Positions 1-64,000 of a DNA stretch of 64,000 bases are shown here, piece by piece. The position numbers and the translations under genes were made by a program. The stretch is from Terriglobia bacterium. Lineage in GTDB: Bacteria; Acidobacteriota; Terriglobia; Bryobacterales; Bryobacteraceae. Position 1 is the first letter of the stretch. Each line of letters opens with the position of its first letter. The notes beneath the pieces were generated by a model. It was given only the letters and a program-made list of their open reading frames with translations. It had not been told where the DNA came from and ran no database searches. The stretch spans positions 1 to 64,000 of the forward strand of contig JANYDS010000096.1 of NCBI GenBank assembly GCA_025363475.1, given 5' to 3'.

Positions 1-717
1 GAATCCGTCAACGTGCGCAACTATGCGCTGTTTTACGACCACGGCTGGTTTATTGACTTCCATACGTTGCACCAGGCCATCACCCCGCGCACACGCGCCA
101 TCGTATTGGTGAACCCGAACAACCCCACCGGCCATTTTCTGAAGCAACACGAACTGGCCGAACTCGCCTCATTCGGCTTGCCGATCATTTCGGACGAAGT
201 CTTCCGCGATTACCTGCTTGAACCCGCGCCGGATAGCGTGCAAACTCTGCAAGGGACACCCGATGCGCTCGTCTTCACTCTGAATGGCCTTTCGAAGACG
301 GTCGGTCTGCCGCAAATGAAACTCGCCTGGATGATTGCGACGGGTCCGGCGGAAGAAGCACTGCAAAGGCTGGAATTGATCGCCGATACGTACCTTTCAG
401 CAGGGACGCCGGTCCAGATTGCCCTTCCCCAACTTCTCGCGGCGCGGGAATCGGTACAGGGCCAGATAACAAAACGAAGCCAATCGAATTTGGCGTTTCT
501 CAGAGCCTCAGGCCTGCGGACTTTACAGGTAGAGGCAGGCTGGTATGCCGTTGTTGCATACCCGGAAGAGGCCGTGCCTGCACTGCTCAAAGACCATAAC
601 GTCCTGGTGCAGCCCGGCTATTTTTACGACTTCGAAACCTCGGGCTACGTCGTGCTGAGCCTGCTCACGCCGGAAGCGACTTTTCGGGCCGGGGTTCAGC
701 AATTGCAACGCGGCTAA
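1..717 (+). CDS. PLP-dependent aminotransferase, class I/II, 3' part
   Basis: The frame is open from the first base, so the gene starts before the window; about 238 C-terminal residues are visible. It carries the fold-type I aminotransferase motif NPNNPTG (around bases 115-132) and the lysine that would form the PLP Schiff base in GLSKTVGLPQMK (Lys codon 295-297), so it should transfer an amino group between an amino acid and a 2-oxo acid. The C-terminal small domain is complete. The substrate cannot be told from this part. It converges with the kinase-like gene on the other strand, and the last 53 bases overlap that gene's end. Family assignment is firm; specificity is unknown. Confidence 0.85.
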   Translation, partial: ESVNVRNYALFYDHGWFIDFHTLHQAITPRTRAIVLVNPNNPTGHFLKQHELAELASFGLPIISDEVFRDYLLEPAPDSVQTLQGTPDALVFTLNGLSKTVGLPQMKLAWMIATGPAEEALQRLELIADTYLSAGTPVQIALPQLLAARESVQGQITKRSQSNLAFLRASGLRTLQVEAGWYAVVAYPEEAVPALLKDHNVLVQPGYFYDFETSGYVVLSLLTPEATFRAGVQQLQRG

Positions 718-1114
718 ACCCTTCCTGGACTGTTGGGGGCACGAAACGCGCCGCCATCAAATCCAGCACCCGTTCGGGTACTTTACGGACCCGCGCGGCA
801 TTTCTAGCTCGACAGAACGCAAGCGATACATCGAAATAGAGCGCATCGACCTCGGCGCCATACTCCCGAGCCAGCAGGATCCACTGCCTGCGCTCCCGCC
901 GGGTCAGATTCGTAGCATCTATATAGGTAACCGGATTCACCTGCAAGCTCTCCGCCACAAGCGCACGGAGAGCAGCGAACACCCGGCCGTTCTGCGTCTG
1001 GTCCGTCTCATCGCCCAGCAGCGATAGCCGAATCCGGTCACTCGACAGCGCAGTAGCAGGAAGCCCGGTTGATTTACCCGAGCCTGGCAACCCGACCGCA
1101 ACCACCAGCCGCAT
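665..1114 (-). CDS. Small P-loop ATPase/kinase (polynucleotide kinase or zeta-toxin-like)
   Basis: A 149-residue protein with a Walker A motif GLPGSGKS at residues 8-15 right at the N-terminus and a second strand ending in YIDATNLT (around residue 65), typical of the AAA_33 kinase family that includes the kinase half of polynucleotide kinase. The DATN stretch followed by arginines (TRRERR) is where these enzymes bind phosphate donors and acceptors. It is the last gene of the beta-oxidation run, 6 bases after the acyl-CoA dehydrogenase gene, so it is probably co-transcribed, though no functional link is obvious. No antitoxin partner is present, so a toxin role is unlikely. The substrate is unknown. 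Confidence 0.8.
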   Translation of the reverse strand: MRLVVAVGLPGSGKSTGLPATALSSDRIRLSLLGDETDQTQNGRVFAALRALVAESLQVNPVTYIDATNLTRRERRQWILLAREYGAEVDALYFDVSLAFCRARNAARVRKVPERVLDLMAARFVPPTVQEGFSRVAIAEPRPEKSLPA

Positions 1115-1120
1115 CAGCGC

Positions 1121-2860
1121 CTAAACGACGTAGCGTCCGGCACTAATCAGCCGCTCCGCGATCCTTTGGCGCGCGGCAATTTCATCTATCGGATCAAACT
1201 TGGCGAACCGCCGCAGCACCGCCATATTCGTCCGCAGAGCATCGCCGTCCGAACAAGCAGCCAGCACCGGACGCGCAAAAGTTTCAATACGCGCCATCGA
1301 GCTCTGCAGCAACACCGCCGTAAGATCCACACCCACACCAGTCTTCTGCGTGCGAAGCTGCGCCGATTCCATGGCAAACGTTTCCATCATCACGTCGGCA
1401 ATTCCCGCCAGAACTTCCTGATGCTTTTCCAGTTCCACGCCGTATTTCTCAAACGCAATACCCATCAGCAAAAGCCCGATCTTCTTCGCATTGGCGACCA
1501 GCCCATCGCCCTTGCCGCCCGAGAGCACCTCTTCCATCAGGGCCTTCACGGCCTTCATCAAGGGAAGTTTGCCCTGGGCCGCACGCTTCAAAATCATGCC
1601 CGATGTCAGCAGCCGGTTGATTTCATTCGTGCCTTCAAAAATCCGGTTGATGCGCGAATCGCGGTACGCCCGCTCCACCGAATATTCCTGACTGAAACCA
1701 TTGCCACCGTGGATCTGTACACCCTCATCGGTAACGTAATCCAGCATTTCAGACGCGTAGACCTTGATGATGGAACATTCGGGCGCAAACTCTTCAGCCG
1801 CTTTCATAATGCGGGTGGCGGCTGCCGGATCGTCCCACGTAAAGCCATCGAGCTGCCCTTCAATCAGGCCCACCGTGCGGGCCGTCATGGATTCGGTGGC
1901 ATAAATGCGAATCGCCATCTCCGCCAGCTTGTGGCGAATCATGCCGAACTCAGAGATCGATTTCCCAAAAGCCTTGCGGTCCTTCGCATACGCGATGGAA
2001 GTCTGCAGCACGCTCTTCGCCCCGCCGATGGCGAACGGACCCAGTTTCAAACGGCCGAGGTTCAGAATATTGAACGCAATAATATGTCCGCGACCGATTT
2101 CGCCCAGCAGATTTTCCACCGGAACTTTGACGTTGTCGAAGAACACTGCAGTGGTGGAACTGCCGCGAATCCCCATCTTCTTTTCTTCATGGCCGGGGTT
2201 GACGCCAGGGAACGCACGCTCAACGAGAAACGCGGAAAACTTCTCCCCGCCGATCTTTGCGAACACCGTGTACATGCCGGCCTTGCCGCCGTTGGTGATC
2301 CACATTTTCTGGCCGTTCAGTGTGTAATACGTACCGTCTTCTGAAAGATCGGCACGCGTCTTCGTAGCCAGGGAATCGGAACCCGCCTGCGGCTCTGTCA
2401 GACAATAGGCGCCCACCAGTTCGCAGCTCGAAAGCTTCGAGAGATATTTTTCTTTCTGGGCAGGGGTGCCGAACAACAGCAGCGGCAACGATCCGATACC
2501 CGCGTGGGCACCGTGCCAGCCTGCAAACGATCCATCGCGCGCCAACTGTTCGGCAACGATCATGACGGACATCAAGTCCATCCCCATGCCGCCGTACTGC
2601 TCTGGCGTAAGAACACTTTCAAGGCCCAGCGCCGCGCCCTTGCGCAGAATCGCCACGGCCAGATCCTTATCACCGTTTTCGATTTCCTCAACGTGCGGAG
2701 CCACTTCTTTGTCGAAAAAATCACGCGTTGTACGCGCAATTTCGAGGTGTTCCGGGGTCAGGTCTTCAGGCGTGAAAACGTTCGCCGGATCTGTTTCACT
2801 GATCAGGTAAGCCCCACCAGCCGATTTCAATAACACGGGAGATTCAGTCGCTGTAGCCAT
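1121..2860 (-). CDS. fadE: Acyl-CoA dehydrogenase (FadE type)
   Basis: FAD enzyme introducing the first double bond in acyl-CoA during beta-oxidation. The 579 residues contain the usual three parts (N-terminal helices, middle beta domain, C-terminal helices) plus an extra C-terminal extension of about 150 residues as in Bacillus FadE. Signatures seen are YCLTEPQAGSDSLATKTRA, KMWITNGGKAGMYTVFAK and the catalytic-base region RIFEGTNEINR. Start is ATG with AGAGG about 10 bases upstream. It is the third gene of the run fadN-fadA-fadE (21 bases after fadA). Electrons probably go to ETF and the quinone pool. Assignment is firm; chain-length preference is not visible. Confidence 0.95.
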   Translation of the reverse strand: MATATESPVLLKSAGGAYLISETDPANVFTPEDLTPEHLEIARTTRDFFDKEVAPHVEEIENGDKDLAVAILRKGAALGLESVLTPEQYGGMGMDLMSVMIVAEQLARDGSFAGWHGAHAGIGSLPLLLFGTPAQKEKYLSKLSSCELVGAYCLTEPQAGSDSLATKTRADLSEDGTYYTLNGQKMWITNGGKAGMYTVFAKIGGEKFSAFLVERAFPGVNPGHEEKKMGIRGSSTTAVFFDNVKVPVENLLGEIGRGHIIAFNILNLGRLKLGPFAIGGAKSVLQTSIAYAKDRKAFGKSISEFGMIRHKLAEMAIRIYATESMTARTVGLIEGQLDGFTWDDPAAATRIMKAAEEFAPECSIIKVYASEMLDYVTDEGVQIHGGNGFSQEYSVERAYRDSRINRIFEGTNEINRLLTSGMILKRAAQGKLPLMKAVKALMEEVLSGGKGDGLVANAKKIGLLLMGIAFEKYGVELEKHQEVLAGIADVMMETFAMESAQLRTQKTGVGVDLTAVLLQSSMARIETFARPVLAACSDGDALRTNMAVLRRFAKFDPIDEIAARQRIAERLISAGRYVV

Positions 2861-2881
2861 CGTCTTTTGCCTCTGTTCCGC

Positions 2882-4060
2882 CTACATCAATTCGAAAATT
2901 CCGGCCGCACCCTGCCCGCCGCCGATACACATCGTAACCATGCCGTAACGCACCTGCCGCCGCTCCATCTCGCGGATGATGGTCGCGGTAAGCTTTGCGC
3001 CCGTGCAGCCCAAGGGATGCCCCAGCGCTACCGCACCACCGTTTACGTTGACCTTGTCCGGATCGAGTCCAGCAACTTTCATCACCGCCAGAGCCTGCAC
3101 GGCAAACGCTTCATTGAGTTCGATCAGACCGATGTCAGCGAGCTTCAAGCCAGCCATGGCCAGCACTTTGGGGATCGCCACCACCGGACCGATTCCCATA
3201 ACTTCCGGCGGGACTCCGCCTACCGCGAAGGCCACAAACCGCGCACGCGGCTTCAGTCCGAGTTCCTTCGCTTTCTTGTCAGACATCACCAGCGCCATCG
3301 CGCCGCCATCACTGGTTTGCGAAGAATTCCCCGCAGTCACAGTCCCGTTAACATGGAAAACGGCCTTCAGTTTCGCCAGCGCTTCGAGCGAAGTTTCAGC
3401 GCGCGGACCCTCATCCTTGTCGAAAATCGTTTCGGTGACCTGGGCTTTGCCACCGCCGTTGATGGCGTTGGTCGAAATCTTCACCGGCACAATCTCTTCG
3501 GTGAACAAACCATTCGTCTGCGCCCGCAGCGCGTTCTGGTGGCTCTTGAAGGAAAACGCGTCGGCTTCTTTGCGCGTCACGCCGTACTTGCGCTGTACGT
3601 TCTCCGCCGTCAGGCCCATGTTGATGTAAATCTCCGGCAGATGTTCCACCAGCCAGGGATTTGGCGCAGGCTTCAGGCCCGCCATCGGAATCATACTCAT
3701 GGATTCGCTGCCGCCCGCCATCATAATGTGCGCGCCGCCGCCCCGAATTCGCTCCGCAGCCATGGCGATCGATTGCAAACCCGAACTGCAAAACCGGTTG
3801 ATGGTAACGCCGGTCGTCGTGACAGGAAGCCCGGCGCGCAGAATCGCAATCCGGGCCATATTGCCGCCCGACTCCCCTTCCGGCATCGCGCATCCCAGCA
3901 CAACATCTTCGATGTCTTCAACAGGCACCTGGGGGTATTTTTCCACCAGTGCCCGCATTACCACTGCGGCCAGATCGTCAGGACGTGTATTGCGCAAACT
4001 GCCCCGGCCGGATTTGCCGACAGCAGTGCGCAGGCAATCGACAATGACTGCTTCAGACAT
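2882..4060 (-). CDS. fadA: Acetyl-CoA acyltransferase (thiolase)
   Basis: Thiolase of 392 residues cleaving 3-ketoacyl-CoA with CoA to acetyl-CoA and a shortened acyl-CoA. All catalytic landmarks are present: nucleophilic Cys91 in NRFCSSGLQS, the GHPLG histidine motif in GGAVALGHPLGCTGA, and the second cysteine in CIGGGQGAAGIFE near the C-terminus. A strong GGGGAG ribosome site lies 8 bases before the ATG. It sits between fadN and fadE on the same strand with short gaps, so it should be the thiolase of the same beta-oxidation complex. A purely biosynthetic acetoacetyl-CoA thiolase is possible from sequence alone, but the context argues for degradation. Confidence 0.95.
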   Translation of the reverse strand: MSEAVIVDCLRTAVGKSGRGSLRNTRPDDLAAVVMRALVEKYPQVPVEDIEDVVLGCAMPEGESGGNMARIAILRAGLPVTTTGVTINRFCSSGLQSIAMAAERIRGGGAHIMMAGGSESMSMIPMAGLKPAPNPWLVEHLPEIYINMGLTAENVQRKYGVTRKEADAFSFKSHQNALRAQTNGLFTEEIVPVKISTNAINGGGKAQVTETIFDKDEGPRAETSLEALAKLKAVFHVNGTVTAGNSSQTSDGGAMALVMSDKKAKELGLKPRARFVAFAVGGVPPEVMGIGPVVAIPKVLAMAGLKLADIGLIELNEAFAVQALAVMKVAGLDPDKVNVNGGAVALGHPLGCTGAKLTATIIREMERRQVRYGMVTMCIGGGQGAAGIFELM

Positions 4061-4096
4061 ATGAAAACTCCCCGTTTCTTAAATGTCGCATGAAAA

Positions 4097-6424
4097 CTAA
4101 TTCCTCAGCGGCTTGCCGGTTTTCAGCATGTGCTGCATCCGCGCCTGTGTTTCCGCACGTCCGCACAGGCTCAGAAAGGCCTCCCGCTCAAGATCGAGCA
4201 GATACTGTTCCGAAACCTGCGGATTGCCGCTCAACCGGCCGCCACTGAGAATATGGGCCAGCTTTTCGCCCACGAACACATCGTAAGCCGAGATGTAGCC
4301 GCCCTGTTGCGCAGTCCACAGCCCCATTTTCATCAGCGCAAAACCTTCTTCGCCCGAAACCGTGATATCGGTGCGCGGCGCTCCGGCACTGTAACCAGGC
4401 ACCAGAGAAAGCGCCAGTTGCTTGGCGTCGTCAATTAGCCGTTCGCCATTCATCGAGATACCATCGCCATCGCGGAGGAAACGGAATGCACGCGCTTCTG
4501 CCGCACTGCCCGAAACTTTGGCGAACCCGATCTGCTCAAACACCTTTCGCAGATCGCGCGACCGGATCAGCAGTTCTTTGCAACCGCCGCCTGCGGGAAT
4601 CAGGCCGACGCCCACTTCCACCAGTCCCATGTAGAGTTCAGCCGAAGCCTGCACGCGCGTGCAGTGCAGGGGGATTTCGCAACCGCCTCCCAGTGCCATG
4701 CCGAATGGCGCAGCCACTACCGGTTTCGGCGCATATTTGAGCGCCATGTTGATTTGCTGGAAGCGGTTAATCGCCGCATCCAGTTCATCCCATTCCTGCT
4801 CCTGTGCGGCGAGCAGCACCATCATGAGATTCGCGCCAGCCGAGAAGTTATCGCCCTGGTTTCCGATCACCATGGCTTCGAAATTCGTTTCCAGCTCCGT
4901 CAGGCCGGTGGTCAGGATTTGGCCGATATCGTCGCCGATGGCGTTCATTTTGCCGTGGAATTCACAGCAGAGCACGCCATCCCCGAGGTCAATCAACGAC
5001 GCCCCGGAATTCTTCCTTACCACCCCGCGGGCCCGTTTCAAATCAGCCAGGACCGTAACGCCGGGGCGCGGTTCCAGTTCTTTATACCCGCTGCCGGCAA
5101 GATCGAAATACTCGGTACCAGGGTTCCGGTCGCGGTCAGCGTACTGATAGAAAGATTGCGCACCGGCACTCAGCATTCGCAGCACGTTCTCAGGCAACGC
5201 ACGGCCTTCAGCTTCAATGCGGCGTGCGGTCTCTACAAAACCCATCGCATCCCAAAGTTCAAACGGCCCTGCGGCATTCGCATAGCCCCAGCGCATGGCC
5301 CGGTCAATTTCCACTATGCGGTCGGAAATTTCCGGCACCATCGTTGCGGCGTAAACAATGTGATCGCTCAGCAACTGCCAGATGAACCGGCCTGCTTTGT
5401 CATCGAGCGTTATAACAGCCTTAAGCCGTTCAGAGAGAGATTCAAATTTGCGGATGGTTTCGAGTGATGTAAAACGCGGCTTGTCCGCCACATGATATTC
5501 CAGCGTTTTGCGGTCGATTGCGTGGATCTCACGATCCTTGCCAACGCGTTTGAAAAAACCCTGACCGCGCTTATCGCCCAGCCAGCCTCGCTCGATCATT
5601 TCCATGATGAACGGCTCCATTTTGAAGCGTTCACGATACGGATCGTGTTCTGTGGCGTCGTACAAATTTTTAGTCACGTGCGCCCAAACGTCCACGCCCA
5701 CGATGTCCAGCAGCCGGTAGCTCGCGCTCTTGGGCAACCCGATCAGCGGCCCCGTCAGAGCGTCCACTTCCTCAATCGTCAGATCATGCTGAACTGTAAG
5801 GCTCTGCACCGTTGAACCGAAGAAAGTACCGATTCTGTTCCCGATAAAATTCGGTGTGTCTTTGCAGGGAACTACACCTTTGCCCAAATGACGGTCGCAG
5901 AAATCCGAAATGAAGGCGAGGATTTCGGGTTTGGTCGCAGGCCCGGGGATGATCTCGGCCAAATGCAGATACCGCGGCGGATTAAAAAAATGGGTACCGA
6001 GGAAATGCTGACGGAACTCTTTCGGGTAGCCTTCCGCGATGTGGGCCAGGGGAATGCCGCTAGTGTTCGTGGAAACGATTGTCCCCGGCGTGCGGTGCGC
6101 AATTACCTTGTCATAGAGCGCACGCTTGATCGCGATGTCTTCGGAAACGGCTTCGATAATCCAGTCGCAGTCTTTGATCTTCGCGATGTCATCGTCGAAA
6201 GTTCCGGTCGTGATGAGTCGGGTACCCTCAGCCACGAAAAACGCGCCTGGCCGGCTCTTCAGCCCCGCATCGACACCGTTTCGCGCCGCCTGATCGCGGT
6301 TCTTCTGGTTGGGCAACACGATATCCAGAAGCAGCGAGGGAACCTGCGCGTTGGCAAGGTGGGCGGCAATGCGGGAACCCATGGTTCCGGCTCCGAGGAC
6401 GGCGACACGGCGGATTGGCTTCAT
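4097..6424 (-). CDS. fadN: 3-hydroxyacyl-CoA dehydrogenase / enoyl-CoA hydratase fusion (FadN type)
   Basis: Bifunctional beta-oxidation enzyme of 775 residues. The N-terminus is a Rossmann NAD domain (VAVLGAGTMGSRIAAHLA, residues 6-23) followed by the dehydrogenase C-terminal domains; the last 270 residues are a crotonase-fold hydratase with GMALGGGCEIPLH and LVEVGVGLIPAGGGCKELL. This order is the reverse of Escherichia coli FadB and matches Bacillus FadN, as does the gene order fadN-fadA-fadE. The start chosen is the ATG of MKPIRRVAVLG, which has GGAG 6 bases upstream; a longer reading adds 43 low-complexity residues that run into the preceding gene. Function is well supported. Confidence 0.92.
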   Translation of the reverse strand: MKPIRRVAVLGAGTMGSRIAAHLANAQVPSLLLDIVLPNQKNRDQAARNGVDAGLKSRPGAFFVAEGTRLITTGTFDDDIAKIKDCDWIIEAVSEDIAIKRALYDKVIAHRTPGTIVSTNTSGIPLAHIAEGYPKEFRQHFLGTHFFNPPRYLHLAEIIPGPATKPEILAFISDFCDRHLGKGVVPCKDTPNFIGNRIGTFFGSTVQSLTVQHDLTIEEVDALTGPLIGLPKSASYRLLDIVGVDVWAHVTKNLYDATEHDPYRERFKMEPFIMEMIERGWLGDKRGQGFFKRVGKDREIHAIDRKTLEYHVADKPRFTSLETIRKFESLSERLKAVITLDDKAGRFIWQLLSDHIVYAATMVPEISDRIVEIDRAMRWGYANAAGPFELWDAMGFVETARRIEAEGRALPENVLRMLSAGAQSFYQYADRDRNPGTEYFDLAGSGYKELEPRPGVTVLADLKRARGVVRKNSGASLIDLGDGVLCCEFHGKMNAIGDDIGQILTTGLTELETNFEAMVIGNQGDNFSAGANLMMVLLAAQEQEWDELDAAINRFQQINMALKYAPKPVVAAPFGMALGGGCEIPLHCTRVQASAELYMGLVEVGVGLIPAGGGCKELLIRSRDLRKVFEQIGFAKVSGSAAEARAFRFLRDGDGISMNGERLIDDAKQLALSLVPGYSAGAPRTDITVSGEEGFALMKMGLWTAQQGGYISAYDVFVGEKLAHILSGGRLSGNPQVSEQYLLDLEREAFLSLCGRAETQARMQHMLKTGKPLRN

Positions 6425-6473
6425 CAGTACTCCATTCGGGAGTTTAGCGCGTTCGCCGTTGTTACAGTCCGGG

Positions 6474-7196
6474 CTAGAGTCCGGCGAACCAGTCGTAGCC
6501 CTGTTCGGTCCAGTAGTCGGCGGGCCGGTCGTTAACGTATTCAATGCGTCCAATGCGTTTGATGTTCTTGATCCCGTATTTAACCGGAATCACCAGCCGC
6601 AATGGTGCGCCGTGTTCACTGGTGAGCGGTGCACCGTTCATCTCATACGCCAGCAGGGTCTGCGGATGCATTGCGCTCGGCATATCCAGGCTCACGTAAT
6701 AGCCCTTACCTGGTGTCTGGAACCCAACGTAAGTCGCCTGTTCCGAACCCTGCGCGAACTTTGCCGTGAAGTCAGAAAGGCGCGCACCGGCGAATTGCGT
6801 AACCGTGCTCCAGCCTTCCACGCACTTGAAATCGATAGTCTCTTCCACCTTTGGCAGAGATTGTATATCGGCCAGCGTCAGTTCATGGCCCGCTACCGAC
6901 AGCCGCCACGCCGTCTGATCCATGGCGGCTTCCATCCCGATGTCACCATTCACTTTTAACTTTCCGATGGCCGAGGCCGGAAAGGTCGCCGCCCGATTGC
7001 TGTTGCTGTAAAGCGCCGAACGCACCATGCGCTCATTGAAACCCAGCACGCTGCGCAACACCGGCGGAATGCCATCTTCCGCCGCCGCAGCTTCCGACGC
7101 CAGCCAATACCCGCCAGCCGTTACCACCGCCGCACCTGCTCCCAGCGCGAGGAATGAACGCCGCGTTTTCTGAGCCATTTGTTGTTCCGGCGTCAT
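6474..7196 (-). CDS. Tat-exported sulfite-oxidase-fold molybdopterin oxidoreductase (YedY/MsrP-like)
   Basis: A 240-residue protein with a twin-arginine signal (KTRRSFLALGAGAAVV) and a SUOX-type molybdopterin domain. Cys125 in FKCVEGW is at the position of the molybdenum ligand, similar to YedY/MsrP where the motif is CVEAW. It should act in the periplasm and receive electrons from, or pass them to, the membrane cytochrome b encoded by the gene directly upstream, with which it overlaps by 4 bases (ATGA). MsrP reduces methionine sulfoxide in oxidised periplasmic proteins; whether this relative does the same is inference. The nearby divergent ECF sigma factor could control the pair. Confidence 0.88.
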   Translation of the reverse strand: MTPEQQMAQKTRRSFLALGAGAAVVTAGGYWLASEAAAAEDGIPPVLRSVLGFNERMVRSALYSNSNRAATFPASAIGKLKVNGDIGMEAAMDQTAWRLSVAGHELTLADIQSLPKVEETIDFKCVEGWSTVTQFAGARLSDFTAKFAQGSEQATYVGFQTPGKGYYVSLDMPSAMHPQTLLAYEMNGAPLTSEHGAPLRLVIPVKYGIKNIKRIGRIEYVNDRPADYWTEQGYDWFAGL

Positions 7197-7852
7197 TTCG
7201 ACTCCTCAATCAAGTCGTAACCGGCCACCATTGAGCGAAAATTCGCCCAACCGGCACGAATCACCTGAGCGATGTGGATGAGAAAAAACCCCACGTAGCT
7301 CATCGTTAACCAGAAATGTTCCCAGCGCGCCCATTCATACCCCCCCAGCAGTGCAGTCAGCCAACCCAGTTGGACGGGCTTATAGATTGCCAGACCGCTC
7401 AACAAACTCAGCCCGCCCATCACCACAATGCCGGAATATGTGATGCGCTGCGCCGCGTTATACCGGCCCTGCGGGGGCAGCGGGATCTTAAAACCGGCGT
7501 CGTGCAGGGCAACCCGCAGCGCTTCGCCAAACGATTTCTTTTCGGGCACCAGTTCGCGCCATTCGCCGGAAACAGCCGTGTAGATCACATAGGCCAGGCC
7601 ATTGAGGGCAAAGATCCAAGCCAGCGCAAAGTGCAGCGCCATGCCGATAGCCAGCTTCTGGCCCACACCCGTCATCGCATAGAAGCCGCTAGGGAAGAAA
7701 TGAAACAGAGTAACCTGCCCCAACCCAATACGGTACGGATCATAGGCCCAGTAGATGAGCAGGCCGCTGAAGATCATCGCCATTAGAATCGGAAAATTGA
7801 TCCAGTGAAACCACCGGGTGGCAAGCTTATGTTTTTCTGCGAGTACTTTCAC
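7193..7852 (-). CDS. Membrane cytochrome b561/hydrogenase-type b subunit
   Basis: A 219-residue membrane protein with about five hydrophobic segments and histidines in the right places for two b hemes (RWFHW near the N-terminus, MALHFALAW in the middle, FLIHIAQV near the C-terminus). It belongs to the cytochrome b561/HyaC family and probably links the quinone pool to the periplasmic molybdenum enzyme encoded by the next gene, whose start overlaps its stop. It resembles the hydrogenase-type cytochrome (YedZ1-like) more than the MsrQ ferric-reductase type; that comparison is from memory of motifs, not an alignment. It is transcribed divergently from the sigma factor gene, 39 bases away. Confidence 0.85.
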   Translation of the reverse strand: MKVLAEKHKLATRWFHWINFPILMAMIFSGLLIYWAYDPYRIGLGQVTLFHFFPSGFYAMTGVGQKLAIGMALHFALAWIFALNGLAYVIYTAVSGEWRELVPEKKSFGEALRVALHDAGFKIPLPPQGRYNAAQRITYSGIVVMGGLSLLSGLAIYKPVQLGWLTALLGGYEWARWEHFWLTMSYVGFFLIHIAQVIRAGWANFRSMVAGYDLIEESK

Positions 7853-7891
7853 GTTGTAGAGATCTCCGCCTGACCCGATTCTATTCCCAAA

Positions 7892-8422
7892 ATGCTACGA
7901 TTCAGTGCAGTGTTTCCGCGTACACAGGCCAACCGGGACGAATTTGAAGCTGCGGCTCTTCCTTTTCTACCCGAAATTTACCGCACGGCAGTCGGCCTGA
8001 TCGGGAACCGGGATGAAGCCGAAGACTTGGCCCAGGATGTCTTCATGCAAGCCTGGAAGTCGTACCACCGCTTCGAGCCTGGCACCAACATGCGGGCCTG
8101 GCTGCACAAGATCCTCGTTTACCGTGCTTCTCATTTCCGAAACAAATTCTTCCGATTCATGCCATTCGGGAATAAAGAGGAGCAGGCTGTGGATATACCG
8201 GTTGAACCCGATGTCCCCGACCACCTCAGTGACCGGCAGGTTGCGGAGGCACTCAGCCAGGTTCCGCCGCCCTATCGCGAAACCCTGGTGCTTGCCGATG
8301 TGCGCGAATTTAGTTACCAGGAGGTTGCCGACATGTTGAAAATCCCGATTGGCACGGTGATGTCGCGCTTGAGTCGTGGCCGGAAACTCCTGCGAACCAA
8401 ACTGACGGAAAAAGGATTATGA
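7892..8422 (+). CDS. ECF RNA polymerase sigma factor
   Basis: Sigma-70 family protein of 176 residues with only regions 2 and 4. Region 2 shows AEDLAQDVFMQAW for core binding and the -10-recognising helices; region 4 shows SYQEVADMLKIPIGTVMSRLSRGR, a typical helix-turn-helix. Its stop overlaps the next gene by 4 bases (ATGA), the usual arrangement for a sigma factor with its membrane regulator. It is divergent from the cytochrome b/molybdenum oxidoreductase pair with only 39 bases between starts, so those genes are reasonable targets. Target promoters cannot be proven from the sequence. Confidence 0.93.
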   Translation: MLRFSAVFPRTQANRDEFEAAALPFLPEIYRTAVGLIGNRDEAEDLAQDVFMQAWKSYHRFEPGTNMRAWLHKILVYRASHFRNKFFRFMPFGNKEEQAVDIPVEPDVPDHLSDRQVAEALSQVPPPYRETLVLADVREFSYQEVADMLKIPIGTVMSRLSRGRKLLRTKLTEKGL

Positions 8423-9066
8423 AGCAAAGGGAACTTCTTCGCCGGGCAGTAGACGCGGAACTCGTTCCCCGGGATCTGGAAGCGCGTGTGCGGACAGGCC
8501 TCGGCCAAGGTTCAACCGCCCAATGGGGCAGGTTGCTCTCCAGCATCGCGATGCTGGTCATGGTTCTGGGCGGCATGCAGTTTTACGCGATGCAGAAAAC
8601 CCACACGCTCCAAAGGGTGGGGCTGGACGACCATTTACATTGCGCGATAGCGGGCGAATATCCGCATCAGACCGAAAAAGCAGTGATGGTGCAAGACCTT
8701 GGCCCGTACGCACCCATGCTTCAGCCCATTCTGGACCTGAGTCCCGGCGATCCGGTTGTTTCAGCGCACCGATGTACGGTAAGTGGGCGCACCTATGTTC
8801 ATGTGATCCTGCGGCGCGGTACGACCCTGGTTTCAGTTATTTTGACCCGCCGCCGGGATAAAGAGGCATTCCCTGGAACACTGGCGACACTGGTGTCCCA
8901 CGGGAATTCCGCGCATCTGCATGAGGGTGAAATGGGTGCGTATTCTGTTGCGGGCTTTGAGGCGGGGGCCTATCTGGGCTATGTAGTTTCGGCGCTGCCC
9001 GACCAGCAGAATAGTGAGCTGGCCGGGCGGGTTGCACCTGTCATCCGGCGTTACACCGGCGCTTGA
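8419..9066 (+). CDS. Membrane partner of the ECF sigma factor, probable anti-sigma/sensor
   Basis: A 215-residue protein translationally coupled to the sigma factor. A short cytoplasmic N-terminus (about 36 residues) is followed by one membrane segment (residues 37-57) and an outside domain of about 155 residues. No HxxxCxxC zinc anti-sigma motif is present in the cytoplasmic part. The outer domain has two H-x-C type motifs, DHLHC (72-75 for HLHC) and AHRC (116-119), and a nearby His128, which could bind a metal or heme or act as a redox switch. Position and topology support an anti-sigma or sensor role; the domain family itself is not named with certainty. Confidence 0.65.
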   Translation: MKQRELLRRAVDAELVPRDLEARVRTGLGQGSTAQWGRLLSSIAMLVMVLGGMQFYAMQKTHTLQRVGLDDHLHCAIAGEYPHQTEKAVMVQDLGPYAPMLQPILDLSPGDPVVSAHRCTVSGRTYVHVILRRGTTLVSVILTRRRDKEAFPGTLATLVSHGNSAHLHEGEMGAYSVAGFEAGAYLGYVVSALPDQQNSELAGRVAPVIRRYTGA

Positions 9067-9085
9067 GCGGCAGCTTTACGCAGCT

Positions 9086-9676
9086 TTACGCCACCTTCCG
9101 CAGCGGAGGCCGCAGACTGCTGCCTGTTCGCGGTGTGGGCATAGCGATGACCAGGCAGGGAGTCTCGGATAAATCCTGGCGCGTAGAGCCACCAAAATAC
9201 TCATCCAGCGGATACAACGCATAAGGTTGCAGTTCGCGGTACACGCGGCCCAGCTTCTTCTGAATCCGGTAAAGATTGTGGAAGAAAGTGCCGCGGTCCA
9301 TCTTCAGCTGGCGGCAGCAGAGCTTCCAGTCCGCCCCCAAAAGGAAATGAAACTTGAAGATTTTGTACTCGGAATCATCAAGATATCGCTTGCTTACAAG
9401 GCAGAAATCCGCGATGTATTCTTCGTCCCGCCGTCCCCAGGTTTGGCGCCGGTCCCGTCCGCCGATGACCTCAAGCCGGACATGACTCATGTGTTTTTCT
9501 TTCCGCGCACAGTATTGGAATCGTGAATAACAGATCCTGAAAATTGACCTGAAAACACAATTGCAGGGGGCTTCTGAGCCCTCCCCGCCGCTGCGACGCA
9601 ATCCAAGACCATGGCATTGTGTGCAGGATTCTTTCGCTAATGCGATTGTTTCTGAACGGCTCCAATTAAATTCCAC
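9086..9676 (-). CDS. Hypothetical protein with an N-terminal Cys cluster and a region-4-like helix pair
   Basis: About 196 residues. The start chosen is GTG at 9676, which has GGAAGGAA 6 bases upstream; a TTG start 14 codons earlier is possible but lacks such a site. Near the N-terminus is a CTQCHGLG motif followed by CNC, resembling a zinc knuckle, and a further cysteine pair. The centre is rich in basic and aromatic residues, and the stretch LCCRQLKMDRGTFFHNLYR looks like a helix-turn-helix of the sigma region 4 kind. A DNA- or RNA-binding role is a guess. I do not recognise the family. It converges with the sigma operon, 19 bases away. Confidence 0.6.
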   Translation of the reverse strand: MEFNWSRSETIALAKESCTQCHGLGLRRSGGEGSEAPCNCVFRSIFRICYSRFQYCARKEKHMSHVRLEVIGGRDRRQTWGRRDEEYIADFCLVSKRYLDDSEYKIFKFHFLLGADWKLCCRQLKMDRGTFFHNLYRIQKKLGRVYRELQPYALYPLDEYFGGSTRQDLSETPCLVIAMPTPRTGSSLRPPLRKVA

Positions 9677-9809
9677 GAATATTTCCTTCCGGAGTTGCCT
9701 TATTTCGTGCAACGTCAATAATCAAACTTTCTCTCAAAAACTTATTCACCGCAAATATTAGTTGATGGCAGAGACGCGTGTCAGACCGCAAAGTCTTTCC
9801 TTTTGAACA

Positions 9810-9830
9810 GGTTCTAGTACCACTAGAACC
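9810..9830. promoter_or_regulatory. Perfect 9-bp inverted repeat, probable operator
   Basis: GGTTCTAGT and ACTAGAACC are exact reverse complements separated by ACC. The site lies in the 219-base gap between two divergent genes, 65 bases before the GTG of the helix-turn-helix regulator and about 28 bases before a weak -10 candidate TAATAT (9859-9864). The symmetry and position fit an autoregulatory operator for that regulator. No T-run follows, so it is not a terminator. Confidence 0.55.
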
Positions 9831-9895
9831 ATATGGCAGTGCCCCCGCTCGCGTAAGGTAATATACAGACCTATTTCCGGGAGAAATATACCTGG

Positions 9896-10591
9896 GTGAA
9901 TCTGGGCGAGATAAACCGCAAACTAATCGAACTTGCAGCCCGCAAAGTCCGGTCTGGCGACATCACCGAGCGTGGCCTCGCCCGGCGATCAGGCTTGTCC
10001 CAGCCCCATTTACACAATGTTATCAAGGGGATACGGTCTCTTTCCAACGATACGGCTGACCGGCTTATGCTGGGCCTCGGCATCAGCGTGAATGACCTGC
10101 TGTGGTCCGATTCAAGTGAAAACCCCACTGATATCCGGACAATTCCCGTAGTGAAGTGCCGCATCGGCCCCGGAAACGACGCCAACCTCAGTGTTTTCCG
10201 AGGGGCGGCTCCTTTCACCGCTGCTCGTCTTACGGGTCTGGTAACCCCGGTTGGCGCCTTGCTGGCACCCGATCTGGTGTTGCCCGCCGCACTCGCTGCC
10301 GGCGACATGGTGTTGCTGGATCAGAACCGAGTGCTCAGAGCCGGCATTCAGGCGGGCAGGCTTTGGGTGGTGGCAGAACCCGAAGGTCTGCGCGTGCGCT
10401 ATCTTCGGATGGGTGGTTCACTGCTCTATGTCGCGAACGAACTAACCCTGGCTGACCCGCGCATGTGGCAACCTGTCCCGCTGCAGGGGCGGAATATTCT
10501 GGATGTAGTGAGGGCGCGCATTGTTTGGACTAGCCGCGAAATTGAAGCAGAAACGCCCGGACCGCCTGACCCGTCTGGCGACCGCGATTGA
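9896..10591 (+). CDS. XRE-type regulator with a LexA/CI (S24)-like C-terminal domain lacking catalytic residues
   Basis: 231 residues beginning with GTG (GGGAGA 11 bases upstream). Residues 20-70 form a helix-turn-helix of the lambda repressor type (GLARRSGLSQPHLHNVIKG). Residues 120-200 follow the S24 peptidase pattern around AAGDMVLLDQN and VRYLRMGGSLLYVANE, but the serine expected just before the GDxV strand and the lysine expected at VRYLR are not seen, so self-cleavage is unlikely. It probably binds the palindrome at 9810-9830. The last 71 bases overlap the next gene in another frame. The helix-turn-helix call is firm, the S24-like call moderate. Confidence 0.75.
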   Translation: MNLGEINRKLIELAARKVRSGDITERGLARRSGLSQPHLHNVIKGIRSLSNDTADRLMLGLGISVNDLLWSDSSENPTDIRTIPVVKCRIGPGNDANLSVFRGAAPFTAARLTGLVTPVGALLAPDLVLPAALAAGDMVLLDQNRVLRAGIQAGRLWVVAEPEGLRVRYLRMGGSLLYVANELTLADPRMWQPVPLQGRNILDVVRARIVWTSREIEAETPGPPDPSGDRD

Positions 10592-11066
10592 CGCCCTGTG
10601 CGAGCGCGATCAGAAGCTGATCGATGAGACATCCCGCGTGGACGAATTACGCCTTCAGGGTGCCGGCGATCTGCATGAAATCTGCCGCTCATTCGTCGAA
10701 AAGGTAAATGCCAAACTCTCCCAGCCCGCACTTCTCATGGACCCGCCCGTTTTTACGGAAGGCCATTTCAGTGACGGAGGGCTGAATCTCTTCCAGATCA
10801 ACCTGCGCGGGCGTCTGCTGCAGTTGGAATTCGAGGCCACTGAAGAACTGTACGGCACGGACGATTTCAAACGCCCGTACGTGTTGCGCGGTGCTGTGCG
10901 TTCGTTCAATCAGGATTTTCTTGACCAGCGGGGAGTGGACGAGCAAATGATCTTCTATTGCCCCGCCGGTGGCTCAGGCCTCTGGTATTTCTTCGACGGA
11001 AGAACGTACCGTACCGGCAGAGTGGGTGAGGATTACCTGCTTTCGGAACTGGAAAGACTGGTTTAA
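10521..11066 (+). CDS. Hypothetical protein, 181 residues
   Basis: A soluble protein starting at TTG 10521, inside the 3' end of the regulator gene in a different frame; a later start is possible but the N-terminal basic helix (KLKQKRPDRLTRLATAIDAL) looks protein-like. The first 60 residues are charged and helical, the remainder mixed with aromatic residues (FYCPAGGSGLWYFFDGRTYRTG). No signal peptide or membrane segment. The tight overlap suggests co-transcription and translational coupling with the regulator. I do not recognise a family. Confidence 0.6.
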   Translation: MFGLAAKLKQKRPDRLTRLATAIDALCERDQKLIDETSRVDELRLQGAGDLHEICRSFVEKVNAKLSQPALLMDPPVFTEGHFSDGGLNLFQINLRGRLLQLEFEATEELYGTDDFKRPYVLRGAVRSFNQDFLDQRGVDEQMIFYCPAGGSGLWYFFDGRTYRTGRVGEDYLLSELERLV

Positions 11067-11068
11067 AT

Positions 11069-12199
11069 TTAAGCCAGTTCTTCGTAGACCTTCAGAACGC
11101 CGGCAGCAGTCTTGGCCCAGCTGAATTTAGCTGCTTGTTTCCGCCCTTTGACCACCAGTTCGTGGCGAAGAGTGTCGTTGAGCAGCACCTCTGTCATGCC
11201 GCGCGCGATATCGAACACGTTTTCCGGATTGACCAGCATAGCCGCGCCGCCCACCACCTCAGGCAGGGAACTTACTGACGAAGCGATCACAGGCGTGCCC
11301 GACGCCATGGCTTCGAGCGGCGGCAGCCCAAATCCTTCGTAAAGCGACGGGAAAACAAACGCCGCAGCCATCTCATGAAACACTCGCAGCGTTTCAAAAG
11401 GTACAAAACCGAGAAAACGTACCGCATGTTCCACCCGGCTCATGATCACGGCCCGGCGGACGTCCGGATGCCGCGAAATTTCGTCGCCAATAATGATCAG
11501 CCGCAAATCCTTGTAGCCCCGGTGATTTTCCAGACTTTGACGAGCCACCGCAAACGCCTCGATCAAACGAGGGATGTTTTTCTGCGGCCGAATCGAACCC
11601 GCGTAGAGCAGAAACGGATAAGTGATCTGGTAGCGCTCCAGAATCCGGTGCGTTTCACGGGCTGAAGCATCGGCGGGGATGCGGCGCTTGAGAAACTGCG
11701 GGTCAGGCGCGTTGTAGATCAGCCGAATGCGCGAGGCAGCCCTTGGCACCAGGCTGATCACATCGCGTTCGGTGGCACCTGAAACGGCGATGATGCGATC
11801 CGCCCGCTCCAGACCGTACCGCAGACGGAAAACGCGCGCGGCGTGCAGCAGACCCCTTGCATCATCGTAGAAGAGGCTGCTCAGATCGTGAATGGTCAGC
11901 ACGTACGGCTTCGGCATGAACAGCGGCACGCGGTGGTAGGGGATATGGGTAGCATCCACTTTCAGCGAACGAACGAGCCACGAAAGCGCGAAGTGATCGA
12001 GGCGTTCAGAATCGCGGCGCGGATAATCGACAAAACTGAAATTTTCAGACAGGCCCGCGAACTGAGCCTTGTCCTCGGGGGCCGCGATCAGCAGGAATTT
12101 GTGAGAAGTTCCCGCTTCGGCCAGGGCCTGAAGCAAATTACGGGTATAGGTACCGACGCCGAAATCGCGGATGCGGCGGACGTCGATTGCGATCTTCAC
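11069..12199 (-). CDS. Glycosyltransferase family 4
   Basis: 376 residues, GT-B fold. The N-terminal acceptor domain begins at once ([20 protein letters not shown], start codon GTG). The C-terminal donor domain has [19 protein letters not shown] and the family signature [18 protein letters not shown], containing the E-x7-E pair that holds the sugar nucleotide. It should transfer a sugar from a nucleotide donor to a lipid- or glycan-linked acceptor at the inner membrane face. The start overlaps the glyA stop by 4 bases (GTGA). It is the last gene of a long minus-strand run and has no other polysaccharide gene near it, so its product cannot be predicted. Confidence 0.9.
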
Positions 12200-13455
12200 A
12201 CTTTCCAGTCGTAGAGGGGAAAGCGGGATGTCAGGGCTTCGACACGCTGCCTGACGGCGGCTATAGTGGCTTCGGAACTGACGTCGCGCAGTACTTCCGC
12301 AATCGCGCTGGCCACTTCGCGCATTTCAGGTTCACCAAAACCGCGCGTGGTGACCGCGGGGCTGCCGAGGCGGATACCGCTCGGGTTGAGGGGCGGGTTC
12401 ACGTCGAACGGAATGCCATTCTTGTTGACGGTAATGCGGGCTCGGTCGAGCGCCTGTTCGGCTTCTTTGCCGCGCACGCCTTTAGAGAAAACGTCAACCA
12501 GCATCAGGTGCGTGTCAGTGCCGCCGGAAACGATGCGGAAACCCTCTTCCTGCAGGCCTGCCGCAAGGGCCTGGGCGTTCAGGATCACCTGCCGCTGGTA
12601 AGTGATGAACTCGGGTTTCAGTGCTTCCAGGAAGCAGACAGCCTTGGCCGCCACCGCATGCATCAGCGGACCACCCTGCGTGCCAGGGAAAACATTGCGG
12701 TCAATAGCTGCGCCGTACTTTTCCTTCGCCAGGATGATGCCGGCGCGGGGTCCGCGAAGAGTCTTGTGTGTAGTGGATGTAACGATGTCAGCGTATTCGC
12801 AGGGATTAGGATGCAGCCCCGCGGCGACCAGGCCGGAGAAGTGGGCCATATCGACCAGGAGCAGCGCGCCCACCGAATCAGCGATTTCGCGGAAGCGTTT
12901 GAAATCCCATTGGCGGCCATAGGCGCTGCCACCAGCGATAATCATTTTCGGTTTGTGTTCGGCGGCCAGATTCGCCACGTCATCGAAATCAATCAGTTCG
13001 TCGTCCTTACGAACCTTATAACCGACTACGTTGTACATCTTGCCGGAAAAATTCAGCTTGTGGCCGTGGGTTAGGTGCCCGCCGTGGGCAAGGTCGAGGC
13101 CCATGATGGTATCGCCCGGACTGATCACTGCCGAGTAAGCGGCCTGATTGGCCTGTGACCCGGAGTGCGGCTGTACGTTAACGTATTCGGCGTTGAAAAG
13201 CTTTTTGGCGCGGTCGCGGGCGATGTTTTCTACTTCGTCGGCATACTCACATCCGCCGTAATACCGCCGGCCGGGGTAGCCCTCGGCGTATTTGTTGGTG
13301 AAGATGCTGCCCGTGGCTTCGAGAACAGCTTCGGAGGTGAAGTTCTCACTGGCGATGAGTTCGATTTGGGCGTTCTGCCGGCGCGTTTCCTGCTGGATCA
13401 GTTCGTAGATGGCGGGATCGACTTCAGCGAGAGGGCGCGCAATGGAGTTGGTCAT
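12196..13455 (-). CDS. glyA: Serine hydroxymethyltransferase
   Basis: 419 residues; converts serine and tetrahydrofolate to glycine and 5,10-methylene-tetrahydrofolate in the cytoplasm. The start taken is the ATG of MTNSIARPL at 13455; the frame is open further but those 46 residues overlap alkD. Family landmarks include [14 protein letters not shown] near the N-terminus, [24 protein letters not shown] and the PLP-binding lysine in [14 protein letters not shown]. It lies 22 bases after the alkD-like gene and is coupled to the glycosyltransferase. One-carbon units from this enzyme feed purine synthesis, which fits purA at the head of the same run. Confidence 0.97.
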
Positions 13456-13477
13456 TTTGGGGTGAATGCTGATTTTA

Positions 13478-14152
13478 TCACCCTGAATTTTCCCGGTATT
13501 TGGAGCGCAGTTCGCGCAGCGCACCAGTCGCGATCCAGCGTGCCGGCTTCGTCCCCTGGTCATGGATGCGTTCGGCGCAGGCGATAGCGGCAATTCCCAG
13601 CGCGGAGTTGCGTTTGCCGATACTGCGGAGCGCCCAGTTTACAGCTTTGCGAACGAAATTCCGGTCGTCGAAAGCGTATTTTTCGATGGGCGGGAGAGCT
13701 TTCAGGAAGACTGCGCCGGGAGCGCATTTATCGTGTACTGCCAGCGCGGCGATCATGGAAAACGCGGCGCGGCGCGTGTATTCGTCATTACTGGCGGCCC
13801 ATTCGCGAATCAGCGGCCAGGCGTATGGAGTGCGGTCAAAAAGGTTGCCGCAACAGGCATCGCAAATATCCCGCGAATCAAATTCAGAGACCCATTGATT
13901 CATAGTTTCACGGGCAATCAGGGCAGGTTCGCCAACAAGCGAGGCAAGAATGCGGGCTTCATGGATGCCGCTATTCCACAGGTCGTAAGCGAGGGTCTGA
14001 GACTTACCCGTCTGCCGCGCAATCTGCCGGATCTCAGGAACGGTGAGACCCAGAGAACGGGTGGTATCGATTCCGAAACGCGCCTTGCCTTCCAGTGTGG
14101 CAGGGCTGGCCTGTGCCCGCATGTCCGCGAGGATGTTTTCAAGTACCGGCAT
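13478..14152 (-). CDS. DNA alkylation repair protein (AlkD-like HEAT-repeat glycosylase)
   Basis: 224 residues, almost entirely helical, matching the AlkD/DNA_alkylation family that removes N3- and N7-alkylated purines. Recognisable parts are the [13 protein letters not shown] segment, [15 protein letters not shown], and a tryptophan-rich stretch followed by [12 protein letters not shown] and [17 protein letters not shown], which in AlkD line the DNA-binding concave face. The start overlaps the DinB-like gene by 14 bases. Family is clear; whether this copy has glycosylase activity depends on aromatic and acidic residues I cannot align here. Confidence 0.88.
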
Positions 14153-14639
14153 GTGCCAGTTTCGCGGCGCTGATCACCTGCCCGGTGTGGCGCTGGCCAT
14201 GTTCGGCGATGTGGATCGCGAGCGAAATAGCGGTAGTCTGGATTCGCTGCCGGCCGATTTCGCGGATGTCTCCGAAGTGTTCGGGGGTGAGGGCGCGCAC
14301 CAGAGTTTCGTAACGGTCGAAAGCGTGATTGACCAGACTGATGAGTTCGGTCGCAGTGTCCGAACCGGTGTTTTCGGCTGGAATCGCGGCCACTTGTTCC
14401 GCCGTAAGCTGGCTGCCTTCGAGATAAGTGCAGAGCCGCTGAGTGCTGCCGGCAAGGTGTCTGGCGTGGAATCCGGCAGAGGTCATGCCATGCGGCGTGG
14501 CCCCGATTTCATCTGGTTGCAGCGGTGAGAGAGCCTGCGCCAGATCTTCGCGGATTTGTTGGCCCGTGCGGATTAGATGCGCCGTTACCGGGTGAAGACC
14601 GGGCAGGATGCCGCGAAGCCAGGGTTCGGGTTGCGCCAT
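14139..14639 (-). CDS. DinB-family putative metal-dependent hydrolase
   Basis: 166 residues from the ATG of MAQPEPWLRG, 4 bases after the queE stop; a longer frame reaches 14744 but lies inside queE. The protein has the four-helix DinB/YfiT pattern with histidines placed for a metal site: FHARHLAGS in the second helix and HIAEHGQRHTGQ near the C-terminus. DinB-fold proteins include thiol-dependent S-transferases and damage-inducible proteins of unknown activity. It overlaps the alkD-like gene by 14 bases, so a shared role in coping with alkylating or electrophilic agents is attractive but inferred. Confidence 0.82.
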   Translation of the reverse strand: MAQPEPWLRGILPGLHPVTAHLIRTGQQIREDLAQALSPLQPDEIGATPHGMTSAGFHARHLAGSTQRLCTYLEGSQLTAEQVAAIPAENTGSDTATELISLVNHAFDRYETLVRALTPEHFGDIREIGRQRIQTTAISLAIHIAEHGQRHTGQVISAAKLAHAGT

Positions 14640-14643
14640 GTCC

Positions 14644-15321
14644 TTACACTCCCCGCTTGTTGCCATAAAGATGAACATGCAGGCGCGGACTGAAACGATA
14701 ACCATGCTCCTTGCAGATTTCTGCAACCGGGGCCCCGCGTTCATTGAGTACCTCAGAAGAAATGCCTTCCGGCATGAGTACGACTTTCTCCGCAGGGGCG
14801 CCCAGTTCCGCCACCAGTCCCAAAAGCTCTGCCATGTCCTCCCTGCCGGTGATCACGAACTTCAACTGATAATCGCAAAGCGCCATCAGCTTGCGCAGCA
14901 CGTCCGGCTGCTGCCGTAACCGCTCATGTTGCCGGCGAAACGGGCCTTCCGGCGTGGAATTTGAAAGTTTCGGACTGATGCTCATGAGGTCGCAGGCAAC
15001 ATCCGGCAAATAGACGGTTCCAGCGGTTTCGATCGTGATGTGGAGACCCTGGTCGCGAAGGCGCTGTGACAGATCAGCGAGCCCGGGCGCGATCATTGGC
15101 TCGCCGCCGGTCAGTACAACGTGCTTCGCCGCCCCATATCCGGCAGACCGTTGCAGAATCGCCTCAATGCTCATTTCATCGCCTTCGGGATTCCAGGAAG
15201 TATAAGGCGTGTCGCACCATGAACACCGCAAATTACAACCACTGGTGCGGATGAAAATGGACGGCACACCGACCAGCGCCCCTTCACCCTGCACGGAATA
15301 GAAAATCTCAGCGATTTTCAC
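14644..15321 (-). CDS. queE: 7-carboxy-7-deazaguanine synthase
   Basis: Radical SAM enzyme of 225 residues that rearranges 6-carboxytetrahydropterin to 7-carboxy-7-deazaguanine on the queuosine/7-deazapurine path. It has the CX3CX2C iron-sulfur motif [16 protein letters not shown], the preceding [16 protein letters not shown], and the GGEPM SAM-binding motif. The start taken is GTG at 15321 ([14 protein letters not shown]), overlapping the queC stop by 4 bases (GTGA); an earlier ATG lies inside queC. With queC adjacent the pathway assignment is secure. queD and queF are not in the window. Confidence 0.95.
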
Positions 15322-15995
15322 TGGCCAGCGGGGTCGATAACGCCCGCCTCGCGGAAGCCTTTGGCCCGCAGCAAACACGAATCGCAGGCACCGCAGGGCT
15401 TGCCCGTCGCATCCGGATCGTAACAGCTGTGCGTCAGACCAAATGGCACCTGAAGTTCCTGCCCCAGCCGCACAATATCAGCCTTCGAAAGATCAATCAA
15501 TGGAGTGCGGATGTGAATACTTGTGATGCCTTCCACACCAGCCTTCGTCGCCAGATTACTCATACGCTCGAACGCCTGAATGAACTCAGGGCGGCAATCC
15601 GGATAACCCGAATAGTCGAGCGCATTCACCCCAATGAAAATGTCGCTCGCCTCCAGCACTTCCGCATACGCCAGCGCGAACGAAAGAAAAATCGTATTGC
15701 GCGCAGGCACGTAAGTCACAGGAATCCCGTGGTTCATGGCCGCTTCATCGCGTCCCTTGGGCACGGCAATTTCATCGGTCAAAGCCGAATGACCGAACAC
15801 CCGCAAATCAATCTTCGCCACACGGTGATCCGCCGCCCCCAGTGCCTGCGCCACCCGGCGCGCACAATCCAGTTCCACAATATGACGCTGCCCGTAATCG
15901 AAAGACAGCGCATAGCTGTCAAACCCGGCGCGGCGCGCCCAGGCAAGGCATGTGGCGGAATCGAGACCACCGCTGAGGAGGCAAACGGCTTTCAC
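15318..15995 (-). CDS. queC: 7-cyano-7-deazaguanine synthase
   Basis: 225 residues. ATP-dependent conversion of carboxydeazaguanine and ammonia to preQ0. The N-terminal PP-loop [13 protein letters not shown] (residues 8-20) binds ATP, and the C-terminal zinc-binding cysteines are present ([17 protein letters not shown]). It lies 24 bases after purA and overlaps queE, so the two queuosine genes are translationally coupled. No sign of a dpd-type DNA modification cluster is present, so the product most likely goes to tRNA queuosine. Confidence 0.96.
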
Positions 15996-16019
15996 TAAAC
16001 TGAATCCTACCGCGCGCGC

Positions 16020-17363
<1,344 letters not shown>

Positions 17364-17401
17364 ACGGACTAGTGTAACGCACTGTGTTACGCTGGCCTCT
17401 T

Positions 17402-17863
17402 ATGCAGCTTTCCGGCGTGTTTTTGCAGCTCGGTGAAGAGCGCTTGCCGCACTTGTTACGCGGTATTTCCATCGGAAAACTGAGAACGTTCCAGTTGTAT
17501 GAACGGTTCAAGATCCGTACGCACCTTCCCAAAGTCAATACAGAGAACCTTCGCAAGGCGTCCCCGCGCTTCTGGAAGCGGCTTCAGGAGCAGGACGAAG
17601 AGTTCGCCACAGACCTTTCGCAGGCCATCCTCATCTCCCACATGGACATGATTACCGGCGTGCTGAATTTCCTCGGCATCCCCAACGAGGAGGGCTTTTT
17701 CGCCAAAGAGACCGACGCGAAACAGTACCTGACCGAGGGTTGGCAGGCGCGCGTTTACGACAAGTTCAAGAGCGATTTCCAGCCCGATCTGCTGGTTTTT
17801 TACATCAACCATCTTGGCTACGAGATGGCCGGTGACGAGACCGCTTACCTCCCCGCAGCCTGA
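17402..17863 (+). CDS. Hypothetical protein upstream of pheS
   Basis: 153 residues from the ATG at 17402 (a GTG 6 codons earlier is possible). Soluble, charged, mostly helical; no signal peptide, membrane segment or known catalytic motif. The first 60 residues have a basic patch (RFKIRTHLPKVNTENLRK), the rest is acidic. It ends 5 bases before the pheS start, so it is almost certainly co-transcribed with pheST. The family is not recognised. Confidence 0.7.
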   Translation: MQLSGVFLQLGEERLPHLLRGISIGKLRTFQLYERFKIRTHLPKVNTENLRKASPRFWKRLQEQDEEFATDLSQAILISHMDMITGVLNFLGIPNEEGFFAKETDAKQYLTEGWQARVYDKFKSDFQPDLLVFYINHLGYEMAGDETAYLPAA

Positions 17864-17868
17864 CCCCT

Positions 17869-18876
17869 ATGCAGGATTTTGTCGATAGCGCGCTGGCGCG
17901 AATTCACGCGGCCACAACTGCGGATGAACTCGAATCCGTGCGCGTGGAAGTGTTGGGCCGCAAGGGTGTAATTGCCGATCTAAGCAAAGATATGGGCAAG
18001 TTGGCCCCCGCTGAACGTGCGGAACGCGGTAAGTTCATCAACACCGCTAAGCAGGCGCTCGAATCGGCATGGGAAGGCAGGAAATCAGGCTTTGAACGAG
18101 TAGCCCTGGCCGCCAGGCTCGATGCCGAATGGCTTGATTTAACAGTTCCTGCGCCGGGCCGGAAGCCGGGCAGCCTGCATCCCATTACGCAGATTCAGTG
18201 GGAGATTGAAGATCTCTTTCGGTCGCTTGGTTTTGCGGTGCTCGACGGACCTGAAGTCGAAACTGAGCACCATAATTTCGATGCCCTGAATATTCCGGCG
18301 GATCATCCTGCGCGCGACATGCAGGACACGTTCTGGCTTGAAGGCGGCCACCTGCTGCGCACCCATACGTCACCTGTTCAGGTGCGGGGCATGGAAAAGC
18401 TTGGCCCGCCGCTGCGTATGATCGCGCCTGGCCGGGTATTCCGCAACGAGAGCGTTGATGCCTCGCACGAACACACTTTCTATCAACTGGAAGGCATGAT
18501 GATTGACCGCAATGTTTCGGTGGGCAATCTCATCTATTTCATGAAGACGCTGCTCGGGGCGATTTTTCACCGCGAAGTTACGGTGCGGTTGCGGCCCGGT
18601 TTTTTCCCGTTCGTTGAACCTGGTTTTGAACTCGATATCCGCTGTCTGATTTGCGGTGGCGATGGTTGCCCGGTCTGCAAACAGAGCGGCTGGGTTGAGC
18701 TGCTTCCCTGTGGCCTGGTAAATCCAAAAGTCTTACGTGCAAGTGGAATTGATCCGGCGGAATGGAATGGTTTTGCTTTCGGTCTGGGCCTTACACGCCT
18801 GGTGATGATGCGTTACGCGATTGGCGATATCCGCTGGCTGCAAAGCGGCGACCTGCGTTTTCTGGGGCAGTTTTAG
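17869..18876 (+). CDS. pheS: Phenylalanyl-tRNA synthetase alpha subunit
   Basis: 335 residues. Class II synthetase subunit carrying the active site of the (alpha-beta)2 enzyme. After an N-terminal coiled-coil (first 85 residues) the catalytic core shows HPITQIQWEIEDLF, HTSPVQVRGM (motif 2 region), FYQLEGMMID, and the C-terminal motif 3 in FAFGLGLTRLVMMRYAIGD. An added CLICGGDGCPVCKQSGW stretch supplies four cysteines for a zinc site, seen in many bacterial PheS. pheT follows after 3 bases. Confidence 0.97.
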   Translation: MQDFVDSALARIHAATTADELESVRVEVLGRKGVIADLSKDMGKLAPAERAERGKFINTAKQALESAWEGRKSGFERVALAARLDAEWLDLTVPAPGRKPGSLHPITQIQWEIEDLFRSLGFAVLDGPEVETEHHNFDALNIPADHPARDMQDTFWLEGGHLLRTHTSPVQVRGMEKLGPPLRMIAPGRVFRNESVDASHEHTFYQLEGMMIDRNVSVGNLIYFMKTLLGAIFHREVTVRLRPGFFPFVEPGFELDIRCLICGGDGCPVCKQSGWVELLPCGLVNPKVLRASGIDPAEWNGFAFGLGLTRLVMMRYAIGDIRWLQSGDLRFLGQF

Positions 18877-18879
18877 GCG

Positions 18880-21156
18880 ATGAAATTTTCATATAACTGG
18901 ATCAGCGAGTTCATCGATGGCCTGGAACCTTCGGCGGAGTCTCTGGAGCGAATAATCACCATTAAGACCGCAGAGTGCGAGGGCGTGGATTCATTTGGTC
19001 GCGGTCTCGCTGGCGCGGTTAGTGCAGAGGTGGAAAGCGTTGAGCCAATCGAGGGAAGCAAGAACGTAAAGGCTACAGTCCTCACAAACCTCTACGGCAG
19101 GAAAACGGTAGTCTGCGGCGCACCTAACTGCCGTACCGGGCTCCACGCGGTATACGTTCCTGTGGCTCCGAAAACCGTAGGCGGAATCGTGAGCGATGGA
19201 ATGCTCGCGAGTGAATCGGACCTCGGTGTCAGCAACGACCATGCGGGGATCATCGAGCTTACCGACAATGAGCGCTTGCCCGCGCTAGACCACGTTATTG
19301 AAATTGATAACAAGAGCATTACGCACCGGCCCGATTTGTGGGGTCATCACGGTATGGCTCGCGAAGTGGCTGCGATCACGGCTAAACTACTACGCGAGCC
19401 AGCCAATCTGAGTCTGCTCCCCGAAGCCGGGGGGCCGGTCAAAATCGAAATCGAAGACACTTCTCTCTGCCTGCGGTACAGCGCGCTCGTCTTCGAAAAC
19501 GTCACCGTTCGGCGGTCGCCGCTTTGGCTGCGGGCCCGGCTGACATCCATCGGGCTGAACCCGATCAACAACATTGTTGATTTGACTAACTACATCATGG
19601 CTGAATTGGCGCAGCCCATGCATGCGTTTGACCGCGAGAAACTGCACGGTGACACCATCTTTGCCCGACCAGCGCGCGAAGGCGAAAGTATTATTGCGCT
19701 CAACGATGAGACTTACGAACTCTCTCCATCAAATGTAGTGATCGCAGACGCATCCGGCCCTATCGCAATAGCCGGAGTCATCGGTGGGCGCGACAGCGCC
19801 ATTTCGGCGACAACAACGACCATAGTCCTCGAAAGCGCCAGCTTCCAGGCCTCCAGCGTCCGCAAGACTTCGTCCGCATTGAAGCTGCGCACCGATGCCT
19901 CCATGCGGTTTGAAAAGGCCCAGGACCCGCACAATACCGTCCGGGCGCTGGCCCGCGCCATCGAGTTGCTGGAAGAGCTTTCTCCCGGCATCAGGCTGGT
20001 GGGCGGACTGGCCGACAGCGGTCGCGAAATCCCCGTACCCGCGCCGATTCAGCTCGACCTCGACTGGCTTGCCCGCAAACTCGGCTGCACGCTTGAAAGT
20101 CCACGGGTCCGCGCCATCCTGGAAAGTCTGGAATTCAAAGTCAGCGATGATTTTACTGTCACAATCCCTTCGTGGCGCGCCACGAAAGACGTAGCAACGC
20201 CGGAAGATCTGGTGGAAGAAGTGGGCCGGATGATTGGCTATGATTCCATCGAACCCAAGGCGCCGGAAGTTGCCTGCGCACCTTCATACGACCCTCCCGA
20301 GCGCGAATTTCTGCGCCGCGTGAAGCGCACTATTGCCGCGCAGGGCTTCACCGAAGTTTCCAATTACTCATTCATCAGTGAAGAAGACGCGCGGCGCTTT
20401 GGTCTGGCCGTTGAAGATCATGTCCGCGTGCTGAACCCGATTGCCGCGGGCCAGGAATTGATGCGCACTTCGCTGCTGCCCGGCATCCACCGCAACATCG
20501 TAGAAAACGCCAAACATTTCGACAGTTTCCGTCTTTTTGAAACCGGGCGCGAAATCCACAAACAGAAAAATGCCAAGCCGGAAGAAGTTACTCATCTGAT
20601 GGCTGCGATTTATTCAAAGGATGATGGCCGAGCCGCGCTGCTTGAACTCAAGCGAACAGCGGAGTGTCTGGTCCCCGGCATTTCGGTGCGGCCAACTGAG
20701 CCACGCCCCTGGGAGCATCCGGCCCGCTGCGCAGCTATTTACCTCGGCGATGTCGAAGTGGGACGACTCAGCGAATTGCATCCGTCTCTGGTCGAATCGG
20801 GCCGCGCCGCAGTGATCGATCTGGACCTCGACCGCATTCCTCGCAGTATCGATGCACGCTACATCCCCATCCGGAAATTCCCCTCCAGCGCATTCGATCT
20901 TTCCCTGATCGCGGGCGTACGCGAACTTGCCGGAGTGCTGGAAAACCAGGTACGCGACTTTGCCGGCGAACACACGGAATCAGTGGAATATGTGCGTGAG
21001 TATCAGGGTCCGCCGCTCCCTGCGGGCAAGAAAAGCGTTACCTTCCGCATACTTGCCGGGGCTCCGGACCGCACCCTGACAACAGCAGACATTACAGCCG
21101 TGCGGGAGCGCATCCTGAACGGGTTCCTCGCGCTTGGTTACGAATCCCGCGAATAG
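18880..21156 (+). CDS. pheT: Phenylalanyl-tRNA synthetase beta subunit
   Basis: 758 residues, the typical range. Order of domains: start MKFSYNWISEFIDG, tRNA-binding EMAP-like domain with VVCGAPNCRTG (residues 75-85), B3/B4 editing domain (NNIVDLTNYIMAELAQPMHA, residues 228-247), B5 domain, synthetase core-like domain (FTEVSNYSFIS), and a C-terminal anticodon-binding ferredoxin-like domain (PSSAFDLSLIAGV, LPAGKKSVTFRI). The C-terminus overlaps the end of the YkgJ-family gene on the other strand by 19 bases. Confidence 0.97.
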   Translation: MKFSYNWISEFIDGLEPSAESLERIITIKTAECEGVDSFGRGLAGAVSAEVESVEPIEGSKNVKATVLTNLYGRKTVVCGAPNCRTGLHAVYVPVAPKTVGGIVSDGMLASESDLGVSNDHAGIIELTDNERLPALDHVIEIDNKSITHRPDLWGHHGMAREVAAITAKLLREPANLSLLPEAGGPVKIEIEDTSLCLRYSALVFENVTVRRSPLWLRARLTSIGLNPINNIVDLTNYIMAELAQPMHAFDREKLHGDTIFARPAREGESIIALNDETYELSPSNVVIADASGPIAIAGVIGGRDSAISATTTTIVLESASFQASSVRKTSSALKLRTDASMRFEKAQDPHNTVRALARAIELLEELSPGIRLVGGLADSGREIPVPAPIQLDLDWLARKLGCTLESPRVRAILESLEFKVSDDFTVTIPSWRATKDVATPEDLVEEVGRMIGYDSIEPKAPEVACAPSYDPPEREFLRRVKRTIAAQGFTEVSNYSFISEEDARRFGLAVEDHVRVLNPIAAGQELMRTSLLPGIHRNIVENAKHFDSFRLFETGREIHKQKNAKPEEVTHLMAAIYSKDDGRAALLELKRTAECLVPGISVRPTEPRPWEHPARCAAIYLGDVEVGRLSELHPSLVESGRAAVIDLDLDRIPRSIDARYIPIRKFPSSAFDLSLIAGVRELAGVLENQVRDFAGEHTESVEYVREYQGPPLPAGKKSVTFRILAGAPDRTLTTADITAVRERILNGFLALGYESRE

Positions 21157-21560
21157 CTGCCGGTGTAATGAGCCGGATACGCGGCGCGCATCTCTGCCGC
21201 CTCCGCGCGAGCGAACTGAATATTAACTAACTCACCCTGTCCGATCCCCGGGCACCACTCTGCGGTCTTCCTCCAATTCCCGGTATTCCCCACCAGTTCC
21301 GGCCAGTAAGGAAATGTGCGGCATTGGAGTGGTTTTGCCGTATGCACTGAACACCCATCCGCTTTCAGAAACTCACACTGCGCATGACGAGGCACCCGCA
21401 AGCGCCGCTGGTTCTTCGTACGAAAGACAAACCGGGCTTCGAAATCACCTGTTGTCAGATTCAAAAACTCAGCCAGCCGGAAAATATCGTCCTCCGTCAA
21501 ATAGACGAATCCCTGTTGTTCACAGCACTTCGTACAACCGGGCTGGCATTCAAAACGCAT
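21138..21560 (-). CDS. YkgJ-family cysteine cluster protein
   Basis: 140 residues with the family's eight-cysteine pattern: CQPGCTKCC near the N-terminus, then CEFLKADGCSVHTAKPLQCRT and a later WCPGIG. These cysteines probably bind zinc or an iron-sulfur cluster. Proteins of this family are widespread and their role is not established. The gene converges with pheT and is divergent from the small membrane protein gene downstream. Confidence 0.88.
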   Translation of the reverse strand: MRFECQPGCTKCCEQQGFVYLTEDDIFRLAEFLNLTTGDFEARFVFRTKNQRRLRVPRHAQCEFLKADGCSVHTAKPLQCRTFPYWPELVGNTGNWRKTAEWCPGIGQGELVNIQFARAEAAEMRAAYPAHYTGSYSRDS

Positions 21561-21586
21561 GTGAAAAGTGATGATACACTCCAGCC

Positions 21587-21943
21587 ATGATCAAGCACGG
21601 GCTCAAAGGTTTGAGCTGGTTCTGCTTTCTCGCCGGTCTATGGCTCACCGCAATGGAAGCCATCCAGCGCTATCCCGGTTTTGAGGGCCGCTTGCTGATT
21701 GCGCTGCTGATTACGGGCCAGAGTCTTGCCGCCGCCTTAGTGCCCGGCCGCAAGATCCTGCTGCCCGGCGCAGGAGCCATGCTGACCATCGGGGCCTCTG
21801 CAATCCGGAACACCCTGACGGCCTCACACTTCGAAGGCTACGCGCTTGTAGTTGGTATCGCCTGCGTTCTGCAGGCTGCGCTTACCGCGGCGACTGCGGT
21901 ATCGCCGCACCATCCGCCCGCGGATCAGATCCGCCGTACTTAA
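21587..21943 (+). CDS. Small hypothetical membrane protein
   Basis: 118 residues with about four hydrophobic segments (GLSWFCFLAGLWLTAM, LLIALLITGQSLAAALV, a central glycine/alanine-rich segment, and YALVVGIACVLQAALTAA). No known motif. The last 62 bases overlap the 3' end of the convergent gamma-glutamyltransferase gene, where the reading loses hydrophobicity, so the natural end may be constrained by the other gene. The composition is consistent with a real inner-membrane protein; function unknown. Confidence 0.6.
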   Translation: MIKHGLKGLSWFCFLAGLWLTAMEAIQRYPGFEGRLLIALLITGQSLAAALVPGRKILLPGAGAMLTIGASAIRNTLTASHFEGYALVVGIACVLQAALTAATAVSPHHPPADQIRRT

Positions 21944-23567
21944 CGCCCTTCTCATCCACCATCACCACATTCCCGCGACCCATATTTGACCCGGAAAATG
22001 GTTCCGTCACACGCAGCTTGTGGCCCCGTGCCGTCAGTTCGCTCCGCACCTTCTCCGGTACTCTCGATTCAATGGATACGTCGCAGCCGTCGAAGCTTGC
22101 TTTCGTGAAACGTGGAGCCTCCATCGCCGCCTGAATGTTGAAGCCAAAATCTGCGATATTTGAGACAAACTGCGCATGAGCCTGCGCCTGATTAAACCCG
22201 CCCATAATCCCAAAGCCCACCTTCACTTCGCCCTTCTCCATAAAGGCCGGAATAATTGTAGTTTGCGGACGCTTCCGCGGCTCCAGTGAATTCACTCGAC
22301 CCGGTTCATAATCAAACAGACCGCCACGGTTGTGCAGAATCATGCCGGTTCCCGGCACAACCAATCCTGTCCCGAAGTCAGAATACAAGCTCTGAATGAG
22401 TGACACGATATTGCCTTCCTTATCGACCACAGTCAGGTAAGTCGTATCTTTACCCACTTCATTCAGGCGCGCCAGTAAGTCAGAAGGCATAACCTGGCAG
22501 TGCGCTTCTTTCTCGCTAATCGTCTTCGCCTGAAGCTTCGCCCGGTCTTTTGAAAGCATCTCCTTGACCGGCTGAGGACTAAATCGTGAATCACCCACAT
22601 ATTTAGTCAAATCCGCATAAGCCAGCTTCTTCGCTTCCATCATGACGTGCAGCGCCTGGGTACTGTTCTGCCCGTACTGCGCCAAAGGGAACTGCTCCAT
22701 AATGTTGAGCATCGTAAGGGCTGCAATTCCCTGACCATTCGGAGGTAACTCCCAAACTGTCCAGCCGTGATAAGTCGTGGAAATCGGGTCCACCCATTCG
22801 GACTGGAACAGTTCCAGATCTTCCGCCACCATAGTCCCGCCCTGCTCTTTTGAAAACTCAAGCAATGCCTTCGCCAGCGGCCCTTTATAAAAACCATCAC
22901 GGCCATTCTGCGCGATCATCGTCAGCGTCTTCGCGTAGTCCCGGTTTTTGAAAACCTGACCAGGTGCAGGCGCGTGACCACCCGGCATGAATGTCGCGGC
23001 AAAGTTCGGCGCATCAATCACGCGCCTCCCGTCAATCTCCCACGTTGCTGAGGCCCTCTCTGCAATCGGCACACCCTGATCCGCAAAATAAATCGCCGGA
23101 GCCAGCAATTCAGCCATCGTCAGACGTCCGAACTTCTTCCGCAGCGCATCCCAGCCAGCAACCGCGCCCGGCACTGTCACCAGATGAATGCTCTGTCCCG
23201 GAGGCTTGCCGTTCACGCCCTTCGACTTAAGCACTTCAGTGCTCAGGCCTTTCGGTGACCAGCCGGTCGAATTCAAACCATACAGCTTCTTCGCCTTCGC
23301 ATCCCAGACGATGGCCAGCAGGTCGCCGCCCACGCCGTTCATCATCGGTTCAGTCGTACCCAGCACTGCGTTCGCCGCAATTGCCGCATCTACCGCACTT
23401 CCGCCACGGTCAAGAATTGCCGCCCCGGCCTGGGAGGCCAGCACTTGACTGGTGGCTACAATTCCCGCTGTACTCACTACAGTGGAACGCGCCTGATCGG
23501 GATATTTCGACTGCGCAACGAGTGATCCGGCTGCCAGCAAAGCAACTAATACGCACTGAAGGTTCAT
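21882..23567 (-). CDS. ggt: Gamma-glutamyltransferase (first copy)
   Basis: 561 residues starting MNLQCVLVALLAAGSLVAQ, a Sec signal peptide; the frame extends 26 codons upstream but those are not signal-like. Ntn-hydrolase precursor that cleaves itself before a threonine: Thr375 in KDTTYLTVVDKEGN matches the TTH..VVD site of known enzymes. Also seen are GGSAVDAAIAANAVLG and GVGGDLLAIVWD. It acts in the periplasm or outside, hydrolysing gamma-glutamyl peptides such as glutathione, or transferring the glutamyl group. The usual second GG motif after the cleavage site appears as HNRGGLFD. It is divergent from the TonB receptor gene. Confidence 0.93.
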   Translation of the reverse strand: MNLQCVLVALLAAGSLVAQSKYPDQARSTVVSTAGIVATSQVLASQAGAAILDRGGSAVDAAIAANAVLGTTEPMMNGVGGDLLAIVWDAKAKKLYGLNSTGWSPKGLSTEVLKSKGVNGKPPGQSIHLVTVPGAVAGWDALRKKFGRLTMAELLAPAIYFADQGVPIAERASATWEIDGRRVIDAPNFAATFMPGGHAPAPGQVFKNRDYAKTLTMIAQNGRDGFYKGPLAKALLEFSKEQGGTMVAEDLELFQSEWVDPISTTYHGWTVWELPPNGQGIAALTMLNIMEQFPLAQYGQNSTQALHVMMEAKKLAYADLTKYVGDSRFSPQPVKEMLSKDRAKLQAKTISEKEAHCQVMPSDLLARLNEVGKDTTYLTVVDKEGNIVSLIQSLYSDFGTGLVVPGTGMILHNRGGLFDYEPGRVNSLEPRKRPQTTIIPAFMEKGEVKVGFGIMGGFNQAQAHAQFVSNIADFGFNIQAAMEAPRFTKASFDGCDVSIESRVPEKVRSELTARGHKLRVTEPFSGSNMGRGNVVMVDEKGVKYGGSDPRADGAAIPQSPR

Positions 23568-23605
23568 GGCTGTGGAGAATATCAGACCCCGAGCGCCAGT
23601 GCCAG

Positions 23606-23632
23606 CCTGACACGTGACACCTGACACGTGAC
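23606..23632. repeat. Two 13-bp direct repeats with embedded CACGTG
   Basis: The 13-mer CCTGACACGTGAC occurs at 23606-23618 and again at 23620-23632, one base apart, giving a 14-base period. Each copy contains the palindrome CACGTG. The pair lies in the gap between the divergent gamma-glutamyltransferase and TonB receptor genes, where it could be a tandem regulator site or a small slippage duplication. Confidence 0.6.
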
Positions 23633-23828
23633 CGCGTGTTAACACCAGGCTTCCCGTCGCAATACCCGGCCCCGCTTGCCGTTTCCGAAGGCGCGCTTTC
23701 CGTTCCCCTGATGCGGTGCGCGCACGTCATGAAGGGGACACTATGCGATTCCACTATACGCCTTTCTACTGATTTCCCTTTGCACCTCTGCGCTGTTTGG
23801 CCAAACCTTCCGGGGTGCCATTAACGGC

Positions 23829-26800
23829 GTGGTTGAAGACCCTTCCGGTGCCGTACTTGCCGGAGCCAAACTGACGGCTATCAACGCCGGTACCGGTGCT
23901 TCCCGCATCACCGCGTCGGGGACCAGCGGCGAATTCTCGTTTCCTGATCTCCCCACCGGCAAATACGCGGTAACTGCGAACAAAGAGGGCTTCTCTGAAC
24001 AAAAGAGCGAGGCGGAAGTCGCCGTCTCGCGCGTCTCAACCATCACGTTCCGGCTGGCGCTGGCCTCGCAGACTTCCACCGTCTCGGTCGGTGCCACTGC
24101 GGAAACCATTGAGACCTCATCCACAACCATCACAAGTGTTGTAAACACCAAAACCGTGAGTGACCTGCCCATGAACGGCCGCGACTTCCGCCAGATGCTG
24201 AAGCTGGCACCGGGCGTGTCTGCCAACACTACATCAATTATCGGCGGGCGCGTGGGCGGCAACAACTACATGATCGACGGAGCTGACAACAACGACGGTT
24301 TCCAGAACGCTGCCGCAGTCAATCAGGGCGGCGTGGCAGGCATCTCCGGTACACTTCTGCCAGTCGAGGCAATTGACCAGTTCTCAGTGGCCACCAATGG
24401 CAGCGCCGAGATGGGCCGCAACAGCGGCGGTGTCGTCAACATCGTCATCAAATCGGGCACAAACAGTCTGCACGGCAGCGCGTTCTATTTCAACCGCAAC
24501 GAGTACTTCGCAGCCAACACCCCACTCGCGCCAGCCGGAGCCAAAGTTCGACGCATCCGCAACCAGCAGGGTGGTTTCTCCCTCGGCGGCCCGATTAAAA
24601 AGAACAAGACGTTCTTCTTCCTCACTGGCGAATATCAAGTGGCCGATGCCTCCAATGCCACGGCCGTGACGACGCTTTCAAAAGCCTGGGTAGATCAGGG
24701 CCGGGCCAGTCTCGCTACGTTCAACATCACGCCTAACCCCGTCACCGCCAACCTGATTTCATTCTGGCCGTCGCGTGTTCGTACCGGCGGCGCAGTGGTC
24801 AACAACTTCTTCTCCACTGACCCCAACACCTACAACAGCTACAACGGAATCATCAAAATCGACCACACCATCAACCAGGCAAACTCCATCAGCCTGCGCT
24901 ACTACGGCGGCACCGGAACGCAGAGGGCCGTAGTCGATTCTCTGGCGCCGTTCAGTGAATATTTCCAGGTAGCCCCCAGCCATATGCATAACGTTGCCAC
25001 CGCGCTCACCAGCGTGATTTCGCCGCGTATGGTCAACAACCTGGTGATGGGAGCGAACTATTTTCTTCAGACGTTCAACGACCTCGATACCAGCCCTAAC
25101 CCCAGCGCCGCAGGCCTCAACACCGGCGTCACGGCAGGCACACTGGCCGGTTCGCCCACGATCCGCATCTCCGGATTTTCCACCGCCGGCGCCACTCAAC
25201 CCCTCGGGCGGATCGACACCACGGGACACGTCACAGACACCCTGAGCTGGACACGCGGCAGTCATCAGCTCAAAATCGGCGGCGAATACCGTCGTGCCCT
25301 GCTCGATATTTTCTACGAAGCCAACACCCGCGGCACCTTCAACTTTGATGGCACCCGCGGCCCCTGGGCTTCCCTCGGCACCTACTCTTCGCAGCAGCGC
25401 GCACTTCTCGATTTCCTCGCCGGCTACCCCACCAACTCAAGCGGCGCAACAATCGTGCGGCCCGCGCCTGGCGTCTCTGTCACCGGCAGTTTCCTGCAGC
25501 GCGACTACACACAGAACTCGCTTGACTGGTTTATTCATGACAACTGGCAGGTCAATCCCGCCCTCTCAGTGAACTTCGGAGTACGCTTCTCTTACCTCGG
25601 CCCGCTCGGTGATGAGAAACATGAAATTACCACGTTCATACCCGGCAAAGGCATCGTCGGACCGGGTAGCGGCCTTGACACCCTCTACCACCGCGACCTC
25701 AACAACTATGCCCCGCGCGTTGGCTTCGCATGGACGCCGTTCAAGGGCAAAGCAACCGTCCTGCGCGGCGGTTATGGAATCTATTACGACGTCCCGGCTG
25801 TTGCTTTTTTCGCAGCCAATACAGGCGCCGGCAACGCAGGTGCGGCGGGCATCAACGCCAACCCTGGCGGCCCCCTGCCCATCTATTCGCTGAGTGCCCC
25901 GGCAGGTCTGGTCCTGCAAACCGGCGTTGATCCCTGGGCCAGCGCCACGGTCCCCATCCTCGGCGTTCTTTCAGTGAATCAGGAACTACGCACGCCTTAT
26001 GTTCAGAACATGAACGTCAACCTGCAGCAGGGCCTGTGGAAGGGGGCGCTGCTGCAGGCAGGTTACGTCGGCAGCCAGGGCCGCAAGCTTATCTACACTC
26101 GCGATATCAATGCAGCGTTGCCGGGCACTGGTTCGGTCCAGTCCCGCCGGCCCTATTCAGCTCAGTACCCGACTCTCGGTGCCATCAACCAGCTGGAATC
26201 AGGGGCCAGTTCCACATATCATTCCCTGCAAACCCAGTTGACACAAAAGTTGTTTCACAACCTTACCGGCAGCCTGGCGTGGACCTGGGGCAAGTCAATC
26301 GATAACGCTTCCGAAGCCCGCAATGTCGTCCCCGGCAGCAGCTACAACCTGGCTGGTGACCGTGGCCGTTCAGATTTCGACGTCCGTCACACCTTCACAG
26401 CCTTCGTGTCTTACAACGTGCCGACATTCGGCTCGCACTTTAAGCTGCTCACCCAGGGCTGGCAGTTGAATGCTTTGACAACCGCCCACACCGGCACGCC
26501 AATTCTCTTCCGCGCCGGAACAGACGTCAACGGCGACGGCGACACCTTCGACCGCATCAACATCATCGGTGACCCCTTCGCCAACCTGCCCGCCGCCAGC
26601 GGCCCCACCAGTCGCGTCTGGGTGAACCGCGCCGCCTTCGCTGCCGCAACCCCCGGCACCATTGGCAGCCTCGGGCGCAACGTGATCTCCGGCCCGGGAT
26701 TCTTCAGCATCGATCCGTCGCTCTTCAAAAACTTCGCCATTACGGAACGTTTCAAAGCCCAGTTCCGAGTTGAAGTCTTCAACGTTCTCAACTGGACCAA

Positions 26801-26936
26801 CTACGCCAATCCCACAGTCACGTTCAACTCAGGAAGTTTCGGTACCATAACAAATACGCGCAACGGCGGTGGTGCGCCCGGTCTCGGTTTCGGCGAGCCG
26901 CGCAACGCACAACTGGCGCTCAAACTTATATGGTAA
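23829..26936 (+). CDS. Oar-like TonB-dependent receptor with carboxypeptidase-regulatory-like domain
   Basis: 1035 residues from the first ordinary start (GTG), but the frame is open from 23733 and the codons at 23748-23828 encode a clear signal peptide and mature N-terminus (LYAFLLISLCTSALFGQTF then RGAINGVVEDPSG), so the real start is upstream at a non-standard codon or the start was lost by a frameshift. Order: carboxypeptidase-like beta domain (first 90 residues), plug domain (SDLPMNGRDFRQMLKLAPGV, DGADNNDGF), and a large beta-barrel ending in LALKLIW. Such acidobacterial outer-membrane receptors probably take up oligosaccharides or peptides. The stop overlaps the dipeptidase start by 7 bases, so a peptide ligand is plausible. 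Confidence 0.88.
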   Translation: MVEDPSGAVLAGAKLTAINAGTGASRITASGTSGEFSFPDLPTGKYAVTANKEGFSEQKSEAEVAVSRVSTITFRLALASQTSTVSVGATAETIETSSTTITSVVNTKTVSDLPMNGRDFRQMLKLAPGVSANTTSIIGGRVGGNNYMIDGADNNDGFQNAAAVNQGGVAGISGTLLPVEAIDQFSVATNGSAEMGRNSGGVVNIVIKSGTNSLHGSAFYFNRNEYFAANTPLAPAGAKVRRIRNQQGGFSLGGPIKKNKTFFFLTGEYQVADASNATAVTTLSKAWVDQGRASLATFNITPNPVTANLISFWPSRVRTGGAVVNNFFSTDPNTYNSYNGIIKIDHTINQANSISLRYYGGTGTQRAVVDSLAPFSEYFQVAPSHMHNVATALTSVISPRMVNNLVMGANYFLQTFNDLDTSPNPSAAGLNTGVTAGTLAGSPTIRISGFSTAGATQPLGRIDTTGHVTDTLSWTRGSHQLKIGGEYRRALLDIFYEANTRGTFNFDGTRGPWASLGTYSSQQRALLDFLAGYPTNSSGATIVRPAPGVSVTGSFLQRDYTQNSLDWFIHDNWQVNPALSVNFGVRFSYLGPLGDEKHEITTFIPGKGIVGPGSGLDTLYHRDLNNYAPRVGFAWTPFKGKATVLRGGYGIYYDVPAVAFFAANTGAGNAGAAGINANPGGPLPIYSLSAPAGLVLQTGVDPWASATVPILGVLSVNQELRTPYVQNMNVNLQQGLWKGALLQAGYVGSQGRKLIYTRDINAALPGTGSVQSRRPYSAQYPTLGAINQLESGASSTYHSLQTQLTQKLFHNLTGSLAWTWGKSIDNASEARNVVPGSSYNLAGDRGRSDFDVRHTFTAFVSYNVPTFGSHFKLLTQGWQLNALTTAHTGTPILFRAGTDVNGDGDTFDRINIIGDPFANLPAASGPTSRVWVNRAAFAAATPGTIGSLGRNVISGPGFFSIDPSLFKNFAITERFKAQFRVEVFNVLNWTNYANPTVTFNSGSFGTITNTRNGGGAPGLGFGEPRNAQLALKLIW

Positions 26937-28048
26937 AAACGGCAGTCACCAGTCTTCTGGTCGCGGGCGTTCTGTTAGCGCAGGCACCCGCCCGCAAGCA
27001 CCGCACTGTGACGGACGCGGAAGTCACGCGCGTCCACAACTCCGCAATCCTCATCGATGCGCACAATGACATCACCACCGAGACCGTCCAGGGTTTGGAT
27101 ATTGGCAAGCCGTCCACCAAAACGCACACCGATCTGCCCCGCATGAAGCAGGGCGGCATGGGTGCGCAGTTCTTTGCGGTCTACGTCGCGTCAAGCTACA
27201 CCGAAGGCAACCATTCGGCCAGGCGAACGCTCGACATGATCGATACCGTCAAACACGACATTATCGAAAAATATCCGTCGGACTTCATGCTTGCCACCAC
27301 CGCCGCGCAGATCCGCGAAGCCCACCGGCAGCACAAGATTGCGGCACTTCTCGGGATCGAAGGCGGCCACGCGATTGAAGACGACCTGCGCCTGTTGCGC
27401 GTCTACTTCAATGAAGGCGTCCGCTACATGACGCTGACGCACTCCAACAACAACAACTGGGCAGATTCCTCGGGCGAAACAAACAAACCCAACAATGGCT
27501 TGAGCCCGTTCGGCAAAGATGTGGTGCGGGAAATGAACCGCCTCGGCATGATTGTGGATATCTCGCACGTAGCCGACAAGACCTTCTGGGACGCCCTCGA
27601 AACCAGCAAAGCCCCGGTCTTCGCCTCGCACTCGGCTGCCCGCGCAATTACTGAAGTGCCGCGCAACATGACGGATGAAATGATCATCGCGATGGCGAAG
27701 AAAGGCGGCGTGGTTCAGATTAATTTGAATTGTGGTTTCATCAGCCAGCAGTATGCGGATGAAGATAAAGCAAAGAAACCCCACGCGAAGCGCGCCACCA
27801 TGGCCGACGTGATGAAGCACATCAACCGTGTAGCTGATATTGCCGGAGTCGATGCAATCGGTCTGGGGAGTGATTTCGACGGAGTGCCCTGCGTGCCTGA
27901 AGGCCTTGAGGGAGTGGAGAAGTGGCAGAACCTGACCCGTGCACTGCTGGAAGACGGCTACTCCCAGGCCGACATCATCAAAATCTACGGAGGCAACACG
28001 CTCCGTCTGATGTCTGAAGTTGAAAAAGTAGCCGCCGCCAGCAAATAA
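26930..28048 (+). CDS. Membrane (renal-type) dipeptidase, peptidase M19
   Basis: 372 residues with a short signal peptide (TAVTSLLVAGVLLAQAP). Zinc dipeptidase of the amidohydrolase fold; metal ligands are visible in LIDAHND, the bridging glutamate in LLGIEGGHAIEDD, the histidine in VDISHVADKTFWD and ASHSAAR, and the C-terminal GLGSDFDGV. It hydrolyses dipeptides, including those with a D-residue, in the periplasm. It overlaps the TonB receptor gene by 7 bases, so import of peptides and their cleavage are probably linked. A gamma-glutamyltransferase gene lies on the other side of the receptor. Confidence 0.93.
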   Translation: MVKTAVTSLLVAGVLLAQAPARKHRTVTDAEVTRVHNSAILIDAHNDITTETVQGLDIGKPSTKTHTDLPRMKQGGMGAQFFAVYVASSYTEGNHSARRTLDMIDTVKHDIIEKYPSDFMLATTAAQIREAHRQHKIAALLGIEGGHAIEDDLRLLRVYFNEGVRYMTLTHSNNNNWADSSGETNKPNNGLSPFGKDVVREMNRLGMIVDISHVADKTFWDALETSKAPVFASHSAARAITEVPRNMTDEMIIAMAKKGGVVQINLNCGFISQQYADEDKAKKPHAKRATMADVMKHINRVADIAGVDAIGLGSDFDGVPCVPEGLEGVEKWQNLTRALLEDGYSQADIIKIYGGNTLRLMSEVEKVAAASK

Positions 28049-28051
28049 CGT

Positions 28052-28960
28052 TTACCGAATTTCGCGGATACGAACCGGCGCTTCCAGCCGGAAAGTCATC
28101 AAGGTTTCTGAGGGAATCCGGACAGCTTTGCCACGGGTCATGCCCTGTGCCGCCGTACCAGCTCCGGCTCCGGACAGTGCTCCGATTGCGGCACCTTTGC
28201 CGCCACCTGCCAACGCCCCAATAATGCCACCCAGCGCCGCACCGCCGCCCATAAAGACGCCCGTGCGTTTGTTGGTGCCAACCCCTTCACGGCCCTGCTC
28301 CACAAGATCCGTCGTGTCCATGCGGTACTGACGGCCAAGTACTGTCACTGCGCCCAGATCAATTGCCAGAGCCGAACGTCCCTGCAGCTTGCCCTGGTCA
28401 TTAGCCTCCCGCACCACTAGAGTGGCGTCTGAGCCTTTCGGAATGGCAACGTCGCCCGCAGCATCAAGTACATCTTGTTCCACTACAGCGGAAAAAGTCT
28501 GGCCCGGCTCGGCAGTCTGAGACGAAATGGCTTCGTTATTCCTTACCTGAATACTGGTGCCCGCCGAGAGCGTGTTGAATGCCTCAACCGGACGGGTCGG
28601 CCTCACCGGCCTTTGCTGTGCGGCCACCACAGGCTGCGTCGTGTTCTGGTATGAACCCTGCTGAGATGCAGCCCGCTGAGATGTGACGGGCTGAGTTGCG
28701 GTTGCGGGAGCCACAGCCGGTTCGGGGTCCAGATACTTAACCGCTAAAAGCTGGGCCATCGGATACGTTCGGGAATCGCCCGCCTGACTCAACAAAGTCA
28801 TGGCTTCAGGCGTGGTTCCCGTCACCGTACCGGTAAATTTGCTGCCGTCCTTAAGAGTGACAGTCGCCTGGGGCCCGGCCGGAGCCACCGGAACAGCCTT
28901 CGAGCAACCCCACAAACTCATTAAACTCAACAATCCAACCAAACCAATGTTCATGCGCAT
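28052..28960 (-). CDS. Lipoprotein with a glycine-zipper C-terminal region
   Basis: 302 residues from the ATG at 28960 (a second ATG two codons on is equally good). A signal peptide ends in a lipobox LWGC, so it is a lipoprotein. Residues 30-75 (VTLKDGSKFTGTVTG) resemble a small beta-barrel that often precedes low-complexity linkers. A Q/T/P-rich linker follows, then a domain with IPKGSDATLVVREAN, and a hydrophobic glycine-zipper (GGGAALGGIIGALAGGG) near residues 240-275 that may insert in or associate with a membrane. Function unknown; it may be an outer-membrane integrity protein. Confidence 0.7.
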   Translation of the reverse strand: MRMNIGLVGLLSLMSLWGCSKAVPVAPAGPQATVTLKDGSKFTGTVTGTTPEAMTLLSQAGDSRTYPMAQLLAVKYLDPEPAVAPATATQPVTSQRAASQQGSYQNTTQPVVAAQQRPVRPTRPVEAFNTLSAGTSIQVRNNEAISSQTAEPGQTFSAVVEQDVLDAAGDVAIPKGSDATLVVREANDQGKLQGRSALAIDLGAVTVLGRQYRMDTTDLVEQGREGVGTNKRTGVFMGGGAALGGIIGALAGGGKGAAIGALSGAGAGTAAQGMTRGKAVRIPSETLMTFRLEAPVRIREIR

Positions 28961-29010
28961 ACCTGAATTACAGCACATTAGGGGCCAAACGCCTCCGCGT
29001 CCACGTCCGC

Positions 29011-29023
29011 TATAATTAAGAGG
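29011..29023 (+). promoter_or_regulatory. -10 box and ribosome site before the site-2 protease gene
   Basis: A perfect TATAAT at 29011-29016 follows a GC-rich stretch, without a good -35 hexamer at 17 bases. AGAGG at 29019-29023 is 8 bases before the ATG at 29032. If both are used the leader is very short, so transcription may start further upstream. Confidence 0.35.
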
Positions 29024-29031
29024 TCTTCCCC

Positions 29032-29739
29032 ATGAATCCCGACCAGTTGGCCCTGGGTTTCCTCCAGTACGTCGTTTTCCTCTTTTCCACCACCTGTCAT
29101 GAGGCTGCACACGCCCTTGTCGCCAAATGGGGCGGGGACAATACGGCGCTCGATGGCGGCCATGTTTCGCTCAGTCCCCTGCCGCACATCAAACGTGAAC
29201 CCTTCGGCATGGTGATTATGCCCCTGATCGGTCTTTCCACCGGTTCCGGCCTCATCGGCTGGGCCAGCGTGCCGTATGACCCCCGGTGGGCACAGCAATT
29301 CCCCAAACGGGCGGCTTGGATGTCCCTCGCGGGCCCCGTTGCCAACTTCGCCCTGGCCATCATCGCCGCCATCCTCATGCGCGTCGGACTCGCCTTGGGT
29401 TCGTTTGTTCCGGCCGGACCTGCTTTCAGCCACATGGTCGCCGCACCCTCCGGCGAAGGCATCGCGGAAGGTGTCGCCACAGTACTCAGCGTATTTTTCT
29501 CGCTCAACCTGCTGCTCGGTACTTTTAACCTGATTCCGTTCCCGCCCCTCGACGGCTACGGTATCCTCGGCCTGTTCACTTCCGAACGCGGCGCGCTCCG
29601 TTTACAGGAGTTGCGCGTCAAGATGGGTGGCCTCGCCATCATCGGCCTGGTGCTGGCCTGGCAGGTTTTCGATCAGGTTTTCAATCCCGTCTTTTCCGCC
29701 GCAATCAATATTCTTTACCTCGGCGTGCGTTTCCCCTAA
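29032..29739 (+). CDS. Site-2 protease family protein (peptidase M50)
   Basis: 235 residues with about five membrane segments. The metal-binding motif HEAAH is in the first segment (residues 23-27) and the second site motif [10 protein letters not shown] is near residue 170, both as in rhomboid-unrelated S2P intramembrane zinc proteases. There is no PDZ domain, so it is a short form (the type that includes Bacillus SpoIVFB-like proteins). It could cleave membrane-bound regulatory proteins, perhaps anti-sigma factors. The stop codon lies in the hairpin that precedes cysD. Confidence 0.88.
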
Positions 29740-29754
29740 TCCCTATCGGGATTA
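29737..29754. promoter_or_regulatory. Perfect palindrome between the site-2 protease and cysD genes
   Basis: TAATCCC and GGGATTA are exact reverse complements around TATC. It overlaps the protease stop and ends 2 bases before the GTG of cysD. No T-run follows, so it is a weak terminator at best. The AT-flanked CCC/GGG shape is like operators of Rrf2-family sulfur regulators, but that match is by eye only. Confidence 0.4.
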
Positions 29755-29756
29755 AT

Positions 29757-30674
29757 GTGTATCATAAGAATCGGGTACTCAAAGTGGACCATCTCGACCT
29801 GCTCGAAGCTGAGAGCATACAAATTATTCGCGAGGTTGCAGCGGAGTTCGCGAACCCGGTCATGCTGTATTCGATCGGCAAAGACTCCTCATGCATGGTG
29901 CGCCTCGCCCAGAAAGCCTTCTTCCCCGGCAAGATTCCCTTCCCCCTTCTGCATATAGACACAACCTATAAGTTCCGTGAAATGATCGAGTTCCGGGATG
30001 CTTTTGTAAAATCCATCGGTGCCCGGCTCATTGTTCACACCAACCAGCAGGCCATTGACGACGGCACCAATCCCATCCGCCTTGGCACCCAGAAATGCTG
30101 CGGCTTACTCAAAACCCGTGCCCTGCTGGATGGCCTCGCCGCCGGTGGCTACGATGCCGCATTTGGCGGTGCTCGCCGTGACGAAGAGAAATCCCGGGCC
30201 AAAGAACGGGTCTATTCCTTCCGCGACGAGTTCGGCCAGTGGGACCCCAAAAACCAGCGCCCCGAACTCTGGAACGTCTATAACGCCCGCGTCGACAAGG
30301 GCCAGCACATCCGCGTATTCCCCCTCTCGAACTGGACCGAACTCGACGTCTGGCAGTACATCGAACGCGAAAACATCCCCATCGTGCCTCTGTATTACGC
30401 CAAATCCCGCCCGATGGTGGTGCGCGGCGGTACGCTAATCCCGGTGGAGCAGGACTTCATGCTGCTGCCGGGCGAAAAAGCGGAAATGGTGATGTGCCGC
30501 ATGCGGTCGCTCGGTTGCAGCCCCTGCACCGGCGCGATTCACTCTGAAGCCGATACCATCGAAAAAATTATTGACGAAATGAAGCTGGTGCGCCGTTCCG
30601 AACGTGAAAACCGCGTAATTGACCACGATCAGGAAGGGTCAATGGAAATCAAAAAGCGCGAGGGCTATTTCTAG
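29757..30674 (+). CDS. cysD: Sulfate adenylyltransferase subunit 2
   Basis: 305 residues of the PAPS-reductase-like ATP-pyrophosphatase fold. It forms APS from ATP and sulfate with CysN. The P-loop [33 protein letters not shown] and [18 protein letters not shown] are all present. The GTG at 29757 is nominal: a second GTG 9 codons later (before [10 protein letters not shown]) matches the usual CysD start better. The stop is immediately followed by the cysN ATG. Confidence 0.96.
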
Positions 30675-32246
30675 ATGAGTCTGCTCCGCTTTTCCACCGC
30701 CGGCAGCGTCGATGACGGCAAGAGTACCCTCATCGGACGTCTGCTTTATGATTCCAAAGGCATTTACGACGACCAGCTGGCCAGCGTCAAGAAAGCTTCA
30801 GCTAACGGCAGCGGCGGCCATATTGATCTTGCTTTGCTGACAGATGGACTCCGTGCCGAGCGCGAGCAGGGCATCACCATCGACGTAGCCTATCGCTATT
30901 TTTCCACCCCGAAACGTAAATTCATCATTGCCGATACTCCAGGCCATGAACAATACACCCGAAACATGGCCACCGGCGCTTCCACCGCTGACCTCGCCAT
31001 TATTCTGATTGACGCCCGCAATGGCGTGCTGCCGCAGTCCCGCCGCCATGCCTTCATCGCGAACCTGCTGGGCATCAAACACTTCGTCGTAGCCATCAAC
31101 AAGATGGATATGGTTGAGTTCAACGAAGCCATTTACGACAGGATCCGGGTTGAATTCACCAGTTTTATGAACCGGATTGGCGCACCCGCGCCGCTGTTCA
31201 TCCCTATCAGCGCACGCGATGGCGACAACGTTGTCGATAAGTCGCTCAAAACTCCCTGGTATCAGGGTCCGGCGCTGCTCCCCTACCTCGAAGAAGTACC
31301 AGCTGACAGCGGCCGGGAAGACCTGCCCGCGCGTTTTCCCGTCCAGTATGTTCTGCGTCCGAACCTCGATTTCCGCGGTTATGCCGGCCAGATCGCGTCC
31401 GGTGTTTTCCGCGCCGGAGATTTGGTCCTGGCTCTACCCGCACGCCGCCACACGCGCATCGAACGCATCGTAACTTACGACGGCGATCTCGCCACGGCAT
31501 CCGCCCTGCAGTCGGTCACCATTTGCCTGGCGGATGAAATCGACATCAGTCGCGGTGATATGATCGTCCCCGCGCTCGCCGTTCCGTTTGTCGCTCGTCG
31601 CTTCAATTCCAGCATTGTCTGGATGAACTCCAGGCCGCTCGAACCGGGCCGCAGTTATCTCATCAAACACACGTCGCATCAGGTGCGCGGCATCATCCGC
31701 AGCATCCACCACCGCGTTGACGTGAATACGCTGGAGCACGTCTCGGCGCAGCGCCTCGAACTCAACGAAATTGGCGAAATTTCCGTCGAAACCCACCGAC
31801 CGCTCTTCTTCGACCCTTATACGGAAAACCGCGTGACCGGCGCGTTTATCGTCATAGACCCCCTGTCGAACGAAACACTCGGCGCGGGCATGATCATTGA
31901 CGTTGAAGGCAAGGAAGAGACCCGCGGTCAGGTTACGGCTGCCGAACGCACCACCCGCTTCGGCCATAAACCCGCCATCATAGCGGTGGACGACCCGGAA
32001 GCTGCCCTGCTCCTCGAACGGGAACTCTTTGATCTGGGCGCGGCAACCGCTGTGACAGCCACCGCAAGCGAAGGTACGCTCCAACTCGCCCGAGCCGCCG
32101 GCCTGATTCTGATCGTGACCGGTGAAGTGCCTGCAATGGCTCTCGATGCCCGTCGTCTGGCCACCCACGAAGCCGTCAGCCTGCTGGAACGCCGAGGCAT
32201 TCTGGTCGGCCATGAAGATCAGTTGCTCGCGGGAGAGGGAATTTAG
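30675..32246 (+). CDS. cysN: Sulfate adenylyltransferase subunit 1 with a degenerate C-terminal domain
   Basis: 523 residues. Residues 1-210 are an EF-Tu-like GTPase with GSVDDGKST near the N-terminus, DGLRAEREQGITIDVAY, DTPGHEQYT and NKMD, then two beta-barrel domains to about residue 425. GTP hydrolysis drives APS formation with CysD. Residues 430-523 look like an APS kinase that has lost its P-loop: HKPAIIAVDDPEAALLLERE occupies the place of the usual phosphate-binding loop, followed by ARAAGLILIVTGE. CysN without this tail is about 430-470 residues, CysNC about 630, so this is intermediate. It adjoins the cytochrome c gene by 15 bases. Confidence 0.93.
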   Translation: MSLLRFSTAGSVDDGKSTLIGRLLYDSKGIYDDQLASVKKASANGSGGHIDLALLTDGLRAEREQGITIDVAYRYFSTPKRKFIIADTPGHEQYTRNMATGASTADLAIILIDARNGVLPQSRRHAFIANLLGIKHFVVAINKMDMVEFNEAIYDRIRVEFTSFMNRIGAPAPLFIPISARDGDNVVDKSLKTPWYQGPALLPYLEEVPADSGREDLPARFPVQYVLRPNLDFRGYAGQIASGVFRAGDLVLALPARRHTRIERIVTYDGDLATASALQSVTICLADEIDISRGDMIVPALAVPFVARRFNSSIVWMNSRPLEPGRSYLIKHTSHQVRGIIRSIHHRVDVNTLEHVSAQRLELNEIGEISVETHRPLFFDPYTENRVTGAFIVIDPLSNETLGAGMIIDVEGKEETRGQVTAAERTTRFGHKPAIIAVDDPEAALLLERELFDLGAATAVTATASEGTLQLARAAGLILIVTGEVPAMALDARRLATHEAVSLLERRGILVGHEDQLLAGEGI

Positions 32247-32261
32247 ATTATCCTGTTGAGG

Positions 32262-33005
32262 ATGAGATTTTTACTGCCCCTGCTGTTCGCAGGCGCCCTG
32301 TTTGCGCAGCACGGCTACACGCCGTCCGACGTTGAGAACGGTGGTCGCCTCTATCGCGCCAATTGCGCCTCCTGTCACGGACCCAATGGCGACAGCCAGC
32401 CCGGTGTCGACCTCGGTCACGGCAAATTCAAACGTGCCAACTCTGATGAAGAGATTGCCTCCATCGTTACCAAAGGCATTCCCGGCACGGCGATGCCTCC
32501 GGGTGCGTTCTCCGAATCAGCCGCGCTCACCATCGTGGCGTACCTGCGGTCGCTCGCCTCCGCCACCAACGTGGCAACCGTCGCAGGCGGCGACCCCGCA
32601 CGCGGCAGAGCCCTGTTTGAAGGTAAAGGCCAGTGCCAGAACTGCCACCGCGTACGGGCATCCGGATCCAGAGTAGGGCCTGATCTTACCGATATCGGCA
32701 TGTTGCGCCGCACGGCTGATCTCCAGCGCTCCCTCCTTGAACCCGATGCCGAAGTGCTGGGGCAGAATCGCTACTACCGCGTAGTGACGAAGGCCGGAGC
32801 CACGGTTACCGGACGCCTGCTCAACGAAGACACCTTCAGCGTGCAGATGCTCGACTCGAAAGAAAATCTGGCCTCCTTCAAACTGGCCGATCTCAAGGAA
32901 CACAACTTCCTGCCGAAATCGCCCATGCCCTCGTATAAAGACACACTGACCGCTCAGGAACTCGCCGACGTCATCGGCTACCTGACCTCGCTGAAAGGCC
33001 TTTAA
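32262..33005 (+). CDS. Secreted di-heme cytochrome c
   Basis: 247 residues starting at ATG 32262 (a TTG two codons earlier is less likely). Signal peptide LLPLLFAGALFAQ, then two c-type heme sites: CASCHG around residue 35 and CQNCHR around residue 125, each in a cytochrome c fold. The last third adds a beta region (VVTKAGATVTGRLLNEDTFS) of the type seen in Pirellula/acidobacterial membrane-bound cytochromes. It lies directly before the PQQ dehydrogenase gene (5 bases), so it is probably its electron acceptor in the periplasm. Confidence 0.9.
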   Translation: MRFLLPLLFAGALFAQHGYTPSDVENGGRLYRANCASCHGPNGDSQPGVDLGHGKFKRANSDEEIASIVTKGIPGTAMPPGAFSESAALTIVAYLRSLASATNVATVAGGDPARGRALFEGKGQCQNCHRVRASGSRVGPDLTDIGMLRRTADLQRSLLEPDAEVLGQNRYYRVVTKAGATVTGRLLNEDTFSVQMLDSKENLASFKLADLKEHNFLPKSPMPSYKDTLTAQELADVIGYLTSLKGL

Positions 33006-33010
33006 CCGAC

Positions 33011-34651
33011 ATGAGAATCCCCGCCCTGTTGCTCCTTTGTATTGCCGGTTCGCCGTTTGTCCGGATTTCGTCCGCCCAGGTGACCTTTGATCGGCTGCTC
33101 AACTCTGCCAAAGAGCCGCAGAACTGGTTGTCCTACTCGGGTTCCTATAACGGCCAGCGCTATTCGGCGCTCACCCAGATCACTCCTGCAAACGTCAAGA
33201 ACCTGGACCTCCAGTGGGTTTTCCAGCAACGTTCGCTTGAGAAATTTGAAGCCACACCCATCGTTGTCGATGGCGTGATGTATACGACGCAGGCTCCGAG
33301 TGACGTAGTTGCGCTAGATGCCGCCACTGGCCGCATTTTCTGGACCTACTCCGCCAACGTTTCGGCTCAGTCGCGCACCTGCTGCGGCCGCATCAATCGT
33401 GGTGTTGCCATCCTCGGCGAGCTGGTTTACGTCGGCACGATTGACGGACGCCTGATCGCACTCGATGCCAAAACCGGCAAACCAGTCTGGAAAGTGGAAG
33501 TGGCAAAGCCGGAAGCGGGCTATTCGCTGATGCATGCTCCGCTCATCATCAAAGACAAAGTGATTGTAGGTACGGCTGGCGGCGAATACGGCATCCGCGG
33601 TTTCATCGCTGCTTATGACGCCAAAACCGGCAAGGAAGTCTGGCGTTTCTACACCATTCCCGCCCCCGATGAACCAGGCGGCAACTCCTGGGCGGGCGAT
33701 TCCTGGAAGCACGGCGGCGCACCCGTTTGGGTGACCGGCGCTTATGATGCTGAAACCAACCTGACGTTCTGGGGCATCGGCAATCCGGGTCCGGACTGGA
33801 ACGGCGACAAACGCGCCGGCGACAACCTCTACAGCGATTCCGTAGTCGCGCTTGATGCAGACACCGGCAAGCTGAAATGGCATTACCAGTTCACGCCGCA
33901 TGACGATTTCGATTTCGACAGCGTGCAGGTTCCCGTGCTGGGCGAGATTGACTGGCAGGGTAAACCCCGCAAGGTCATGATGTGGGGCAATCGTAATGGT
34001 TTCTTCTACGTTCTGGACCGAACCAGCGGCCAGTACCTTCTGGGCAAGCCCTTTGCCAAGGTTACCTGGACCACAGGCCTCGACGAACGGGGTCGCCCCA
34101 TGCGCCAGGCCAACATGGAACCGACCGCTGCGGGAACACAGATCTATCCCGGCAATTTGGGCGCGACGAACTGGTATTCACCCTCATTCAGCCCCAAGAC
34201 CGGTCTCTTTTATCTCTCGGTCTGGGATAACTACTCCAGCGTTTACGGCAAGTCTGACGGTGACTACGTGGAAGGGCGCTTGTACATGGGCGGTGCTCCG
34301 CGCAACATCGTCCCTCTGCTGATGCAGCCCGCGGCCACGCTCAATCGCCGTGAAGATGAAGGGTATGGCGCAGTCCGCGCCATTGACCCGAAAACCGGCG
34401 AACGCAAGTGGGAATTCAAGATGGCAGACGTTACTGACGCCGGCATCCTGACCACCGCTTCTGATGTCCTCTTCAGCGGCGGCCGCGACGGTAATTTCTA
34501 TGCGCTTGACGCCAAAACCGGTGCGTTGCTCTGGACCAAATCACTCGGCGGTCCTGTTGCTTCCGGCCCTATGTCTTACTCCGTTGCCGGTCGTCAGTAC
34601 GTGGCCATTAGCGCGGGTACTTCGCTTTACGTCTACGCCCTAAAGCAATAA
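33011..34651 (+). CDS. PQQ-dependent alcohol dehydrogenase
   Basis: 546 residues with a signal peptide and an eight-bladed propeller without a fused cytochrome. It oxidises primary alcohols in the periplasm with pyrroloquinoline quinone. Tryptophan-docking-type repeats (LDAATGRIFWTYS, LDADTGKLKWHYQ, IDPKTGERKWEFK) and the vicinal disulfide CC in SRTCCGRINRG are present. The catalytic-base Asp301 lies in PHDDFDFDS, with another aspartate two residues on (Asp303), a feature of lanthanide-using enzymes. No pqq biosynthesis genes are nearby. Confidence 0.92.
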   Translation: MRIPALLLLCIAGSPFVRISSAQVTFDRLLNSAKEPQNWLSYSGSYNGQRYSALTQITPANVKNLDLQWVFQQRSLEKFEATPIVVDGVMYTTQAPSDVVALDAATGRIFWTYSANVSAQSRTCCGRINRGVAILGELVYVGTIDGRLIALDAKTGKPVWKVEVAKPEAGYSLMHAPLIIKDKVIVGTAGGEYGIRGFIAAYDAKTGKEVWRFYTIPAPDEPGGNSWAGDSWKHGGAPVWVTGAYDAETNLTFWGIGNPGPDWNGDKRAGDNLYSDSVVALDADTGKLKWHYQFTPHDDFDFDSVQVPVLGEIDWQGKPRKVMMWGNRNGFFYVLDRTSGQYLLGKPFAKVTWTTGLDERGRPMRQANMEPTAAGTQIYPGNLGATNWYSPSFSPKTGLFYLSVWDNYSSVYGKSDGDYVEGRLYMGGAPRNIVPLLMQPAATLNRREDEGYGAVRAIDPKTGERKWEFKMADVTDAGILTTASDVLFSGGRDGNFYALDAKTGALLWTKSLGGPVASGPMSYSVAGRQYVAISAGTSLYVYALKQ

Positions 34652-34714
34652 GCGACCCTGCGGCGGTTACTGTGTTCGACAGCCGCCGCAGCGCTACAAT
34701 TCTCCACAGAAACT

Positions 34715-35371
34715 ATGTCACTCAGAATCAACGATACTGCGCCCGATTTCAGCGTCGAAACGACGCAGGGGCACATCAACTTTCACGAATGGATTGGGGA
34801 CGGCTGGGCCATCCTCTTTTCGCATCCCAAGGATTTCACCCCGGTTTGCACCACGGAACTGGGCTATGTGGCCAAACTCGCGCCCGAATTCGCCGAACGG
34901 AACTGCAAGGTGATTGGCCTGAGTGTTGACCCCGTTACCAACCACAGCAAGTGGGCGAGCGACATTGAAGAAACACAGGGCTACGCCGTAAATTTCCCCA
35001 TGATCGGCGACACAGAACTCAAGGTGGCCAAACTCTACGACATGCTGCCTGCCGACGCGGGCGAGACGTCCGAAGGCCGTACCGCCGCAACCAACGCCAC
35101 CGTGCGGACCGTGTTCGTAGTCGGTCCGGACAAGAAGATCAAGCTGACGCTGGCCTACCCGATGAGCACCGGTCGCAACTTCGACGAAGTGCTGCGCGTG
35201 CTCGATTCCATGCAGTTGACCGCGAAGCATAAAGTGGCTACGCCCGTGAATTGGAAAGACGGCGAAGATGTCATCATTCTGCCCTCCGTTTCCGACGAAG
35301 AAGCGAAGGCGAAGTATGCGAGTTGGAAGGCTCCTAAGCCCTACCTGCGCATCGTTCCGCAGCCTGAGTAA
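34715..35371 (+). CDS. 1-Cys peroxiredoxin (Prx6 type)
   Basis: 218 residues. Reduces hydrogen and alkyl peroxides with the peroxidatic Cys45 in HPKDFTPVCTTELG, with the PxxxT/SxxC pattern. No further cysteine is placed as a resolving cysteine; the long C-terminal arm (GEDVIILPSVSDEEAKAKY) is typical of Prx6. Cytoplasmic; the reductant is unknown. It follows the PQQ dehydrogenase by 63 bases and may be expressed separately. It converges with the M28 peptidase gene. Confidence 0.95.
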   Translation: MSLRINDTAPDFSVETTQGHINFHEWIGDGWAILFSHPKDFTPVCTTELGYVAKLAPEFAERNCKVIGLSVDPVTNHSKWASDIEETQGYAVNFPMIGDTELKVAKLYDMLPADAGETSEGRTAATNATVRTVFVVGPDKKIKLTLAYPMSTGRNFDEVLRVLDSMQLTAKHKVATPVNWKDGEDVIILPSVSDEEAKAKYASWKAPKPYLRIVPQPE

Positions 35372-35375
35372 GCAA

Positions 35376-36815
35376 TTATTTGCGTGGCAGACGCTCGTCC
35401 ATTTGAGCAGCCTGCCATGCAAATGATGCCATCACAATCGCCGACTGGCGCAGATCCGCAGTCTTTACATGGTCGCGAGTATCCATGTTGGTGTGGTGGG
35501 TTCGCACGTCGTAATCCTGATAATCCTGAAACGGATTGAAGCCGGGAACCCCCGCAGCGATGAAACTCAGGTGATCGGTATTGGTGAGCCGCAGGTTCAC
35601 ATTTTTACGCGCGCCAATGTCCCGAAGTTGCGCCAGCCAGGAATCGAACAAAGGCTTCGCGCCTTCGTTATTCTCCATCGCAAATCCATAAATTGGCCCA
35701 GTGCCGTTGTCGATATTGAAGTAAACCGAGAGATTCTCAAGATCCTGTTTCGTAGCTTTAGCCACCCAGGCCTTTGACCCCAGCAGACCCTGCTCTTCAC
35801 CGCCCCAAAGCGCAAGCCGGATGGTCCGGCGCGGCTTCGCTCCGATGGCTTTAAGGATGCGCATGGCCTCCATCATCGTGGTGGTGCCGTCGGCGTTATC
35901 CGTGGCTCCCACGCCCGTATGCCAGGAATCAATATGCGCCCCGAGCATCACCACCTGGTCTTTCAGCAAAGGGTCAGTACCGGGAATTTCCGCGATGATG
36001 TTGTAGGAATTGGTTTCCGCTTCCTGATAGGTGGCTTGCACATTCACACGCAGTTTCACGGGGATGTTGTGCTCCATCATGCCCGCAATCATGTTGTAGT
36101 GTTCGGAACTGAGAATGACCGAAGGTACGTTGGCAGCGCCCTGATCGCGCCCGGTCACGTAGACGGTGCCATCGCTCAATACGCTGGGGCGCAGGACAAG
36201 GCCCGCACCAGCGGTTCGGGCCAGAACATTCAGCCGCTGCGCTTCCGCAGGCGTAGCGAACAGCGGAGATGGGGACAGAATCTCCGGTGCCACCACGCCG
36301 GAGGCGCTGGGCTGGGGTCGGTCCTCACGGACGTAAACCTGCTGCGGGGGCAATGGCATTACAATCGCGCCTTTGAGTGAGGCCTTCAGCGCTTCGATCT
36401 GCGCCGGTGTTTTGTCGCCGAGATAAATCGGGGTAGCAACGAGTTCACCCGCAGTGGAAGGCGACCAGCCTTCCGCGTAGCCGATCAGCGGCATATAGCG
36501 CGGCTCGGTCATTTCGAGTGTGAGTTTATTGAGAGTCCAGCCGCGGCCAAACTTCCACGACTCTTTGTGGGTATTTTCAAAGCCCCAGGCTTTGAGTTTG
36601 TCGGCGGCGAAATCAACCGCGCGAAAGAATGCCGGCGAGTTAGTCAGGCGCGGTCCGATGTCGATGGTCAGGGTATCGAAAACCTGCGACACCTGAGACC
36701 CGGAAGCAGCCTCGGCACTTATCTTCGCGAGCGTTGCCGTGTCGATTGTTTGCGCAGAAACCAGCGAGACAGCACAAAGCAGGACGGCGGCAATTCGTCG
36801 GGGCGACTGGAGCAT
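35376..36815 (-). CDS. Secreted M28-family aminopeptidase
   Basis: 479 residues with a signal peptide (RIAAVLLCAVSLVSAQ). Zinc aminopeptidase: LGAHIDSWHTGVGATDNADG supplies the first zinc histidine and aspartates, LALWGGEEQGLLGS the catalytic glutamate pair, and DTRDHVKTADL the last histidine region. A PA-like insert (around residues 130-240) is present, as in many M28 enzymes. It cleaves N-terminal residues from peptides outside the cell and fits with the other peptide-using genes in the window. Confidence 0.93.
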   Translation of the reverse strand: MLQSPRRIAAVLLCAVSLVSAQTIDTATLAKISAEAASGSQVSQVFDTLTIDIGPRLTNSPAFFRAVDFAADKLKAWGFENTHKESWKFGRGWTLNKLTLEMTEPRYMPLIGYAEGWSPSTAGELVATPIYLGDKTPAQIEALKASLKGAIVMPLPPQQVYVREDRPQPSASGVVAPEILSPSPLFATPAEAQRLNVLARTAGAGLVLRPSVLSDGTVYVTGRDQGAANVPSVILSSEHYNMIAGMMEHNIPVKLRVNVQATYQEAETNSYNIIAEIPGTDPLLKDQVVMLGAHIDSWHTGVGATDNADGTTTMMEAMRILKAIGAKPRRTIRLALWGGEEQGLLGSKAWVAKATKQDLENLSVYFNIDNGTGPIYGFAMENNEGAKPLFDSWLAQLRDIGARKNVNLRLTNTDHLSFIAAGVPGFNPFQDYQDYDVRTHHTNMDTRDHVKTADLRQSAIVMASFAWQAAQMDERLPRK

Positions 36816-36884
36816 GGTCTATTGTGCCAGAGATTCGGCAAACGGTCCAGGCTCCGGGCGCAAATTTTCCCGTATCATGGATTC

Positions 36885-37124
36885 ATGAACGTCACTATTA
36901 CGCTGGACGATCAACTGGTGCAAAAGGCGGAGAAGATCGCCGCCCAGCGTGACACCACCCTGACGGGGCTGATCAGCACCCAACTCGAAAATCTGTTCGC
37001 CCAGAATGATGCGGCGGCCCTCCGGCAGCGGAATCTCCAGGCGTTAAAAGAGAGCGTTGAAAAGCACACCGTCACTGGCTGTGAGCGGACATGGAAACGC
37101 GAAGACATCTATGAACGGTCCTGA
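36885..37124 (+). CDS. Ribbon-helix-helix antitoxin (VapB-like), orphaned
   Basis: 79 residues starting MNVTITLDDQLVQKAEKIA, the beta-strand plus helix of a ribbon-helix-helix DNA-binding domain, with an acidic/basic tail ending TWKREDIYERS as in VapB antitoxins. Its stop region overlaps the first 14 codons of a vapC-like gene that is cut short by a stop. It presumably dimerises on DNA; with no toxin it is either a relic or has another use. The frame is open upstream, but this ATG gives a normal antitoxin length. Confidence 0.75.
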   Translation: MNVTITLDDQLVQKAEKIAAQRDTTLTGLISTQLENLFAQNDAAALRQRNLQALKESVEKHTVTGCERTWKREDIYERS

Positions 37125-37155
37125 CTTTGTGGACGCCACTTCGGCCGGACCGTAG
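37111..37155 (+). pseudogene. vapC-like PIN toxin remnant, 14 codons
   Basis: Reading MNGPDFVDATSAGP then TAG. The first residues are a good match to the start of VapC PIN-domain toxins (M-x-x-P-x-F-V-D, where the aspartate begins the metal site). It overlaps the end of the VapB-like gene by 14 bases, the normal antitoxin-toxin spacing. The rest of the toxin is absent, so the locus was cut by a deletion or substitution. Confidence 0.6.
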
Positions 37156-37184
37156 CCAGCCCGTTCCCCGGATCGCGGCGCCCA

Positions 37185-37562
37185 TTAGATATCGCCCAAT
37201 TTCATTGGAAGTCGCTGTTCGCGCATCATAGACTCCAGCTGCGCCTTGAGTTTTGGATTATCGTCGCGGACGATCTACCAGATTCGTTCTGTCCGCAAAC
37301 CGAGATAATCATGGACCACGACATTGCGAAAAACAGCGAGTTCGCGCCAGCTCACATGCGGATTGGCGGCTTTGAGTTCCTCCGGGATTCGCTTGGAGGA
37401 TTCCGTCAGAACCTGTAACCTGCGGAGAATTGCGTCGAGTGTGCGGTCATCCCGTTCATCGTCGCCGGAAGAGTAATAGTTTCCTGTCGATTCAATACAT
37501 TCCAGCATGTGGGACAAATAAAAATAGTCCCGCTCACCCGCCAGCGACGACCCGGAATTCAA
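37185..37562 (-). pseudogene. hepT: HEPN toxin (HepT-like) interrupted by an in-frame TAG
   Basis: The gene reads from 37562 to a TAG at 37275-37277, giving 95 residues. It contains the RX4HXY ribonuclease motif (Arg79, His84, Tyr86 in RNVVVHDY). After the TAG the same frame continues for about 29 codons to TAA at 37185, encoding IVRDDNPKLKAQLESMM, which is the normal HepT C-terminus. A glutamate codon is expected where the TAG lies (family pattern RIWEIV). So this is either a nonsense-inactivated toxin or a truncated one whose active-site motif survives. It overlaps the MNT antitoxin gene by 4 bases. Confidence 0.75.
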
Positions 37563-37858
37563 AGAGAAACAGCCTCGGCATGAATCCGGTCCCGCAGCAG
37601 ATAATGTAGTCCCTGCTCTTCAACAACGTCAACCCAGCGCCCAAGTGCATCTTCAAGATCAGCAATCAACCCGCCCGGGAAAAATGGCGTGGTGTTGGGT
37701 CCTGCCTCAACCAGCAGGTCAAGGTCACTGCCCGGCCGCGCTTCGCCGCGAACAAACGAACCAAATATTTTGATGCTCGTCACCCCGTGGCGATGAGCAA
37801 TCATCCGAATCTGGTCCTGTTCACCGGGTTGGAGTTGCCGCAATGCCATCGTAATCAA
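37559..37858 (-). CDS. mntA: MNT-type nucleotidyltransferase antitoxin
   Basis: 99 residues with the minimal nucleotidyltransferase signature GSFVRGEARPGSDLDLLV (Gly33-Ser34, Asp45, Asp47), and a third acidic residue around Asp77. In known MntA-HepT pairs the antitoxin neutralises the HEPN toxin by AMPylating its tyrosine. Here the partner overlaps by 4 bases and has a premature stop. The start could be either ATG (37858 or 37849). Confidence 0.85.
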   Translation of the reverse strand: MITMALRQLQPGEQDQIRMIAHRHGVTSIKIFGSFVRGEARPGSDLDLLVEAGPNTTPFFPGGLIADLEDALGRWVDVVEEQGLHYLLRDRIHAEAVSL

Positions 37859-37867
37859 TGTTAACCG

Positions 37868-38317
37868 CTACAGATTCTTCAGTTCGTTCAGAAACGCCTG
37901 TTCATCCTGGAAATTCCGATAAACCGAAGCAAACCGAACATACGCAATCTTATCCACATCGCGCAGGGCATCCATCAGATATTCCCCAACTTCAATAGTG
38001 GTAATTTCCCGGTCCGGCGAATCTGTCACCCTCGATTCCACCTGATTCACCAGCTCCGACAGCTTAGGCATACTAACCGGCCGCTTCTCACAAGCTTTCA
38101 GCAAACCATTCAAAACCTTCTGGCGATCAAACTTCTCCCGACGCCCGTCCTTCTTGATCACCATGTAAGGCACTTCGTCAATCCGCTCATAAGTAGTGAA
38201 GCGCTTTTCGCACTCCTCACTCATGCACTGACGGCGGCGGCGGATGGAATCGCCCTCACGGCTCTCCCGCGAATCAATGACGCGGTCCTCAATATGGCCG
38301 CAAAATGGACATTTCAA
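37868..38317 (-). CDS. nrdR: Transcriptional repressor NrdR
   Basis: 149 residues with an N-terminal zinc ribbon (CPFCGHIEDRVIDSR, then CMSEEC) and a central ATP-cone domain (VIKKDGRREKFDRQKV). It senses (d)ATP and represses ribonucleotide reductase genes by binding NrdR boxes. No ribonucleotide reductase gene is in the window. It is 9 bases from the toxin-antitoxin locus and divergent from the sigma operon. Confidence 0.96.
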   Translation of the reverse strand: MKCPFCGHIEDRVIDSRESREGDSIRRRRQCMSEECEKRFTTYERIDEVPYMVIKKDGRREKFDRQKVLNGLLKACEKRPVSMPKLSELVNQVESRVTDSPDREITTIEVGEYLMDALRDVDKIAYVRFASVYRNFQDEQAFLNELKNL

Positions 38318-38345
38318 ATCTCAGTATGGCAGAAACACAAAGATT

Positions 38346-38370
38346 GAACCTATCATGGGTAAGCCTCGTT
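38346..38370 (+). promoter_or_regulatory. Candidate ECF-type promoter before the five-gene operon
   Basis: GAACC at 38346-38350 and CGTT at 38367-38370 are 16 bases apart, matching the usual GAAC..CGT(C) pattern of ECF sigma promoters, and the site is about 28 bases before the sigma gene's start. It fits autoregulation by the encoded sigma factor. This is a by-eye match only. Confidence 0.35.
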
Positions 38371-38398
38371 CCTCATAACGGAAGGATTCGAAAGGGAC

Positions 38399-39034
38399 AT
38401 GGCTGGAGTGGCAGTATCGGCGGTCTGGAACAGTACGAAAGCCGGTAGCTTGTCCGCAGCAGAGAATTTGGATCTGGACACTACAGTCGTAGAGCGTTGT
38501 CTGAGCGGGGACGACGCAGCCTGGGAAGAGCTGGTGCGCCTCCATTCGCGCCGGGTCTACGGGATCTGCTATCGCTTCACGGGCAAAGATTCGGAAGCTC
38601 AGGACCTCACCCAGGACGTGTTTCTGCGGGTGTTCCGGGCGCTGGGAAGCTTCCGGTCCACCGAAGGTTCCTTTGCCACCTGGCTGGCGCGGCTGACACG
38701 CAATCTGCTGATTGATCATTACCGCCGGACGCGGAATGAACGGGTCACCGATTCGATTGAAGAACAGCTGTCCGGTGTGGAAGCGCGCCACAGCATGGGC
38801 AGCCGAACGGACAGCGCCCTGGCTGGCCGTGAAGCAAGCGAACTGCTGCAGGCAGCACTGGCAAAACTTTCGCCGGAACTGCGGGAAACAATTATTTTAA
38901 GAGATTTGCAGGAGATGGAATACCGGGAAATTGCCGAAGTGCTGGCGATCCCCGAAGGAACGGTCAAATCCCGTTTAAACCGGGGGCGGGCGGAACTTGC
39001 TCGCCTCCTGCGGAAATACAGAGAAGCGGTATGA
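38399..39034 (+). CDS. ECF RNA polymerase sigma factor
   Basis: 211 residues, ATG with AAAGGGA upstream. Region 2 has DSEAQDLTQDVFLRVFRALG and TWLARLTRNLLIDHYRR; region 4 has MEYREIAEVLAIPEGTVKSRLNRGR. It resembles the RpoE/SigW group. It is the first gene of a five-gene run, each joined to the next by a 4-base ATGA overlap. The second gene encodes a zinc anti-sigma factor, so it is probably controlled by an envelope signal. Confidence 0.94.
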   Translation: MAGVAVSAVWNSTKAGSLSAAENLDLDTTVVERCLSGDDAAWEELVRLHSRRVYGICYRFTGKDSEAQDLTQDVFLRVFRALGSFRSTEGSFATWLARLTRNLLIDHYRRTRNERVTDSIEEQLSGVEARHSMGSRTDSALAGREASELLQAALAKLSPELRETIILRDLQEMEYREIAEVLAIPEGTVKSRLNRGRAELARLLRKYREAV

Positions 39035-39648
39035 ACGAACTGAACTGCGCGGATTTCGAAATTTTACTGGCTGACCATATCGACGGCGTGTTGCCGGCGA
39101 GTCGGCAGGGTGCGTTCGCGCGGCATAAAGAAACCTGCGCGGCATGTGCGCTCCTCGCTGAAGACGCCGAACTGGCGGTTGCATTCATGAGCCGGGTGGC
39201 CGATGTGGAAATGCCGCCGGTGCTGATGACGAAGATTCTCCATGCAACCAATTCCGGCTGGGAACTGAGCTTGCGCAGCAAGGGTCTGCGGGGCTGGATC
39301 AACCGGACCTTCGCACCCGTGCTGCAGCCGCGGTTCGTGCTGGGTGCGGTGTTCACCATGATCTCGGCAACAATGCTGACGCAATGCGCGGGCGTTCCGA
39401 AGAAGAACCTGGCAGCAGCGGATATGGATCCGGTGCGGCTGGTGAGTTCACTCGAAAATCGCACGCAGAGGATTTACGACCGGGCAGTAAAAAGTTACCA
39501 GAGCATGAAACTGATCTATGAGGTAAAGAGCCAGATCAGCGAGTGGTCACAACAGCAGAAGGAAGACGAAGAGGCGGCGGCGGACACACGAGCCAACGGT
39601 AAGAAGCTCGAACCGGCGCAGCCTGATGACAGGGGGACTAAAAAATGA
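39031..39648 (+). CDS. Zinc-binding anti-sigma factor
   Basis: 205 residues. The N-terminus has the anti-sigma zinc motif H32-x3-C36-x2-C39 (RHKETCAAC) that clamps the cognate sigma factor. A single hydrophobic segment around residues 105-125 (FVLGAVFTMISATMLTQC) would span the membrane, followed by a mostly helical, charged C-terminal region that ends in lysine/glutamate-rich repeats. That the sensor side lies outside is inferred from family topology. Coupled at both ends by ATGA overlaps. Confidence 0.88.
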   Translation: MNELNCADFEILLADHIDGVLPASRQGAFARHKETCAACALLAEDAELAVAFMSRVADVEMPPVLMTKILHATNSGWELSLRSKGLRGWINRTFAPVLQPRFVLGAVFTMISATMLTQCAGVPKKNLAAADMDPVRLVSSLENRTQRIYDRAVKSYQSMKLIYEVKSQISEWSQQQKEDEEAAADTRANGKKLEPAQPDDRGTKK

Positions 39649-40370
39649 ACTGCGCAAATCATGGAGAAGTAACGTCAGTGGCGTTCTGCCGGGAGTGCGG
39701 GAAGCCGATGTGTGCGGATTGTCAGCGCCCTGCACTCGGCTCGGTATTCTGCGCGGAACATGCACCCGTGACGGCAACTATTACACCGCAACTCACCGGC
39801 TCGGATGCACCGCCGCCCTCTCCTGAAACACCACGGGCTCAGCAGTATTCGGAATCACCCTACACATCAGCTGCGCCCCCGCGCCAGTGCGACATGAAGG
39901 CGCATCCCCTGCTTGCGCTGTTCCTCGGCTTTATCCCGGGCGTGGGTGCGCTTTACAACGGCCAATACGCCAAGGGCTTGATCCACGCAGTGGTGTTCGG
40001 CCTTCTGGTTAGCATCACCAGCAGTTCCCACGGCGCTATGGAGCCCTTGCTGGGCATCATGATCAGCGCCTGGGTGTTTTACATGGCATTTGAAGCTTTC
40101 CACACCGCGAGGAAGCGGCGGGAGGGTGATTCAGTGGAAGAGTTTTCCAGCCTTTTCGACATCAAGCCGACGCAGGGGCGGTTCCCGGCAGGGGCGGTTC
40201 TGCTGATCGCGCTGGGCTTTATCCTGCTGCTCGACACTACCGATTTAATCGATACCTACCAGCTGGAACGGTTTTGGCCCGTAGGCCTGATTGTCTTCGG
40301 CGGCTATCTGCTTTATTCGCGGCTCGCGGGTGACCGTTCCGCAACACGTAATGCTGAGGTGCCGCGATGA
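39645..40370 (+). CDS. B-box-type zinc finger membrane protein with DUF5668-like C-terminus
   Basis: 241 residues. The first 40 residues are a B-box-like zinc finger (Cys3, His6, Cys15, Cys18, Cys23, Cys26, Cys36, His39), a fold that mediates protein-protein contacts. A polar linker leads to hydrophobic segments (HPLLALFLGFIPGVGALY, ALIHAVVFGLLVS-like, FPAGAVLLIALGFILLL). The C-terminus (LERFWPVGLIVFGGYLLYSR) matches the DUF5668/LiaF-type hydrophobic repeat. It probably sits in the membrane with the finger facing the cytoplasm. Confidence 0.8.
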   Translation: MNCANHGEVTSVAFCRECGKPMCADCQRPALGSVFCAEHAPVTATITPQLTGSDAPPPSPETPRAQQYSESPYTSAAPPRQCDMKAHPLLALFLGFIPGVGALYNGQYAKGLIHAVVFGLLVSITSSSHGAMEPLLGIMISAWVFYMAFEAFHTARKRREGDSVEEFSSLFDIKPTQGRFPAGAVLLIALGFILLLDTTDLIDTYQLERFWPVGLIVFGGYLLYSRLAGDRSATRNAEVPR

Positions 40371-40579
40371 ATATCGAGAGCCGGTCTTTAGTGCGGGCCA
40401 TTCGCGGTCCGGTGATCCTGATCACAGTGGGCGTATTGTTTGCCTTCGATACCATGTCGGAGATCCGGTTTAGCCAGACGTGGCCGGTGTTGCTGATTGT
40501 CATTGGCCTCCTCAGCCTGGCAGGTGGCGGTCGTCCCCGCCGTGAGCGCAATAGCATTGATCCCGGAGGCCCGCAATGA
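40367..40579 (+). CDS. Small DUF5668 membrane protein
   Basis: 70 residues with two hydrophobic segments separated by the short loop FDTMSEIRFSQTW, the typical pattern GPVILITVGVLFAF ... WPVLLIVIGLLSLAGG of LiaF-like DUF5668 units. The C-terminal tail is basic. It overlaps both neighbours by 4 bases. It repeats the motif found at the C-terminus of the preceding protein and the N-terminus of the next, so the three may pack together in the membrane. Confidence 0.8.
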   Translation: MNIESRSLVRAIRGPVILITVGVLFAFDTMSEIRFSQTWPVLLIVIGLLSLAGGGRPRRERNSIDPGGPQ

Positions 40580-41934
40580 GAGGCCGGTCCATTACAGGTC
40601 CGGTCGTCCTGATAGCCCTTGGAATTCTGTTCCTGATCGGCAACCTGCGGCCTGATTTTTCTCCGTTCGCCGCGCTCTCACGCTACTGGCCCTTCCTGCT
40701 GATTGTGACGGGCGTCGCAGGTCTGGTGGAGGTCCTCTTTTACGCCAGCCGGGGCGATGAACCCTGTCCGCGCCCCCTGGGTGGCGGCTGGGTTTTCTGG
40801 GTCATTTTCTGGTGCGTCCTGGCGGGAGTTTTCGGCGGGCGCAACGGCAATGTTCACATCGGTCCCTGGATGGGTTTTAACGGCAACGGAATGTCCGTCT
40901 TCGGCTCCAGTTACGATTACGATCTGGCGCCTGGCACCATGCAGCAAGTGGCTTCTCAGGGCGTCACACGCATTCTGGTGGATAACGGACGCGGCAGTGT
41001 TTCGGTCCGCGGCGATGCTTCGGGCGATGTGAAAGTGACAGGTCGCAAATCCATCCGGGCGATGAGCCGCGGAGATGCGGACCGGGCCAATCAACAGGGC
41101 GGCTTCGACCTCGAACGGCAGGGCGACACGCTGCTCGTCAGGGTTCAGGCTCCGGATCGCGGTTCCATCCAGATTACGAGCGATCTTGAACTAACCATCC
41201 CGCGCGGCCTCAATCTGGAAGTTCGCGGCAAGCGTGGCGACGTGACAGTGGACGACGTTGACGGCGGCGTCGATATATCATCTGCGCGGGGCGATGTGCG
41301 CCTGAGCCGAATCGGCAAAGACGTCAGGATTGACGGAGTACGCACCAGTCTTATCCGCGTTTCCGACTCCAAAGGCGCCGTGGACCTGCAGGGCCGGGGC
41401 GGCGATGTGCAGCTGGAAAATATCGCCGGCCAGGTGACTATCAGCGGCGAATATTCAGGCACGCTGGAGTTCCGCGCGCTGGCGAAACCAATGCACTTCC
41501 AGTCCGCCCGCACGGAGTTTAGAACGGAAGCTGTTCCAGGTTTCATCACCATGGATCTGGGAAACCTGAAGCTGACGAACGTAACCGGGCCGGTGCGGTT
41601 CTCTACCGGAACCCGTGATATCGAGGCTGTGGATGTCTCGAATGCGATCGACTTCACTGTGGAGCGCGGCGACATCGAAGTGACGGCGGCGAAAAGCCCG
41701 CTGCCGAAAATGGACGTCCGTTCCCGCCACGGCGACATTACAGTTTCCCTTTCCGACAAGACCGGCTTCCAGCTTAGAGGCTCAACCAGCCAGGGCGAAG
41801 CGGTCAACCAGTTCGGCGCACCTCTCACCTCGCAAAGCAAAGGGCGCGGAGCAGTCATCGAAGGCAAGAGCGGTACCGGGCCGGAAATCAATCTGGAGAC
41901 GGACCGCGGCAGCCTGACGATTAAGAAACTGTAG
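40576..41934 (+). CDS. DUF5668 plus DUF4097 (toastrack) beta-repeat envelope protein
   Basis: 452 residues. Residues 1-75 repeat the membrane unit (GPVVLIALGILFLIGNL, WPFLLIVTGVAGLVEVLFY), followed by another hydrophobic segment (WVFWVIFWCVLAGVFGG). From residue about 120 to the end is a long right-handed beta repeat (VSVRGDASGDVKVTGR, VEVRGKRGDVTVDDVDGG-like, SLTIKKL) of the DUF4097 family, in which each turn adds a short strand with Gly-Asp. Such toastrack domains occur in LiaF and PspC-type envelope stress systems. It probably senses or strengthens the envelope. Confidence 0.82.
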   Translation: MRGRSITGPVVLIALGILFLIGNLRPDFSPFAALSRYWPFLLIVTGVAGLVEVLFYASRGDEPCPRPLGGGWVFWVIFWCVLAGVFGGRNGNVHIGPWMGFNGNGMSVFGSSYDYDLAPGTMQQVASQGVTRILVDNGRGSVSVRGDASGDVKVTGRKSIRAMSRGDADRANQQGGFDLERQGDTLLVRVQAPDRGSIQITSDLELTIPRGLNLEVRGKRGDVTVDDVDGGVDISSARGDVRLSRIGKDVRIDGVRTSLIRVSDSKGAVDLQGRGGDVQLENIAGQVTISGEYSGTLEFRALAKPMHFQSARTEFRTEAVPGFITMDLGNLKLTNVTGPVRFSTGTRDIEAVDVSNAIDFTVERGDIEVTAAKSPLPKMDVRSRHGDITVSLSDKTGFQLRGSTSQGEAVNQFGAPLTSQSKGRGAVIEGKSGTGPEINLETDRGSLTIKKL

Positions 41935-41945
41935 GGTCTGGCAGC

Positions 41946-43475
41946 TTACTCATTCCGCCAGACACGGCCGTCGCGCCGCATCAGTTCGTCCGCATCTTTC
42001 GGGCCCCAGGTCCCGGCGGCGTAGTTGGGAAAAGCCTTAGCAGGCAGGGCTTTCCACACATCCAGCACCGGCTCCACCACGTTCCAGCCCGCCTCCACCA
42101 TGTCAGCGCGCTGGAATAGCGTTGCGTCGCCAATCATGCAATCGTAAAGCAGGCGTTCATAGCCGGTACTCGGTTCGGTACCGAAGTAATCCGCGTACTC
42201 AAAATCCATCGTTACCGGCCCCACCCGAACATGCGCCCCCGGAATCTTCGCACCAAACTGCAGTGAAATCCCTTCATCCGGCTGAATTCGCATTACCAGC
42301 GTGTTGGGGGTCAGTTTTTCCACCGGCGTATCCCGGAACAGCCGGAACGGTGCGCTCCGAAACTGAATCGCAATTTCCGTAACACGCTTGGGCATCCGCT
42401 TACCAGTTCGAATATAAAACGGAACGTCCGCCCAGCGCCAATTATCAATGGCCAGCTTGAAGGCCACAAACGTTTCCGTGCTCGATTGTGGGTCTACAAA
42501 CGGCTCTGCACGGTACCCCGCAACCTGTTCCGTTCCCACCAGCCCCGCGCCATACTGGCCGCGCACGGCGCGCTGCAAGACGTCTTCCGGCGAGATGGTC
42601 TGAATCGCGTGGAGCACCTTCGCCTGTTCATCACGCACCGCATTTGCGTCGAAAGATACCGGCGGTTCCATCGCTGTAAGCGATAACAGCTGCAAAATGT
42701 GATTGGGGATCATATCGCGCAGTGCCCCGGCATGTTCGTAATAGCCGCCGCGCCGTTCCACGCCAAGACTTTCCGCCACCGTAATCTGCACGTGGTCAAT
42801 ATAACGGCGGTTCCAGACCGGCTCGAAAATCCCGTTGGAAAAGCGGAAGATCAAAATATTCTGAACGGTCTCTTTGCCCAGATAATGATCGATCCGGTAA
42901 ATCTGGTGTTCTTTAAGCACCTGGCCAATGTCACGATTGAGTGCTTTGGCAGACGCCAGATCACTGCCGAATGGCTTTTCGATAATCACCCGCCGCCAGG
43001 CACCTTCTGATTCTTCCGTCAGCTGCTGCGCCGCCAGTTGCCGCACGATTTCCGGAAAGAACTGCGGCAGCGTCGCCAGGTAATAGAAAACATTGCCCTG
43101 GGTGTGATGCTGCGCTTCCAGCTCCTGAACGCGAAGTTTCATGCGCGCAAAATCATCTGCCGAAGCAAAATCGCCCGTCATGTAATACGAATGATCGGCC
43201 AGCCAGTCGCAAAGCTCGCAGGACACCGGCGCTCCGGCATACTCGCGGATGTCATCCCGGATTTTCTTGCGAAACTCTTCCTCTGTCAGCGCATCTTTCG
43301 CGAAACCAAGGATGGCGAATTCGCGTGGCAGCAGATTATGACGGCCCAGGTTATAAAGCGCCGGCAAAAGTTTCCGGGTGGTGAGATCTCCGGACGCGCC
43401 GAAGACCACCATGATGCACCGGTCCGCCATCCGCCCGAGATCTTCGGGTGCGTGTACTACCTCATGTTTGATCAT
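41946..43475 (-). CDS. zwf: Glucose-6-phosphate 1-dehydrogenase
   Basis: 509 residues. Oxidises glucose-6-phosphate with NADP to 6-phosphogluconolactone. Visible landmarks are the N-terminal nucleotide motif [18 protein letters not shown] and the active-site segment [14 protein letters not shown], followed by [19 protein letters not shown]. It is last in the operon pgi-gnd-zwf (18-base gap after gnd). Converges with the DUF4097 gene, 11 bases apart. Confidence 0.97.
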
Positions 43476-43493
43476 TGGCTTGTTTTGAGTGGG

Positions 43494-44477
43494 CTATTTG
43501 GGTGACGTCTGTTCCACGTGGCCGCCGAACTGCTTTCGCATCGCTGACAGCATCTTTTCCGCGAACGTATGTTCCTGTCGCGAACGGAACCGCACGTAAA
43601 GGGCCGCTGTCAGCACATCGGCCGGCACGGATTCTTCGATGGCCGCCTGAATCGTCCAGCGGCCTTCGCCGGAATCCTGCACAAAGCCACTGAAACTCGA
43701 AAGGTCCGGATCCTGCGCCAGGGAAATGGCGCTCAGGTCAAGCAGCCACGAACTCACCACGCTGCCGCGCCGCCACAACTCGGCAATTTCTCCCAGTTCC
43801 AGGTTGTAGCGATGCTCCGGGGCCAGGTCCTTCGACTCAGCGTTCTTCATGATGTCGAAGCCTTCGCCATAGGCCTGCATCAGCCCATATTCGATGCCGT
43901 TGTGGATCATCTTCACGAAATGACCTGCGCCATTGAGACCGCAGTGCAGATACCCCAAATGGGCAGTCTTGCCATCGAGAGGCCGGCCCACCGTAGGCAC
44001 CACTGCACCCGTACCCGGCGAAAGCGTCTGAAAAACCGGCTCCAGATGTTTGAAGACTTCCGTCTCAGCGCCAATCATCAGACAATAACCGCGGTCCAGA
44101 CCCCAGACGCCGCCGCTGGTGCCCACATCCACGTAGTGGATACCCTTTGCCGCCAGTACCTTCGCACGCCGCACATCGTCTTTGAAGTTTGAATTGCCAC
44201 CGTCGATCAGGATGTCGCCAGGCTCAAACAACTCCGCCAGCTTGTTGACCATGCCCTCAGTCGGCTCCCCGGCCGGCACCATCAGCCAGGCCACGCGCGG
44301 CTTCGCGAGCTGCTCCACGAAGCGCCCGAGTTCCGTGGCGCCTTTCATGCCCTCTGCTTCAAGTTCGGCTACTTTCGTCGCGTCCAAATCGAAAGCTACG
44401 ATCTCATGCCCGCCGCGCGTGAGCCGACGCGACATATTGCCGCCCATCTTCCCCAGGCCAACCATTCCGATTTGCAT
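43494..44477 (-). CDS. gnd: 6-phosphogluconate dehydrogenase, short decarboxylating form
   Basis: 327 residues, the short (GndA/YqeC-like) type, about 140 residues less than the classic enzyme. N-terminal [19 protein letters not shown] binds the cofactor; [19 protein letters not shown]-like and [20 protein letters not shown] supply substrate contacts including the catalytic lysine and histidine region ([12 protein letters not shown]). It produces ribulose-5-phosphate and CO2. The short form often uses NAD. It starts one base after the pgi stop, so it is tightly coupled to pgi. Confidence 0.95.
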
Positions 44478-46154
44478 TTACGAAAGCGCCTCCGTGAGCG
44501 CTAATTGCAGTGTAGCCAGGCCCTTTTCCAGCTCGCCTGTTATGTGGATCCTCAGCGCCCGCCGCCGCCTTTCCGTGAGCACGTCAAAGTCGCCGCGGGC
44601 TTGCGCCGCCTTGACGATTCCGAACGTGTAAGTCTGCCCGGGGATCGCCACATCCCGCGCGTCATCGCAGGTAATTTGCAGGAACACGCCGGTATTGGGT
44701 CCGCCTTTATAGGCTTGGCCTGTGGAGTGTAAAAATCGCGGACCAAAGCCGAGACATGTCGCCACGTGTTTACTGTCGCGCACTTGATGGCGCATCGTTT
44801 GCAGCGCAGTTTCATGCGCCGGATTCATCTGGATGTAAGCGAGCAGCCCGAAGTAATCACCCACGCCCAGGCGGTTCAGATGCGCCCGCAGAACTTCCGC
44901 AACGGTTGTACCCGGCAATTGCGCCGCGTTGCGTTCATCCGTAAAGAACTTCAGTCCGTCGCCTTCAAAAAACGGCGCCTCCGCAGGGAGTTTACCCGTC
45001 GCTTCAAACTCATCGGTAAGCTTGCGCGTGGCCAGTTTACTAGCCTCCACATCAGGCTGGTCGAAAGGATTGATCCCCAGCACCGAACCCGCCACCGCCG
45101 TAGCAATTTCCCAGCGGAAAAACTCTGCACCCAAGTCATACCGGTCCTGCATTTCGAGGCGGATCACCGGATGTCCGGCCATCGCCAGCCGTTCCACCGC
45201 GTCATCCTGCGCCGCATCTGGCTCCGGGGTAAAGCGCACGTACACGAACACACGGTCGCGGCCGTAGACTTCAGTCGCGCCCAATTCTTCGCGGTCCACC
45301 GGTATCAGTGCTTTACCCTGCTTCCCGGTCGATTCCGCGATCAGTTGCTCCAGCCAGGCGCCCAGGTCATGAATGGCAGGCGAAGCGACAAGGGTGACCT
45401 TATCGTGACCATGCAGTGCCAGAGTACCCAGCGCGAGGCCGAGCGATACGCCGGGGTTGTTTGCCACATCCGGCTGACGGCACAACCGGGCCATTTCTAC
45501 CGCGCCACGCAGAAACCGGGGAATATCAAGTCCCATCACCGCTCCCGCCACCATGCCGAAATCCGAAAGCGCCGAGTAGCGCCCTCCGATGGTAGGCAGC
45601 CCGTAACAGATCAAACCAAAGTGATCGCCTTCCGCGAGCTTCTGCATCTTCGAACCCGGATCTGTGATCGCAATAAACCGGCTGCCATCACGCCCTGCCT
45701 GTTCAAAAAAATACTGCTTGAAAATATTTGGCTCCAGCGTGCTGCCGGACTTGCTGGCGACCACATAAAGAGCCTGTTTCGGGTCTGCCGCCGCTTCAAT
45801 AGCCTTCACTTGCGCGGGATCCGTTGAATCGAGGACATGCATTACAGGAAAGCCCGGCTGCGGCCCGAACGTCATCGACAAAACTTCAGGACAAAGGCTT
45901 GACCCTCCCATCCCCAGCAAAACCGCATCACGATAGCCACCGGCTTTCACGTCCCGGGCAATCGCTTCAAAGCGAGCCTGCTGCTCCAGTTCACGATCCG
46001 GAATGTCGAGCCAGCCCAGCCACCGGTCTTCGTCTGCATCCGACCAAAGGGTCTTGTCATGCGCCCACAGCCGGGCGACCTTCCCGCTTTGCGACCAGTC
46101 CAGGCTAGCTGCGGCAACCGCGTCGCTGAGTTGGGGAGAAAAGCTCTGTCTCAT
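44478..46154 (-). CDS. pgi: Glucose-6-phosphate isomerase of the transaldolase-fusion type, alone
   Basis: 558 residues. Sequence style (AVLLGMGGSSLCPEVLSMTFG, VASKSGSTLEPNIFKQYFF, GGRYSALSDFGMV) matches the C-terminal isomerase half of the bifunctional transaldolase/phosphoglucose isomerase proteins (about 950 residues), not the usual single-domain enzyme. The transaldolase half is absent; the region upstream holds only the divergent TolC start. It interconverts glucose-6-phosphate and fructose-6-phosphate and heads the operon with gnd and zwf. Confidence 0.92.
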   Translation of the reverse strand: MRQSFSPQLSDAVAAASLDWSQSGKVARLWAHDKTLWSDADEDRWLGWLDIPDRELEQQARFEAIARDVKAGGYRDAVLLGMGGSSLCPEVLSMTFGPQPGFPVMHVLDSTDPAQVKAIEAAADPKQALYVVASKSGSTLEPNIFKQYFFEQAGRDGSRFIAITDPGSKMQKLAEGDHFGLICYGLPTIGGRYSALSDFGMVAGAVMGLDIPRFLRGAVEMARLCRQPDVANNPGVSLGLALGTLALHGHDKVTLVASPAIHDLGAWLEQLIAESTGKQGKALIPVDREELGATEVYGRDRVFVYVRFTPEPDAAQDDAVERLAMAGHPVIRLEMQDRYDLGAEFFRWEIATAVAGSVLGINPFDQPDVEASKLATRKLTDEFEATGKLPAEAPFFEGDGLKFFTDERNAAQLPGTTVAEVLRAHLNRLGVGDYFGLLAYIQMNPAHETALQTMRHQVRDSKHVATCLGFGPRFLHSTGQAYKGGPNTGVFLQITCDDARDVAIPGQTYTFGIVKAAQARGDFDVLTERRRRALRIHITGELEKGLATLQLALTEALS

Positions 46155-46209
46155 TCTCTACATTGTCACCTGTACTCACGGCATCACGGCTGGGAGAATG
46201 CAATCAGTG

Positions 46210-47625
46210 ATGAAAAGCCTCTTAATACTGCTGTTAATCTGCGGTTCCGCGCTGGCTCAGGTGCCGCCACCGCCTCAGGCAATTTCGGGTGGCCCGGTAC
46301 CCGTGTTGCGCGAATTGATCCGGCCCGGTTTTACAGGCAGCGTTGCCGCTTCCGGCGGCCCCACAGCAACGCCGATGGATCTTTCTTTGCGCGAAGCAAT
46401 TCAGCGCGGTCTGCAATACAACCTGGGAACGCTCACCAGCCGTGAGATTGCGGAATCCACGCGGGCTGATCGCAAGCGAGTCTTGAGCGCGCTGCTGCCC
46501 AGTGTTTCTCTGGCCGTCGAGCAAACTTCACAGCAACTGAATCTGGTCGCGTTCGGTTTCAGCGCACCAGGGTTTCCAGCCATTGCAGGGCCATTTGGCT
46601 ACCAGAATCTGCGTGCCTATTTCCAGCAGACTGTTTATGACCGCACTGCCAACCGCAATTTGAAATCCGCCACGGAGAGTTTGAAGGCGGCTGACCTGAA
46701 CGCGGAAGATGCCCGGAATCTGGTAGCCCAAGCGGTCAGTAACGCCTACCTCGCCATCATTTCCGATGCCGCCCGTGTGGACGCCATTCAAGCTGAAATC
46801 TCCACCGCTCAGGCCTTGTTTGACCGCGCCTCTGATCAGAAACAGGCGGGCACCGTACCAGGTATTGATGTCCTGCGTTCCGAAGTGCAATTGCGAACGG
46901 AACAGCAGCGCCAGCTCGCCCGGAAGAATCAGGTGGAAAAAGACAAACTCACCCTGGCGCGCGTCATCGGCCTGCCCGCCGGGCAGCAGTTCCGAATTGT
47001 GGATTCACTGCCCTTCGCACCTCTTCAAATCACGCTGCCCGATCTGCTCAAACAGGCATGGGATCATCGCGCCGATTTCCGCGCCGCACAGGCCGCCATT
47101 CGGGCTGCGGAGTTTGCGGTAGATGCCGCGCACTCAGAAAAATGGCCATCCGTCGTGGTCGCAGGCGATTACGGCGACATCGGCCGCACCCTCGCCGAAT
47201 CACATGGCACCTACTCTCTAGTTGCGGGAGTGCGGCTGTCGGTTCTCGATGGAGGCCGCACGCAGAGCAATATCGATCAGGCGAATGCGGTCCTGCGCAA
47301 CAAGAAGAACGTCCTCGAAGAACTGCGCGGACGCATCGACTACGAAGTGCGCACGGCGGTACTGGATTTAGAGTCGGCCGCAAGCCAGGTCGAGGTGGCG
47401 CGGCAGAATGTGGACCTCTCCCGCGAGACGCTGTTTCAGGCGCGCGACCGCTTTACCGCCGGAGTTACCGAGAACATCGAAGTGATCCAGGCGCAGCAAC
47501 TGCTTGCAGGTGCGAATGAGAACTACATCGCGGCCATGAACCAGCACACCGCCGCAAAAATCGCCCTGGCCACCGCCCTCGGTATCGCCGAAGAAGGCGT
47601 CCCACAATACCTCAATTTGAAGTAG
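46210..47625 (+). CDS. TolC-family outer membrane efflux protein (first copy)
   Basis: 471 residues from ATG 46210 (an ATG 4 codons earlier has its ribosome site too close). Signal peptide KSLLILLLICGSALAQ, then two repeated long coiled-coil helical halves with the conserved start LSLREAIQRGLQYN and QITLPDLLKQAWDHR. It forms the trimeric tunnel of an RND or ABC exporter. No pump or adaptor gene adjoins it, so its partner is elsewhere; it is not the partner of the metal pump at the window end, which has its own TolC. Confidence 0.9.
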   Translation: MKSLLILLLICGSALAQVPPPPQAISGGPVPVLRELIRPGFTGSVAASGGPTATPMDLSLREAIQRGLQYNLGTLTSREIAESTRADRKRVLSALLPSVSLAVEQTSQQLNLVAFGFSAPGFPAIAGPFGYQNLRAYFQQTVYDRTANRNLKSATESLKAADLNAEDARNLVAQAVSNAYLAIISDAARVDAIQAEISTAQALFDRASDQKQAGTVPGIDVLRSEVQLRTEQQRQLARKNQVEKDKLTLARVIGLPAGQQFRIVDSLPFAPLQITLPDLLKQAWDHRADFRAAQAAIRAAEFAVDAAHSEKWPSVVVAGDYGDIGRTLAESHGTYSLVAGVRLSVLDGGRTQSNIDQANAVLRNKKNVLEELRGRIDYEVRTAVLDLESAASQVEVARQNVDLSRETLFQARDRFTAGVTENIEVIQAQQLLAGANENYIAAMNQHTAAKIALATALGIAEEGVPQYLNLK

Positions 47626-49114
47626 GCTTCTTGTGGGCGTCGAAAAAGTCGAAGATGGCCCCCATGTTCGGCGCGGAAACACTCCCGTGGCTCCCGCCGG
47701 AAACTTCTATATACTTAACCTCACCGTCCAGTTTTTTGAGCGCTGCCACCATGGAACGGGATGCATCCACCAGCACAACAGTATCCGCATCACCATGCAC
47801 TGCGAGCACAGGCGTGTGACGAAGCCGGTCCACCGCAGGCAGATTCGCCGGACCTGAAATCGGCGCGATTGCAGCCCAGATATTCGCGTACTTTGCGCCC
47901 AGTTCCCACGTTCCGCCACCACCCAGAGAGTGGCCCATCAGATAGATCCGCGTATTGTCGATGTTGTACTGTTTCCGGACAATCGCGAGCACTTCCATCA
48001 CGTCTTTCTCGCTGAGTTGCGCGCGGCGGGAATCGCCTCGTCCATAACCCCCGTCAACGCGATAGCCGAGCGGCGCAACAGCAATGTAGCCATGCTGTGC
48101 CGCCTGTTCAGACACCTTGTAGGCCTGACCGAACATGGAATCTTCCGTTCCGCCCAGACCGTGGAGCGCGACTATTAGAGGAAACGCGCGCGAGGCAGTG
48201 TAAGCCGCCGGCACGAAGATGCGGTACGGCATGATTTCATTGGCGTCTTTCAGATAATAGTGGCGTTTGACATCACCTGTCTGCCCGGCAAACGGATCTT
48301 TCCCGCCCTTCGCAGCCATGAGCACCCGTTCAGCCGTCGCCAGTTCCTTTGCGACCTCGAATTGCCCGATATCCATAAGGCCGCGATTAATAACATGCAT
48401 GTGTTCGACGGGATAGAGTGCCTCAGCGCGGATCGTCTCGGGCGTGGATTTAACACCGGCTTCGATGCGGCCCACTGCCTCAGTCAGACCCTTTTGCGCG
48501 ACGAAGCGCAGGGTGGGCGCACCCAGAGCCTTTGCGCCATCGAAGACTTCAACCTGCAGCAGATACATACCATCGGCCAGAGAGGAAACATCAAGATCCG
48601 CCAGATACGGCGACTCACGCAGGTCGCGCGGAACTTCCTCGAATGTACCGAGCACCCTCACCATCTCCGGCCCCGCACCAGCCTGACCGGCTGGTGGCCT
48701 CATAACCGATATCCGGGCGCTCAGCGAGTGATCCAGTTTGACCTGCGGCGAATAAATCTGCTCCAGACGAACCGCCCAGGGTTTCGCAGTGTCAACAAAC
48801 ATAGTGTCGGTACGGATGGCAAGGGACGTGCCGAAGTCGAGTTCCCCGGTCCACGATTTATCCGCGAGCAGTGTCTGGCCTTTGGCAATCAGACGACGCA
48901 CATCTCCGACTCTGCCGCTCTCGGTGGCTTCCGCGAGTTCTTTATCGTTGGCATCGATCAGCGTTTTGAGTTCGCCCTGCGGCTTAACAACGCGTTTCCG
49001 GACGGTATAGTTCAGCCGGACCAGACCCAGGTTGGGCAAAGCCTGCGGTAGAGCGGGAACAGCCAGGAATGTAAAAAGCGAAGCCACGGCGAGAGTGCGG
49101 ACAATGAGTCTCAT
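47612..49114 (-). CDS. Secreted alpha/beta-hydrolase esterase
   Basis: 500 residues with a signal peptide (TLAVASLFTFLAVPALPQ). The last 230 residues are an alpha/beta hydrolase of the feruloyl-esterase/PHB-depolymerase-like type: LIVALHGLGGTEDSMFG, nucleophile serine in GHSLGGGGTW, aspartate in PVLAVHGDADTVV, histidine in GGSHGSV. The N-terminal 250 residues form a domain of unknown function with repeated helices. Substrate unknown. The gene's end overlaps the TolC end by 14 bases (convergent). Confidence 0.85.
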   Translation of the reverse strand: MRLIVRTLAVASLFTFLAVPALPQALPNLGLVRLNYTVRKRVVKPQGELKTLIDANDKELAEATESGRVGDVRRLIAKGQTLLADKSWTGELDFGTSLAIRTDTMFVDTAKPWAVRLEQIYSPQVKLDHSLSARISVMRPPAGQAGAGPEMVRVLGTFEEVPRDLRESPYLADLDVSSLADGMYLLQVEVFDGAKALGAPTLRFVAQKGLTEAVGRIEAGVKSTPETIRAEALYPVEHMHVINRGLMDIGQFEVAKELATAERVLMAAKGGKDPFAGQTGDVKRHYYLKDANEIMPYRIFVPAAYTASRAFPLIVALHGLGGTEDSMFGQAYKVSEQAAQHGYIAVAPLGYRVDGGYGRGDSRRAQLSEKDVMEVLAIVRKQYNIDNTRIYLMGHSLGGGGTWELGAKYANIWAAIAPISGPANLPAVDRLRHTPVLAVHGDADTVVLVDASRSMVAALKKLDGEVKYIEVSGGSHGSVSAPNMGAIFDFFDAHKKPTSN

Positions 49115-49164
49115 CGCCCGAAAGTATATCGCGTATTACCTGGCGGGATAGCGTTGAGGTGGGT

Positions 49165-49310
49165 TCACGCCGCGTCGCGGATCTCGATAAGAAGTTCCTT
49201 GCCAACCGCTCGCAGTGCGGTTTCAAGCTGTTCCAGCTTTGAAGCATGTGACAGATCCAGCAGGCGGCCCATTTGGTGTCGCGCTTCAGATTTATCGGAT
49301 ATCGCAGCAT
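49165..49310 (-). pseudogene. Decayed HicB-like antitoxin
   Basis: Starting at ATG 49310 one frame reads MLRYPINLKRDTK, like the N-terminus of HicB antitoxins. In a neighbouring frame, from about 49311 to TGA at 49165, the sequence reads MGRLLDLSHASKLEQLETAL followed by RAVGKELLIEIRDAA, a strong match by eye to the C-terminal helix-turn-helix of HicB (RLLDLxHASKLEQ). The two parts are out of frame and the middle domain is missing, so an internal deletion is likely. No hicA is present. Confidence 0.55.
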
Positions 49311-49460
49311 GTCATCTCGAAGGACAGGAAGTCCGCGCATGGCTCCATAGAATCAGCTGTTTACCGAGCGGCGACCGCAAGGGAGGGGTACTCAAAAGGA
49401 CGGTCCATCGTGCGATCGCCTCAACCTGGTGAACTCGTCAATCTGGAAAACACAACACAA

Positions 49461-49489
49461 ATGTTAGCGATGCAACACCAGTGTTGCAA
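49461..49489 (-). promoter_or_regulatory. Promoter with an 18-base palindrome in the spacer
   Basis: On the minus strand TTGCAA (49489-49484) and TAACAT (49466-49461) are exactly 17 bases apart. TGCAACAC and GTGTTGCA at 49471-49488 are perfect reverse complements with two bases between, so a bound dimer would cover the -35 and spacer. It reads toward the decayed antitoxin, the normal place for toxin-antitoxin autoregulation. Confidence 0.5.
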
Positions 49490-49518
49490 CAAAAAAAGGC
49501 CACCCGAAGGTGGCTTTT
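49490..49518 (-). terminator. Rho-independent terminator of rpoD
   Basis: Read on the minus strand, GCCACC TTCG GGTGGC forms a 6-bp stem with a UUCG tetraloop followed by C and seven Ts; the other side has AAAA. It starts about 25 bases after the rpoD stop. The T-run is much better on the minus strand than on the plus strand. Confidence 0.85.
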
Positions 49519-49540
49519 CTCGCGTTACCTGCTGTCGCTC

Positions 49541-51070
49541 TTACCGCGCCGCGAGCAAAGCCCGCAAACGCCGCGCACGCTCAGGAGCCCGCAATTGCCG
49601 GAGCGCCTTAGCTTCAATCTGCCGGATACGTTCCCGCGTCACGTCAAACTCCTGGCCAATCTCTTCCAGCGTATGTTCGCGCTCGCACCCAATCCCAAAC
49701 CGCAGCCGAATCACTTTCTCTTCTTTCGGAGAAAGAGTCTTCAAAATGCCCGCAGTCTCATCCCGCACATTCGATTCAATCACCGCATCGACAGGCGAAC
49801 CCACCCAGCGGTCTTCAATCAAATCTCCCAGCGCTGATTCGCCATCGCGACCCACCGGAGTTTCCAGCGAAACCGGATCGCGCGAAATCGTTTTCAGCTT
49901 CTGAACTTTTTCCACCGGAATATCCATCCGGCGGCTGATTTCGTCGTTGGTCGGCGTCCGGCCCAGTTCCTTTTCCAGTTCACGGGAAGCACGAAGAAAC
50001 TTGTTCATGCTTTCGTTCATGTGGACAGGAATACGAATAGTCCGCGACTGATCCGCGATCGCCCGCGTAATCGCCTGCCGGATCCACCACGTGGCATACG
50101 TAGAGAACTTGAAACCGCGGCGGAATTCAAACTTGTCCGCAGCCCGCATCAGCCCGATATTGCCTTCCTGGATCAAATCCAGCAAATGCAAACCACGGTT
50201 GACATACTTCTTAGCCACCGAAACCACCAGACGCAGGTTGGCTTCTACCAGATCTTTCTTCGCCCGTTCGGCTTCCTGTTCGCCATGGCGAATCACCGTA
50301 ACGGTATGCTTCAGATCTTCCACCGATGCGCCAGCGCTCAGTTCACGCTTCTTGATCTCACGCTTAAGTTCGCGAATGCGCGACTGCTGCGCCAGGTTAT
50401 TGCGCGCTTCCAGCTTTTTCAGTTCGCGATCCAGATGATTCAGTTCATCGACAGCGCGTTCGATTTCTTTCGAAAAATCACGCCACCGGTTCGACATCCA
50501 CGGCACACGCCGAATGCAAAGCGAAGTCTCCACAAGCGCACGCGACAGCCGCATGGCCATCTTGCGCCGAACCTTTTTATTGCCCGCCGGTGCGGTATCG
50601 TACTTCTCCCGCAGCTGAATCTGCTTGCGGTGGGCATTCTGAATATCTACAAAGATCTGCCGGACGTCCGCACGCTTCTTGGTGTCAGCAGGAGTGCCCT
50701 CTTCCACTTCACCGCCGATATCGACCATATTGTCGAGATCGTCCGGGTTCTTCCGCAGTTGTTCAGCCAGGTCCAGAATAGCCAGTTGCACGATGGCAGA
50801 CCGGCTGATCGCCTTGTGCATCCGAACCTTACCGCGTTCCATACGCCGAGCCAAATCCACTTCGCCTTCACGGGTTAGCAGCGGTACCGCGCCCATTTCA
50901 CGCAGATATACGCGAACAGGATCATCCGTATAGATAGATTCTTCTACCGGCTGCTGATGCGGATGGAGAAAATCTGTTTCCGCCTCAGGATCGAAAAATT
51001 TTGTTGCTTCCTCTTCGAAGTTAATCCCTATCGGGGCTTCGCGCAAAAATTGATCATCATCAGGATCCAT
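49541..51070 (-). CDS. rpoD: Primary RNA polymerase sigma factor RpoD
   Basis: 509 residues. Contains region 1.2 ([22 protein letters not shown]), a non-conserved stretch, region 2 ([50 protein letters not shown]), region 3, and region 4 ([20 protein letters not shown]) which reads the -35 box. The order and length fit the housekeeping factor rather than an alternative one. A GGGAGG site precedes the ATG. No dnaG lies upstream, so the common dnaG-rpoD pairing is absent here. A hairpin terminator follows. Confidence 0.97.
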
Positions 51071-51296
51071 GCCGCTTAGACCTCCCGTCCGGATTGCATG
51101 TATAGAAAAGGTATAACGACAAGGTTCATTCTTTTTGGCTTTGTGCTTTTGGGGTAAACAGCTCTGTGGTCAGAAATGGCGATAATCCCGGGCGGGAAAC
51201 AAGCAAACAACGTGCAAACAGGCACGGGTTCACACACTACTCCCGAGTCTTGATCTTAACACAGAAGGTCCGGTTTGGAGCCCCGAATTGCACTCC

Positions 51297-51962
51297 TCAA
51301 CGTATTGGATGCGTGCCCGCGCAAGGGGTTTCTTTTCCCTTTTGCATCTCTCCTCCCACTTCACACTGCCCGGTGAGAGTCCGCGCCAAAATCCCACAAA
51401 TGTAGCGGGAGAATTTGTCGGGTGCCCAGCCCCGCACCTGAACCAGGTCTTCCCAGTTGCGCAGTGAAGTCAACATCCAAAGCAGGTCCACTGCCGTTTC
51501 CTGCTCCACACCGGGAAGCAGCGCCCCCTCACTGTCGATGCGGGCAACGATCGCCTGGCAAACCTTCAGCCTCACCTGAACACGGTTTTGCCACGTATTC
51601 TCGACCGCCGGATCAGTTCGCCGGACTGCGTCGGCCGCACGTGCCAGTACCCAAATACCGGGGTTGGTACGGGTGAGCAGTTCCACATAACGCGTCATGG
51701 CGAGCACCCCGGAACTACTTTCGAGGACGTGCCCAACCTCAGTATCAAGACCGCGCCGGTCATCGGCATACCTCGCCAAGGCCAGCAGCAGAGCTTCCCG
51801 ATCTTCGAAATGGAGGTAAATGGCCTGGCGGGAAAGCCCGGCAGCTCGCGCAATCTCCGCCATGGTGACGTCCGCCCCACCTTTTGCCTGAATCAGCGTT
51901 TGGGCGGCTGCCAGAATTTTCACCTGCGCAGGTGAAGTTTTCCGGACTAAATCGTGATGCAT
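51297..51962 (-). CDS. TetR/AcrR-family regulator
   Basis: About 221 residues from ATG 51962; a GTG at 51995 would add 11 residues and sit inside the operator-like repeat. The N-terminal helix-turn-helix reads TMAEIARAAGLSRQAIYLHF. The C-terminal ligand domain is helical with no recognised specificity. Its likely targets are itself and perhaps the adjacent rhodanese gene. No efflux gene adjoins it. Confidence 0.9.
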   Translation of the reverse strand: MHHDLVRKTSPAQVKILAAAQTLIQAKGGADVTMAEIARAAGLSRQAIYLHFEDREALLLALARYADDRRGLDTEVGHVLESSSGVLAMTRYVELLTRTNPGIWVLARAADAVRRTDPAVENTWQNRVQVRLKVCQAIVARIDSEGALLPGVEQETAVDLLWMLTSLRNWEDLVQVRGWAPDKFSRYICGILARTLTGQCEVGGEMQKGKETPCAGTHPIR

Positions 51963-51988
51963 GCCGGAAAATGCGACGGCGGCGGCTC

Positions 51989-52003
51989 TTGACACATCGT
52001 CAA
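51989..52003. promoter_or_regulatory. Inverted repeat at the TetR gene start
   Basis: TTGAC and GTCAA are exact reverse complements around five bases. It lies 26 bases upstream of the ATG at 51962, next to an A/T-rich TATATT (minus strand) that could be the -10. This is the expected position for a TetR autoregulatory site. Confidence 0.4.
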
Positions 52004-52030
52004 ATATATATCAATCGCGTGCCGCGCGCT

Positions 52031-52933
52031 TTACTTCTGTACAGTTGTATTTTTTGCACTCGACCATTCGGAAAAAGAGCCGTCATACAATCGCGTTTCA
52101 TACCCCAGATATTTGAGGGTAAAATACGATTCCGTAGCCTGCATCCCGGTATTGCAATAAGTCACCACCGTCTTGTCCGGCGTGATCCCCGCCGCTTCGT
52201 AAAGCTTGCGCAGATCCGTTTCCCCGCGCAATGCCGGGCTGTCTTTCGAGGCCGCATCCTGTTGCCAGAAAATATTCACCGCGCCGGGAATATGACCGGG
52301 GCGGGTGATCTCGGAAGCCGCCCGTTCCCCGCGGAATTCTTCAGCGGTCCGGGCATCCAGCAGCACTACCGCGCCTGAACCATTCGTCGCAGACCATGAC
52401 AAATCCTTAACCGGTTCAAGAGTAGCGAGCACTTCCGGATGAAGCCGGGGCGTGAAATGTCCTGCCGTTACCTGGGGCGCGTCTTTACTCAGCGCACGGT
52501 TTTCTGCACGCCATTTCTGCAACCCGCCATCGAGCAGAGCAGCATGTGCACCGAAACCCAGATAGTCAAACGTGAACCAGGCCCGAGTCGCAGGCAGCAC
52601 CGTGGCATCGGTATAGAGAATGACTCTCGAGGAATCCGACACTCCCGCCGCCTCAAACACTTTTTTCAAATCGGCTGCGGGTGGTAGTTCATTGAGCACG
52701 CCGTCGCGCGTGACCACCAGATCAGACAGAGCCACGAAGCGCGCTCCTGGGATATGCCCCGCTTCCCAAGTCGCCCGTTCGCGACTGATCTGCAACACCA
52801 CTACATTCGGGTCGTTTAGATGACCCGCCAGCCATTCCGTGGAAACCAGCATGTCAGGCCGTGAAGCCGCGCTTAGAGCGCCAGCCGACGCCAACAGCAT
52901 GAACAGAGCAAGCGAAATCAGGGTTCGTTTCAT
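52031..52933 (-). CDS. Secreted thiosulfate/3-mercaptopyruvate-type sulfurtransferase
   Basis: 300 residues from the ATG of MKRTLISLALFMLLASAGA; a longer frame reaches 53035 but adds non-signal-like residues. Signal peptide, then two rhodanese domains. The catalytic cysteine is Cys260 in TYCNTGMQA, where the loop differs from the classic CRKGVTA and CGSGVTA, so the sulfur donor is uncertain. It works in the periplasm. The TetR gene follows on the same strand. Confidence 0.9.
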   Translation of the reverse strand: MKRTLISLALFMLLASAGALSAASRPDMLVSTEWLAGHLNDPNVVVLQISRERATWEAGHIPGARFVALSDLVVTRDGVLNELPPAADLKKVFEAAGVSDSSRVILYTDATVLPATRAWFTFDYLGFGAHAALLDGGLQKWRAENRALSKDAPQVTAGHFTPRLHPEVLATLEPVKDLSWSATNGSGAVVLLDARTAEEFRGERAASEITRPGHIPGAVNIFWQQDAASKDSPALRGETDLRKLYEAAGITPDKTVVTYCNTGMQATESYFTLKYLGYETRLYDGSFSEWSSAKNTTVQK

Positions 52934-52974
52934 CCTGAACCCAATCATAATGCGCCTGGTTGATTCAGGTAAAG

Positions 52975-53346
52975 CTATTTGACTTCGAGCCTGAGTTCCG
53001 CGTTTCCACACTTCAGGCCCATGACTGTATCGCACTTCAGTGAGTAAACCGTGCTCTCCGAAGGATGCACGTCCAGATGTCCTTTTGCAGGCAGCTCCGC
53101 CACAATTTCGGCCCTCGAAGCGTCAGCATTTTCCGTCCGTGCTTCTAGTACCAGCCCTGCGGCTCCGCGGGACTCCCATTCGAGGGTCGCCGTGCCGCCC
53201 TTGTGTATCTCATTCGGAACAGCCTCAAAAACAAAGATTTCCGGATAGAATCCGAGTCCGATGGGTTCCATTCTGCCCCGCGTAACGCCCATGGAAACAG
53301 AGAATGCCAGCAGCAGCAGGGCAACTAAAAGGAATGATTTCTTCAT
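52975..53346 (-). CDS. Small secreted Ig-like domain protein
   Basis: 123 residues with a signal peptide (SFLLVALLLLAFSVSMG). The rest reads like a single Ig-like beta sandwich: IHKGGTATLEWESRGAAGLV, then GHLDVHPSESTVYSLKC and a final strand. Two cysteines near the end (CDTVMGLKC) could form a disulfide. Possibly a surface or adhesin fragment; no partner is obvious. It overlaps the upstream extension of the rhodanese frame, which supports the shorter rhodanese start. Confidence 0.65.
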   Translation of the reverse strand: MKKSFLLVALLLLAFSVSMGVTRGRMEPIGLGFYPEIFVFEAVPNEIHKGGTATLEWESRGAAGLVLEARTENADASRAEIVAELPAKGHLDVHPSESTVYSLKCDTVMGLKCGNAELRLEVK

Positions 53347-53417
53347 ACCCGAATCCCTGCACGCCGCTCGCCGCGAAAAAAAGGATTTTACGGGTCAAAA
53401 CGCGTCATATCACGCAC

Positions 53418-54131
53418 TCAGGCAGCTAGTTCGGGTGTGAAAGCACGCATTGTGAAAGTGACTGATGTTCCAGCTCCCACGCCGGACTCGAGTGACATTC
53501 GACCGCCATGAAGCCGTACGATCAGCTGCGCGGTGGCAAGGCCGAGGCCGCTGCCCGAAAATTCACGACCCTTGAGACGCCGGAAAGGCAGCAGCGCCTC
53601 GTCGGCCAGATTCTGTTCCATGCCGAGTCCGTTGTCGGTGATCGTGAAGACCCGGAAGTCTCCCTCGCGTTCCGCCTTGACCTTGACAACCGGCGGTTCC
53701 AGCGGCTTGCGAAACTTTAACGCGTTTCCAATGAGTTCACAGAGCAGAGTGTGGAATTGCAGGGGGTCGGCGAGCACTTCAGGCAGAGCCCCGGAAATAA
53801 TCCTCGCTCCGGTCTCTGCAATAGCCGGCTGGAGGGATTTCTCACAGGCGCCCAGCGCGGCCGCTGCATTCACCAGCTGAAAATGGGGCGGCACGGCGGC
53901 GAATCCAAGGTATGTCTGCAGTCCGCAAATATGCCCCTGCATCCGCCGGGCTGCATTTTCGAGGTGCCCCACCAGAGCCTTATCGTCTTCGTCCGGCTGC
54001 GGGTGCCGCTTCAGAAACAACGACAGCAGCGTTGCCGCCTGGTTCAGAGTGCCGGTCATTTCGTGACTGGCGCGGCTGGCAAAAGCGCTCAGTTCTTCAA
54101 GAATGGCGGCGGTCTGAATTTCTGTACTCAT
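53418..54131 (-). CDS. Sensor histidine kinase (soluble, two-domain)
   Basis: 237 residues without signal or membrane segments. The dimerisation helix has the phosphoacceptor histidine in ASRASHEMTG near residue 22; the ATPase domain has NALKF (N box), DNGLGM (G1 box) and FSGSGLGLATAQLI (G2 box). There is no sensor domain, so it probably receives its signal from the hybrid kinase encoded 8 bases upstream, or acts in a phosphorelay with it. Confidence 0.88.
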   Translation of the reverse strand: MSTEIQTAAILEELSAFASRASHEMTGTLNQAATLLSLFLKRHPQPDEDDKALVGHLENAARRMQGHICGLQTYLGFAAVPPHFQLVNAAAALGACEKSLQPAIAETGARIISGALPEVLADPLQFHTLLCELIGNALKFRKPLEPPVVKVKAEREGDFRVFTITDNGLGMEQNLADEALLPFRRLKGREFSGSGLGLATAQLIVRLHGGRMSLESGVGAGTSVTFTMRAFTPELAA

Positions 54132-54139
54132 AGCTATAG

Positions 54140-56092
54140 CTAGCCCTTTCCGGACAGAACTTCTTCCACCGTGTCCTCCAGCGCTTCCACAGTAAAGGGT
54201 TTGGCCAAAAACCGCTTCACATTGAGTCCCGCGAAGCGGCTGGCGATATCGCGCTCCGCATAACCACTCAAAATCACCACCGGCAAATCCGGTGAAAGTA
54301 CGCGGAGCTCGCGCAACACGCGGTCACCGGCCATGTCCGCCATACCCAGATCAAGCATCACCAGGCCCAGGACCGCCTGCTGTTCCTGAAACTTCCCCAG
54401 ACCCTCTGTTCCGCTGCGCGCAGTGAATACTTCATGCCCATGCCGCCGCAGAGACGCTGCCGCTACCTTGCGGACACCCTCATCGTCGTCAATCAGCAGT
54501 ATCGCCGTGGGCATGGATGACTGGTCAGAGGGGACCCGCTGCGATCCCGCCACGCACAGCCCCTCCATGGCTGGCAGCAGTACACGGAACGTGCTGCCTT
54601 CGCCCGGAACACTGCGCACCTGAATGGCCCCTTCCATGCTGCGGACTATGCCCTGCAGTGCGGCCAGCCCCAGTCCGCGACCGGCAAATTTGGTGGTAAA
54701 AAAAGGATCAAAAATGCGCGCCAGCGTCACCACGTCCATACCGGCACCCGTGTCACAGACTTCGAGCCGAACATAGTCGCCGGGCTTCGGTGCATAGCCC
54801 AGAATATTGGCTGCTGCATTCCCTGTATCCAGACTTTCAAGCCCCGTCATGACGGTTACACTTCCGGCCCTGTCGCCAATTGCTTCAGCGGCATTCACCA
54901 CCAGATTGAGCACAATTTGTTGTACCTGCGCCACATTGCCGCGAACCGGCGGCAGACCGGTCGCGCTGTCGGCGGTGAAGTGAAGTTGCCGCGAAAAAGA
55001 AGCTCGAACCAGATCTGTGGTGTCGAGTGCGATTCGCCCCAGATCCACCGCCTCAAGCTCAGCGCTGCCCTTACCCGCATACGCGAGCAACTGCTGAACC
55101 AGATGCGCGGCACGCTCGCTGGAGCGCACAACCACATCAAGCATGGAGCGGGCGGGCCCTGGTGCCAGAGAGTCAGAAACGAAACTCGCCCCGCCCATGA
55201 TTCCTGTCAGCAGATTGTTAAAGTCATGCGCAATCCCGCCTGCCAGCACCGCCAGACTTTCCAGTTTCTGACTCTGTCGCAGTGCCTCTTCGGCGCGTTT
55301 CTGATCTTCGATATCAGTGAGCGTTCCGAACCACTTCACCGTTTCATGATCACTGCTTCGGTTGGGAACAGCCCGCACCAGATGCCAGCGATAGACGCCA
55401 TCATGACGCTTCAGCCGAACTTCTGCAATGAATGCAGCACCCGTATCAGGCGCCAGCCACCACTGAAGGTCAAACGCCGCGCGGTCTTCCTCACTCACCA
55501 GTTCTGAAAGATGCCATACGTCTCCGGCCTGCCCGCTGAACTCGCGCAGCCGGCTGTTGGCATATTCCACCCGGCCCTGGGCGTCGGCGGTCCACACCAG
55601 TTGCGGAATTGCTTCTGTCAGTGTTCGGTAGCGTTCTTTTTCTTCAAATAATTCCGCCCGAATGGTTTCGAGCTCAGAGTTGTGCTGAGCTATCTCAGCC
55701 TCCATGCGAAAACGCTGAACCGCGTTGACCACCGCACGGGGCAGCGCTTCGCAGCCTGCAGTGCCCTTCACTACGTAGTCCATGACCCCGAGTTTCATTG
55801 CCTCGACCGCCAGTTGTTCATTGCCGATCGCGGTCGTCATCACTACCGCTACCGCCGGAGATCCGGCTCCCTCGCCCTTCAACTGCCGGATTAAATCGAA
55901 GCCGCCAATATCGGGCAGGTCGTAATCGAGCAAAATACAATCGGGCTGAAACAGCGCGATCCGGGCAAGCCCCGCGGTGCCTGTCGCCTCCTCAGCGAGG
56001 CAAAACCCTTCCCCCTCATCCCGACCGAGGTAGTGTTTGAAAATTTCGCGGTCAGCAGGATCGTCGTCGATGATCAGGACCTTGATCTGCAT
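54140..56092 (-). CDS. Hybrid histidine kinase: receiver-PAS-kinase-receiver
   Basis: 650 residues. Order: N-terminal receiver (Asp56 in CILLDYDLPD), coiled coil, PAS domain (about residues 155-265), dimerisation helix with His289 in GGIAHDFNNLLTGIMGG, ATPase domain (ending FAGRGLGLAALQGI), and a C-terminal receiver (about residues 530-648) with VMLDLGMADM. It lacks a membrane segment and is therefore cytoplasmic. Output domain is absent, so it works by phosphotransfer, likely with the neighbouring kinase. Confidence 0.93.
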   Translation of the reverse strand: MQIKVLIIDDDPADREIFKHYLGRDEGEGFCLAEEATGTAGLARIALFQPDCILLDYDLPDIGGFDLIRQLKGEGAGSPAVAVVMTTAIGNEQLAVEAMKLGVMDYVVKGTAGCEALPRAVVNAVQRFRMEAEIAQHNSELETIRAELFEEKERYRTLTEAIPQLVWTADAQGRVEYANSRLREFSGQAGDVWHLSELVSEEDRAAFDLQWWLAPDTGAAFIAEVRLKRHDGVYRWHLVRAVPNRSSDHETVKWFGTLTDIEDQKRAEEALRQSQKLESLAVLAGGIAHDFNNLLTGIMGGASFVSDSLAPGPARSMLDVVVRSSERAAHLVQQLLAYAGKGSAELEAVDLGRIALDTTDLVRASFSRQLHFTADSATGLPPVRGNVAQVQQIVLNLVVNAAEAIGDRAGSVTVMTGLESLDTGNAAANILGYAPKPGDYVRLEVCDTGAGMDVVTLARIFDPFFTTKFAGRGLGLAALQGIVRSMEGAIQVRSVPGEGSTFRVLLPAMEGLCVAGSQRVPSDQSSMPTAILLIDDDEGVRKVAAASLRRHGHEVFTARSGTEGLGKFQEQQAVLGLVMLDLGMADMAGDRVLRELRVLSPDLPVVILSGYAERDIASRFAGLNVKRFLAKPFTVEALEDTVEEVLSGKG

Positions 56093-56167
56093 GCGGAGAA
56101 TAACGCCTCTCCTATCGTCGTCTATTGTGCGCGCATCCTGGCTTGGGCAGCGTGCGAAATGTCACAC

Positions 56168-57844
56168 CTAATAGCCGGATGCCTTGCCGGAAGCCGTGCG
56201 CCCGTCGGACGCGCCCTGCAGCCAGCCGCCATCCAAAACAATCGCGGCCACCTGGGCGAGAAACAAACCTGGCGAGTAATCCACCTCATGCCCTCTTGCC
56301 TTCAGCAGAGCCACCGTGTCCGGCGAAATTGCCTGTTCAAGATAAATTTTGTCCGGGTACCACTGGTGGTGAAAGCGCGGGGCATCCACCGCTTCCTGAA
56401 TATTCATGCCGAAATCCGCGACGTTGAGGAACACCTGTAAAACCGCCGTCGTGATGCGCGAGCCGCCGGGGGCTCCAAGCGTCATGAAGAGTTTGCCGTC
56501 GCGCAAAATAATTGTGGGGGTCATTGACGATACCGGTCGGCGGCCAGGCTGAATGGCATTTGCCTCGCCTTGCACCAGACCGAAGAGATTGGCTTCGCCT
56601 GGCTTGGCGGCGAAATCGTCCATTTCATTATTGAGCAGAAAACCGAGACCCGGAACCGTAACACCGCTGCCGAAACTTCCGTTTAAGGTGTAGGTAACGG
56701 CGACCGTGTTTCCTTCGGCGTCAACCACTGAAAAATGCGTAGTCTCCAGGCTTTCGGCACCCGCCGGATGCCCCGGCCCCACTTCGCTGCTGGGCGTGGC
56801 TTTATCACGGTTAATGGTTGCGCGGCGTCGCGCCAGATATTCCGGGTCCAGCATTCCGGCTACCGGCACCTTGACGGCTTCAGGGTCGCCCACCCAGGTA
56901 TTGCGGTCCGCATACGCGCGGCGCATCACTTCGGCCACCAGATGAATGCTGGCGGCAGAACTAAAACCCGTTTTCTCGTAGCCCGAACCTTCCACCATAC
57001 CCAGCATTTGCAGCAGTGCCAGTCCGCCGGAACTGGAAGGTGGCGCGGTGATTACGGTGTAATTGCGGTACTTGCCCGTGAGCGGAGTACGTTCAACAGC
57101 CTCATAATTTTTCAGGTCATCCAGGGTAATGATGCCGCCGTTTTTCGCCATCTCCGCAGCGAGAATGCGGGCCGTCTCACCTTCGTAAAAATCTTTGGCA
57201 CCCTCCCTCGAAATGCGCTCCAGCGTGGTCGCAAGTTCGGGCTGAATGAAAATATCACCCGCCTGATAACCCGCCCCACCCTTTTGATACAAGCGTTTCG
57301 ATTCCGGGTCACGTGCCAGATTTCGCGAATTTTTCAACGATTCAGAGAGCTCATAAGAAAGCGGATAGCCTTTGGACGCCAGGTCCACGGCGGGCTTCAG
57401 ATCGTCAGCCCACTTGAGCTTGCCGTAGCGGGATTGCGCGAGTTCAAAACCGCGCACGGTACCGGGAACGCCCGGCGCTCTCCAACCCTCCAGACTGTCG
57501 CGTGTTAGTTTGCCATTCGCATCAAGGTACATGTCATGCGAGGCTCTGCCCGGGGCTTTTTCCCGAAAATCAATAAAAGTTGTGCGCCCGTCAGCCAGAC
57601 GGATCAGCATATAGCCCCCGCCGCCCAGATTTCCCGCGCTGGGGTGTGTGGTGGCCAGCGCAAAGCCTGTGGCGACGGCCGCATCAATGGCGTTGCCGCC
57701 GCTTTGCAGTACCGCATTTCCGGCATCGGCGGCAATCGCTTCCATCGCCACCACCATGCCGTGGCGGGCTCGCACGGGCTGCCTGGCGCTGACAGGAACG
57801 ACTGAAAGGAGAGCGAAAAAAACCGAAATGAACCGCATGCGCAT
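56168..57844 (-). CDS. ggt: Gamma-glutamyltransferase (second copy)
   Basis: 558 residues with a signal peptide (ISVFFALLSVVPVSA). Self-cleavage threonine Thr368 in ETTHFSVVDAEGN, then the oxyanion motif NGSFGSGVTV and NNEMDDFAAKPG, the classic E. coli-like form. Earlier residues GGNAIDAAVATGFAL and GGGGYMLIR complete the family pattern. It cleaves gamma-glutamyl compounds outside the cytoplasm. It is a second, more canonical copy than the one at 21.9-23.6 kb. Confidence 0.95.
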   Translation of the reverse strand: MRMRFISVFFALLSVVPVSARQPVRARHGMVVAMEAIAADAGNAVLQSGGNAIDAAVATGFALATTHPSAGNLGGGGYMLIRLADGRTTFIDFREKAPGRASHDMYLDANGKLTRDSLEGWRAPGVPGTVRGFELAQSRYGKLKWADDLKPAVDLASKGYPLSYELSESLKNSRNLARDPESKRLYQKGGAGYQAGDIFIQPELATTLERISREGAKDFYEGETARILAAEMAKNGGIITLDDLKNYEAVERTPLTGKYRNYTVITAPPSSSGGLALLQMLGMVEGSGYEKTGFSSAASIHLVAEVMRRAYADRNTWVGDPEAVKVPVAGMLDPEYLARRRATINRDKATPSSEVGPGHPAGAESLETTHFSVVDAEGNTVAVTYTLNGSFGSGVTVPGLGFLLNNEMDDFAAKPGEANLFGLVQGEANAIQPGRRPVSSMTPTIILRDGKLFMTLGAPGGSRITTAVLQVFLNVADFGMNIQEAVDAPRFHHQWYPDKIYLEQAISPDTVALLKARGHEVDYSPGLFLAQVAAIVLDGGWLQGASDGRTASGKASGY

Positions 57845-57954
57845 TCTCCTGAATCAAACAGGCAGGTCAAGCTGCCGTAAGTGCGGCTTCGGGGCCGCTG
57901 CTACTCAAAATAGAAACCCGATAGTAACACCAGGACGTTATACTAAACGAAGTT

Positions 57955-58548
57955 GTGAGTGAGGTAAAAAACAGGTTCGGAATCATCCTGCGCGGCGGTT
58001 TGTCTGCGCTGCTGGCCCTGTTTGCTTTCTCGGCACTGCCCGCTGCCGCACAGAACTCCTTTGTGGTTGCCGACTTCAATGGCGATCAAAAACCCGATCT
58101 GGTCACTCTTGCCGGCGCACCTGGAAGTGTACCGGGAATCCGGGCCACACTTTTTGACGACGGCGCACTGGCCCAGGTCAACCGCTTTCCCCACCAAGTC
58201 CTTCGTGTTCGCGATTTGGACGGCGATTCAGACCGCGACATTGTTGTGGAAACAGGCTCTGCTGTTGCCGTTTGGCTCAATGACGGAGCTGGTAATTTTA
58301 CACGCGGCCATCCGGAAGATTTCGAGCTCCAACCCCACACCGAAGATTCTCAGTCCTTCGATCCTTCACACAAAGCCCCGCTGCCTGAAATAACAGATGA
58401 AAGTCCCCGTGCAGGCGTTGTCGCGCCGCCGGATTTTACCGGAACTGTCCTCACCGGCCCGCTCGCCATTCATTCCGCACCCGCGGTTCCCCCTGCAGCC
58501 GTTTTACCCGGTCTGCGTACCCGCGGCCCCCCTTCCCGCAACTCCTGA
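57955..58548 (+). CDS. Secreted protein with an FG-GAP/VCBS-like repeat
   Basis: 197 residues from GTG. Signal peptide (LRGGLSALLALFAFSALPAAA) followed by FVVADFNGDQKPDLV and VRDLDGDSDRDIVV, the calcium-binding repeat pattern of VCBS/FG-GAP beta-propeller blades, of which only about two are present. The C-terminal 70 residues are proline-rich. A partial propeller may need partners, or the protein may be truncated at the end. Its role next to the efflux operon is unclear. Confidence 0.65.
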   Translation: MSEVKNRFGIILRGGLSALLALFAFSALPAAAQNSFVVADFNGDQKPDLVTLAGAPGSVPGIRATLFDDGALAQVNRFPHQVLRVRDLDGDSDRDIVVETGSAVAVWLNDGAGNFTRGHPEDFELQPHTEDSQSFDPSHKAPLPEITDESPRAGVVAPPDFTGTVLTGPLAIHSAPAVPPAAVLPGLRTRGPPSRNS

Positions 58549-58629
58549 ACCCATTAATTTAACCCAAAACTTCCCGTCAACCTCAGGTGCCGGTGATGTT
58601 TCATTCAATTCAGGAAAACTGCGGAGGTA

Positions 58630-59910
58630 GTGGTTTTGTTTACGTCTATTCACCGGCATGGTGCTTTACGGCTTTGCTGCGGGCTTGCGCTGAGCGCAGG
58701 GTTCATTCCGGTTGCCTTCGGGCAGATTGCTCCCCTGAACTGGGAGCAGACCAGAGCACGCTTTCTGGCGCAGAATCCCGCACTTATGGCAGGAGAAATC
58801 AGTATTGAGGAATCAAGAGCAAATGAGGTTACCGCCGGGCTCAAACCGAATCCCCAACTCGGCGTGACGCTTGACCAGGTGCAGTTACTGCCCGGAGGCG
58901 GCCCCTGGCGGCCCATTAGCACGACTCAATTCGCGCCCATTGTGTCTCAGTTACTGGAGCGTCAGAACAAGCGTGGCCTGCGCGTGGAAAGCGCGAAACT
59001 TGCCACCGCCGGCACTGGCGCCGACCAGGAAGATTTCAAGCGCAATCTCATGTTCACCCTGCGCTCAGCTTTTGTCAGCACACTTCAGGCAAAGGCACTC
59101 GAAGAAGTATCAGCCGAAAATCTGAAACAGTACGACAGCGTAATTGACGTGAACCGCGAACGCCTGAAATCAGGCGATATTTCGGAGCTTGATTTTCAGC
59201 GCGTTGACATTCAGCGCGTGCAGTTTGAGAGTGACCTGATTACCGCAAAAGTAAATCTGCGCACGGCGAAGATCCAGCTATTGTCGCTGCTGAACGACCG
59301 CACTCCGGTGGAGTCATTCGATGTTACCGGCGAGTTCGACTATAAGGAATCAGTTCTGCTGTTGCCGGAGTTGCGGCAGCAGGCGCTGCAGAACCGTCCG
59401 GATCTGCGCTCCGCTTCCAATGCCATCGAAAAAGCAAAGGCGGATAACCGTCTGGCGCAGGCCAACGGCTCGGCAGACCCCACCGTCGGGGGCGAGTTCC
59501 TGTGGAATCAGGGAGTCAACAACACGCTGGGCGTCACTCTTTCAATCCCCCTGCGAATCTACGACAAGAATCAGGGCGAAAAGGCACGAACGGCCCTTGA
59601 AATCCGCCGGGCACAGAGCCTGCGAACTGCGCTCGAATCCGGCATTTATCGGGACGTGGATTCAGCCTGGGAAACACTGGAAAGCGTCCGTCAGCTGGTC
59701 CGCCCCTATCGCGAACGGTATTTGAAGGAAGCGGATGATATCCGCAGCAAGGTCTCGTTGTCTTACAGTCTGGGCAACGCTACGCTGCTCGATTTTCTGG
59801 ATGCGCAGAGGTCATACCGAAGCACCCGTGTGAGTTATCTGGGGCTGGTGGGCAGTTACTTCTCAGCGCTGGCGCAATTAAGCCTGGCCACAGGCCAGGA
59901 GGTGAATTAG
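58630..59910 (+). CDS. TolC-family outer membrane protein (CzcC-like)
   Basis: 426 residues from the nominal GTG; a TTG two codons on has better spacing to the GGAGG at 58623-58627. Signal peptide followed by two helical OEP repeats (NWEQTRARFLAQNPALMAGE, LPELRQQALQNRPDLRSA). With the next two genes it forms a tripartite metal or drug exporter spanning both membranes. It lacks an obvious metal motif of its own. Confidence 0.88.
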   Translation: MVLFTSIHRHGALRLCCGLALSAGFIPVAFGQIAPLNWEQTRARFLAQNPALMAGEISIEESRANEVTAGLKPNPQLGVTLDQVQLLPGGGPWRPISTTQFAPIVSQLLERQNKRGLRVESAKLATAGTGADQEDFKRNLMFTLRSAFVSTLQAKALEEVSAENLKQYDSVIDVNRERLKSGDISELDFQRVDIQRVQFESDLITAKVNLRTAKIQLLSLLNDRTPVESFDVTGEFDYKESVLLLPELRQQALQNRPDLRSASNAIEKAKADNRLAQANGSADPTVGGEFLWNQGVNNTLGVTLSIPLRIYDKNQGEKARTALEIRRAQSLRTALESGIYRDVDSAWETLESVRQLVRPYRERYLKEADDIRSKVSLSYSLGNATLLDFLDAQRSYRSTRVSYLGLVGSYFSALAQLSLATGQEVN

Positions 59911-59913
59911 ATC

Positions 59914-61065
59914 ATGACAAGACGCGAAAAATTCTGCTCTCTGGTTGTTGCGGGTCTGGCCTCCCTTGCTTTGAATGGTTGCTCGGGCGAGAAAGTATCA
60001 GCGAAATCCATAGACCCTTCACAGGTGAAAGTCGAGAAGGCTAAAGACCCCAACCTGATTGAAATGAACTATGCGGGCAAGTTCGTGTTAGTAGCGGCTG
60101 AGCAACATTCCGTCGCCGATACGCTCGACACCAATGGTTCGGTTGCCCCCGATGTCAGCCGGAGTTATCCGGTGGTCGCGCTTTCATCAGGGCGGGTGGT
60201 TGAGGTCAAGGCAAGGCTGGGTGATGAAGTACAAAAAGGCCAGTTGCTTCTGACTATGACCAGCCCGGACATCGCACTCTCCATCGCAGACTTCAAGAAA
60301 TTTCAGGTGGATGAAACGCTCACTAAAAGCCAGCTGGAACGCTCACAACTGCTCTATTCCAAAGGTGCGCTGGCGAAGAAGGATCTTGAAATCGCCGAGA
60401 ACACTTACAACAAAGCTGCGGTGGATACCCGCACAGCCGAGGAACATATCCGCATCCTCGGAGGTGACACCGCAAAACTGACGCCTTTAATCGAAGTGTT
60501 CGCGCCGGTTTCCGGCACCATTGTTGAGCAGAATGTCACGCCGTCGGCGGGCGTAAAATCGCTCGATAACTCACCCAATCTTTTTACTATTGCTGACCTC
60601 TCCAGCCTGTGGGTGATCAGTGATGTCTATGAGAACAACCTGGCGCAAATCCGGCTGGGAGACCAGGCGGAGATTGAGTTTGCCGCGTGGCCGGGGCGCA
60701 AGTTCCGGGGCCGAGTCGCAAACATTGGCAGGATTCTTGACCCCGCCACACGCACCGCGAAAGTCCGCATCGAAATGACTAACGAAAAGGGCACTTTGCG
60801 CCCGAACATGTTCGCCACCGTGCATTTCACTTCGCAGGCATCCGCATCCGCCCTGACGGTGCCATCAACGGCCGTGTTGAGGTCTCAGGATCGTGACTGG
60901 GTGTACCTCCATATTTCCGGCAACCAGTTCCGGCGTACCGAAGTGACAGCCGGACCAGTGGGGCTGAATGGTGAACAACGCATCCTGGCGGGCTTGCATT
61001 CAGGGGATCAGGTAGTCAGCTCGGCGCTCACGTTCGACCGTGAGCTCCAGAAAGAACAGCAGTAA
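59914..61065 (+). CDS. RND efflux periplasmic adaptor (CzcB-like)
   Basis: 383 residues with a lipoprotein signal (LALNGC lipobox near residue 23). HlyD/MFP fold: lipoyl half motifs (VVALSSGRVVEVKARLGDEV and VFAPVSGTIVEQNVTPSA) flank a coiled-coil hairpin, then beta-barrel and membrane-proximal domains. It joins the inner-membrane pump to the TolC tunnel. It starts 3 bases after the TolC-like gene; its stop overlaps the pump's ATG by one base. Confidence 0.92.
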   Translation: MTRREKFCSLVVAGLASLALNGCSGEKVSAKSIDPSQVKVEKAKDPNLIEMNYAGKFVLVAAEQHSVADTLDTNGSVAPDVSRSYPVVALSSGRVVEVKARLGDEVQKGQLLLTMTSPDIALSIADFKKFQVDETLTKSQLERSQLLYSKGALAKKDLEIAENTYNKAAVDTRTAEEHIRILGGDTAKLTPLIEVFAPVSGTIVEQNVTPSAGVKSLDNSPNLFTIADLSSLWVISDVYENNLAQIRLGDQAEIEFAAWPGRKFRGRVANIGRILDPATRTAKVRIEMTNEKGTLRPNMFATVHFTSQASASALTVPSTAVLRSQDRDWVYLHISGNQFRRTEVTAGPVGLNGEQRILAGLHSGDQVVSSALTFDRELQKEQQ

Positions 61066-64000
61066 TGATTCAGGCAGCCGTAGATTTTGCCCTGCGGAAC
61101 CGTTTCATGGTTCTGCTTGCGGGCGCAGTGTTACTCATCTGGGGAGCGTTTGCCTTCAAATCCCTGCCCGTGGAAGCTTACCCGGACGTTGCGAATAACT
61201 ACGTTACGGTGATTACTCAATGGCCGGGCCGGGCCGCTGAAGAGGTGGAACAGCAGGTCTCCATCCCCATCGAAGTTCAAATGAACGGGCTGCCAAAGCT
61301 AACCGCACTTCGGTCGGTCTCACTATTCGGCCTCTCCAGCGTAATGATGGTTTTCGACGACGGGTCAAGCAACGACCTGAACCGCCAAAAGGTGTTGGAA
61401 AAATTGGCGCAGGTCAATCTCCCGAACGGCCTGCAGCCGGTCATCGGGTCTGACTACAGTCCGGTCGGACAGATCTACTTCTTCACTCTGCAAAGCACCA
61501 ATCCGGCATACGGCGTGGCAGAGCTAAAGACACTGCAGGACTGGGTGCTAACGAAACAACTCAAGTCAGTTCCCGACGTAATCGATGTCTCGACTTTCGG
61601 CGGCATCACACGCGAGTATCAGGTCCAGGTTGAGCCGGACAAACTGGTGGCTTACGGCCTCAGCATCGCTCAGGTGGAACAGGCGCTGGCCGCCAATAAC
61701 GTGAATGCCGGCGGCAGTTTTATCGAACGCGGCAACCAGGCGATTAACGTCCGTGCATTGGGCCTTGCGCAAACACCGGAGGATATCGGCTCCACTGTCA
61801 TAAAGGCTCCGAACGGTACCCCAGTACGTGTTCGGGATGTGGCGATTGTGAAGCAGGGCGCGCGCATACGTTTGGGACAGGTCGCGAAAGCCACCCATCT
61901 TGATGAGAAGACCGTGGTGGATTACAGCGATGTAATCTCAGGCATCGTGCTGCTTCGCAAAGGGGCTGACGGCGACACGGTGCTCTCGGCGCTGCATGAG
62001 AAAGTGGACTTCCTGAACACTCACTTTCTACCGCCGGGGGTGAAAATCGTACCGCATCTCGACCGCAGCGACCTGGTCCACCTGACTACTCATACGGTTT
62101 TGCACAACTTGACTGAAGGTATCATTCTGGTGTCCCTGATTTTATTTGTCTTTCTGGGGAATGTTCGGGGTGCCCTGATTGTCACGCTGACCATTCCTTT
62201 TTCTCTTCTGTTCGCTTCGATTTGTCTCGACTTGAGTCACATCCCCGCGAATCTGCTGTCACTGGGCGCACTCGATTTCGGCATGCTGGTGGAAGGTGCG
62301 GTAGTGATGATCGAAAATATCGTCCGCCTGCTTTCGCATCCGGGAAAGTACGCAGATGAGCCAGTCTCCCGAAGGATCAAGATTGCCGCCAATGAAGTTC
62401 AGCGACCCGTGTTCTATTCGATCCTGATCATCATCACGGCTTACCTGCCCATCTTCACGCTGCAGCGCGTGGAAGGCCGCTTGTTCCGACCCATGGCGTG
62501 GACCGTTGCCTTCGCGCTGCTGGGCGCGTTGCTCTTCTCCATGTTCTTGGGGCCGGTACTTGCGAGCCTTGTTTTCCCCAGGGGCACAAGCGAATGGCAT
62601 AACCCGCTGATGACGCTGTTGACGCGAGGTTACTCCAGGATCCTGGGCACCGCAATCCGGTGGCGCTGGGCAACAGTCATCATCTGTGTCGGGATTCTCG
62701 TAGGCGCGGGAATGCTAAGCCGGAGCATCGGGTCAGAATTCCTGCCGCACCTTGATGAAGGCGCAGTTTGGGCGCGCGGTTCTTTGGCACCAAGTACCGG
62801 ACCAACCGAAGGCACACGCGTAATGAATCAGGGCCGCATTGCGTTCGCGCGGTTCCCGGAAGTGAGACAAGTTGTGAGTCAGGTTGGCCGTCCGGATGAC
62901 GGGACAGATACAACTGGATTTTTCAATACCGAATACTTCATCGATCTTTGGCCCAAGGAACAATGGCGCACCCAGTTCCATCAGGATAAGGATGAGCTGG
63001 TGGCCGCACTGGGCAAAGAAGCGGAGCGGATCCCCGGCGTGATCTGGAATTTCTCGCAGCCCATTGCCGACAACATGGAAGAAGCAGTGAGCGGCGTGAA
63101 AGGCGAACTGGCGATCAAGATCTACGGCACCGATTTGAAGACGCTGGAATCGAAAGGCGACGAAATTGTCGATACCATGAGCAAGATTCGCGGCGTGGAA
63201 GGCCTGGGTATTTTCCGCGTAATTGGCCAGCCGAATCTCAACCTGGTGGTTGATCGCGCCAAGGCGGACCGGTTCGGACTCAATGTGTCTGATGTGCAGG
63301 ATGCTGTTGAAACCGCAGTCGGCGGCAAGGCAGTTACTCAGGTGCTCAGGGGAGAAGAGCGGTACGACATGGTGGTGCGCTATCTGCCCCAGTACCGCAG
63401 TACCATTGAAGAAATTGAAAACATACGCATCCTTGCGCCTTCGGGCGAGCGCGTGTCTCTGGGCCAGGTCTGCAATGTGAGCGTGACTGAGGGTGCGTCG
63501 GAAGTTTATCGCGAAGGTAACTCACGCTATGTGGCGATCAAGTACGGAGTGCGTGGCCGCGACCTCGGCAGCACAGTGGAAGAGGCCATCAGCAAAGTAA
63601 CTTCCGCGGTGAAGCTCCCGCCCGGCTATCGTCTCGAATGGGCAGGCGAGTATGAATCGCAGAAGCGTTCCCAGAAGCGACTCATGATCGTGATTCCGAT
63701 GACCCTGGCGTTGATTTTCCTGATCCTTTATTCGATGTTCAATTCGCTGAAATGGGCAGGCCTGATTCTGCTGAACGTGGCGATGGCACCGGTGGGCGGA
63801 ATCCTCGGACTCTACCTGACACACACAAATTTCAGCGTATCTTCCGGCGTGGGTTTCCTTGCCCTGTTCGGTGTCTCAGTGCAGACCGGGGTGATCATGG
63901 TGGAGTACATTAACCAGTTGCGCGCACGCGGCCACAACGTGCTGGATGCTGCTATCGAAGGTTCAGTACTGCGCTTTCGTCCCATCATGATGACCATGCT
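61065..64000 (+). CDS. CzcA-family heavy-metal RND efflux pump, 5' part
   Basis: About 978 codons, open to the window end (full pumps are about 1040). N-terminal MIQAAVDFALRNRFMVLL, then typical porter and membrane domains, and the late conserved RFRPIMMTM at the edge. In the fourth membrane helix the proton-relay motif reads DFGMLVEGAVVMIEN with Asp404, Glu410 and Glu417, where CzcA has Asp402, Asp408 and Glu415; so one aspartate is a glutamate. It exports metal cations such as Co, Zn, Cd or Cu/Ag by proton antiport; which metal is unknown. Confidence 0.93.
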   Translation, partial: MIQAAVDFALRNRFMVLLAGAVLLIWGAFAFKSLPVEAYPDVANNYVTVITQWPGRAAEEVEQQVSIPIEVQMNGLPKLTALRSVSLFGLSSVMMVFDDGSSNDLNRQKVLEKLAQVNLPNGLQPVIGSDYSPVGQIYFFTLQSTNPAYGVAELKTLQDWVLTKQLKSVPDVIDVSTFGGITREYQVQVEPDKLVAYGLSIAQVEQALAANNVNAGGSFIERGNQAINVRALGLAQTPEDIGSTVIKAPNGTPVRVRDVAIVKQGARIRLGQVAKATHLDEKTVVDYSDVISGIVLLRKGADGDTVLSALHEKVDFLNTHFLPPGVKIVPHLDRSDLVHLTTHTVLHNLTEGIILVSLILFVFLGNVRGALIVTLTIPFSLLFASICLDLSHIPANLLSLGALDFGMLVEGAVVMIENIVRLLSHPGKYADEPVSRRIKIAANEVQRPVFYSILIIITAYLPIFTLQRVEGRLFRPMAWTVAFALLGALLFSMFLGPVLASLVFPRGTSEWHNPLMTLLTRGYSRILGTAIRWRWATVIICVGILVGAGMLSRSIGSEFLPHLDEGAVWARGSLAPSTGPTEGTRVMNQGRIAFARFPEVRQVVSQVGRPDDGTDTTGFFNTEYFIDLWPKEQWRTQFHQDKDELVAALGKEAERIPGVIWNFSQPIADNMEEAVSGVKGELAIKIYGTDLKTLESKGDEIVDTMSKIRGVEGLGIFRVIGQPNLNLVVDRAKADRFGLNVSDVQDAVETAVGGKAVTQVLRGEERYDMVVRYLPQYRSTIEEIENIRILAPSGERVSLGQVCNVSVTEGASEVYREGNSRYVAIKYGVRGRDLGSTVEEAISKVTSAVKLPPGYRLEWAGEYESQKRSQKRLMIVIPMTLALIFLILYSMFNSLKWAGLILLNVAMAPVGGILGLYLTHTNFSVSSGVGFLALFGVSVQTGVIMVEYINQLRARGHNVLDAAIEGSVLRFRPIMMTM

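Follow-up and report, generated by a model that had tools for sequence, protein, structure and literature searches.

The closest described counterparts of the locus studied here are the sigma-W/RsiW pair of Bacillus subtilis with the operon yvlABCD, and the LiaIH-GFSR and VraTSR systems. Passages of PMC3498285 place yvlABCD under the control of Bacillus sigma-W, a passage of PMC12791056 describes YvlB as a toastrack protein, and in the section of PMC5358783 on RsiW the CHCC ligands are laid out as C3, H30, C34 and C37. In the LiaIH-GFSR and VraTSR systems, LiaI/LiaF transmembrane (TM) domains and toastrack proteins are found in a regulatory operon with a kinase and a response regulator. A passage in Ravi et al. 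2024 (PMC11237479) brings together toastrack, B-box and LiaI-LiaF-TM domains and a sigma factor linked to them in an operon, suggests transcriptional output via the sigma factor, and thereby already hinted at sigma-linked B-box/Lia/toastrack contexts. However, that passage centers on DUF2089, the stem "acidobacter" is absent from the main text, the relevant passages do not include an anti-sigma factor, a promoter or a phylum-wide survey, and the toastrack domain is predicted there to be inside the cell. No other paper on such an operon was present among the literature matches listed, and passages of PMC3174227 and PMC7406223 contained no acidobacterial case.

Organization of the five-gene operon

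The window, by which we refer to the whole analyzed stretch of 64,000 nucleotides from a bacterium that its relatives place in the family Bryobacteraceae (Acidobacteriota), contained five consecutive genes on the + strand. The first gene (38399..39034) encoded an ECF sigma factor of 211 amino acids with sigma-2 and sigma-4 domains (Pfam/NCBIfam), and the second (39031..39648) an RsiW-like zinc anti-sigma factor, recognized by its zf-HC2 domain, residue alignment, a profile match to RsiW and hydropathy. These were followed by the gene for a membrane protein with a zinc finger, a TM2-like domain and a LiaI/LiaF TM domain (39645..40370; Pfam, alignment and AF2), by the gene for a LiaI/LiaF-like membrane protein of 70 amino acids with two hydrophobic stretches (40367..40579; PF18917), and by the gene for a protein with a Lia TM domain and a DUF4097 toastrack domain (40576..41934; Pfam, AF2 and Foldseek). 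The divergent neighbor on the - strand (37868..38317) was named nrdR from a reading of its translation.

As in sigma-W/RsiW and yvlABCD, a sigma factor is combined with a single-TM CHCC anti-sigma factor and with a toastrack protein that is likely to be under the control of the sigma factor, but the toastrack and Lia genes are here located inside the sigma operon itself, and LiaI/LiaF TM and TM2-like domains take the place of PspC. The sigma factor obtained Pfam scores of 78.6 bits for Sigma70_r2 and 61.7 bits for r4_2, and 125.4 bits against TIGR02937 (cut-off 42.9), but fell far below the equivalog cut-offs for SigW (PRK09641, 120.6 versus 209) and SigE (PRK09647, 144 versus 265). It had 17 matches within its own genome, the next best of which was 35% identical, and an ECF group number for it may already exist. 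A gene annotated as sigW was raised at high sugar in Granulicella, according to a passage of PMC7074687. The LiaI/LiaF TM domains and the toastrack protein resemble those of the LiaIH-GFSR and VraTSR operons, with the difference that an ECF sigma factor and an anti-sigma factor replace the kinase and the response regulator; no LiaRS kinase or response regulator was identified among the five genes or the neighbors that were read. The score for the LiaG equivalog was 31.1 against a cut-off of 285, and the single genome match to PspA was located outside the operon, on a contig without any match to the promoter pattern described below.

The original prediction had noted an ATGA overlap of 4 bases at all four junctions, and the open reading frames and the sequence bear this out, at positions 39031, 39645, 40367 and 40576. 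Outside the operon, overlaps of 4 bases were found in 5 of the 34 same-strand neighbor pairs in the window, compared with 4 of 4 inside it, although the gene calls are rough; the chance of four such overlaps in a row is about 5e-4 if the junctions are independent. Among 41 Bryobacteraceae loci, the window included, junctions 1 to 4 overlapped in 30, 18, 10 and 28 loci, respectively, and all four overlapped in only 3, namely the window and 2 relatives (L075 and L103, the latter with one GTGA). Strict translational coupling throughout, as first proposed, is not supported as a property of the system.

Conservation of the operon and its promoter

Gene order was compared across relatives with the aid of domain profiles, and the linkage was kept; unlinked genes in relatives, which would have refuted the first interpretation, were not what the comparison showed. 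All five genes were present in the same order in the 40 fetched Bryobacteraceae loci (40/40). Of another 56 distinct named loci that had a sigma gene, 51 showed this arrangement as well. Loci from a second family, presumably Acidobacteriaceae, and from other families were selected by how well they matched the third protein; in 20/20 and 38/40 of them, respectively, a sigma gene on the same strand was located close upstream of the third gene. The zinc anti-sigma factor was recognized in 20/20 loci of the second family and in 32/40 of the other-family loci (not found in 8/40), and the toastrack domain in 20/20 and 14/40 (not found in 26/40). In many families of the phylum the core genes of the operon remain linked. 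Of 101 genomes sampled from the family of the window, 99 contained the third protein, one of them as a short, weak match, and in a scan of a genome collection the best 80 of 417 relatives all had acidobacterial titles. Pairwise distances of the five proteins correlated with r values of 0.67 to 0.86 across 72 loci, compared with at most 0.12 in 200 permutations, a result that plain vertical descent would also give. A relative of nrdR was located near the operon in 38/40 family loci and in 85/97 distinct loci.

The GAACC-N16-CGTT sequence that had been pointed out upstream of the operon was read directly on the + strand at 38346..38370 and has the form of an ECF-type promoter. Among 97 distinct Bryobacteraceae loci, 95 carried the pattern GAAC-N17-CGT 5' of the sigma gene, which makes it likely that the operon is autoregulated by its own sigma factor. 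By group of loci, the counts were 40/41, 18/20 and 27/37, compared with 1.1, 0.5 and 0.5 in shuffled sequence.

These patterns also bear on the role of the membrane proteins. The sigma and anti-sigma factors alone may act as the sensor, with the three membrane proteins as an output that shores up the membrane, like Psp/Yvl under sigma-W, and with no part in signaling. We consider this plausible but short of probable. The location of all five genes behind a conserved promoter fits such an output, as does the coming and going of the toastrack gene and the gene for the 70-amino-acid protein between loci; the toastrack operon of Bacillus, yvlABCD, is itself a sigma-W target in the passages cited above. 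Against it, the sigma gene was close upstream of the third gene in 98 of 100 fetched loci, a closer association than a sigma factor with many targets would be expected to show with any one of them, bearing in mind that loci were picked for good third-protein matches, and the known relative LiaF is described in a passage of PMC12791056 as an inhibitor in signaling.

Searches of the whole genome yielded 54 matches to a loose promoter pattern, versus 28 in reversed controls, and 9 matches to a strict pattern, versus 1. We inspected 32 promoter-pattern loci, 29 of which were placed by script. Besides the promoter of the operon, 7 of the 8 strict matches were within open reading frames of at least 120 amino acids, a filter that is imperfect in that the operon's own promoter also lies under a spurious reading frame; the remaining match (L173) was located 37 bases before a gene and outside every reading frame of 120 amino acids. 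The evidence was insufficient for naming a regulon, and the promoter of the operon itself was the sole match that could be assigned. A term look-up for the -35 sequence in PMC6713349 found nothing.

Additional conservation was seen in the promoter spacer, in the form of the motif ATGATAA. It was rejected as a recognition sequence for the sigma factor: no genome contained more than one copy of the full pattern, which was present in 67 of 101 genomes (reversed controls, 3) and usually shared a contig with the third gene, at least 4 copies being on another contig. The motif is associated with a divergent LPG_synthase_TM gene, the mean number of matching positions being 5.49 of 7 in 63 distinct loci with this gene and 3.00 of 7 in 32 loci without it, values that are uncorrected for kinship.

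The anti-sigma factor and the membrane proteins

The zf-HC2 domain of the anti-sigma factor scored 23.6 bits (Pfam cut-off 22.2), and its ligands C6-H32-C36-C39 follow the class I pattern of zinc-binding anti-sigma (ZAS) factors, Cn-H-X3-C-X2-C, in a gene that overlaps the ECF gene. Its profile matched RsiW (5wuq) with an E-value of 3.2e-9 over profile positions 1 to 76, and its CHCC layout is the one described for RsiW in PMC5358783. Hydropathy indicated one TM helix at about residues 102 to 120, followed by a tail that would be extracytoplasmic if the N-terminus is inside. The four ligands and D131, P134, R147 and R151 in the tail were invariant in 30 aligned sequences, including that of the window. 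The CHCC domain may itself sense redox state or zinc in the manner of RsrA, the membrane proteins being incidental, and the invariance of its ligands accords with this. We consider such sensing very improbable, since RsiW, the best match of solved structure, retains its sigma factor upon oxidation (passage of PMC5358783) and since the membrane helix and the invariant residues in the tail behind it suggest a signal from outside.

In the 96% complete genome, no match was obtained to PrsW (PF13367), which was matched in 4 of 14 control genomes. PrsW is the site-1 protease of RsiW, and the known RsiW route is therefore not simply transferable to this system, which differs from sigma-W/RsiW also in this respect. 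Three matches to M50 site-2 proteases were found in the genome, but such matches were present in all 14 control genomes too and therefore say little.

The DUF5668 unit had been predicted to recur in three adjacent proteins, and PF18917, which we take to be the former DUF5668, scored 35.2, 29.3 and 30.8 bits in them (cut-off 27). The TM2-like domain of the third protein was below its Pfam cut-off, and its zf-B_box score was just below (22.5 versus 24.1). The finger has the ligands C3, H6, C15, C18, C23, C26, C36 and H39, the last pair being of the type C-X2-H, and gave a weak profile match to TRIM28 (E 0.0035). In Foldseek searches with the third protein nothing was retrieved with an E-value below 0.9, and the matches to the finger were the finger of one synaptotagmin-like protein and LIM domains.

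It had been suggested that this B-box-like finger recruits the sigma or the anti-sigma factor. The finger was predicted with high confidence (AF2 pLDDT about 94 to 97 by block), its eight ligands were invariant in 37 aligned sequences, partly by construction in that rows were chosen by finger match, and among the 80 named loci nearest to the window the eight-ligand form was the more common (64 with eight, 10 with four and 6 with neither). Across the fetched loci and the window, the eight-ligand form was present in 24/41 Bryobacteraceae, 15/20 second-family and 12/40 other-family loci, a four-ligand form in 17/41 Bryobacteraceae and 4/20 second-family loci, and neither pattern in 28/40 other-family loci. 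The finger is thus halved or absent in many relatives in which the sigma gene is still close upstream, which argues against a necessary recruiter; we consider recruitment by the finger quite unlikely.

The toastrack domain expected in the last protein was recovered with 38.8 bits (DUF4097, cut-off 22.9). The AF2 model (mean pLDDT 86.9) contained helices at residues 7-24, 30-58 and 71-89 and strands between 111 and 451. It matched 4qrk (E 2.2e-8), 3pet and 4opw in Foldseek, with query TM-scores of only 0.15 to 0.24 in the five best matches, and a sequence search of the PDB returned weak, unrelated matches only. In contrast to the intracellular prediction of Ravi et al., a passage of PMC9239133 places the toastrack domain outside, for LiaG.

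A putative envelope-stress module

Taken together, the packed unit, the conserved promoter, the linkage, the Lia/toastrack architecture and the RsiW-like anti-sigma factor make an autoregulated sigma/anti-sigma envelope-stress module the likeliest function, and we consider it probable, if by no means certain. The RsiW-like anti-sigma factor and the sigma-W control of a toastrack operon in Bacillus make this the best reading. On these points the first interpretation was upheld, in contrast to system-wide strict coupling and the finger as a necessary recruiter.

The analysis demonstrates the set of genes and their order, the conservation of the promoter, the pattern of zinc ligands, the domain families and the predicted folds. 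We infer that the operon senses the envelope, and the model below extends to contacts among the proteins, the nature of the signal, the way in which the sigma factor is released, the topology, the direction in which each membrane protein acts and a wider regulon, which are likewise putative. The anti-sigma factor would hold the ECF sigma factor at the membrane, with the CHCC domain inside, one membrane helix and a helical tail outside. The TM2/Lia protein, which is retained more widely than the other partners, may sit with the anti-sigma factor as a membrane partner. In this lineage the set would be completed by the 70-amino-acid Lia protein and by the toastrack protein, the beta-helix of which most likely faces the periplasm. 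A disturbance of the envelope would cause the anti-sigma factor to free the sigma factor, which would read its own operon from GAAC(C/T)T-N15-CGTT and yield more sigma factor and membrane proteins; these may then act either to dampen the response or to shield the membrane.

More speculatively, and in our view rather doubtful, the operon may represent a third, phylum-wide arrangement of the Lia/Psp membrane guard, in which the sigma/anti-sigma pair replaces the two-component pair and a periplasmic toastrack beta-helix docks to the conserved outside tail of the anti-sigma factor, gating the release of the sigma factor without PrsW.

To our knowledge, little is known about stress regulation in Acidobacteria. 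Members of this phylum make up 20-50% of soil communities, according to a passage of PMC7074687. The operon provides a means of resolving the membrane sidedness of a toastrack domain, on which PMC11237479 and PMC9239133 differ. If the docking model is true, the toastrack domain would be an extracytoplasmic sensor here, against the published intracellular prediction. If the envelope-stress module works as proposed, Lia/Psp membrane proteins would be pluggable into a sigma/anti-sigma switch.

Composition and order of the operon

The five + strand reading frames of the operon (38399-41934) encode an ECF sigma factor, a zinc anti-sigma factor, a membrane protein with a zinc finger plus TM2-like and LiaI/LiaF transmembrane segments (the third protein, 39645-40370), a 70-amino-acid Lia protein (40367-40579) and a Lia-TM/toastrack (DUF4097) protein. 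Each frame and overlap, along with the promoter-like site GAACC-N16-CGTT (38346-38370), was recovered at the place given by the original prediction, and the domain calls were checked against Pfam and NCBIfam. The source genome spans 4.16 Mb and is 96% complete; its contig C47 contains the window. Judging by names read from translations, the neighbors on the opposite (-) strand are nrdR upstream and zwf, gnd, and pgi downstream.

Within the family Bryobacteraceae, 101 genomes were searched for the third protein and 99 gave a match, one of these being a short, weak stretch. Among 297 genomes drawn across the phylum, a single-sequence search matched 183 and a 27-row profile at E 1e-5 matched 232, of which 53 had E-values worse than 1e-20 and may cover only part of the protein. 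We fetched 100 loci around these matches: 40 from the 99 matching Bryobacteraceae genomes, 20 (out of 30) from a second family in the class, and 40 from other acidobacterial families, hand-picked for spread over genera and families and biased toward better matches. Genes were called with domain profiles built from these same loci. Because the loci were selected by the third protein, the counts give how often the other genes accompany it, not the rate at which the module is absent. A genome-collection scan with the third protein added the best 80 of 417 relatives (the named loci), all acidobacterial and many from Bryobacterales, Bryobacteraceae, or Solibacteraceae.

The five genes were linked in all 40 fetched Bryobacteraceae loci and in 72 of the 80 named loci, every one of these in the same order. 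Seven of the 8 incomplete named loci lacked genes at one end of the available sequence, and the remaining one, L260, had no recognized anti-sigma gene. The 2 samples overlap, with 118 loci containing a sigma gene, 97 of them distinct; among the 56 named loci that were new relative to the first set, 51 contained the complete set. In the second family, the genes for the sigma factor, the anti-sigma factor, the membrane protein, and the toastrack protein were present in 20 of 20 loci, 7 of which also carried a separate gene for the small Lia protein. In the other families, a same-strand sigma gene was located close upstream of the third gene in 38 of 40 loci, accompanied by a recognized zinc anti-sigma gene in 32, a toastrack gene in 14, and a small Lia gene in 10. 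The toastrack is thus found in every fetched locus of the first 2 families and is patchy elsewhere. Based on these counts, the core most likely consists of the sigma factor, the anti-sigma factor, and the TM2/Lia protein. Pairwise distances among the five proteins were correlated (r 0.67 to 0.86), which fits co-inheritance as a unit, and vertical descent alone gives the same result.

Four-base overlaps occurred at all 4 operon junctions versus 5 of 34 other same-strand neighbor pairs in the window. Among the 41 family loci, window included, the sigma/anti-sigma junction overlapped in 30, the second in 18, the third in 10, and the junction between the 70-amino-acid and toastrack genes in 28. 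The window, L075, and L103 (where one overlap is GTGA) were the only loci in which all four junctions overlapped. The ATGA at every junction holds for the window, but not as a rule of the system, in which the genes are usually closely packed.

Finger and toastrack domains

All components can be assigned to families already described, except that the finger falls just short of its family cut-off. The 8 ligands of the finger were kept in all 37 aligned third proteins, rows that had been chosen by their finger match. The 8-ligand pattern was present in 24 of 41 Bryobacteraceae loci, 15 of 20 in the second family, 12 of 40 in other families, and 64 of the best 80 of 417 relatives. The corresponding numbers were 17, 4, 0, and 10 for a 4-ligand pattern, and 0, 1, 28, and 6 for neither pattern.

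The predicted structure of the toastrack protein (mean pLDDT 86.9) consisted of 3 helices followed by a beta-helix. Foldseek matched it, with low TM-scores, to 4qrk and 4opw, which an excerpt of PMC11237479 gives as toastrack examples. Hydropathy counts placed 3 membrane helices ahead of the toastrack in 38 of 41 Bryobacteraceae and 18 of 20 second-family proteins, and 2 in the other five. A scripted count of the 14 proteins from other families, which covered only part of some N-termini, gave 1 helix in nine, 3 in three, 5 in one, and none in one; by eye, there were 5 in L144, L156, and L165, and 1 in L135. Positive charges suggest a cytoplasmic N-terminus, and with mostly odd helix numbers (1, 3, or 5) the toastrack would then face the periplasm. 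An intracellular toastrack is predicted in the excerpt of PMC11237479, and the LiaG toastrack is called extracellular in that of PMC9239133; our data favor the outside as the more likely side.

Two further DUF4097 genes of the window genome, each adjoining another ECF gene, start by eye with a signal-peptide-like or lipoprotein-like stretch. The ECF-toastrack pairing recurs on contig C88, where sigma, anti-sigma-like, unassigned, and DUF4097 genes form a run (L206, 2243-5129), and on contig C12, where a lipoprotein-like DUF4097 gene is divergent from a sigma gene (L205, 2453-4062). An additional ECF-like sigma gene at 7892-9066 (+) in the window (match at C47:7976-8395) overlaps the next gene by 4 bases.

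Promoter and divergent neighbor

The motif GAAC-N17-CGT preceded the sigma gene in 40 of 41 Bryobacteraceae, 18 of 20 second-family, and 27 of 37 other loci, versus 1.1, 0.5, and 0.5 in shuffled sequences. Of the 97 distinct family loci, 95 contained it, and one of the 2 exceptions, L079, has a copy further upstream. Such conservation typically marks an ECF factor that transcribes the operon encoding it.

Among Bryobacteraceae loci, the spacer tends to contain ATGATAA, a form found in 67 of 101 genomes and at most once per genome. A divergent LPG_synthase_TM (PF03706) gene was located between nrdR and the operon in 63 of the 95 distinct Bryobacteraceae loci with the site, as in L083 (2060-3061, -), where the promoter region is common to both. 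ATGATAA was perfect in 28 of these 63 loci versus 2 of the 32 without the gene, a statistic that ignores relatedness. A divergent promoter overlaid on the sigma promoter would explain the conservation of the spacer. In the window, nrdR adjoins the promoter with no LPG_synthase_TM gene between, the spacer matches 4 of 7 positions, and the sole PF03706 match of the genome is on another contig. Family loci also tend to contain TGGAAG close to where transcription is expected to start, 33 to 38 bases downstream of the G in GAAC (54 of 115 loci by a loose pattern, duplicates counted); its window counterpart is CGGAAG at 38379-38384.

The anti-sigma factor and a model for regulation

Across 30 aligned anti-sigma sequences, C6, H32, C36, and C39 were invariant, as were D131, P134, R147, and R151 past the membrane helix. 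The profile matched Bacillus RsiW (E 3.2e-9), whose zinc ligands, according to an excerpt of PMC5358783, are arranged in the same way. Tandem zinc anti-sigma domains were seen in some other families (L131, L133, L144, L146, L147, L148, L150, and others). PrsW had no match in the 96% complete window genome, and release of the sigma factor would therefore need another first step. An M50 site-2-protease-like match at 29071-29592 (+) precedes the operon by about 9 kb.

Excerpts of PMC3498285 and PMC12791056 describe Bacillus sigma-W/RsiW as answering envelope stress, and sigma-W as also driving yvlABCD, whose YvlB is a toastrack protein. This is the nearest working model, with the difference that the pair studied here has the Lia and toastrack genes within the same, probably autoregulated operon as itself. 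Our literature searches, which covered mainly open-access papers and did not extend to the ECF classification, returned no paper on the acidobacterial operon. The membrane proteins might sense, restrain, or protect; the persistent linkage between the third gene and the sigma gene across many families points to a part in regulation for the third protein at least.
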